Part shown: one piece after another, positions 1 to 33,597 of the stretch
Position numbering within the stretch: position 1 is the stretch's first letter
How the letters are laid out: each line of letters starts with the position of its first letter
Assembly: GCA_017455525.1 (NCBI GenBank)
Contig: JAFTAP010000048.1
Location: forward strand, 1-33,597
DNA: 33,597 nt
From: Lachnospiraceae bacterium
GTDB taxonomy: Bacteria > Bacillota > Clostridia > Lachnospirales > Lachnospiraceae
Direction of reading: 5' to 3'
Notes under the pieces: model-generated
What the model saw: the letters and a program-made list of their open reading frames with translations, nothing else
Told to the model about the DNA's origin: nothing
Databases searched by the model: none
Position numbers and translations under genes: made by a program

Positions 1-4
1 CCAT

Positions 5-124
5 GCTCCGTCCATTCGGAATCCGCTAATTTGCTACGCAAATTGCTACTTCCTCATGTTCGGGCGGGTCACAAGTTCCAAATCCTATTTGTGCAAGCAC
101 AATCGGATTTGTACCTTTTGACCC
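5..124. repeat. modular hairpin-rich intergenic repeat, copy 1
   Basis: This gene-free stretch downstream of the S1 gene holds two hairpins. The first is AATTTGC-TAC-GCAAATT at 28-44. The second, at 66-124, has an outer stem GGGTCA/TGACCC and inner stems CAAATCC/GGATTTG and TTGTGC/GCACAA with a two-base loop. It shares three ordered words with the gap at 7165-7239: GCTCCGT, CCATTCG-N-AATCCGC (14 of 15 bases) and CTCATGT. The hairpins between those words differ, so the words look like fixed joints carrying exchangeable stem-loops. Function is unknown. A dispersed intergenic repeat is inferred from only two copies here. Confidence 0.5.
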
Positions 125-138
125 TAGCATCATATTTA

Positions 139-169
139 TAAGCCGGAGCCTTGTAAAAGCTCCGGCTTA
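139..169 (-). terminator. possible terminator hairpin after the S1 gene
   Basis: A perfect 11-bp inverted repeat (TAAGCCGGAGC / GCTCCGGCTTA, 9-nt loop) starts 11 bases past the S1 stop codon. On the transcribed minus strand it is followed by TAAATATG rather than a run of T, so it is a strong hairpin with a weak U-tract. It may end the tetR-to-S1 operon or protect the 3' end. Confidence 0.5.
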
Positions 170-179
170 CATCGTGCTG

Positions 180-1337
180 CTATTCTGTTTTCTCCTCAGC
201 CGGTGACTCGTCCGCAGCCGGCGTATCAGATGCCTCCTCCGCAGGAGCCGCCTCAGGTGCGCCATCCGCACCATTGCCGTCTGTACTGTCCGGAAGCAAA
301 CCCTTCATCGAAAGGCTTATCTTCTTATTAGCCTCATCGAAGTCCACGATCTTTGCCGTAACCTCCTCACCCTTCTTAAGTACATCCGAGGGCTTATTAA
401 TATGTTCCTTTGATATCTGCGATACATGAAGCAGTGCGTCGATGCCGGGCTCAAGCTCAACGAAAGCACCAAAGTCCGTCATACGGGCAACCCTTCCGGT
501 CACGGTATTGCCTATCATATACTTAACTGATGCGCCCTTCCATGGATTATCATCCTCGAACTTCCTTGAAAGCGCTATCTTACTTCCGTTTATATCCTTT
601 ATGATAACCTTTACTTCCTCTCCCACCTTGAAGACATTCTTAGGAGAATCAATATGTCCCCATGACATCTCGGAGATATGGAGCAGTCCGTCCACTCCGC
701 CAAGATCTATGAAGCAGCCGAAATCGGTTATATTCTTCACTACGCCTTCAACAATATCTCCTACGCTGATGCGCTCGAAGAGCTCTTTCCTCTTCTCCTC
801 ATTCTCTGCCTTGACAAGCTGCTTCCTGTCGCCAATGATCCTGCGTCTCTTTGGATTGAATTCGGTAATGACGAACTCGATCTCCTGATCCAGATACTTA
901 TTAAGGTCCCTCTCAAAAGTATCCGACACGAGACTTGCGGGTATGAATACCCTCGAATCCTCTACGACAACAGACAGTCCGCCGTCAAGCACGCGTACTA
1001 CCTTGCCCTTGAGCACTTCCTTATTCTCAAAAGCTTCCTCCAGCCTCTTGTTGCCCCGGTCAGCAGCGAGCCTCTTGTATGTAAGAAGCACCTGACCGTC
1101 ACCGTCATTGAGCTTCAAGACCTTCGCTTCCATCTTGTCGCCCACATTCACAGTAGTCATAAGATCCACATTAGCATCATTCGAGTATTCATTCTTCGTG
1201 ATGATACCCTCGGACTTATAGCCGATGTTCAATATGATCTCGTCTGGTTTCACATCAATGATCGTTCCTTCGACGATCTCCCCTGTGTGAATGGTTTTGA
1301 ATGTTTCATCCAACATCTGTCCAAAATCTTCTGACAT
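180..1337 (-). CDS. rpsA: S1 RNA-binding domain protein (ribosomal protein S1-like)
   Basis: This encodes a 385-aa protein with four S1 (OB-fold) domains at about residues 18-88, 105-175, 190-260 and 275-346, followed by an Ala/Glu/Pro-rich acidic tail of about 35 residues. Domains 3 and 4 carry the clearest S1 signatures (TDFGCFIDLGG...LLHISE and TDFGAFVEL...LLHVSQ). Proteins of this shape bind mRNA and the 30S subunit and help translation initiation. Four domains is the short Gram-positive form; E. coli S1 has six. I chose the ATG at 1337 because GAGGAGG lies 9 bases upstream; an in-frame ATG six codons earlier has no such site. The start lies inside ispH, with a 32-bp overlap in another frame. 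It is the last gene of a tetR-rpiR-HI0933-cmk-ispH-S1 string. Confidence 0.9.
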   Translation of the reverse strand: MSEDFGQMLDETFKTIHTGEIVEGTIIDVKPDEIILNIGYKSEGIITKNEYSNDANVDLMTTVNVGDKMEAKVLKLNDGDGQVLLTYKRLAADRGNKRLEEAFENKEVLKGKVVRVLDGGLSVVVEDSRVFIPASLVSDTFERDLNKYLDQEIEFVITEFNPKRRRIIGDRKQLVKAENEEKRKELFERISVGDIVEGVVKNITDFGCFIDLGGVDGLLHISEMSWGHIDSPKNVFKVGEEVKVIIKDINGSKIALSRKFEDDNPWKGASVKYMIGNTVTGRVARMTDFGAFVELEPGIDALLHVSQISKEHINKPSDVLKKGEEVTAKIVDFDEANKKISLSMKGLLPDSTDGNGADGAPEAAPAEEASDTPAADESPAEEKTE

Positions 1338-2178
1338 AATTTTGAACCTCCTCAATAATATTCTTTGGGGTGGATGCCCCGGCGGTGATACCTACACAAG
1401 AAGCCGGGTCGCAAATTGCATTCATCCTTGAAACCAAGTCGTCCAGTGTCTGTACAAATATAGTGTGCTCACAAATACCCCTCGCAATGTCATAGAGCTT
1501 TCTGGTGTTTGAGCTATGCGCTCCGCCTATCACGATCATAGCGTCAACCCTGCCCGCAAGCTCCGCTGTCTCCTGCTGCCGCAGCGCAGTGGCATTGCAT
1601 ATAGTGTACACAGTGTTATAATCATACCTTTTTTTGTCAAAGATTTCAACAATTTTATTAAAAATATTACTGTTGAAAGTAGTTTGAGCCACAAGAAACA
1701 GCTTTTCGCCCTGTTTCGGGGTAAAACCATCCGCCTCAGTCTCATCCTTAAGCACCGTCACATCCTCTCCCGCAAAGCTAAGTATCCCCTCAACCTCAGG
1801 ATGCGCTCTGTCACCCGCAATCACGACATACTCGCCTCTTGCTGCCGCCTCATTCACGAGATTATGTATCTTCAGCACAAAAGGACATGTGGCATCAATA
1901 TATTTAAGCCCTTTTTCCTTTAAGATGTCATATATTTCCTTCGTAACGCCGTGCGACCTGATGATCACGGTTCCTTCCGTAAGTCCTCTAAGCTCTTCGG
2001 GTGAGGAAATAATAGATACGCCCTTATCCGTAAGCTCCTTGACCACACTTTCATTATGGATAATCGGACCATAGGTGTATATCTTCTCATCACCTGCTTC
2101 AAGAGCCTCATATACGGTATTTACCGCCCTCTCAACCCCGAAGCAGAAGCCCGCAGTCTTCGCAGTCAGAACCTTCAT
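1306..2178 (-). CDS. ispH: 4-hydroxy-3-methylbut-2-enyl diphosphate reductase (IspH/LytB)
   Basis: IspH catalyses the last step of the MEP isoprenoid pathway, reducing HMBPP to IPP and DMAPP with a [4Fe-4S] cluster. All three cluster cysteines are visible: C12 (FCFGV), C98 (DATCPF) and C194 (ICNAT). The substrate-pocket residues H41, H76 and H126-P-E128 and the GGAHSSNT stretch are also present. Length (290 aa) is normal for a stand-alone enzyme. Its ATG abuts the cmk stop codon (TAAATG), so translation is probably coupled. The 3' end runs 32 bp into the S1 gene in another frame. In many clostridia IspH and S1 are one fused protein; here they are separate but overlapping. Confidence 0.96.
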   Translation of the reverse strand: MKVLTAKTAGFCFGVERAVNTVYEALEAGDEKIYTYGPIIHNESVVKELTDKGVSIISSPEELRGLTEGTVIIRSHGVTKEIYDILKEKGLKYIDATCPFVLKIHNLVNEAAARGEYVVIAGDRAHPEVEGILSFAGEDVTVLKDETEADGFTPKQGEKLFLVAQTTFNSNIFNKIVEIFDKKRYDYNTVYTICNATALRQQETAELAGRVDAMIVIGGAHSSNTRKLYDIARGICEHTIFVQTLDDLVSRMNAICDPASCVGITAGASTPKNIIEEVQNYVRRFWTDVG

Positions 2179-2838
2179 TTAAAGCTTCCTTATCATATCC
2201 CCGATAGTCTTTACTACATCATCTATAGTCATGTCGGATGTATCTATCTCTGCCGCATCAGGAACCTTTACAAGCGGAGCCTCGCTACGGTTCATATCCC
2301 GCTCGTCCCTTTCTCTTATGTCAGCCTTTATAGCCTCCAGGTCCGCTTCCATGCCCTTTTCTATATTCTCTTTATATCTTCGCTCCGCCCTCACATCGAC
2401 AGATGCCGTAAGATATATCTTCAGGTCAGCATCAGGAAGCACCGCTGAGCCTATATCGCGTCCATCCATTATCACATCATGTTTATTAGCGATATCCCTC
2501 TGCAAAGTAAGCATCTTCTTTCTTACCTCAGGAACTACAGCCACCTTCGATGCCGCATCGCTTATCTCCTCAGTACGTATTAGCCCGTTCACGTCATCGC
2601 CGTTAAGCATGACGACCTGAGTCCCATCCTTGTATACAATATCAACATCCGCTCCCGAAACCTTATCCGCAATAGCCCCGCTATCAGATAGCTCCACGCC
2701 GAGCCTTACCATATAAAGCCCGATAGCCCGAAACATAGCCCCCGTATCCACATAAACGTACCCCAGCTCCGCCGCGATCTTCCTCGCGATAGTAGACTTC
2801 CCTGCCCCCGCCGGCCCGTCAATAGCAATATTTATCAT
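2179..2838 (-). CDS. cmk: (d)CMP kinase (cytidylate kinase)
   Basis: Cmk phosphorylates CMP and dCMP with ATP in pyrimidine nucleotide recycling. The 219-aa protein opens with a P-loop GPAGAGKST at residues 8-16. It carries the typical VDTGAMFRA segment, the DGRDIGS motif and the ERRYKE/ERDERD...R lid-region arginines. GGAG lies 8 bases before the ATG. It sits 12 bp after the HI0933-type flavoprotein gene and touches ispH. The cmk-ispH-S1 order is a recurrent clostridial arrangement. Confidence 0.96.
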   Translation of the reverse strand: MINIAIDGPAGAGKSTIARKIAAELGYVYVDTGAMFRAIGLYMVRLGVELSDSGAIADKVSGADVDIVYKDGTQVVMLNGDDVNGLIRTEEISDAASKVAVVPEVRKKMLTLQRDIANKHDVIMDGRDIGSAVLPDADLKIYLTASVDVRAERRYKENIEKGMEADLEAIKADIRERDERDMNRSEAPLVKVPDAAEIDTSDMTIDDVVKTIGDMIRKL

Positions 2839-2850
2839 ATATTTTTCTCC

Positions 2851-4116
2851 TTATGCATAACATCCCGCAGCATATCCGGTGCTCCACGCTATCTGCAGAT
2901 TAAACCCTCCCGTATGCGCATCCACATCCAGCACTTCTCCAATAAAATAAAGCCCCTTCACCTTCTTAGCCTCAAAGGTTTTCGGATCGATCTCCTTAAC
3001 CGAAACCCCGCCCTTTGTGATTATCGCCTCATCAAACCCTCTGACACCCTCAATCTCAAGCTTAAAATCCTTGATAAGCGAAATAAGCCTCAGCCTCTCA
3101 TCCTTCGTAATCACATTCACCTTCTTATAAGGTTCTATCCCCGATAAAGCGACTATAACGGGAATCATCTTCGCAGGAAGGAGCTTACTGAGAGAATTTT
3201 TGTATTCCTTATTCGACGCTTCCTTAAAATCCCTCTGTACTCTCGCATCAAGCTCATCCGGGCTTAACGCAGGCTTCAGATCAATATGAAGCATCAGCCC
3301 CGTCTTATAATCCGAAGGCTTTATCTCAGACGAAGCCGTAAGTATCATGGGACCCGACACCCCGAAATGCGTAAAAAGCATCTCACCTGTGTCTTTACTT
3401 TTGAATAATGTCTTAGAGCCATCCGTCACGGCAATCTTAACATTCCTAAGCGAAAGCCCTTGTAATTCTCCGCATACATCGCCCCGTACATTGAAAGGCA
3501 CAAGTCCCGGCAATGTATCCTCTATCTTAAGTCCCGCATCCCTTGCAAATCTATAGCCATCTCCCGTAGAGCCAGTAAGCGGATAAGAAAGCCCACCGAC
3601 AGCGACTATCACGCTCTCAGCACTTATCGTGTATTCATCGCCATACTTATCGGAAACGACTGCTCCAAAGCATACACCGTCACTGATCAAAAGTCTTAAA
3701 GCCTTATTATAAAGCCTTACCTCTGCTCCCAAAGCCCTGATACGGTTTTCCAGTGTCCTTATCACATCCGATGAATGATCCGACACAGGAAATACACGTC
3801 CGCCGCGTTCAGTCTTAAGCCTAAGCCCCAAACCTTCAAAGAAATCCACAGTATCCGTATTGCCGAATCTCTTCATAGCCGAATACATGAATTTACTATT
3901 CGTAACTATATGATCATATATCTCACTCTCAGGACAGGCATTCGTAAGGTTGCATCTGCCCTTTCCGGTGATAAAAAGCTTCTTACCGAGCTTCTCATTC
4001 TTCTCTATAATGACCACATGCCGACCCCGGTCAGCAGAGGCAATAGCCGCCATCATGCCGGAAGCTCCGCCTCCTATAACAAGGACTTCGCATCTGTCCC
4101 CGTATCCTTCATGCAT
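2851..4116 (-). CDS. NAD(P)/FAD-dependent oxidoreductase, HI0933 (YhiN/BaiN-like) family
   Basis: This is a 421-aa flavoprotein. The N-terminal Rossmann motif GGGASGMMAA (about residues 15-24) binds FAD. It is followed by the family signatures KLFITGKGRCNLTN, GGLSYPLTGSTGDGY and, near the C-terminus, GEVLDVDAHTGGFNLQ. These are the hallmarks of the HI0933 family (TIGR00275 type). One member, BaiN of bile-acid degraders, has been linked to bile acid metabolism, but the family is very widespread and nothing here points to bile acids, so I give no symbol. The start overlaps the rpiR stop by 8 bp with GGAG 10 bases upstream. Its place in front of cmk is conserved in many Firmicutes. Confidence 0.9.
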   Translation of the reverse strand: MHEGYGDRCEVLVIGGGASGMMAAIASADRGRHVVIIEKNEKLGKKLFITGKGRCNLTNACPESEIYDHIVTNSKFMYSAMKRFGNTDTVDFFEGLGLRLKTERGGRVFPVSDHSSDVIRTLENRIRALGAEVRLYNKALRLLISDGVCFGAVVSDKYGDEYTISAESVIVAVGGLSYPLTGSTGDGYRFARDAGLKIEDTLPGLVPFNVRGDVCGELQGLSLRNVKIAVTDGSKTLFKSKDTGEMLFTHFGVSGPMILTASSEIKPSDYKTGLMLHIDLKPALSPDELDARVQRDFKEASNKEYKNSLSKLLPAKMIPVIVALSGIEPYKKVNVITKDERLRLISLIKDFKLEIEGVRGFDEAIITKGGVSVKEIDPKTFEAKKVKGLYFIGEVLDVDAHTGGFNLQIAWSTGYAAGCYA

Positions 4117-5026
4117 TGAAATTAATCTCCGGGTAATTATACATCTGCTTAGTATTCACAAGCTCTAAGTCATCCCTGCTCTCCGGATCGTACTCCGCAT
4201 AAACCTCCTCGATCCCGGTTATATTCCTCATAGCGGCATCCCTGTTCTCCGCAAAGACTTCCGCTATAAGCGCAGTCGCAAGACTCATCGGAGCAGCCAT
4301 GCTCTGTGCTATGGATACTTCCTCAGTCCTTGCGCATAGCAATATATGGGAATACATCCTGCACGGCGAATCCATGCTGTCCGTAAGGGCTATTATTCCC
4401 GCATTGCGCTCATTGGCATATTCCATCGCCCTCAAGGTCTGGACGGAATACCTCGGGAAGCTCACCCCTACGAGGCAGTCCTTATCATTTATATGGTATA
4501 TTGATGAAAGTATGTCCGTATAATCAGCACCGGACACATAGCTTACGTCAGGACGCATTATCTTCAGATAATAAGAAATATACATGGCAACCGGCGAGGA
4601 GTTCTTGATCCCGACTATGAAGATATGCCTCGCCTTCTGTATAAGCTTCGATGCCTGAGCGAAGGCCTCCTCGTCTATCATACTGAGAGACTCATTCATC
4701 TTCTCCACGTCAGCCTGAAAGACTGACCTTATTATGGCATTCTTGGTCTGCTTAGGCTCACTCAGCCTGCCGGCCATGACAAGCTTTCCCCGGACCAGCT
4801 TTGAAAGCTCATTCTGAAATTCGGGATAACCGTCAAAACCCAGATACATAGCGAATCTCACTACAGTCGATTCGCTGACCCCGCAGGCCTCGCCAAGCTC
4901 CGCCGCAGTCATGAAGGCGGCCTTATCGGTTTCCTTATTGATATATCTGGCAATAGATTTCCTGCCCTTGCTCATAAGGGCGAAGTTCTCATTTATCTTT
5001 CTGAAGAGATCGCTGGTATTATCCAT
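4109..5026 (-). CDS. MurR/RpiR family transcriptional regulator
   Basis: This 305-aa regulator has an N-terminal helix-turn-helix of the RpiR type (about residues 38-66, containing LGEACGVSESTVVRFA) and a C-terminal SIS sugar-phosphate-binding domain (about 125-250). RpiR proteins usually sense phosphosugars and control sugar or amino-sugar genes; no such target lies next to it. It overlaps tetR upstream and the flavoprotein gene downstream by 8 bp each. It therefore seems to be co-transcribed with housekeeping genes rather than paired with its own target operon. The effector cannot be read from the sequence. Confidence 0.88.
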   Translation of the reverse strand: MDNTSDLFRKINENFALMSKGRKSIARYINKETDKAAFMTAAELGEACGVSESTVVRFAMYLGFDGYPEFQNELSKLVRGKLVMAGRLSEPKQTKNAIIRSVFQADVEKMNESLSMIDEEAFAQASKLIQKARHIFIVGIKNSSPVAMYISYYLKIMRPDVSYVSGADYTDILSSIYHINDKDCLVGVSFPRYSVQTLRAMEYANERNAGIIALTDSMDSPCRMYSHILLCARTEEVSIAQSMAAPMSLATALIAEVFAENRDAAMRNITGIEEVYAEYDPESRDDLELVNTKQMYNYPEINFNA

Positions 5027-5570
5027 AGAATGCGGATATCGTATCCTCTAACAGCTTCACGATATCATCATCGGTCATGTCGAAGTCATCCTTTATGACC
5101 ATGCATGCGGCTCCGTGTATGAAGATCCAGACCTTCATAAATAAAAGCATGAAAGCATCCTGCGTCATGCCGTCAAGCTTCTTATATTCCCTCGTGACAA
5201 AGCCGTGGCTCCCGCCGTTCACAAGGTCATACATATTCCTGTCAGTGCCGTTTTCAAGCACGAAGATCACAGCAAATAAATTCGGATACTTCCTTGCGAA
5301 ACTGATATATGACATGCCCAGATTGACAAAGGGCTTATCAGACACGGAATTGAAATCAAGCACGTACTGTGAAAAGAAATCAAAGCATTTCTGCATGAGA
5401 TCAGCCTTGAGCTCATCCATGGTGCTGTATATCCTGAATATCGGCTGCGTGGAGCATCCGCAGAACTTAGCGAGATTCCTTGCGGACATAGCGTTAATCC
5501 CCTGCTCCGTAACTAACCTGAATGCTCCGTCGATAAGACCTTCCTTAGAAATAACCTGTTTCCTTGCCAT
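5019..5570 (-). CDS. TetR/AcrR family transcriptional regulator
   Basis: This 183-aa protein has a typical TetR N-terminus. The helix-turn-helix lies at about residues 28-47 (MSARNLAKFCGCSTQPIFRI), followed by the usual YSTMDELKADLM linker and an all-helical ligand domain whose specificity cannot be read. GGAAGG lies about 10 bases before the ATG. It is the first gene of the string running down to the S1 gene. Its upstream region carries an inverted repeat over the predicted -10 box (5613-5635), which suggests autoregulation. Confidence 0.85.
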   Translation of the reverse strand: MARKQVISKEGLIDGAFRLVTEQGINAMSARNLAKFCGCSTQPIFRIYSTMDELKADLMQKCFDFFSQYVLDFNSVSDKPFVNLGMSYISFARKYPNLFAVIFVLENGTDRNMYDLVNGGSHGFVTREYKKLDGMTQDAFMLLFMKVWIFIHGAACMVIKDDFDMTDDDIVKLLEDTISAFYG

Positions 5571-5612
5571 ATTACAAAAACCTTCCCTAAAAGACAGTAT
5601 TAACTAAAAAAG

Positions 5613-5635
5613 TGATAGCAAACGATATTCTATCA
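5613..5635 (-). promoter_or_regulatory. tetR operon promoter with overlapping operator-like inverted repeat
   Basis: On the minus strand TGATAGAAT (5635-5627) reads as an extended -10 element (TGn plus a near-TATAAT hexamer). It is part of a perfect inverted repeat TGATAG-N11-CTATCA covering 5613-5635, with a second nested repeat GATA-TTC-TATC at 5624-5634. No good -35 box is present, as is common with extended -10 promoters. A dimeric TetR protein bound here would block the promoter. This is inferred from position only. Confidence 0.4.
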
Positions 5636-5644
5636 TATAAGGAC

Positions 5645-5690
5645 AAAAAATGCACACGTTTTTTTACAAAATATCAAAAAAACGTGTGCA
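5645..5690 (-). terminator. intrinsic terminator of the decarboxylase cassette
   Basis: A perfect 15-bp inverted repeat (5651-5665 and 5676-5690, 10-base loop) has a GC-containing base TGCACACG and an A/T-rich upper part. On the minus strand it is followed by TTTTTTG (5650-5645). It begins 20 bases after the oadA stop codon and cleanly separates the cassette from tetR. The opposite strand has no T-run, so it is directional. Confidence 0.9.
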
Positions 5691-5710
5691 TAAGATTAGC
5701 CTAAGCTGGA

Positions 5711-7117
5711 TCAGACAGGATAAGCCTTGGAATCCTTGTCGCCTTTGGTGAGGTCAATGCCCTCCTGCTGCGCCCTCCTGTACTTGAAGAAATCAGCGGC
5801 TACCTGAGGGAACAGAGCGTAAGACAGCACATCCTCATCAGAGGGATTGTCCACAAGCTTCTTCGTCTCCTCACGGAAATGCTCCATCTGAGGCTCGATA
5901 TTATCAGCGGGACGGCAGGTAATAGGTGTCTCGCCCGGTATGATCTTAGCTACGACCTCCGTATTCATAGGCTTAACCGTCTGTCCGTACTTACCGCGGC
6001 AGAGATCCTTCGTCTGCTCTGTAGCGACCTTATATCTCTCACCCATAAGCACGTTCATGACTGCCTGTGTTCCTACTATCTGTGATGAAGGCGTGACAAG
6101 CGGCGGCTCACCGAAGTCCTTACGAACTCTCGGCACTTCCTCAAGCACCTCGTTAAGCTTGTCGCTCTTACCCTGCTCGTCTAGCTGCTTTATCATGTTT
6201 GAGAGCATTCCGCCCGGAACCTGATACCTGAGGGTATTGATATTAACGCCCATAACCTTAGGTGAGAGAAGTCCGCTCTTTAAGCACTCCTCGCGATAAG
6301 GCTCGAAATGCTTCGCAACCTTTATGAGAAGCTCAATATCAAGTCCTGTGTCATGCTCCGTGCCCTGCAAAGCCTTAGCCATAACCTCGGTAGCAGGCTG
6401 TGACGTGCCCATAGCAAACGGTGATGATGCGCAGTCAATTACATCCACGCCGGCCTCGATAGCCTTAAGGTAAGTCATAGATGCTACGCCTGACGTATAG
6501 TGCGTATGAAGCTGTATGGGAAGCTTCGTATTAGACTTCATCACTGTCACAAGGTCATAAGCGTTCTGAGGAAGCAGAAGTCCTGCCATATCCTTTATGC
6601 AGATAGAATCAGCGCCAAGGTTTTCGATATCCTTAGCTATCTGCTTCCAGTAATCAAGCGTATACGCATCGCCTAATGTATATGAAAGAGCTATCTGAGC
6701 ATGTCCGCCCTCTTTCTTCGTAGCCTTGACGGATGTCTCAAGGTTCCTTAAGTCATTTAAGCAATCGAAGATACGCACGATATCTATACCGTTAGCGACA
6801 GACTTCTGTGCGAAATACTCAACCACGTCATCTGAATAATGGCTGTAGCCTAAGATATTCTGTCCTCTGAAAAGCATCTGAAGCTTCGTATTAGGAAGTC
6901 CCTTCTTGATCTTCCTAAGTCTCTCCCACGGATCTTCCTTAAGGAATCTGAGGCAGGAATCAAAGGTCGCTCCGCCCCACATCTCAACTGAATGATATCC
7001 GACCTTATCCATCGTATCAAGGATAGGGAGCATGACTTCGGTCGGCATCCTTGTAGCTATAAGAGACTGATGCGCGTCACGCAGTATCGTCTCGGTAATG
7101 CCTACTTTTTTACCCAT
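5711..7117 (-). CDS. oadA: oxaloacetate decarboxylase alpha subunit / 5S-type carboxyltransferase
   Basis: This 468-aa protein is a TIM-barrel carboxyltransferase of the pyruvate carboxylase/OadA/transcarboxylase-5S family. The metal and substrate motifs are visible: ETILRDAHQS at residues 9-18, MWGGATFD, CIKDMAGLL and LHTHYTSG (HxH). The C-terminal part is the conserved PYC/OADA helical domain. No biotin domain follows; biotin is supplied by the separate 122-aa carrier in the same cassette. It would move CO2 between oxaloacetate and biotin, giving pyruvate. GGAGG lies 8 bases before the ATG. It is the last gene of the cassette, set apart from oadB by a 139-bp hairpin-rich gap. Substrate is inferred from the family; closely related subunits act in transcarboxylase. 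Confidence 0.87.
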   Translation of the reverse strand: MGKKVGITETILRDAHQSLIATRMPTEVMLPILDTMDKVGYHSVEMWGGATFDSCLRFLKEDPWERLRKIKKGLPNTKLQMLFRGQNILGYSHYSDDVVEYFAQKSVANGIDIVRIFDCLNDLRNLETSVKATKKEGGHAQIALSYTLGDAYTLDYWKQIAKDIENLGADSICIKDMAGLLLPQNAYDLVTVMKSNTKLPIQLHTHYTSGVASMTYLKAIEAGVDVIDCASSPFAMGTSQPATEVMAKALQGTEHDTGLDIELLIKVAKHFEPYREECLKSGLLSPKVMGVNINTLRYQVPGGMLSNMIKQLDEQGKSDKLNEVLEEVPRVRKDFGEPPLVTPSSQIVGTQAVMNVLMGERYKVATEQTKDLCRGKYGQTVKPMNTEVVAKIIPGETPITCRPADNIEPQMEHFREETKKLVDNPSDEDVLSYALFPQVAADFFKYRRAQQEGIDLTKGDKDSKAYPV

Positions 7118-7164
7118 TTATTTTTCCTCCAAATTCTAAAATCTATACTATATTCAGATAGTAC

Positions 7165-7239
7165 GAATTGCTCCGTGCTTTGCACTCTCGCAATTCTAAA
7201 GCCATTCGCAATCCGCCCTATCGGGCTGCTTGCTCATGT
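7165..7239. repeat. modular hairpin-rich intergenic repeat, copy 2
   Basis: The gap between oadB and oadA holds a nested hairpin GAATTGC-TCC-GTGC-TTT-GCAC-TCTC-GCAATTC (7165-7196) and a short hairpin GCCC-TATC-GGGC (7215-7226). The words GCTCCGT, CCATTCG-N-AATCCGC and CTCATGT occur in the same order as at 5-59. Lying inside an operon, it could act as an RNA spacer that sets the relative level of oadA, or it could be a passive mobile repeat. Confidence 0.5.
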
Positions 7240-7256
7240 CTTCCGACACCGCTTAT

Positions 7257-8384
7257 TCACACTATCCCAAAGACCGCCATGAACGTTCCTGCGACGACTG
7301 CGGTTCCTATGACTCCCGCCACGTTAGGTCCCATAGCGTGCATGAGCAGGAAATTCGTAGGATCCTCCTCCGCTCCGACCTTCTGTGAGACGCGAGCCGC
7401 CATAGGCACGGCAGAAACTCCCGCAGAGCCAATAAGCGGATTTATCTTACCGCCCGTGAGCACGCACATGAGCTTTCCAAGCAGGACTCCCGCCGCAGTA
7501 CCGAACATGAATGCTATAAGTCCCAAAGCGACTATCTTCAAGGTCGTGGCATTAAGGAAAGCCTCAGCCGATGTCGTAGCGCCTACCGATGTACCAAGCA
7601 GTATGACGACGATATACATAAGCGCATTTGAAGCCGTCTCCTGAAGCTGTCTTACGACCCCTGACTCACGGAAAAGATTACCGAGCATAAGCATGCCGAT
7701 AAGAGGAGCCGTAGTAGGCAGGATAAGTGATACCACCGTCGAAACTATTATCGGGAAAAGGATCTTCTCAAGCTTGGATACAGGACGAAGCTGCTCCATC
7801 TTGATGGCCCTCTCCTTCTTCGTGGTAAGCACCTTCATTATAGGCGGCTGTATGATAGGAACCAGCGACATATATGAATAAGCCGCAACCGCTATAGGTC
7901 CCATGATATTCGTCTGTCCGAGCTTCGATGCAAGGAATATGGATGTAGGACCGTCTGCTCCGCCTATAATGGATATAGCTGCGGCGGCCCTGTCGTTAAA
8001 GCCCATCGCGATAGCTCCGAAATACGCCGCGAATATACCGAACTGTGCAGCGGCGCCGAGCCAGAAGCTTCTGGGGTTAGCTATGAGCGGTCCGAAGTCC
8101 GTCATCGCTCCTACTCCCATGAATATAAGCGACGGCAGTATCGCCCACTCGTCGAGTTTGAAGAAATAATAGAGCAGTCCGCCTTCATTCATAATATCCG
8201 GATAGATATTAACGAGCAGCATGCCGAAAGCGATAGGCACGAGAAGCAAAGGCTCAAAGCCCTTTGCGATAGCAAGGTATAAGAATACGCAGGCTACCGC
8301 GATCATTATGATGTTCCCGACACTCATCGTAGCAAATGCTGACTGCTGGGCAAGGTTGCTCAGAGTGTTTGCTATATATGACAT
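7257..8384 (-). CDS. oadB: sodium ion-translocating decarboxylase subunit beta (OadB/MmdB/GcdB)
   Basis: This 375-aa multi-pass membrane protein decarboxylates carboxy-biotin and uses the energy to export Na+. Family landmarks are present: the GAMTDFGPL segment (residues 92-100), the [10 protein letters not shown] motif with the Na+-site Asp (D144), and the conserved C-terminal stretch [13 protein letters not shown]. About nine or more hydrophobic segments can be seen. GGAGG lies 10 bases upstream of the ATG. It follows the biotin carrier gene by 19 bp. Confidence 0.93.
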
Positions 8385-8403
8385 ATCTTAGTAACCTCCG
8401 AAA

Positions 8404-8772
8404 TTAGTTGAGCGTAGCCAGTACCTGTCCTGATTCGCAGGCATCGCCTACTGAGCAGTCAATGCTTGCAACCGTGCCGTCCTGAGGTGCGACGACAGGG
8501 ATCTCCATCTTCATAGCCTCTATCGTGACTACCGGATCGCCCTTCTTAACGCTATCCCCAACCTTCGTGTCAAGCTTGAATACCTTGCCTGCCGCGCCTG
8601 CCTTAACCTCTACTCCGCCTGCAGAGCCTGATGACGCCTTAGGAGCGGGTGCTGCCGTGGGCGCGGGAGCCGCCTTCTTGGGAGCGGGCGCTGCAGCGCT
8701 CTCCGTAGCTCCGGTCTCCTCTACGCTTACATCGTATGCTGTTCCGTTTACCGTGATAGTATAATTTTTCAT
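8404..8772 (-). CDS. biotin carboxyl carrier protein of the decarboxylase complex
   Basis: This 122-aa carrier has a short N-terminal cap (residues 1-20), an Ala/Pro/Lys-rich flexible linker (about 22-50) and a C-terminal biotinyl domain with EAMKMEIPV. The biotinylated lysine is K88. It matches the MmdC/GcdC/1.3S type of swinging arm. It is the only biotin domain in the cassette, so both carboxyltransferases (9592-11025 and 5711-7117) and the OadB pump would have to share it. AAGGAG precedes the ATG at good spacing. Confidence 0.93.
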   Translation of the reverse strand: MKNYTITVNGTAYDVSVEETGATESAAAPAPKKAAPAPTAAPAPKASSGSAGGVEVKAGAAGKVFKLDTKVGDSVKKGDPVVTIEAMKMEIPVVAPQDGTVASIDCSVGDACESGQVLATLN

Positions 8773-8792
8773 TTTTTATTCTCCTTCTTAAA

Positions 8793-9575
8793 TCAATAAT
8801 GTCTCCTGATGGAGCGTACTACGAAGCCATCAGATGATACCGTATTTCCGGCTGCCGCCTCATAAGCGGTTATCGCCGCCGTGATGACAGCAATCAGAGC
8901 ATCGTTATCCATTGCATTCCCGGATGCGATCTCCTCTCTCTCTGCTATCTGGCTCACCGCATTATCCATGGGTGCAGCCATCTTGTCCTGCTTTGCCTTA
9001 GCTCCGCCTGCTCCCGGCAGGAACTTGAAAAGGCTTATTATAAGCGACAGGAAGATAAGGATAACAAAGGTCGTTCCCATACCAAGCAGCGTGTTAAGTC
9101 CTGCCTTCGACATATCCTCGGCAAGTGTATATTCCGCACTTGTAGTAATGGATGTTATCTTACTTCTCTTATCCATGACGACTACGGAAGTGCCGTTTCT
9201 TAAGTTTCCGATAATTTCAAAAGTCGCCGTTATCGAATCGGAATCAGAGGTCATCTCAGGCTCGGATATGCTCTGGATGCCTCCGAACTCATCAGCAAGA
9301 CTCAACCACCCGTCAAGACCATTCTTAAAAGCCTTGCCATCAATGGTATATCCATAGTTCTTGAAGAAATCAGCAACCTCGTCATCATCCATCTCAAGAA
9401 ACTCATTGGCGTATTCCGGATCAGTATTGCTGATCCCGCCCATGATGCCTTGCGCCTGCGCATAAGCAAGATCCGTGATCTCAAGATCCGGCTCGCTGCC
9501 ACCGCAGCCTGCAAGCGATACGCAAAGGACTCCCAGCATTATGAAGGCTATGGCTTTATTTATCATACTTTTCAT
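8793..9575 (-). CDS. oadG: OadG-family gamma subunit with lipoprotein N-terminus
   Basis: This 260-aa protein is much larger than the classical OadG, which is roughly 80-120 aa. Residues 1-24 form a lipoprotein signal with lipobox LAGC (C24). Residues about 30-150 form a predicted extracytoplasmic domain that I do not firmly recognise. A transmembrane helix follows at about 163-185, and the C-terminal cytosolic part ends with the OadG-like GFVVRSIRRHY motif. In the classical complex OadG links OadB to OadA and helps assembly. Here it appears also to be tethered outside by lipid. It lies between the acyl-type carboxyltransferase (16-bp gap) and the biotin carrier (20-bp gap). Confidence 0.8.
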   Translation of the reverse strand: MKSMINKAIAFIMLGVLCVSLAGCGGSEPDLEITDLAYAQAQGIMGGISNTDPEYANEFLEMDDDEVADFFKNYGYTIDGKAFKNGLDGWLSLADEFGGIQSISEPEMTSDSDSITATFEIIGNLRNGTSVVVMDKRSKITSITTSAEYTLAEDMSKAGLNTLLGMGTTFVILIFLSLIISLFKFLPGAGGAKAKQDKMAAPMDNAVSQIAEREEIASGNAMDNDALIAVITAAITAYEAAAGNTVSSDGFVVRSIRRHY

Positions 9576-9591
9576 GTCCGATAAGCCCCCC

Positions 9592-11025
9592 TTATACTGT
9601 GCCGTGCTTCTTGTCAGGTCTGTCTTCTCTCTTGGTATACAGCATCTCGAAGGCTCCGATCACGTACTTCCTCGTGTCCTCCGGAGCGATAAGCGTATCC
9701 ACGTATCCGCGGGATGCCGCTGACTCTGCGCTGGTCTGCAAAGCCTCGTACTCCTTAGCCTTATCGGAAATAACTGATGCGTCCTCGCCGTCATACATTA
9801 TCTCAGCCGCATGCTTGGCATCCATAGATCCGATCTTTGCGTTATTCCATGCGTATGCGTAATCAGCGCCTATAGACTTGGAATTCATGACTATCGCAGC
9901 CGTGCCGAAAGCGTCCTTGATATAAACGTTAACCTTAGGCACGGTAGCCTCGGCGAATGCCGCAGTAAGCTTCGCGGCTTCTCTTGCGATATTCTTCTCG
10001 GCGCACTCGCAGGTGCAGTAGCCTGTCACATTGGTAAAAGTTAGTATCGGTATCTCGAAAGCATCACAGAACTTCACGAAATCGGTAGCCTTCTTCACAC
10101 CCTTGACTCCAAGCGTAGCCTTGAAGGTCTCTGCGGGCTTTCCGTCCTCACCCGTTATCTCGGTGCGGTTAGCTATACAGCCTATCGTAGCGCCGTTAAG
10201 CCTTATAAAGCCTGTCACCATATTCTTGCCGTATGCGCTCTTTACCTCAAGGAAGGCATTGTCATCCGCAATCTCCGCAAATGCCGCAGCCGTATCGCCT
10301 GTGCATGAAGCAATAACGCTTGAAGCCCTGTTAAGATCATCATCGCAGTCAGCAAGCGCTTCCTCTTCATTATTAGAAGGAAGGTATGTGATAAGCTCTC
10401 TGATGCCTGCGAATATCTCATCCTCGCTGCCGGTGAAATCAACGATCCCTGCCTCCTCGCTCTGGAATGCAGCAGAAGCCGTGTCCTTCTTCTCCTCATA
10501 ATTGCCCTTTATCGCATTGGGGGAATTAACGAAAAGCTTCGCCTTCTTATCCTCCATGAACGTAAAGTCCGTGATGCCGGGAATAAGAGCGAGTCCGCCG
10601 CCGCAGTTACCGAACACTGCAGTGATCTGAGGGATCACGCCCGATGCCATCGCCTGATTGTGATAGATACGACCGAAAGCATTCAATGCGTCGGTAGCCT
10701 CCTCAAGACGAAGACCTGCGGAATCAATAAGACCTATGACCGGAGCGCCTGTCTTCAGCGCCATGTGATAAAGGTTCACGATCTTCTTAGCGTGCATCTC
10801 TCCTACCGCGCCGCCAAGCACTGATGCGTCCTGGCTGTACACGTACACGAGATTACCGTCGATAAGACCGTAGCCCGTCATCACGCCGTCACCGGGAGCC
10901 TTTTTTGTTTCGAGGTTGAAATCAGTGCTTCTGGCAGTTACCTTAGCGCCGATCTCCACGAAACTGTTTTCATCGAGCAGGGAAGCTATCCTTCTGCCCG
11001 CTGAGCTGTTTGTGAGATTGCTCAT
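9592..11025 (-). CDS. mmdA: divergent carboxyltransferase of the MmdA/PccB type
   Basis: This 477-aa protein has the two-lobed crotonase-like fold of acyl-CoA carboxyltransferases. The first lobe is recognisable (SQDASVLGGAVGEMHAKK at residues 64-81, NCGGGLALIPGITDF at 140-154). The second lobe departs from the family. Where propionyl/methylmalonyl-CoA enzymes have a PGFLPG-type loop this has TGYCTCECAE (334-343). GGAY is replaced by GTAA (374-377), AWP by AWN (392-394) and VMGAEGA by SMDAKHA (400-406). It is also shorter than MmdA (about 510 aa). The cassette has no biotin carboxylase, so decarboxylation or transcarboxylation is expected. The acyl substrate is uncertain. GGAGG is 7 bases from the ATG. 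Confidence 0.75.
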   Translation of the reverse strand: MSNLTNSSAGRRIASLLDENSFVEIGAKVTARSTDFNLETKKAPGDGVMTGYGLIDGNLVYVYSQDASVLGGAVGEMHAKKIVNLYHMALKTGAPVIGLIDSAGLRLEEATDALNAFGRIYHNQAMASGVIPQITAVFGNCGGGLALIPGITDFTFMEDKKAKLFVNSPNAIKGNYEEKKDTASAAFQSEEAGIVDFTGSEDEIFAGIRELITYLPSNNEEEALADCDDDLNRASSVIASCTGDTAAAFAEIADDNAFLEVKSAYGKNMVTGFIRLNGATIGCIANRTEITGEDGKPAETFKATLGVKGVKKATDFVKFCDAFEIPILTFTNVTGYCTCECAEKNIAREAAKLTAAFAEATVPKVNVYIKDAFGTAAIVMNSKSIGADYAYAWNNAKIGSMDAKHAAEIMYDGEDASVISDKAKEYEALQTSAESAASRGYVDTLIAPEDTRKYVIGAFEMLYTKREDRPDKKHGTV

Positions 11026-11099
11026 CTTTAGACCTCCATAAATAATGTTTATATAATACTGAAACCCGACACACGGTCGGAAAAGTTCACAGTTCTTCG

Positions 11100-11108
11100 A
11101 TTATATCA
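11100..11108 (-). promoter_or_regulatory. extended -10 promoter of the decarboxylase cassette
   Basis: TGATATAAT on the minus strand is a TGn-TATAAT extended -10 box about 75 bases before the mmdA ATG. No good -35 hexamer is seen. The leader of roughly 68 bases contains a small hairpin CCGAC-N5-GTCGG around 11074-11088. No terminator separates scpB (stop at 11136) from it, so read-through from the scp operon is also possible. Confidence 0.6.
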
Positions 11109-11135
11109 TAAATGGAGTTTAAGATACAGTTTTTT

Positions 11136-11711
11136 TTAGATTTTGACCGAAAGTCTCTCTTCCGCCTCTTCCTCGGCTTCCTCCCGGAACTCCTCTACAT
11201 GCTCCGGCGCTATCTCCGGCAGGTCATCAAGCGAATCAACCCCGAAAGCCCTAAGGAAGTCATCTGTCGTTCCAAATAAGATCGGTCTCCCCGGAGCGTC
11301 AAGCCTTCCAAGCTCCTTCACAAGACCGTATTCCACAAGCCTGCTCACAGCCCCGTCCGAGTTCACGCCTCTTATCGATTCAATCTGAAGCTTAGTCACG
11401 GGCTGTTTGTACGCAACGATGGATAAAGTCTCTAACTGCACGTCCGTAAGCTGGTATTCTCTTTTATTCTTCGCTATCTTCGTAAGATAGGGGTAAAGCT
11501 CCGCCTTGGTGCATAGCTGAAGCTTATCCTCCACATGGGTAAGCTCTATGCCTCGTCCTGCCTTTTCATAGTCAGACGCAAGCTCCTTAGCAGCCTCATT
11601 GACAGCGCCCTTATCGCACTCCGTTATCTCCGCAAGCTTATCTATGGAAACCGCATCGCCCGTGGCGAAAAGCACTCCCTCTATGACTGCCTTTAATTCT
11701 GTATTATCCAT
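11136..11711 (-). CDS. scpB: segregation and condensation protein B
   Basis: ScpB is the winged-helix partner of the SMC-ScpA condensin that organises and segregates the chromosome. The 191-aa sequence has the standard features: ALKAVIEGVLF-like start (LKAVIEGVLFATG), LQLCTK, the central LSIVAYKQPVTKLQIESIRGVN motif and the GRPILFGTTDDFLRAFG second winged-helix segment. The acidic tail is Glu-rich. It lies 72 bp downstream of scpA with no recognisable promoter between them. Confidence 0.95.
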   Translation of the reverse strand: MDNTELKAVIEGVLFATGDAVSIDKLAEITECDKGAVNEAAKELASDYEKAGRGIELTHVEDKLQLCTKAELYPYLTKIAKNKREYQLTDVQLETLSIVAYKQPVTKLQIESIRGVNSDGAVSRLVEYGLVKELGRLDAPGRPILFGTTDDFLRAFGVDSLDDLPEIAPEHVEEFREEAEEEAEERLSVKI

Positions 11712-11783
11712 CTATCGTCACTCCTCTGTTAATACCGGTCAGCATGTATCCAGCTTATCATATACATCGTATACCGGAAAGCA

Positions 11784-12578
11784 TCAAGTCCGGATGTTCA
11801 TCTCCGTATCAGGCTCGTCTGCGATCTCCTTTACTATTATCTCTATGTCGTCTCCGACCTCCGCCTGCCTTGCCTCTACCTCTCCGTTCTTCATCATCTC
11901 CAAGATGCATAAAAAGGAAATGATGATCTCCGCCTTAGAGCCCGCCTCCGTAAGAAGATCCCTGAAGGAAAAGCTTTTTCTCCCTCTTGCGAAATTCCTT
12001 ATATAAGAAACCTTCGCCTCGGCATCGACCTCCTCCTTCTCTATCGTGCCGAACTTCGACCTCACAGGATCTATCTTATCCTCCTGCCGTCTTATGAGCT
12101 CATCGAATATCGCATTAAGCTTCTGCAAGGTATTATCTCCGACAAGCCTTTCAAGATCTATAGGCTCCTCGAAATCAAGCACCTCTTTCGGCATGGAGCT
12201 TCCCTTATATAGAGCCCTGCTTGCGTCCATGCTCATATCGCGTAATTCAAGCGAAGCATACTTATAAATCTTATATTCAAGAAGCCTCTGTACGAGCTCG
12301 GTACGGGGGTCGATCTCCTCGCCCTCCTCGTCCTTCTCCTTAGGCAGGAGCATCCTGCACTTAATGTCTAGGAGCGTAGACGCCATGACAAGGAACTCCG
12401 ACATCGTATCCATGTCGTAATCGTCCTCGCGAAGTCCCTCCAGATACTCCATATACTGCTCCGTGATAAGCGCAACAGGGATATCATAAATATCCACCTT
12501 ATTCTTATCTATAAGGTGGAGCAGAAGGTCTAACGGACCCTCGAATTTTTCTAATTTAAACTCTAATTCACTCGCCAT
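11784..12578 (-). CDS. scpA: segregation and condensation protein A
   Basis: ScpA is the kleisin that bridges the SMC heads. The N-terminus FEGPLDLLLHLIDKNKVDIYDIP is diagnostic, and the C-terminal winged helix (RKSFSFRDLLTEAGSKAEIIISFLCILEMMKNGEV) is present, giving 264 aa, a normal length. Its start overlaps the end of the metallophosphoesterase gene by 11 bp, so it belongs to the yebC-to-scpB operon. Confidence 0.95.
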   Translation of the reverse strand: MASELEFKLEKFEGPLDLLLHLIDKNKVDIYDIPVALITEQYMEYLEGLREDDYDMDTMSEFLVMASTLLDIKCRMLLPKEKDEEGEEIDPRTELVQRLLEYKIYKYASLELRDMSMDASRALYKGSSMPKEVLDFEEPIDLERLVGDNTLQKLNAIFDELIRRQEDKIDPVRSKFGTIEKEEVDAEAKVSYIRNFARGRKSFSFRDLLTEAGSKAEIIISFLCILEMMKNGEVEARQAEVGDDIEIIVKEIADEPDTEMNIRT

Positions 12579-13383
12579 TTTGCTCTTGCCTTTTTATATC
12601 AACGATCACAAGCTCCGGCGGATTATTGACCCTAAGATGTATCGTGTGCATGCCAAGTCCCCTCGATACTATCATCTTAGATTTCTTCCTCTCAAAAAGT
12701 CCCGCATCATAATCCGGAAATATCTTGAGCTTAGGAGAAATAAGGCCGCCCCGCCCCGGAACCCTTATCACTCCTCCGTGCATGTGCCCGGAAAGGACAA
12801 GCTCCGGTCCGTAATCGCTGTAAGCCTCAAAAAACTGTGGATCATGTGCTACCATCACATTGAAATAGTCGCTTTCAAGCTCACCAAGGACCTGCCTGAT
12901 CTGCCACGCGCTAAGCCCCATAGTACCGCCTATCCTGCTATAATAATAAATCGGTAAGTCAAAGCATGAAACCTTGATACCCGTATCTCCGAGAAATTTA
13001 TAAGAATTCGTAAGCACCTTAAGGTCAGCAGCCTTAAGCCCCGCTATGAAGCGTCTTCTCACACGGTGAAGATACCTGCCGTCCATTATCTTCTTCTCAT
13101 GGTTTCCCATGCAGTATATCAGAGGATAATGCTCATGTATCAGGCGTATGACCTTCATTGCCCTCATCGGATCTGAGCCTTCCACGCCGTCCACCATGTC
13201 GCCCGCAGTGATCACGCAGTCCGGCTTCTCTACGTCAATCTGATGCAGAAGCCATCTTCCCCCATCCTCGCTCATGCAATTATGAAGATCCGCCATCACG
13301 GCAAGGCGCACGTTGCGCTTCACCTTATCGCTTTCAACTGTATAATGACTTATCTCAAACTTAGAATTAATATAAAAATCCAT
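12568..13383 (-). CDS. calcineurin-like metallophosphoesterase
   Basis: This protein of about 271 aa has all the metal-ligand motifs of the calcineurin-like fold in order: VMADLHN, GDMVDG, GNHE, a VAHDP segment and GHMHGG. It resembles the YkuE-like branch, but the N-terminal membrane or signal segment is missing, so it is probably cytosolic. The ATG at 13383 is preferred; a TTG three codons earlier overlaps the stop of the upstream gene in a TTGA junction and cannot be excluded. No clear ribosome site precedes either, suggesting translational coupling. Substrate is unknown. Confidence 0.85.
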   Translation of the reverse strand: MDFYINSKFEISHYTVESDKVKRNVRLAVMADLHNCMSEDGGRWLLHQIDVEKPDCVITAGDMVDGVEGSDPMRAMKVIRLIHEHYPLIYCMGNHEKKIMDGRYLHRVRRRFIAGLKAADLKVLTNSYKFLGDTGIKVSCFDLPIYYYSRIGGTMGLSAWQIRQVLGELESDYFNVMVAHDPQFFEAYSDYGPELVLSGHMHGGVIRVPGRGGLISPKLKIFPDYDAGLFERKKSKMIVSRGLGMHTIHLRVNNPPELVIVDIKRQEQNGE

Positions 13384-13388
13384 TTCAA

Positions 13389-14255
13389 TCAATAATAGTC
13401 ATCGGCAAGGTCTGATCCGCTGTCAAAGTCAGAACCGTAGTCATCATCATATCCGCCGCCCGAACCATAGTCCGCATCATAACCGTCGCCGTCATCCGAA
13501 GAATCAGAACCACGAGACACATCTCCGTCATCCGCATCATCCCCGGATGAAAATCCGTAACCATATCCATCATCATTAGTGTCATTGTCATCAGGCAGAT
13601 CAGTTCTCTCTGTTGAAGCCACAGGCTCGTCATCATAATATCCATAGTCATCACCGCCTGATGAGCTGTCAGGATCAAAGCTGTAGCCGTAATCATCATC
13701 CGTGCTTTCTGTCACTTCACGCACAGGTTCAGCTTTTTCCTCCCTCACTTCTGAAGCTTCTCCGTATCCGCCGTAATCAGAATCATCCACGTCATATTCG
13801 AGGCTGCTCTTTTTCTTGACGGGAGGCATCTTCATAGGATTAGGTATCATCCCCGGCTTCTCGTCCACCGGCGGATCGAATCTCTCCGGATCATACGCAG
13901 GCTTAGGGCTTACCGGCTCATCATACTCCGGCGCCTTGTATGATATCTCTATATCCTGTTTCTCATGCGTTCCGACAGGTGCATACGCTGTATCATAACC
14001 ATCTGAAGAACCATGCTCTGATGCAGCGCTTCCATTTGGAATGTCATAATCATACGATTCTACAGGCTGCGGCTTCTTCGCATAGTTCTCTGCAGATGCT
14101 CTTCTGTCATGTCCGCTCCACCTTTCTCCTGTCCTTCTTTCCGGCTTTGCAGAGCTCTTGAATAAAGCCCTTCCCTCGGAAGCCTTCGTTATGGGGGAGC
14201 CGTCTATATTCTTTTCAGAAAAGGGCTCCGGCAGGAGCAGGGCTTCTGTATCCAT
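13389..14255 (-). CDS. acidic, Asp/Tyr/Gly/Ser-rich predicted disordered protein
   Basis: I do not recognise this 288-aa protein. It has no signal peptide and no membrane segment. The N-terminal third is mixed in charge with several Arg/Lys (RRTGERWSGHDRR near residues 40-52). A Pro-rich middle contains PMKMPPVKKK. From about residue 155 to the end it is almost wholly D, Y, G, S and E, with many DYG, YGY and DDG steps, ending DLADDYY. Such composition predicts intrinsic disorder with regularly spaced aromatic residues. It lies 3 bp after yebC and directly before the metallophosphoesterase-scpA-scpB genes. The tidy packing argues that the frame is real. Function unknown. Confidence 0.7.
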   Translation of the reverse strand: MDTEALLLPEPFSEKNIDGSPITKASEGRALFKSSAKPERRTGERWSGHDRRASAENYAKKPQPVESYDYDIPNGSAASEHGSSDGYDTAYAPVGTHEKQDIEISYKAPEYDEPVSPKPAYDPERFDPPVDEKPGMIPNPMKMPPVKKKSSLEYDVDDSDYGGYGEASEVREEKAEPVREVTESTDDDYGYSFDPDSSSGGDDYGYYDDEPVASTERTDLPDDNDTNDDGYGYGFSSGDDADDGDVSRGSDSSDDGDGYDADYGSGGGYDDDYGSDFDSGSDLADDYY

Positions 14256-14258
14256 TGA

Positions 14259-14987
14259 TTACTCGTCCCAGTTATGATATACCGCCTGTACGTCGTCATC
14301 TTCTTCTAAGAGGTCGAGAAGTCTCGTAAGAGCCGTCCTGTCCTCGTCGCTGTCTACTGCCTGATAATTCTGCGGAAGCATGGCAACCTCCGCCGAAGCC
14401 ATAGCTATACCCTCTTTCTCAAGCTTCTCCCTGACCGTATCAAAGTCCGCCGGAGCAGTTATTATCTCATAGGAATCATCCTCTTCCTTGAAATCCTCAG
14501 CCCCTGCGTCAAGAGCCGTCATCATCAGGTCGTCCGCCTCCATGTCGCATTCTTCCTTATCGACGATTATCTGTCCCTTCTCGTCAAACATGAAGGACAC
14601 GCAGCCGGGAGTTCCCATATTCCCCTTGCCCTTGGTAAAAGCAGATCTCACGTTAGCCGCCGTGCGGTTCTTATTATCCGTAAGGGCATTCACGATTATA
14701 GCTATGCCCGCAGGACCGTAGCCCTCATAGGTGCAGTATTCGTAATTGACCCCGCTTCCCTCGCCGGAAGCCTTCTTTATACCGCGCTCTATGGTGTCGT
14801 TAGGCATATTGTTTGCCTTTGCCTTAGCGATGACCGTCGCAAGCTTGAAGTTATTCGAGGGATCCGGTCCGCCCTCCTTCACGGCGACGGCTATCTCCCT
14901 GCCTATTATCGTGAATATCTTGCCCTTTGCCGCATCGTTCTTTTCCTTCTTGTGCTTGATATTAGCGAATTTTGAATGTCCTGACAT
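14259..14987 (-). CDS. yebC: YebC/PmpR family protein
   Basis: This 242-aa protein opens with the diagnostic [14 protein letters not shown] and has the family segments [42 protein letters not shown] and [15 protein letters not shown]. YebC proteins have been described as transcriptional regulators and, more recently, as factors that relieve ribosome stalling at proline-rich stretches. AAGGAG is 7 bases before the ATG. It has its own upstream promoter (15067-15075) and leads the operon through scpB. Confidence 0.95.
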
Positions 14988-15030
14988 TTTATATCTCCTT
15001 ATTCTTATTTATATTATTCTGCTATCTTGT

Positions 15031-15075
15031 TATAAAGTTGACATATAAAGCAACTTTATAGACGCAATTATACCA
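15031..15075 (-). promoter_or_regulatory. yebC promoter with inverted repeat at the transcription start
   Basis: TGGTATAAT on the minus strand (15075-15067) is an extended -10 box. Just downstream, covering the expected start site and early leader, is a perfect 10-bp inverted repeat TATAAAGTTG-N10-CAACTTTATA (15031-15060). It could be an operator or a 5' leader hairpin. It is not followed by a T-run in the transcribed direction, so it is not a good terminator for the upstream CorC gene. Confidence 0.5.
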
Positions 15076-15092
15076 CATATACAAGAATTCTT

Positions 15093-15908
15093 TCAGATCC
15101 TCTTAACTCTCACTGACTGAATCACATGATTCTTAATAGATATTACATGGAAGTTATACCCGCCATAGTCCGTCTCGAATATCTCTCCCGACTTCGGCAC
15201 ATGCCCCAGCACCGACGTAAGAAAGCCGTTCAAAGTCTCCACCTCTTCATCCTCAAAATGTATGCCTATCTTCTCCTCTATATCCGCAAGAGGCGTAAGC
15301 CCCTTCACGATATATGCGTCGCCGCCTATCTTCCTTATATCCGCCTCATCGTCGTCATACTCGTCAAGTATGTCGCCGACAAGCTCTTCTAATATATCCT
15401 CCAAAGTCACAAGCCCCGATGTCTGCCCGTACTCATCGACTACTATGACTAGATGTGTCTTCTTCGCCTGCATCATAGCGAAGAGCTCGTCTATCTTCCT
15501 TGTCTCCGGCACGAAGCTTGCGGGCTTTATAAGTCCATCTATCTCGCCCACGGACTTATCAAGCAATGACTTATCCCTGCCGGTCCTTATCACATCTTTC
15601 ATGTGAACGATTCCGAGTATATCATCTATAGACTCATGATATACCGGATACCTCGAATTAGAGCCATCAAGTATGATATCTATGCACTCTGATAAAGGAG
15701 TCACGTCCTCTATCGCATTCATCTCCTCTCTGTGCGTCATGATATCGTGGGCTTCCTTGTCGTCAAGCTCGAAGACCTTCTCGATTATCTTCGCCTCTGA
15801 CTCCTCAAGCTCCCCCGTATCCGCTCCCTCGGAGACTATTGACTTTATCTCGTTCTCGTATTTATCTTCTTCAGCGCCCTTAGGACGCAGGAATTTAGGC
15901 AGTTCCAT
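15093..15908 (-). CDS. CorC/HlyC-type CBS-pair protein
   Basis: This 271-aa soluble protein has an N-terminal acidic segment, a pair of CBS domains (about residues 60-190, with RYPVYHESIDDILGIVHMKD and VDEYGQTSGLVTLEDILEE) and a C-terminal CorC_HlyC transporter-associated domain (about 205-271, GDAYIVKGLTPLADIEEKIG). The DUF21 membrane domain found in full CNNM proteins is absent, as in E. coli CorC. CBS pairs bind adenine nucleotides; roles in Mg2+/Co2+ efflux are known for relatives. It follows alr by 12 bp without a close ribosome site. Confidence 0.87.
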   Translation of the reverse strand: MELPKFLRPKGAEEDKYENEIKSIVSEGADTGELEESEAKIIEKVFELDDKEAHDIMTHREEMNAIEDVTPLSECIDIILDGSNSRYPVYHESIDDILGIVHMKDVIRTGRDKSLLDKSVGEIDGLIKPASFVPETRKIDELFAMMQAKKTHLVIVVDEYGQTSGLVTLEDILEELVGDILDEYDDDEADIRKIGGDAYIVKGLTPLADIEEKIGIHFEDEEVETLNGFLTSVLGHVPKSGEIFETDYGGYNFHVISIKNHVIQSVRVKRI

Positions 15909-15920
15909 AATTTACAGCTG

Positions 15921-17105
15921 TCAGACCTCTACAGTCGAAGTATCTGAGAAATAATTCATAGTAGCCACAGGCTCTCCGTTCTTATAATAAACCCTGGGAA
16001 CCCTTTTCGTGAAGCAGGACACTATCTCATAGTTAAATCCGCCGTACATATTGGCAAGATGCTCCACGGTTATCTCTTCCTCGCCGTCACGCCCTATGAG
16101 CGTGACTTCGTCATAGTCGCAGGCTTCGGGGATATTCGTGATATCGACCATAACCTGATCCATGCACACCCTGCCCGCTATCGGGGCTCTCTTGCCTCGT
16201 ATCAGCACATAGCCTCTGTTTGAAAGCGCCCTCGGATAGCCGTCGCCATAGCCTGCCGGTATCGTCGCTATCCTCGACGGCCTCCTCGCCTTCCATGTGC
16301 CTCCGTAGCCCACCTCATACCCCGGCGGAACATCCTTAATATAAACTATATGCGATTTCAGGGCAAGCGCAGGGCGAAGCTCTATATTCTGCTTCACTTC
16401 TTTAGATGGCCATAGACCGTAAAGAGTTATGCCGGCTCTTACCATATCCATGTTAGCTTCCCTGATCTCTACTATGCCGGCGGAATTTGACGAATGCTTT
16501 AACCAGAAATCAATTCCTTCGTCATGCAGCAGCTCGACGTAAGCATTGAACTTCTTTATCTGCTCATAGGTAGGCATCTTGTCCTTCATGTCAGCCTTAG
16601 AGAAATGGGTGAATATACCTTCAAGCACGAGATTTCTTAAACCCGCTACCGTCTTGATAAGCTCGACGCTCGACTTATCAGCCTCTACGCCGATCCGTCC
16701 CATGCCTGTCTCGACCGCTATATGCACATACACTCTCCTCCCCTGTCTAACTGCCTCCTCAGAGAGCTCTCTTGCCATGTCCTCCTTGAATACTACAGGA
16801 CGGATGTCATTTGCTATGATGTCCTCGTAGCTCTCCGGGAAAGTATAGCCTAAGACAAGGATGGGCTTCCTTATATCATTATGCCTTAAGATAAGTGCTT
16901 CTTCGTCTGTAGCCACTGCAAAGCCCCAGAGGTAGTCGAGGTCTTCTATCTCTCTTGCGACTGCGACTGCGCCGTGACCGTATGCGTCAGTCTTTACGAC
17001 CGCAAGCATCTTAGTCCCCGGCTTCAGATTCCTGTGCATGCTTTCCATATTGAAACGGATAGCGTCTAAATCAATTCTTAAATATAGTCTTTTGTTTTCT
17101 TTCAT
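15921..17105 (-). CDS. alr: alanine racemase
   Basis: Alr is a PLP enzyme making D-alanine for peptidoglycan. The 394-aa protein starts MKENKRLYLRIDLDAI and has the PLP lysine in AVVKTDAYGHG (K38), the catalytic tyrosine in EVGYGGTW (near residue 278), the RVCMDQVMVD loop and a normal C-terminal domain. I reject a 20-codon upstream extension: those codons are translated from the arm of the 291-bp folded element (17122-17412). The true ATG lies 17 bases inside the gene side of that element. Only a poor ribosome site (CGGGAAAA) precedes it, so the element may influence expression. Confidence 0.95.
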   Translation of the reverse strand: MKENKRLYLRIDLDAIRFNMESMHRNLKPGTKMLAVVKTDAYGHGAVAVAREIEDLDYLWGFAVATDEEALILRHNDIRKPILVLGYTFPESYEDIIANDIRPVVFKEDMARELSEEAVRQGRRVYVHIAVETGMGRIGVEADKSSVELIKTVAGLRNLVLEGIFTHFSKADMKDKMPTYEQIKKFNAYVELLHDEGIDFWLKHSSNSAGIVEIREANMDMVRAGITLYGLWPSKEVKQNIELRPALALKSHIVYIKDVPPGYEVGYGGTWKARRPSRIATIPAGYGDGYPRALSNRGYVLIRGKRAPIAGRVCMDQVMVDITNIPEACDYDEVTLIGRDGEEEITVEHLANMYGGFNYEIVSCFTKRVPRVYYKNGEPVATMNYFSDTSTVEV

Positions 17106-17121
17106 TTTATTTTTCCCGTCC

Positions 17122-17412
17122 GGCTCGTAGGATATGCATATTTTCCATTTGTGGTTTTTTCTCACCTATATCACTAAGAAAGTGTATTTATGTTGTTTTT
17201 AAGTCACGGGGCCGGAGTTATTCACATCCATGTTCAGTAACTTCGGCACCAGACACGCACAGCGTGTCTAAACGGTGCTCAAAATATGCCAAAGGGCATA
17301 TTTTGCCTCGCAGGTACATCCTTGTACCTGCGCCCCTGGCTATGAAACACTTTCTAAGTGATATTACGGCTCGAAAAAGAACTGCATGGAAAACATGCAT
17401 ATCCTACGAACC
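17122..17412. repeat. 291-bp cloverleaf-like inverted-repeat element between nnr and alr
   Basis: The whole nnr-alr gap is one folded element. Its ends are imperfect inverted repeats of about 70 bp (17122-17192 and 17340-17412) that begin GG(C/T)TCGTAGGATATGCAT and end with an AGAAAGTGT block. Inside them a GGGGC/GCCCC stem (17208-17212 with 17332-17336) encloses four consecutive hairpins: CCGGAGTTA/TAACTTCGG (212-246), GCACC-AGACACGC-ACA-GCGTGTCT-N4-GGTGC (246-278), CAAAATATGCC/GGCATATTTTG (280-305) and GCAGGTAC/GTACCTGC (310-331; last digits of 17xxx). Two differences between the arms become G-U pairs only in minus-strand RNA. It could be a MITE-like mobile element or a structured RNA. No target duplication was found. 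Confidence 0.8.
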
Positions 17413-17421
17413 TACAATATA

Positions 17422-18906
17422 TTATCTGATATGCTTAATAATATCCCCCGCAAGCATATGGTCGGCGCCCAGCTCGGCGCAGGCTTCGTCTCCGGCTCTG
17501 CCGTGAAGGGCACAGCCTAAGGCGGCTGCCATGAAGCTGTCCGTGCTCCTGCCGCGGATGGATGCTATCATGCCTGTCAGCACATCACCGGAGCCTGCCG
17601 TGGCCATTCCGTTATTTCCGTTCGTATTTATTATCACATCGCCCTTCGGTGAAGCGGTTATCGTGCGGGCATCCTTAAGCACCGTTATTACTCCGTAGGA
17701 CTTAGAGAAGTCCCTTGCAGTAGAGATAAGATGCTTTGAAATCTCATCCACTCCTATGCCCGTAAGCCTTGCCATCTCACCCAGATGTGGAGTTATTATT
17801 ATATCTGCGGAGGCATCCGCAAGCATATTCGCATCGGATGATATGATATTAAGCGCATCGGCGTCTATCACGACCGGTACATCCGAGTTTGCTATCACAT
17901 ATTTCAATATGTCCCTTGCGGGATCGGAATCAGAAAGCCCAGGTCCTATCGCTATCGCGTCGCACCAGTCTATCGCTTTCTGCAGCGCTTCCTTGTCTAT
18001 CTTCTTATCGTATGTAGAAACTATCGCCTCAGGAAGCGCCGTCTGCACTATCTGCCTGTTGCTCTCGTCAGTGTAGATACGCACCATCCCGGAGCCTGAC
18101 CGCATGGCTGCCTCCGCGCATAGCACGGCTGCGCCCGCCATACCCTTAGAGCCGGCTACCACGAGTATCTTGCCATACGAGCCCTTATTCGTATAGGGAC
18201 TTCTTGGCGGAAGGGCTATCTCTGCATCATGGAAGATATGAATATCAGCGCCCCGCTCCATCACAGCAGAAGGTATACCTATGTCCTTAAGCGTGACTTC
18301 TCCGGAGTACATCGCTCCGGGGAATAATAAATGTCCCACTTTGAAGGAAGCAAATGCCACAGTCCTGTCAGCCTGCACGGTGACATCCCCTGCCTGTCCC
18401 GTAGATGCGTCAACTCCTGATGCTATATCAAGCGACAGCACGAACGCTCCGAGCTCATGCGCATTATTCATATAAGCCACGGCATCGGAAAACGCTCCCT
18501 CTATCCTGCGGTTAAGCGATATGCCGAAGAGCGCGTCCACAACGACATCATATACCGCATCGGGAAGCTCTTTCATCACCTTCACTTCGGGATATATCTT
18601 ATTAAGCAGGTCTATCTGATGCTTAAGTCCCTCGCTGTATTTATCCTTATCACCGAGTACGACCACATCAGGATAGCAGTCCCGCTCTGACAGTATCCTT
18701 GCGAGCGCTACGCCGTCGCCGCCGTTATTCCCCGGGCCGCATATAATAAGGACGCTCGCTTCCGTCACATCGATGGCATCCTCAAGCACCTGATAAGCAG
18801 CCATAGCGGCTCTCTCCATCAGCACCTCCTGATGAAGACCTATCTCCTTCTGTGTAATGTCGTCAGCAGCTTTCATCAATGAAGCATTAAGCACCGGTAT
18901 CATCAT
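17422..18906 (-). CDS. nnrE-nnrD: bifunctional NAD(P)H-hydrate epimerase / ADP-dependent NAD(P)H-hydrate dehydratase
   Basis: This 494-aa protein repairs hydrated NADH and NADPH (NADHX, NADPHX). The N-terminal YjeF_N epimerase domain (about residues 1-210) has the GPGNNGGDGVALAR motif and LDIASGVDASTG. The C-terminal ribokinase-like dehydratase (about 225-494) has VAGSKGMAGAAVLCAEAAMR, GPGLSDS, ITPHLGEMARL and the NGNNGMATAGSGDVLTG active-site motif. The start overlaps the coiled-coil gene by 4 bp (ATGA). A second ATG one codon later (18903) is better spaced from AGGAGG (6 rather than 3 bases), so either may be used. Confidence 0.95.
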   Translation of the reverse strand: MMIPVLNASLMKAADDITQKEIGLHQEVLMERAAMAAYQVLEDAIDVTEASVLIICGPGNNGGDGVALARILSERDCYPDVVVLGDKDKYSEGLKHQIDLLNKIYPEVKVMKELPDAVYDVVVDALFGISLNRRIEGAFSDAVAYMNNAHELGAFVLSLDIASGVDASTGQAGDVTVQADRTVAFASFKVGHLLFPGAMYSGEVTLKDIGIPSAVMERGADIHIFHDAEIALPPRSPYTNKGSYGKILVVAGSKGMAGAAVLCAEAAMRSGSGMVRIYTDESNRQIVQTALPEAIVSTYDKKIDKEALQKAIDWCDAIAIGPGLSDSDPARDILKYVIANSDVPVVIDADALNIISSDANMLADASADIIITPHLGEMARLTGIGVDEISKHLISTARDFSKSYGVITVLKDARTITASPKGDVIINTNGNNGMATAGSGDVLTGMIASIRGRSTDSFMAAALGCALHGRAGDEACAELGADHMLAGDIIKHIR

Positions 18907-19601
18907 GCACCTCCTGCAAGGCCCTTATCAGCCCTCTCCTTTGCTTCCTCCGCCCTCTTCTTCTCAGCCTTCGCCTCCGCAGCCTCCATAAGCTGTCTCT
19001 TCTTATCTTCTACATCATACTTGATGTCGAAGATATTTATCACGTCCGAGCCGAAGATGTCATTCATATAGCTGTACAGTTCCACATTCTTGACTTCCAT
19101 CTGTTGCTTCTTGATTATGTTGCGCTTAAGTTCCATACGCATCGACTTTATCCATGCGCTTATGTCCTCGATGTCCTCCGTATTGGACAGGAACTCGTCA
19201 TAGCATATCTCCATGGATAGCAGCATCAGTTTGAAATTCTCATCATCTATCATGCGGGGGAGATCGAGCATATCGTCGTCATACTTCGCTATCCTGTCAT
19301 TCACCTGATCGATCATCTTCTTGCTCTCGTCGATCTTCTTCTGATGGGCGGCGTCTATTGCATGCCCCTCTTCCGGCATGTTCGCGACGATCTCATTCAT
19401 CAGGTTATTCTTTATCTTCTTTAAGTCCTTGACCTCGTTCGTGATCCTGCCCTGCTCTTTTAAGAGGTCGTTAATACGCCCCTCAAGCTTCTTCATCTCC
19501 GGGGTCATATTCTTCTCGAATAGCCTGTACCATTTATTATCGAGAGTCAGTATAGGGATTTTCTTGCCTTTTAAGACTGTCTGAAAATCATCCTTAGCCA
19601 T
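18903..19601 (-). CDS. coiled-coil protein of unknown function, predicted leaderless
   Basis: I do not recognise a named family in this 232-aa protein. It begins MAKDDFQTVLKGKKIPILTLDNKWY and is then dominated by charged heptad-like helices. Likely coiled coils lie at about residues 32-110 and 160-225, with an Ala/Lys/Glu-rich C-terminus. No membrane segment or signal peptide is seen, so it is cytosolic. Its ATG sits 7 bases after a perfect -10 hexamer (see 19609-19637), leaving no room for a ribosome site. The next internal ATG is at codon 32. It is joined by an ATGA overlap to nnrE/nnrD, suggesting shared expression. Confidence 0.8.
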   Translation of the reverse strand: MAKDDFQTVLKGKKIPILTLDNKWYRLFEKNMTPEMKKLEGRINDLLKEQGRITNEVKDLKKIKNNLMNEIVANMPEEGHAIDAAHQKKIDESKKMIDQVNDRIAKYDDDMLDLPRMIDDENFKLMLLSMEICYDEFLSNTEDIEDISAWIKSMRMELKRNIIKKQQMEVKNVELYSYMNDIFGSDVINIFDIKYDVEDKKRQLMEAAEAKAEKKRAEEAKERADKGLAGGA

Positions 19602-19608
19602 ACATCAC

Positions 19609-19637
19609 ATTATAAGTTCTATAATAGGTGCTGTCAA
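19609..19637 (-). promoter_or_regulatory. perfect consensus vegetative promoter
   Basis: On the minus strand TTGACA (19637-19632) and TATAAT (19614-19609) are separated by exactly 17 bases, an ideal housekeeping sigma promoter. The expected start is about 7 bases past the -10, at 19601-19602, which is the A of the ATG of the coiled-coil gene. It is the only promoter in the window with both consensus hexamers. Confidence 0.9.
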
Positions 19638-19684
19638 AACGAATCAGAGATTTGATTTGCATTTTAAAATCCGTAATTTCACTA

Positions 19685-19805
19685 ATAAGAGAAGCACCCG
19701 CATATGCGAGTGCCCTTTACTCTCTTATCTTTGTAAAAAATCGGATGGGCGGCGTATCCATCATATCAGGTTCCCTAAAGAGGGAGCGCAGGGTGCCTTT
19801 CCTGC
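19685..19805 (-). terminator. structured intergenic region with terminator-like hairpins
   Basis: The 221-bp gap between the PBECR-like gene and the coiled-coil gene holds a run of stem-loops. Read leftwards they are GCAGG/CCTGC (19788-19805), TCCCT-loop-AGGGA (19772-19785) and GATGG/CCATC (19744-19762) followed by TTTTTT (19740-19735). A longer hairpin ATAAGAGA/TCTCTTAT (19685-19728) comes last; its inner GCAC/GTGC stem pairs fully only in minus-strand RNA, through a G-U pair. The GATGG hairpin plus T6 is the best terminator candidate for the icd-to-PBECR transcript. The remaining hairpins are unexplained. Confidence 0.45.
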
Positions 19806-19822
19806 TCGTCAACTTTTTACAT

Positions 19823-20227
19823 TCATAAGCTACCATTATTCTTATCCGAAGTCAAGGGGTTAGAATCTATCACAACCATTTTCAGTCTTCCGGTTTTAAC
19901 ATATGCTTCAATTTTACCCATTTTTACTTCAAACATAGTTGCTACATAATAATGTTTATGGATGTTATCCAATTTAATACTGATAAAAATGTTATCCTTA
20001 AACATCTTTACCAGTTCGATATTTCCATCATTGCAGCCTGCATAATCCGGATACATAATAATTTCTGGAAGATAATCAATATATTTAGCTGCCTTAAAAT
20101 GTTTTTTATTAATTAAGTGCGCCAATAATCCCTTGGATCTATATATATCAAATTTTGGAAAATTCAAATTTAATAAAGAATTAAGATTCGTATTGAAATT
20201 CGCTATTTTTATTAGTTTATCGCTCAA
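19823..20227 (-). CDS. small AT-rich protein resembling PBECR-type nucleases
   Basis: This 134-aa protein starts at TTG with AGGAG 8 bases upstream. The middle pattern (HLINKKH, yxxyLPEIIMYPDYAG, IELVKMFKDNIFISIKLD, YYVATMFEVK, KTGRLKMV) resembles the phage-Barnase-EndoU-colicin-RelE-like nuclease folds (PBECR) found in phage and toxin proteins. The family call rests on memory of the pattern, not on a search. The DNA is clearly more AT-rich than neighbouring genes, so recent acquisition is likely. It follows the ABC-F gene by 3 bp and uses the end of that gene for its ribosome site. No antitoxin-like partner is adjacent. Confidence 0.5.
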   Translation of the reverse strand: MSDKLIKIANFNTNLNSLLNLNFPKFDIYRSKGLLAHLINKKHFKAAKYIDYLPEIIMYPDYAGCNDGNIELVKMFKDNIFISIKLDNIHKHYYVATMFEVKMGKIEAYVKTGRLKMVVIDSNPLTSDKNNGSL

Positions 20228-20230
20228 ATT

Positions 20231-22132
20231 TCACTCTCCTTGCATTTCTTCCCATTCTTCATATAGTTTATCAAGTTTTTCATTTATCACGGCTGCCTCG
20301 TTTGAAAGATCTGTCAGTTTTTTTACATCAGTCGCTATGTCAGGAACGGACATTGCCATATCTATTTCTTTCTGATGTTTTTCCAACAAAGAAATTTCAT
20401 CTTCGATACGCTTTATCCTGCTTGCCTTCTTCCTTTTCTCAGCCTCCTCCGCCTTTTTCTCCCGCCATGAAAGCTTGCTCCCGGATACCTTCTCTGCCTG
20501 AATACTCTCCCCGTCCGTATCCGCAGCTTCTGTCTTCTTCTCCATGTAATAATCATAGTTTCCCGGATAGCTTATGAAATTACCGCCCTTAAGCTCAAGT
20601 ATCCTCGTCGCTGTCTGATTTATGAAGTACCTGTCATGTGACACATACAGCAACGTGCCCTCGTATTCATTCAAAGCATTCTCCAGTATCTCCTTGCTCG
20701 TAGCGTCGAGGTGGTTTGTCGGCTCGTCAAGGATTAAGAAGTTCGCATTAGAGAGCATCAGCTTCGCAAGAGAAAGCCGCCCCCTCTCTCCGCCCGACAG
20801 AGCCGATACCTGCTTGAAAACATCATCTCCATAGAATAAGAACGCCGCCAGCGTGTTCCTTATCCTCGTATTATCCATCATCGGGAAGTCATCGGACATC
20901 TCCTGAAATAAGGTCTTCTCAGGATGAAGCACCTGATGCTCCTGATCGTAATAACCGATCTTCACATTAGTACCAAGCCTGAATGAACCCTCATCCGCCC
21001 TTTCAAGTCCCGTCAGTATCTTAAGAAGCGTAGTCTTGCCCGTTCCGTTATTTCCTATGACGGCGACCCTCTCGCCCCTGTCTATATGCATGGAAACATC
21101 AGAAAATAATGGATTACCCGGATATGATTTACCAAGTGAATCAATATCAAGCACGTCACGCCCCGACACGATAGACGGCGTGATCTTAAGCTTCATCGCA
21201 TCATCAAGCTCCTTCGGCTTCTCGATACGATCAATCTTATCAAGCAGCTTCTCCCTTGACTCCGCCCGTTTTATCGACTTTTCACGGTTAAAGGACTTAA
21301 GCTTCTCTATGACCTGCTCCTGATGATGTATCTCCTCCTGCTGATTCAAGTACGCCCGAAGCTCTGCCTCCCGTAAGGCACGCTTCTTTTCCGAAAAAGC
21401 AGAATAATTACCGGCGTATACTCTCGCTCTCCCGTCATCTACATCTATGACCTTAGACACGATCTTATCAAGGAAATACCTGTCATGAGCCACGACTATC
21501 ACTGCCCCACGATATCCCTGTAAGAAGCCCTCAAGCCACTCTATGGAAGACAGATCGAGATGATTGGTAGGCTCGTCAAGCATTATAAGATCAGGGTGCG
21601 TAAGTAAGAGCTTTGCAAGCGCCACCCTCGTCTTCTGACCGCCCGAAAGCGTCCCTACGGATTTATCAAACTCATCCTCGGAAAAACCCAATCCCTTCAA
21701 TACGCCCGTGATCTCTGATTTAACGGCGAAACCATTATTAAGCTCGAAATCATGCGTGAGGCGGGTATATTTCTCCATGACAGCGTCCAGTTCATCACCG
21801 GAAACCTTCTTCATCTCCTGCTCAAGCCGCCTAATCTCGGCTTCCTCGTCAAGCAGATGCTGCTTCACCGTGACTAATTCATCCCAGATGGTATTATCAG
21901 AGCTTACCGCCTCCTGCTGCGCAAGATAGCCGAAAGACGCACCGTTCTTAAAGGTTATATTTCCCGAATCTAAACTAAGCACTCCGGCTATTATCTTAAG
22001 CAGAGTGCTCTTTCCCGTACCGTTCGCCCCGACGAGAGCCGCTTTCTCATTCTCCTCGATATGAAAAGAGCAGTCCGTCAGGATCTCATTGCCGTCAAAG
22101 GCTTTAGTTACATTGGATACCTGTAATATCAA
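20231..22132 (-). CDS. ABC-F family ATPase
   Basis: This 633-aa protein has two ABC ATPase domains in one chain and no membrane segments. It shows Walker A GANGTGKST (about residues 35-43) with signature LSGGQKTRVALAKLLL and LDEPTNHLD, then GNNGTGKTT, LSGGERGRLSLAKLML and a second LDEPTNHLD. The inter-domain P-site tether is helical and charged, and a C-terminal coiled coil covers about 545-633. ABC-F proteins act on the ribosome, in translation quality control or antibiotic protection. This looks like the Uup/YdiF-type housekeeping class, though resistance cannot be excluded. It begins at TTG four bases after the icd stop without a good ribosome site, implying translational coupling. Confidence 0.92.
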   Translation of the reverse strand: MILQVSNVTKAFDGNEILTDCSFHIEENEKAALVGANGTGKSTLLKIIAGVLSLDSGNITFKNGASFGYLAQQEAVSSDNTIWDELVTVKQHLLDEEAEIRRLEQEMKKVSGDELDAVMEKYTRLTHDFELNNGFAVKSEITGVLKGLGFSEDEFDKSVGTLSGGQKTRVALAKLLLTHPDLIMLDEPTNHLDLSSIEWLEGFLQGYRGAVIVVAHDRYFLDKIVSKVIDVDDGRARVYAGNYSAFSEKKRALREAELRAYLNQQEEIHHQEQVIEKLKSFNREKSIKRAESREKLLDKIDRIEKPKELDDAMKLKITPSIVSGRDVLDIDSLGKSYPGNPLFSDVSMHIDRGERVAVIGNNGTGKTTLLKILTGLERADEGSFRLGTNVKIGYYDQEHQVLHPEKTLFQEMSDDFPMMDNTRIRNTLAAFLFYGDDVFKQVSALSGGERGRLSLAKLMLSNANFLILDEPTNHLDATSKEILENALNEYEGTLLYVSHDRYFINQTATRILELKGGNFISYPGNYDYYMEKKTEAADTDGESIQAEKVSGSKLSWREKKAEEAEKRKKASRIKRIEDEISLLEKHQKEIDMAMSVPDIATDVKKLTDLSNEAAVINEKLDKLYEEWEEMQGE

Positions 22133-22136
22133 GGGA

Positions 22137-23345
22137 TCAGATGAGTCTTTCCAGACTTTCCCTTATCTTCTTTATAAACTCCTCCGTATTGCAGACATGG
22201 ATATCGCTCATAGTCGTAAGATTTACGAGATCCTTCGTCATATACCCGGACTCTATAGTAGAAAGCGTAGCCTTCTCAAGCTTATCCGCAAAGTCCATAA
22301 GCTCCGGAAGCTTATCCAGCTCTCCCCTCTTCCTGAAAGCCCCCGACCATGCGAATATCGTAGCCACAGGGTTAGTAGAGGTCTCCTCACCCTTCAGATG
22401 CTTGTAATAATGCCTCTGCACCGTGCCATGCGCCGCCTCGTACTCGTATACCCCTTTAGGCGACACGAGCACGGAAGTCATAAGTGCAAGCGAGCCGCAG
22501 GCTGAGCTTACCATATCGCTCATGACGTCGCCGTCATAATTCTTGCATGCCCAGATGAATCCGCCCTCGGACTTCATGACGCGAGCCACCACATCATCTA
22601 TCAATGTGTAGAAATAAGTGATGCCCGCCTTCTCAAACTTCTCCTTATATTCCTTATCATACATCTCCTGGAATATATCCCTGAACTGTCCGTCATATTT
22701 CTTCGATATGGTATCCTTAGATGCGAACCAGAGATCCTGCTTAGTTGATAAGGCATACTCAAAGCAGGTCTTCGCAAAGGATTCAATCGATGCATCCACA
22801 TTATACATAGCCTGCAACACGCCGGGACCCTCGAAATCAAAGACCTTCTCCCTGATCTCATGACCGTCTGCATCGGTAAATACAAGCTCCGCCGAGCCCG
22901 CTCCCTCTATCCTGATCTCCGTGTCCTTATACACATCTCCGTAGGCATGACGGGCAAGGGTTATGGGCTTCTTCCATGTCTTCACATTTGGCTCTATGCC
23001 CTTAACCGCTATGGGAGCACGGAAAACCGTGCCGTCAAGTATCGCCCTTATAGTACCGTTCGGGCTCTTATACATCTTCTTTAAGTTATATTCATCCACG
23101 CGAGCCTGATTGGGAGTTATAGTGGCGCACTTAACCGCAACGCCGTATTTCAGAGTAGCATTGGCAGAATCGACAGTAACCTGATCGTCCGTCTCATCCC
23201 TGTGCTCCATGCCAAGGTCATAATACTCCGTCTTCAGCTCCACGAAAGGCTCTATCAAGTCCTCCTTGATATACTTCCATAAAATCCTTGTCATCTCATC
23301 CCCGTCCATCTCGACCAAGGGCGTAGTCATCTTAATCTTTTCCAT
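22137..23345 (-). CDS. icd: isocitrate dehydrogenase, NADP-dependent (eukaryotic-type)
   Basis: This 402-aa enzyme makes 2-oxoglutarate from isocitrate. Features of the homodimeric eukaryotic-like class are clear: [17 protein letters not shown] near the N-terminus, [49 protein letters not shown], and [12 protein letters not shown] near the NADP site. It starts immediately after the stop of a 51-aa upstream gene (TAAATG). A second in-frame ATG at codon 6 is possible. Without other TCA genes here, a biosynthetic role (glutamate supply) is a reasonable inference. Confidence 0.95.
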
Positions 23346-23501
23346 TTACTTCTTATCCTTATCCTGTTCTTCTTTTTTCATATTTTCAAAAAATGTCTCG
23401 TCTCCGTCCTCAAGATATAGAGCGAAATCATTTATTTCGGTATCTGTCCATCCCATCCGGCGCAGACCTTTTATAAACCTTGCGTTCTCTCTCATATTCA
23501 T
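23346..23501 (-). CDS. 51-aa conserved-looking small protein upstream of icd
   Basis: A short gene lies between the icd promoter and icd. It has the best ribosome site in the window (AAGGAGG, 7 bases before ATG) and ends TAA directly abutting the icd ATG. The peptide starts MNMRENARFIKGLRRMGW, continues TDTEINDFALYLEDGDE, and ends in a very charged KKEEQDKDKK tail. The GWTDTEINDF segment looks like a real protein helix pair, not random translation. It could be a leader that couples icd translation or a small functional protein. I recall similar short proteins in Lachnospiraceae but cannot verify this. Confidence 0.7.
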   Translation of the reverse strand: MNMRENARFIKGLRRMGWTDTEINDFALYLEDGDETFFENMKKEEQDKDKK

Positions 23502-23533
23502 ATTTATCCTCCTTGCAAGACTCCTATAAACTT

Positions 23534-23542
23534 ATTATACCA
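23534..23542 (-). promoter_or_regulatory. extended -10 promoter for the small gene-icd-ABC-F operon
   Basis: TGGTATAAT on the minus strand is an extended -10 box just 5 bases beyond the stop codon of the leucine-rich protein gene, about 33 bases before the small-gene ATG. The same nine-base word stands before yebC. No good -35 is present. Confidence 0.6.
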
Positions 23543-23546
23543 TTTC

Positions 23547-25064
23547 TCAATACCCGCTGGGTAGGTTTATCGTTATATTCTTCTTCGATGTGCCGGAGCT
23601 TCCGCTGTTTCCGTTAAGCGAGCCGTAGTAGTTTCCGGTGTAAGGTCCCGATAGCTTCTCCGTAAGCCGTCTCCGATACTCGTCAAGCTGACTGCTTACA
23701 TCAGGGCTGGTATCATAGTAATTATTATTTATAATCCTCGTAACGCCTGATGAAGCGCTCGAAGACGAGCCGGAACTCATCGTTGAGCCGGAACTGTTCC
23801 CACTCACTGTGCTGCTTGATGAAGAATTACCACTCACGCTTGATGAGGAATTCGACGTACTTCCACTTGAGCCGGCTGTCGAACCTGATGAACTGCTGCT
23901 CGACGTGCTACTCGAACTTGAAGTACTGCTCGTGCTCGATGTAGTTGACGTGCTTGATGTACTCGTTGTACTCGAAGTACCGCCTGTAGAAGAGCTGCCT
24001 GAGCTTTCCGTATTATTTTTTTCTATCGTCTCGCTTGCCGTATCCGTCTTCTTGGAATCCACGACGCCGAAGTTATTCCCAGGATGCGTATTGGAAGTAA
24101 TATGAGAATTCCTGGCAACCTGCCTTGCCCTCTCCAGATCGGATACATTATCTACCGAAGGAGAACCTGACGAAGTTTCCGCAGGAGTCCTGTTTCCATC
24201 CTCATGCGCCTCCGCTTCCTGCCGCATAGCCTCCGCTTCTTCGTCCTCACCGTCAACATAGCAGTCAGCATTGAAGACCACCAGATTAGAGCCTGAAACT
24301 GTCTGCACCTTATTCGCATTCTTGAAGGCCGTCTCATCAATAGCTATCTTATTGCCTTCAGTATAAATATATTTAAGGTTCTTGCAGTCGCGGAAAGCAT
24401 ACTCCTGTATCGACTCCACCGACTCCGGCAGGAATATATACTGAAGCCCCGTGCAGTAAGCGAAATCATAGGGCGATATCGTCTCTACATTAGGCGACAC
24501 ATAGACCTTCTTCAGATTAGTCGCTCCCCAGAAGGCATAATTATCGACATACTTGACCTGATCCGGCATGTCATAGAAGCTATAGCTCTTGCCCGGAAGA
24601 TAAGATATGAGCCTCGTGCCCTTGGGATTATAAAGAGCTCCCGACACAAAATAAAAATTATCATTTCCCCTGGGGAAATTCAAAGTGCTAAGCGAAGTAT
24701 CCCCCGCAAAAACCCCCGGTTCTATATGCTTCACCGTAGACGGGATTGACACATAGCTGAGATTAGGGCACATCGCGAAAGCTGACTCTCCTATGCTCTT
24801 CACACCCTCAGGTATGACGACAGATTCCAGATTAGTGCAGCCATAATAAGCTCTGGCGCCTATTGAAGTAATATCACCATCCAATACAAGATCCGTGATA
24901 GTCTTGTCATTCATGTACTTCTCTCTCGGTACAGTCTTGGCAAAAGCCGTCCCGGGCATCATAAGAAAGGTCACCAGAGTGATGCAGAGTATCAAGGCTA
25001 TTCTTTTCTTATTCCTTCTCAAATCTCTCAATCTCACAGGTATGCGTCTTTTCCTTCTCATCAT
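23547..25064 (-). CDS. secreted leucine-rich repeat (BspA/LRR_5) protein with Ser-rich tail
   Basis: This 505-aa protein has an Arg/Lys-rich n-region and a signal peptide that probably ends after GTAFA (about residue 42). LRR_5 repeats of the BspA type occupy about 55-265, with the recurring pattern of IP...v..I...aF..C..L. A long Ser/Thr/Gly low-complexity linker (about 340-430) follows, then TRIINNNYYDTSP and a short C-terminal region ending TINLPSGY. No sortase motif or membrane anchor is seen, so it may be released or held by its tail. The listed ATG lies 56 bp inside the upstream ATPase gene. A GTG at 25037 with AAGGAAAAG upstream is an alternative start. Confidence 0.8.
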   Translation of the reverse strand: MMRRKRRIPVRLRDLRRNKKRIALILCITLVTFLMMPGTAFAKTVPREKYMNDKTITDLVLDGDITSIGARAYYGCTNLESVVIPEGVKSIGESAFAMCPNLSYVSIPSTVKHIEPGVFAGDTSLSTLNFPRGNDNFYFVSGALYNPKGTRLISYLPGKSYSFYDMPDQVKYVDNYAFWGATNLKKVYVSPNVETISPYDFAYCTGLQYIFLPESVESIQEYAFRDCKNLKYIYTEGNKIAIDETAFKNANKVQTVSGSNLVVFNADCYVDGEDEEAEAMRQEAEAHEDGNRTPAETSSGSPSVDNVSDLERARQVARNSHITSNTHPGNNFGVVDSKKTDTASETIEKNNTESSGSSSTGGTSSTTSTSSTSTTSSTSSTSSSSSTSSSSSSGSTAGSSGSTSNSSSSVSGNSSSSSTVSGNSSGSTMSSGSSSSASSGVTRIINNNYYDTSPDVSSQLDEYRRRLTEKLSGPYTGNYYGSLNGNSGSSGTSKKNITINLPSGY

Positions 25065-26586
25065 AATTTATGCCTACGAAAAGCAGGTCGCCCATGTAAT
25101 GCGCCAGCGAATCAAAATACCTCTTGCCCCGTATCTGCGCTATGGCACTCTCCGTGCATTCATTTCTCTTAAGCTCTATTATCATGGCAGGTCGCCCGGA
25201 CGCAAAAGGAACGAACACAACGTCCGCAAAACCACGTCCCGCCGTCATTTCCCTTATTATAGTATACTCGTTCAAGGCATAAATATAAGCCAGGTAAATC
25301 GCACTCTGCAACGCATCCTCGTTATTGTAGCTGCGATTACTTGTCACATGGACATGGCTTATATCGAGGGCTGCAGCAACCGCATCCGAATCGCCTCGAA
25401 TCGTGGCATCCAGCAATTCCCTTGAAGCCTTGATGAGCTTATTTGTCTCCGAATAGTCCGCCTGTCTTGAAATAGCCCTCTGCCATTCCTTGTTAATCTC
25501 CCAGTTGGGAATACGGCAGGTCTCGTCATCAAGGTTATATGCAAGATAGCCAAGATGAATCAAATAGGTAAACACGTCATCCTTTATCTTGAAATCCGTC
25601 ATAGTGTTCAAGAAACCATCCGTGTCCACTTCGACGGACTCGCCCGCAAGCATCCTTATGATGTCGTCCTTGGTTCCATCAAAGTTCATCTCTATCATAT
25701 CGGTAATAGCCTGATAGGACGAAGTCTTGCTCCAATAGTTCGAGTATCGCTTGGTTCTTACCGCCTCGACAACCGACTTGGGATTATATATTTCTATCCC
25801 CTGCTGGCTGTATCCATCATACCATCTCTTACATTCTTTGAAATCAGCCCCCCATTCCCTGCAAAGATTTCGCACTTCCTCGGATGTAAAACCTATGTAC
25901 TCCGCAAGATTCTCGGCAAATAAAATCGTATATTCCTGGAAATTATTAAGCTTCGACTGTATCTTGTCCCTTACCACCGGCAGTATTCCTGTAAGGTACG
26001 CAAGCGATATGGCAGGACGCACGGTGGTGCTCTTGAACATACCATTAAGGAAGCTAAGGTACTCGTCAAACAAGCCTTGGCTCACCCTCTCCCGAACCAA
26101 TACGTCGTATTCATCCATTATAATAACGAAAGTCTCGCCAGTGGCTTCATAAATCCTAAGCATGGACTTAGCAAGCGAGTCGTCATCCTCTATGGGTACG
26201 TCCCTAAATTCCGCCTTGAGTTCTCTCTTTATTTCATCTGTCAAGGTAGAAATAAGCTTATCCTTATCCCTTACATTCTGATACTCGCTATTTACATCTA
26301 TCTTTATCACGTTATACTTGTTCAGCTTGCCCTCATACGAAGCGTCAGACGCAATCTTATAAGGCTTGAAAACCTCACTTGAATCACATCCCTTGGAATA
26401 ATACGCCGAGAGCATCTCGCTCGCCATGGTCTTGCCAAACCTGCGGGGTCTGGAAACACAGACATAGTTATTCCCTGTGTCAATAAAATGATTCGTCTCC
26501 CGAATCATTAGAGTCTTGTCAATATATATTTCAGATGTTAGCGTTCGCTTAAAATTCTCATTGCCAGGATTAAGATATATTCCCAT
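25009..26586 (-). CDS. AAA-ATPase-like protein with C-terminal PD-(D/E)XK nuclease domain
   Basis: This 525-aa protein has an N-terminal AAA-ATPase-like domain with the variant Walker A SRPRRFGKT (residues 45-53) and Walker B FVIIMDEYDVL (about 152-162). The C-terminal DUF1703-type PD-(D/E)XK domain shows GFADVVFVP followed by IIELK (about 455-480). This family is abundant in gut Bacteroidota and Lachnospiraceae; its role is not established. AAGGAG precedes the ATG. It lies between two leucine-rich surface protein genes and overlaps the second by up to 56 bp. Confidence 0.88.
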   Translation of the reverse strand: MGIYLNPGNENFKRTLTSEIYIDKTLMIRETNHFIDTGNNYVCVSRPRRFGKTMASEMLSAYYSKGCDSSEVFKPYKIASDASYEGKLNKYNVIKIDVNSEYQNVRDKDKLISTLTDEIKRELKAEFRDVPIEDDDSLAKSMLRIYEATGETFVIIMDEYDVLVRERVSQGLFDEYLSFLNGMFKSTTVRPAISLAYLTGILPVVRDKIQSKLNNFQEYTILFAENLAEYIGFTSEEVRNLCREWGADFKECKRWYDGYSQQGIEIYNPKSVVEAVRTKRYSNYWSKTSSYQAITDMIEMNFDGTKDDIIRMLAGESVEVDTDGFLNTMTDFKIKDDVFTYLIHLGYLAYNLDDETCRIPNWEINKEWQRAISRQADYSETNKLIKASRELLDATIRGDSDAVAAALDISHVHVTSNRSYNNEDALQSAIYLAYIYALNEYTIIREMTAGRGFADVVFVPFASGRPAMIIELKRNECTESAIAQIRGKRYFDSLAHYMGDLLFVGINYDEKEKTHTCEIERFEKE

Positions 26587-26617
26587 CTGCTCCTTCTCTC
26601 CCTATACAATCATACAT

Positions 26618-26660
26618 ACTGCCATGCGTGACACAACCTAGGTCGCATCAGCATGGCAGT
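26618..26660 (-). terminator. long hairpin after the giant surface-protein gene
   Basis: ACTGCCATGC and GCATGGCAGT form a perfect 10-bp outer stem. The interior TGATGCGACC/GGTTGTGTCA also pairs in full in minus-strand RNA through three G-U pairs, with one bulged base; the plus strand would have mismatches there. It therefore seems selected as RNA in the transcribed direction. No T-run follows, so it may be an RNA stabiliser or partial terminator rather than a standard intrinsic terminator. Confidence 0.5.
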
Positions 26661-26683
26661 CACATGTCTACACAAATAAGAAC

Positions 26684-29600
26684 TTACGCCGCCTGTGCCT
26701 GCGGCTTCGGGTCTTTCTTAAGGAACAAGAAAATCGAAAGTGCCGCAAGCCCAAAGCTTATGAACCACTTAGGCGAGATCGGATCTCCGGTCTTAGGCGT
26801 ATTGTCAAGCGTCCCTATCGCAAGATTCGATGTGTCAACATAGAATCCGTAAGGCGAGAAGTGCGGAGCCACAAAGGTCGCGCAAGGTCTGCCCTCCAAG
26901 GTCGAGAACTGCACGTTAAGGTCCTCAAGATCCCCTGCTCCGTCAACCGTGGCCACCCTGTTATTAGTGCCATAAGCCTCCATAGATGTCGGCAGAGGAA
27001 GCGTAAGCGTCACGGAAATTCCCGTCGTGTCTATGTCGTTGCCATTCTCATCCTTCACGTCGATATCCATAGAGAAGTAGCGGATATTATCAAGGCTTCC
27101 GTATCTCCTTAATAGCGCCTCTCTGAATGATGCCTCCGCCTCATCGCTCTTCGTGATATTAACCTGATAACCGTCAGCCGTACCGCCATTTATGGCATCA
27201 ATATGCGCAGCCCTAAGCATATCTTCAAGCTCATCCACCGAACCGCCGTTACCGCTGTTATAGTAATTCCTGTTCACGACAGTTGTGCCGGAGTTTGTAC
27301 CTCTTGAACCACCTGAACCACCGGTTCCCGAAGTACCGGAACCACCCGCCGAACTGCTCGAACCCGACGCAGCAGAACTAGAAGAAGACCTTGCCGAAGA
27401 ACTTGAGCTGGAACCGCCACTTGAGCTTTCTGATTTCTCTTCCATGCGGAAATTATAAGTATAAGTGCCTACATACTTATCGCCCTTACCAGTAATCTTC
27501 ACATCGGCATGATGCGCAGAGGTCTTCTTAAACGACCCCTGTAAATAATCAGTATCTTTAACCAGGTCAGTACTTGTTGTTGCATCAGTAAGCGCAACCG
27601 TAGCCTCTATATTGTCATCACTGTCAATAGTAGCCTCTGAAACCTGAATGGTCACGGACTTCGTTCCGTCATCCGAGGTATTCTTAGATAAATCCTTCTT
27701 TATATCATAGTAGAAATTCTGTATCGTCCCCTCATTCCTGCTCTTAAGCTCCTTGGCATAACTACCCTTAAATTGTATCTGAACATATCCGGTAGCTTTA
27801 CCCAGTCCGGGTGACACGGTTCCATATCCTTTGACCTTATAATCAGTGCCCTCTGTAAGCTCCGTACCATTCACCTTATCCAGGATATACCTAACTTTCG
27901 GCTTACCCTCATTCCAGTACTGGAAAGTGTTGCTGTACTTATTCTTGGGATTATCTACAGCGCTCCTGTCAGGACCGTTAAGTATTAGGTTCACAGACAA
28001 CGAACTAGGGGGTTCACTACTACTTCCACTAGATTTAGAAGATGAACTAGATGATGAGGTAGATGATGAGCTAGATGCATTAATTGTAAGACTTCCTGAA
28101 AGCGTACCTTCATATGATGTCCCTACCGTCCCAGTAATAGTAAAGGGATATGTATTAGCATCCGTTTTACTTCCTTGATCATTTGTTCCATCCCAAACCC
28201 ACGTGTAATCACTCTTAGGATTAAGAATATCGTCAGTTCCTGTTGCTCCTTTCTTCTGAACATAGAAATATGGATCTACACCAGTATTTGTGCCTACTGC
28301 ATCAAGCGATATTGGCTTTCCAGTATAATCAGCGAATAAAATACCATTTGCCGGTTTTATTTCATAGTTCTGTGATAATAGATTATTATCAGAAGTCCCA
28401 TCATTTATATTAGCATAGCCAATTATCGTTCCTCCTTCATATGAAGAGCCGGCTGTTCCAGTCACAGTAAATTTTTGAGAGCCCTCCTCTTTAAAATAAG
28501 TCGGATCCCATTCATAATGTTTTCCAGGCAAAAGAATATCCGTATCATCATTCATATTAACAACACAAAAGTCTCCTTTTGTCTTCGATGAGGAAGCAGT
28601 CCATGTGGCCTTTCCATTGGTTAATTGCTTAGGGTCACTTTCCTTTCTAATCACAATCATATACTCACTTAATGGATTATCTGATCCTGTCTCCACTATT
28701 GTAAATGAAGCTCCCCCTTTTGTACCTGTATATGTTTGACCAAGTGCAGTAATAGAAAATGGAACAACCTGTGCTTTTGTTAATTGTGTTTTATCAATAA
28801 CCAGTTCATAATCTTCTCCTGGCTCTAAAGTTCTCTTCATTTCCTTATTTGTATCTTCATCTACATATGAATAATCCACATAGAAATCACAAACAGAACC
28901 ATCATCAGATGTCCCAGCTTTCCAAGACACTGCTGTTCCATCACTAGGTAATTCTTTAGTCTTATTATTAATATGTATACTACATTGAGATAACGAAACC
29001 CTCTTTTCAGCATCAATTGTACCTAAGTAAATCAGATTATCTTTTGTATCAGATGAATCCTCACCATCACCTGTACATAAAATATATGTCATATCTTTCG
29101 CACTTTTACTTCTAAAATAATATGGTTCTTCTTTAGCATTAGTATGATAATCAAATTTACTTCTTTTTTCTCCATAATTAATAAATTCATTATAAGCTCT
29201 AATTAGTGGCGTTTGATTGTCTGAAGAATGAGATCTCATGTTTTGGAATGCACCATCTCCTATTGATCCTACATTTACCCCCAAAGTTATATCAGTAATT
29301 GAGTTTGCACTTACAAAACAATATGCCGGTATTTTCTTGATATTAGACCCCTCTGTTGAAAAAATTCTAAGATTCTTATTCCTAGAAAAAGCATAGTCAT
29401 TAATTTGTGTAACCTGAACACTCTTCCCATTAAGTTCAATTTTATTGGGAACTGTATACGATCCCGAAGGATTGTTTTCCAATGCCTCCACTATCGTCAA
29501 GTTAGAATCGGACGAACTTACAGGAGCATAAATAATCCCCTTCTCTTTATCTGAATAACAATAGGGATTAAATTCATTAATTGAGACACTTGTCAAATTT

Positions 29601-31477
29601 GTTCCAAAGAATGGCAAAGCACCTATTAATCTCAAATCTGTAGAATTAAGATTTGCCTCATTTAGATTTTCACATGCTCTAAATTCATAGTCATTAATAA
29701 CTTGAATTCCATCCATTCTAATCCTTCTTAATGTATCATCACCTCTAAAAATAGTATTACTAATCTCATGTATTCCAGACGGCAATAATATCTCTGCTAC
29801 TGAGGGCTTGGTTGTTATCGCCTCTGAAGTAGTATTACCTGCAACACCATATAACACATAAGGACTTTCTCCTTTTACAATCACATAAGGGCTACTCTTA
29901 CTACCATCAATATTCCCATACCCCTTGAAATCTATTGTGTGATTCATACAATACAAATATGGCTCACAATCATTCTCTGCCATACTAAGGACAAAGAAAC
30001 TAGGTGCAATCGTCTCATTAGGTAGTGCATTATCTCCACTAAGTTTAGTGTCTTTTGAATCAAACTGAACATAGCTTAAACTTGATATATTCAAGGCATA
30101 GTCATCTATCGAAGTAATTGTTTCTGGAACCACAATCGATGATATACTCCCCGTAGACTTGACCCTTTTGAAAGCATCCTTGTCTATACTTTGTACAGTA
30201 ATAAGACTTTCCGAATTGTTCATTGATACAGTTTTAGGAATAAAAACACCAGCAGATCCATACGTATCATAATCAAAATCCATTAATTTGCCGTCACTAG
30301 CCCTAACTGTAAATGCACTTGTAGTCCATTCGTCATCCGGACTCTTATACTTAATCCCTTTAGATAAACAATAATCAAATGCTTTAGTATGATTATCCGG
30401 ATTGTTTTGATTTAATCTATAGCCTTCAACATAGAATGACGACGTCTTTTTCTTAACGTCATCGTTAAAAGCACCATCTTTAATTTCAATATCATTATTA
30501 TTTGATGTACCGCTATTATTAAGTTTTATATATGGTATACTATTCGAAGCACTAAACGTTCCAGCTTCTAATGTATTCAGAGTACCTGGTATTTCTACAT
30601 AGCTAGTAATTCCGGAACAACCCTCGAAAGCTTTTCCATCTAAACGTGTAATTTTAGCTGGTAAAGTAATGGTAGCCAATGCTGTGCAGTTCACAAAAGC
30701 ATCTGCCTCTATTACAGTAACTGTATCAGCAAAAGTAATTGCATTAACACTAGTATTAGCAAATGTATTTGATTGTACAGTCACAGTACCCGAACTAGGT
30801 CCTTTTATATCCAACGTCTGTGACAAGCCGCTTTCTGCAAAAGCATAGTCGCCATATTGCTCAACATAATCAGAAGGAATGCTACTGATACTCTTACACT
30901 GATAAAAAGCATAACTGCCTATTTTCTTTAAGGTCGAAGAAAAACGAACTATCTCCTTTCCCAAGCTCTCACAGCCCCTAAACGCATCATTCTCAATCGT
31001 CTCAACTCCAGCACCAACTATAGATTTTAAGTTTTTACAATTCTGAAAAGCAGCATCATTTATTACCTTAACAGAATCTGGCAGATTGACTTGGGAAACA
31101 GAATTATTATCCTTAAACGTCTCCGTATCAACAGCAACAACATTTAAAACACCTCTACCTATCGAGCTAGCAGTATCTATTGATTTTGGTACATCATATT
31201 TTCCAGTAGCAAGAGGATCCGTATCCTCAACGCCCACTAAAGATAAACCATCCGTAACTTCTTTAAAGTAAAACTTATGATAATTATCATCAAAGCCGAA
31301 AATAGTTGTATCATTTTTTCCTGAATTGGCCGCCTGACCTGGTGTAGCCGGAATAGCCGCCACCACCAGCGCCGTCACCATAAGAAGCGCCGCAATAGTT
31401 CTCCTTGCTGCCTTCTTCAAGTATCTCCTGCCGTGTTTTCTCGAATTTTTCTTAGTAGATTTCTTATTCGTAGCCAT
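26684..31477 (-). CDS. giant sortase-anchored leucine-rich repeat surface protein
   Basis: This 1597-aa protein starts at the ATG with AAGGAG 8 bases upstream; a GTG two codons earlier is too close to that site. A Lys/Arg-rich signal peptide ends near PGQA (about residue 50). Three blocks of LRR_5/BspA repeats cover about 70-330, 385-500 and 550-720. Five spaced modules follow with an ITG-x-G-xxYxG-like core at about 900, 1000, 1110, 1230 and 1325. Two Ser-rich linkers occur, then a TVVNRNYY motif, a C-terminal domain, and the wall signal TPKTGD (about 1557), a hydrophobic helix and KK. BspA-like proteins bind host matrix or particles. The middle is AT-rich, both ends are GC-richer. Confidence 0.88.
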   Translation of the reverse strand: MATNKKSTKKNSRKHGRRYLKKAARRTIAALLMVTALVVAAIPATPGQAANSGKNDTTIFGFDDNYHKFYFKEVTDGLSLVGVEDTDPLATGKYDVPKSIDTASSIGRGVLNVVAVDTETFKDNNSVSQVNLPDSVKVINDAAFQNCKNLKSIVGAGVETIENDAFRGCESLGKEIVRFSSTLKKIGSYAFYQCKSISSIPSDYVEQYGDYAFAESGLSQTLDIKGPSSGTVTVQSNTFANTSVNAITFADTVTVIEADAFVNCTALATITLPAKITRLDGKAFEGCSGITSYVEIPGTLNTLEAGTFSASNSIPYIKLNNSGTSNNNDIEIKDGAFNDDVKKKTSSFYVEGYRLNQNNPDNHTKAFDYCLSKGIKYKSPDDEWTTSAFTVRASDGKLMDFDYDTYGSAGVFIPKTVSMNNSESLITVQSIDKDAFKRVKSTGSISSIVVPETITSIDDYALNISSLSYVQFDSKDTKLSGDNALPNETIAPSFFVLSMAENDCEPYLYCMNHTIDFKGYGNIDGSKSSPYVIVKGESPYVLYGVAGNTTSEAITTKPSVAEILLPSGIHEISNTIFRGDDTLRRIRMDGIQVINDYEFRACENLNEANLNSTDLRLIGALPFFGTNLTSVSINEFNPYCYSDKEKGIIYAPVSSSDSNLTIVEALENNPSGSYTVPNKIELNGKSVQVTQINDYAFSRNKNLRIFSTEGSNIKKIPAYCFVSANSITDITLGVNVGSIGDGAFQNMRSHSSDNQTPLIRAYNEFINYGEKRSKFDYHTNAKEEPYYFRSKSAKDMTYILCTGDGEDSSDTKDNLIYLGTIDAEKRVSLSQCSIHINNKTKELPSDGTAVSWKAGTSDDGSVCDFYVDYSYVDEDTNKEMKRTLEPGEDYELVIDKTQLTKAQVVPFSITALGQTYTGTKGGASFTIVETGSDNPLSEYMIVIRKESDPKQLTNGKATWTASSSKTKGDFCVVNMNDDTDILLPGKHYEWDPTYFKEEGSQKFTVTGTAGSSYEGGTIIGYANINDGTSDNNLLSQNYEIKPANGILFADYTGKPISLDAVGTNTGVDPYFYVQKKGATGTDDILNPKSDYTWVWDGTNDQGSKTDANTYPFTITGTVGTSYEGTLSGSLTINASSSSSTSSSSSSSKSSGSSSEPPSSLSVNLILNGPDRSAVDNPKNKYSNTFQYWNEGKPKVRYILDKVNGTELTEGTDYKVKGYGTVSPGLGKATGYVQIQFKGSYAKELKSRNEGTIQNFYYDIKKDLSKNTSDDGTKSVTIQVSEATIDSDDNIEATVALTDATTSTDLVKDTDYLQGSFKKTSAHHADVKITGKGDKYVGTYTYNFRMEEKSESSSGGSSSSSSARSSSSSAASGSSSSAGGSGTSGTGGSGGSRGTNSGTTVVNRNYYNSGNGGSVDELEDMLRAAHIDAINGGTADGYQVNITKSDEAEASFREALLRRYGSLDNIRYFSMDIDVKDENGNDIDTTGISVTLTLPLPTSMEAYGTNNRVATVDGAGDLEDLNVQFSTLEGRPCATFVAPHFSPYGFYVDTSNLAIGTLDNTPKTGDPISPKWFISFGLAALSIFLFLKKDPKPQAQAA

Positions 31478-31527
31478 TTCCACTGCTCCTTCATATTTAC
31501 AAATATACTAACCTATCAGTAATGCAA

Positions 31528-31671
31528 TTATTTCATCAACCCAGCATTTTCTAACGAGTGTTGCATCTTACTCATCGTATCATTTACTGGTATCATCATT
31601 TTATAAACTGAATCAATGTACGGTTTCAGCATTGAGAAATTATCTTGTATTCTGTCATAAGTATCTAACAT
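31528..31671 (-). pseudogene. 47-codon ORF, possible out-of-frame tail of the 164-aa gene
   Basis: Just past the stop of the 164-aa gene another frame opens at ATG 31671 (it overlaps that gene's stop by no more than a few bases). It encodes a 47-aa helical peptide beginning MLDTYDRIQDNF and ending ENAGLMK. No ribosome site precedes it. It may be the frameshifted continuation of the upstream gene or a remnant of a longer protein. The rest of 31484-31675 is AT-rich leader of the giant surface-protein gene, with no convincing promoter. Confidence 0.35.
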
Positions 31672-31675
31672 TTTT

Positions 31676-32170
31676 TCAAGCGCATTGGTTTTCTTCTTGA
31701 ATAGTATTTATTTCTTTTATAAGTTGTCTCTTGGTAAAGCGTCTGGTCTCGTTAACAAATCCTTTTATTTTATTATCAAAAACAGGATCGGTCATAATCA
31801 TATTAAATACCTCTCCGAGCCCCTTTTCCTCAAGTCTGCTTATATTTTTTTTATTACCTAATAGGGCATCATAAAGGTACAATGTTTTTCTTAAAAGCCT
31901 TTCAAAACGATTAACTAATGGAAATAACTCCTTTATAAAATAATCAGACGCTTCATTCAATAAAACAATTGGTTTGCGATGTTTTAGTTCTTCGTTTATT
32001 TTTGAGAGTTTAATCGCGTCCTCATATGTTTCGCCTTCAGAGCAATAAGAAACTATGTGAAATATGTCGTCTTTTAAATCTTTAACAGAACAGACTATCC
32101 CATCTTCACAAAACTCCATCATCTTATCTATATTTATTTTTTTTTCTTTTAATAAGTATTCATTAATCAT
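31676..32170 (-). CDS. unrecognised 164-aa helical protein, weakly HEPN-like
   Basis: No family is recognised with confidence. The protein is AT-rich in coding and mostly helical. The segment PLVNRFERLLRKTLYLYDAL (about residues 84-103) recalls the FE/RxLR helix of HEPN-like or Abi-like domains, followed by LEEKGLGEVFNMIMTD. It lacks a visible RxxxxH ribonuclease motif. The ATG follows AGGA at about 8 bases. It lies between decayed coding sequence and the giant surface-protein gene, near a toxin-antitoxin pair, so a role in defence or a stranded toxin is possible but unproven. Confidence 0.5.
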   Translation of the reverse strand: MINEYLLKEKKINIDKMMEFCEDGIVCSVKDLKDDIFHIVSYCSEGETYEDAIKLSKINEELKHRKPIVLLNEASDYFIKELFPLVNRFERLLRKTLYLYDALLGNKKNISRLEEKGLGEVFNMIMTDPVFDNKIKGFVNETRRFTKRQLIKEINTIQEENQCA

Positions 32171-32345
32171 TAATTAATCCTAATACATCAAAATTCTTGT
32201 CTAATCTCCATCCTTCTTCATGTACCGCCTACCATACTATCTGTTACCTCGTCATTCCTCTTGGTAGATTACTTTGTGTTCATATCTTTTAATCCTAATA
32301 TCCCCTAAACTCATGCAACATTGACGACAGTTCGTCATTAAGCTA
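32163..32345 (-). pseudogene. decayed coding sequence with frame breaks
   Basis: The 232-bp gap before the 164-aa gene has no intact gene, but protein-like pieces appear in changing frames on the minus strand. LNDELSSMLHEFRGY ends at a TAG (32295-32342). MNTK, then an in-frame TAA, then STKRNDEVTDSMVGGT starts at ATG 32283. VHEEGWRLDKNFDVLGL then runs to 32163 and overlaps the next gene by 8 bp. A 12-bp word TTAATCCTAATA occurs twice (32174-32185, 32289-32300), each time supplying an AGGA ribosome-like site. I read this as one or two short dead genes. The original product is not recognised. Confidence 0.35.
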
Positions 32346-32402
32346 TATAAACCTCACTAAAGCTGATCAACGAATATATAAACCGCTTATCATGCTTTTA
32401 AC

Positions 32403-32633
32403 CTAAGCTGTAGCTCTATTGTACTCTGTCACGAATACTTCTCCAGACATTTTCTTTGCCTGTTCGACTACGTTCTCCAACTTCCCCATAATCTCATCTG
32501 TGTAGTATTTCTCCCCACATTGTGCACATTCCAGGCAAGGCACATCTTTAATCACTATTACACTGTTTTCAGTTGTAACTACATGTGTATTGATACTTTG
32601 TTTTGTCTCTTTACACTTGCAATAAAAACACAT
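32403..32633 (-). CDS. YgiT-type zinc-finger protein, probable antitoxin
   Basis: This 76-aa protein has CFYCKC at residues 2-7 and CLECAQCGEKYY near 33-44, the paired CxxC zinc site of YgiT/MqsA-type N-terminal domains. The C-terminal DNA-binding HTH of full MqsA is absent. It follows the DUF4258 gene by one base, with AAGGA before its ATG inside that gene. It would neutralise the DUF4258 protein and perhaps help repress the pair. Toxin-first order matches mqsRA-like modules. Confidence 0.8.
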   Translation of the reverse strand: MCFYCKCKETKQSINTHVVTTENSVIVIKDVPCLECAQCGEKYYTDEIMGKLENVVEQAKKMSGEVFVTEYNRATA

Positions 32634-32634
32634 A

Positions 32635-32952
32635 TCATCTGTCCTTTCTTGTCCTCAAATCATCTTCAAAAACCGTCTTATCTTTATTAGGTTTATAAGC
32701 TGTGATTATATATACCTTCTCTCCATCACACCCCGCTACTGTGTGTATTATTTCACCATTCTCTTTCATTCCGAAAATCAAACAACTAGGTGTAGGATAG
32801 TCATCTGGATAATCCTCTATTATTTCGCCAGATGATATGCAGTTCAATACATCTTTCCTGCTTATACCTCTTTCCTGCATCTTTGCTACACAATGGACAC
32901 TCCACAATAAATTTCCTTTTTTGATCAGTTCTCGAACTATCATTAAATCCAT
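32635..32952 (-). CDS. DUF4258 domain protein, probable toxin
   Basis: This 105-aa protein fits the DUF4258 pattern: an N-terminal helix with SVHCVAKMQERGISRKDV (about residues 18-35), EIIEDYPDDYPTPSCLIFG, and a strand pair ending VYIITAYKPN. The fold is related to RelE/MqsR-type ribonuclease toxins, and such genes are usually paired with a YgiT-type zinc finger as here. ATGs at codon 1 and codon 4 are both possible. Activity on mRNA is inferred from the family and pairing. Confidence 0.8.
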   Translation of the reverse strand: MDLMIVRELIKKGNLLWSVHCVAKMQERGISRKDVLNCISSGEIIEDYPDDYPTPSCLIFGMKENGEIIHTVAGCDGEKVYIITAYKPNKDKTVFEDDLRTRKDR

Positions 32953-33156
32953 AGAATAACACTAGTCCTTAACCATAAAAAATTCTCGCAATAATGCGCC
33001 TTGCCCTACACCCCGTATTGTTTATGCATCCTTGCGTCCAAGGGTACTGTTTATCCTCATAATTAATAATGCAAAAAGGCACAATGCACCTATTCATATC
33101 ATATATCGGCATATCATCCTTAAATCTTTATACCCGATTTTATTTTATTACATAAA
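32953..33156. other. gene-free stretch between the Rpn-like gene and the toxin pair
   Basis: No coding sequence with a plausible start and ribosome site was seen on either strand. The stretch is AT-rich and should hold the toxin-antitoxin promoter, but I found no clear -10/-35 pair. A short CGCA-TTAT-TGCG hairpin followed by AGAATTTTTT on the minus strand lies near 32975-32995. Confidence 0.4.
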
Positions 33157-33196
33157 AACCCGGATTACAACACAACATCCTGTTGCAATCCGGGTT
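33154..33196 (-). terminator. intrinsic terminator after the Rpn-like gene
   Basis: AACCCGGATT-x-CAACA (33157-33172) and its complement (33181-33196) form a 16-bp stem with an 8-base loop. The single non-Watson-Crick position is a G-U pair in minus-strand RNA but an A-C mismatch on the plus strand. The minus-strand 3' arm ends GGGTT and runs into TTT. It lies about 125 bp past the current stop of the Rpn-like frame and 40 bp past the alternative stop at 33236. Confidence 0.75.
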
Positions 33197-33235
33197 ATTA
33201 TACACTATATGCAGTATTTCGACAAATAGACAGCT

Positions 33236-33334
33236 TTATTCGCTTCCATTCTCATCCAAGAGTCCAGAAGCCTTGAGTTTCACCATGATGCCATAGCTAT
33301 GCTCTGATCTATGACCTTGGTCATAGCCTCCCAT
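33236..33334 (-). pseudogene. out-of-frame C-terminal tail of the Rpn-like gene
   Basis: A 32-codon frame starting MGGYDQGHRSEHSYG and ending LLDENGSE overlaps the end of the Rpn-like gene. The junction is a TATATATA run near 33336-33343. One extra TA unit would join the gene to this tail without a stop, through NDIYIMGGYDQG. The peptide looks like true protein. It may be a slipped or phase-variable end, or a sequencing error. Confidence 0.45.
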
Positions 33335-33597
33335 TATATATATCATTCTGAGCCCTCAGGGATTCCAGCTCGGCTTGAAGAGATGCAATCTCTGTCTGCA
33401 AAGCTGTAATTCGGTTCTGATATCCGCTTATGGTCTCTGCATCCTCCAGCCTCTGCTGCTCTCTTCCTTCTTCTCTTCCTTCCTCTCTTCCTTCTGCACG
33501 CCCTTCTTCAAGAAGCTCCTGCTCTATTTCCCAGCTTTTCATATACCTTACCCCGACCTCCTTTTTCGCCTTGGTCTTCCTAGCAATCTCATCCAGC
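33321..33597 (-). CDS. Rpn-family recombination-promoting nuclease/putative transposase, C-terminal part only
   Basis: The gene enters from beyond the right edge; the frame stays open to base 33597. Visible residues begin LDEIARKTKAKKEVGVRYM, then KSWEIEQELLEEG, an EGREEGREEGRE repeat and a coiled-coil tail. The KEVGxRYMKSWE plus GREEGRE pattern is typical of the C-terminus of Rpn/PD-(D/E)XK nuclease family transposase-like proteins; the catalytic domain lies outside the window. The frame ends at a TGA at 33321, probably because of a TA-repeat slip (see 33236-33334). Confidence 0.75.
   Translation of the reverse strand, partial: LDEIARKTKAKKEVGVRYMKSWEIEQELLEEGRAEGREEGREEGREQQRLEDAETISGYQNRITALQTEIASLQAELESLRAQNDIYNGRL

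Follow-up and report, generated by a model that had tools for sequence, protein, structure and literature searches.

A TwoAYGGAY repeat RNA between nnr and alr of a Lachnospiraceae bacterium as a candidate CsrA decoy

The 291-bp palindromic element located between nnr and alr in the genome of a Lachnospiraceae bacterium (assembly GCA_017455525.1) is a structured RNA of a known family, TwoAYGGAY (Rfam RF01731), in a four-hairpin variant. It is best read as one copy of a dispersed, multi-copy, non-coding repeat, probably a CsrA decoy, the copy between nnr and alr being an insertion beside alr. The window analysed, of 33,597 nucleotides, is one entire contig of a genome of 2.72 Mb in 110 contigs. 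On the minus strand, the stretch occupied by the element rendered a single cmscan match, which covers the full length of the RF01731 model. The element, its parts and its two neighbouring genes are located as follows.

15921..17105, minus strand: alr, alanine racemase (PF01168/PF00842); the listed ORF, 15921-17165, has a false N-terminal extension from the 3' arm of the element
17122..17412, minus strand: whole element, based on the minus-strand fold, the inverted arms and the copies in its own genome; the RNA lies on the gene strand, in the order nnr, element, alr
17122..17148, minus strand: 3' outer arm of the RNA, based on inverted-arm pairing and covariation
17154..17380, minus strand: RF01731 TwoAYGGAY match (model positions 1-168, 58.3 bits, cut-off 43)
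17208..17212, minus strand: GCCCC half of the inner closing stem, paired with 17332-17336
17214..17243, minus strand: hairpin 2, loop AUGGAU, with CATGGATG at 17225-17232
17244..17306, minus strand: 63-nt two-hairpin module, extra between hairpins 1 and 2 with respect to the copy on contig C10
17309..17332, minus strand: hairpin 1, 9-bp stem, loop AAGGAU, with an exact SELEX consensus at 17316-17327
17332..17336, minus strand: GGGGC half of the inner closing stem, paired with 17208-17212
17386..17412, minus strand: 5' outer arm of the RNA, whose letters vary among copies while complementarity is retained
17422..18906, minus strand: nnr, NAD(P)HX epimerase/dehydratase (PF03853/PF01256), the upstream neighbour

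The terminal arms, of 27 nt, form 25 Watson-Crick and two G-U pairs on the minus (gene) strand, with no A-C mismatch, and the minimum free energy of the element is -144.6 kcal/mol for the plus strand and -141.4 kcal/mol for the minus strand, compared to means of -72.7 and -78.1 for shuffled sequences (z = -13.1 and -13.9, respectively; 0 of 100 shuffles per strand were equally stable). The palindrome recognised in a preliminary description is thus confirmed with the same limits, as are the inner GGGGC/GCCCC stem that surrounds four hairpins in the predicted fold and the two differences between the arms that become G-U pairs on the gene strand only. The claim that nearly every base can pair was slightly overstated, because internal loops interrupt the long stem. 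That both ends translate to WK-x-CISYEP also holds (WKICISYEP on the alr side, from the translation, and WKTCISYEP in the other arm, by eye), and WKICISYEP, which is the 3' arm in translation, accounts for the false N-terminal extension of alr. The element does lie close upstream of the alr start, at a spacing of 16 bases from the likely ATG at 17105, not the 17 bases first given.

Eight RF01731 matches were found in the genome that carries the window, the window copy having the lowest score of the eight, probably because of its insertion. In a sample of 61 genomes (this one and 60 relatives), 19 contained the element, with 98 matches, 95 of them exceeding the curated cut-off, and a maximum of 13 per genome. 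All 19 carriers belong to one genus, in which the element is present in 19 of the 37 genomes with a copy number ranging from 0 to 13, and 0 of the 24 genomes elsewhere in this set carried it. At broader scales, matches were found in 22 of the 295 genomes of an order sample (18 above the cut-off) and in 28 of the 291 genomes of a class sample (20 above the cut-off), with more than one match in 18 of those 22 and in 21 of those 28, copy counts that are lower bounds because nine candidates per genome were scored. Second copies, whose absence together with a lack of covariation in orthologous nnr-alr gaps would have removed both the structured-RNA and the mobile-element readings of the preliminary description, exist in its own genome and in its relatives. 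Being multi-copy (8), non-coding and bounded by terminal inverted repeats, the element has three of the traits by which MITEs are recognised. The window element gave no blastn match in plasmids and phages, and a search of viral contigs with one degenerate pattern of the element gave none either. The window also holds, on the minus strand, two Clostridiales-1 RNAs (RF01699) at 1-132 and 7156-7267, a family that is likewise multi-copy, with at least nine matches in this genome, as well as a skipping-rope RNA (RF02924, 54.7 bits) at 19736-19817 and a gene at 26684-31483 for a protein of 1599 aa whose leucine-rich repeats are of the BspA type (PF13306).

For the analysis of structure, 70 of the 98 copies were aligned, the 28 others being excluded for incomplete flanks, N in a flank, an arm score <22 or short cores; five of these 28 had arm scores of 40-51 and were absent from the region table. 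Comparison with the copy on contig C10 of the same genome showed that the window copy has 63 additional bases, at 17244-17306, the junction being otherwise identical, and that these bases are predicted to fold as two hairpins, so that the four back-to-back hairpins of the preliminary description are the two hairpins of the family together with an inserted pair. Among the 70 aligned copies, five have the module at this internal position, namely that of the window and two each in genomes G020 and G023. In the copy on contig C50 of the window genome it is located in the 5' stem, and module-like sequence is found, in several contexts, at other hairpin-rich sites of that genome. Three such hairpin-rich loci (L005, L006 and L010, on contigs C31, C7 and C48) combine the module with a similar ATGTTT-type left end and different adjoining hairpins. 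With respect to the motif that names the family, loop 2 (AUGGAU) conforms to AYGGAY, while loop 1 (AAGGAU) has A instead of Y, yet matches CANGGANG; at least two AYGGAY motifs are present in 47 of the 70 aligned copies.

The 27 pairs of the five helices are standard pairs in 93.0% of the cells of the alignment, with changes on both sides in 520 cells, percentages that in the outer arms are biased upward because the selection of copies preferred those whose arms pair well. The covariation score of 0.677, compared to 0.205 in shuffled alignments, was attained by 0 of 500 shuffles, and slid controls gave at most 0.164; two measures that count pairs showed a weaker excess, 8 and 31 of 500 shuffles reaching the observed value. 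Each GGA loop is closed by an invariant C-G pair (70/70), and the outer arms vary in sequence between copies, yet their pairs covary. The structured-RNA claim is thus upheld by the RF01731 match together with covariation, the latter measured on dispersed copies and not on nnr-alr orthologues. We had also considered that the outer arms could be derived from the target, since, when 48 copies were aligned on their outer ends, the arms were 28% identical from copy to copy and 92% identical within a copy, an idea that was dropped because the inner-anchored alignment shows that the arms are homologous and covarying.

On the RF01731 strand, in the 68 copies retained after removal of 15 of 83 with an arm score <30, the ratio of G-U to A-C in the outer pairs was 24:13 at a depth of 14 pairs (p 0.10), 41:14 at 18 pairs, 50:18 at 22 pairs (p 1.3e-4) and 51:22 at 26 pairs (p 9e-4), p-values that, like those below, are too small because the copies are related. 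The well-aligned helices gave 39 G-U and 10 A-C, the outer helix contributing 29:9 (p 0.0017), and in 77 of the 98 copies the isolated mismatches of the entire stem came to 77:46 (p 0.0066), with the reverse, 34:76, at edge mismatches. No excess was observed when pairs were counted crudely on rigid columns taken from the fold of the window copy, which include the poorly aligned inner stem (183 vs 218); this count and the weaker excess at a depth of 14 pairs weigh against the decoy reading. Taken together, the G-U/A-C asymmetry gives moderate support to an RNA transcribed from the RF01731 strand, as judged from sequence. A dependence of the wobble on the orientation of the host gene was also considered and discarded, the ratio being 25:17 for sense copies and 22:16 for antisense ones.

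The connection with CsrA is based on the loops. The SELEX consensus for CsrA, as given in PMC7652899, is RUACARGGAUGU, with GGA in a hairpin hexaloop, preceded by ACA and followed by GU, and loop 1 with its closing pairs, GUACAAGGAUGU, is an exact instance of it at 17316-17327, a predicted site. The exact consensus is present in 8 of the 70 aligned copies, and at least two CANGGANG motifs in 68 of the 70, and within the RF01731 match in 91 of the 98. Binding of CsrA to TwoAYGGAY had been predicted by motif matching in 2014 (PMC4333381). On the other hand, the SELEX hairpins described in PMC7652899 mostly have no more than four contiguous pairs, compared to the 9-bp stem of hairpin 1, and a consensus scan detected 0 sigma-70-like promoters in 17000-17800, both of which count against a decoy. 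The genome contains one csrA gene, on contig C28, which adjoins fliW and a gene with a flagellin domain.

The distribution of CsrA fits the decoy reading, as far as sequence comparison can tell, and is confounded by taxonomy. In the class sample, CsrA is present in 24 of the 28 element genomes and in 71 of the 263 others, or, by genus (scored positive if any member has CsrA), in 20 of the 20 element-bearing genera and in 44 of the 161 others; in the order sample, which shares four element genomes with the class sample, the figures are 22 of 22 vs 155 of 273 for genomes and 12 of 12 vs 75 of 118 for genera. CsrA is however also common where the element is lacking, and within the same genus there is no contrast at all (15 of 19 genomes with the element vs 14 of 18 without). 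RF01699, an unrelated RNA family taken as a control, has a comparable though narrower association, with 8 of 9 cases in CsrA genomes, in three families, so that taxonomy explains part of the co-occurrence. Four element genomes, all of one family and 80-95% complete, had no CsrA match, which suggests an absence beyond what incompleteness alone would give, and is a further point against the decoy.

The arrangement of the copies relative to genes bears on whether the element is a leader that acts in cis. Using crude longest-ORF calls, both neighbours could be called for 73 copies: the RNA runs in sense to the two genes in 24 of these and antisense to the two in 23, and 11 lie between convergent and 15 between divergent genes; the RNA strand carries the left gene in 38 of 80 cases and the right gene in 46 of 91, so that orientation to the downstream gene is not consistent. 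This random orientation makes it decidedly unlikely that the RNA controls alr translation from within the nnr-alr transcript, for example through CsrA or a ligand that alters access to the start 16 bases downstream, although its strand is that of the operon, it abuts the alr start and Rfam labels RF01731 as Cis-reg. In Weinberg 2010 (PMC2864571), TwoAYGGAY is a probable RNA whose table entry for cis-regulation is 'n'. Moreover, 0 of the 23 readable nnr-alr gaps of relatives of the same genus contain RF01731, the gap being near-empty in G021, whose Alr is 88% identical. The preliminary description raised the possibility that the element tunes D-alanine synthesis; a dedicated alr switch of this kind is unsupported, and the fact that the element is a dispersed repeat argues against it. 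One terminator-like hairpin was found, at 17399-17383, where 0.9 were expected by chance. Two of the nnr-alr gaps hold other palindromes: one of ca. 50 nt, solo, made of related end sequence and with the same end motif, that is perhaps a remnant of an element (L080, G031:C126), and a different hairpin-rich element without RF01731 match, with perfect 22-nt terminal repeats, a subterminal ATGTTT/AAACAT motif and CTTACACAGAGTATA on its left (L067, G017:C83).

With regard to how the copies spread, the core tree clusters them in part by genome (31 label changes vs a mean of 53.6 after shuffling, 0 of 200 shuffles having so few), all four G012 copies and 10 of the 11 G023 copies forming clades, while G026, G001 and others behave like the shuffles. 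The four G012 copies also have left-flank sequence in common, which may point to a longer repeat unit in that genome. This clustering, the eight copies and the empty sites largely sustain the earlier suggestion of a non-autonomous mobile element as regards a dispersed, putatively mobile, non-coding repeat. At one site inspected by eye, no duplication of the target was evident. A purely selfish MITE/REP-like palindrome that plays no part in the CsrA network, is spread by an enzyme acting at the ends or hairpins of the DNA and keeps its loops for another reason would account for these properties, for the copy number of 0-13 within the genus and for the presence of the module in several contexts, as well as for a motif, ACAGTGTA, chosen post hoc and searched with one mismatch allowed, that occurs to the left of the arm in 13 of 76 flanks vs 1 of 76 control stretches and is possibly an end or a binding site. 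We regard the selfish repeat as rather doubtful, since GGA loops invariant on one strand, covarying stems and an excess of G-U, seen in most of the counts, speak for selection on RNA, and since this genome lacks a Y1 transposase (PF01797), the one mobilising enzyme sought. The latter had been considered as a partner of the REP (RAYT) type and was rejected, PF01797 being present in 8 of the 19 element genomes vs 8 of the 18 genomes of the same genus without it. The flanks of six copies (L126, L127, L129, L136, L153 and L176) contain inverted GGGAC-rich repeats of another kind.

It can also be the case that the sites are old and inherited, and that recombination homogenises the cores within a genome while the outer arms diverge. 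Both flanks are common to a copy in another genome in 18 of the 98 copies, and at least one flank in 26; at two of these loci (G026:C5/G029:C49 and G013:C14/G026:C146) the cores group by genome and not by locus, and same-genome pairs of G020 and of the window genome have alike cores with unlike arms (identities of 0.976/0.438 and 0.957/0.438). Such pairs could result from renewal of the arms on duplication or from gene conversion of the cores. In G012 pairs the arms are fairly alike (0.75-1.0), and the closest cross-genome pairs retain the likeness of both core and arms. Fixed loci with gene conversion nevertheless appear unlikely, in view of the 72 copies that have no flank match (flanks fetched up to about 640 nt, some ended by contig ends) and of the absence of the element from the nnr-alr gap of relatives. 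An in-place inversion was considered at G001:C221/G026:C199/G029:C18, where the flanking genes match in opposite orientation, and was set aside as indistinguishable from independent insertion, because the sequence just outside the arms fails to align by eye.

We thus return to the CsrA decoy as the best explanation. The transcribed repeat would present two hairpins on a long imperfect stem, and their loops, AAGGAU and AUGGAU, closed by the invariant C-G pair, would be CsrA-type sites. CsrA would bind both loops, each copy being in that case a small CsrA decoy, and the eight copies would together offer sixteen sites to the CsrA of this cell, the gene for which adjoins fliW. The nnr-alr copy would be an insertion, absent from the relatives examined, that lies on the gene strand and has the extra two-hairpin module. 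Transcription, CsrA binding and sequestration by the element are what we infer.

If the repeats do bind CsrA, a dispersed repeat would be a dosage-tunable RNA sponge. A wider proposal, which we advance tentatively, is that a spreading repeat family, transposable or otherwise, took CsrA decoys through FliW-CsrA Clostridia, with copy number setting CsrA titration and plug-in modules modifying the sponge. Elements of the TwoAYGGAY type are found dispersed in many Clostridia, and a genome that has FliW and CsrA along with sixteen conserved hairpins of the CsrA type allows the question to be put to a direct test in a cultured relative. In the passages of the literature consulted, no description of TwoAYGGAY/RF01731 as a dispersed repeat was found.

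The window copy has in common with the RF01731 family the full-length match above the gathering score and the two GGA-loop hairpins on a long stem, and differs from the model in the 63-nt two-hairpin module and in arms that reach past the model ends. The CsrB, CsrC and RsmZ sRNAs of Gammaproteobacteria bind CsrA through GGA-loop hairpins, as is generally known and described in PMC7652899, and the element would act alike. They have many sites in one sRNA gene, whereas the element has two sites per copy in many dispersed copies; the csrA of its host adjoins fliW, and its action as a decoy is a prediction from sequence. REP/BIME, BOX and other MITE-like repeats are, like the element, small, non-coding, palindromic, dispersed and modular. 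The element differs from them in having no target duplication discernible by eye at one site and no Y1/RAYT partner in its own genome, and in that the loops of its RNA are strongly constrained on one strand.
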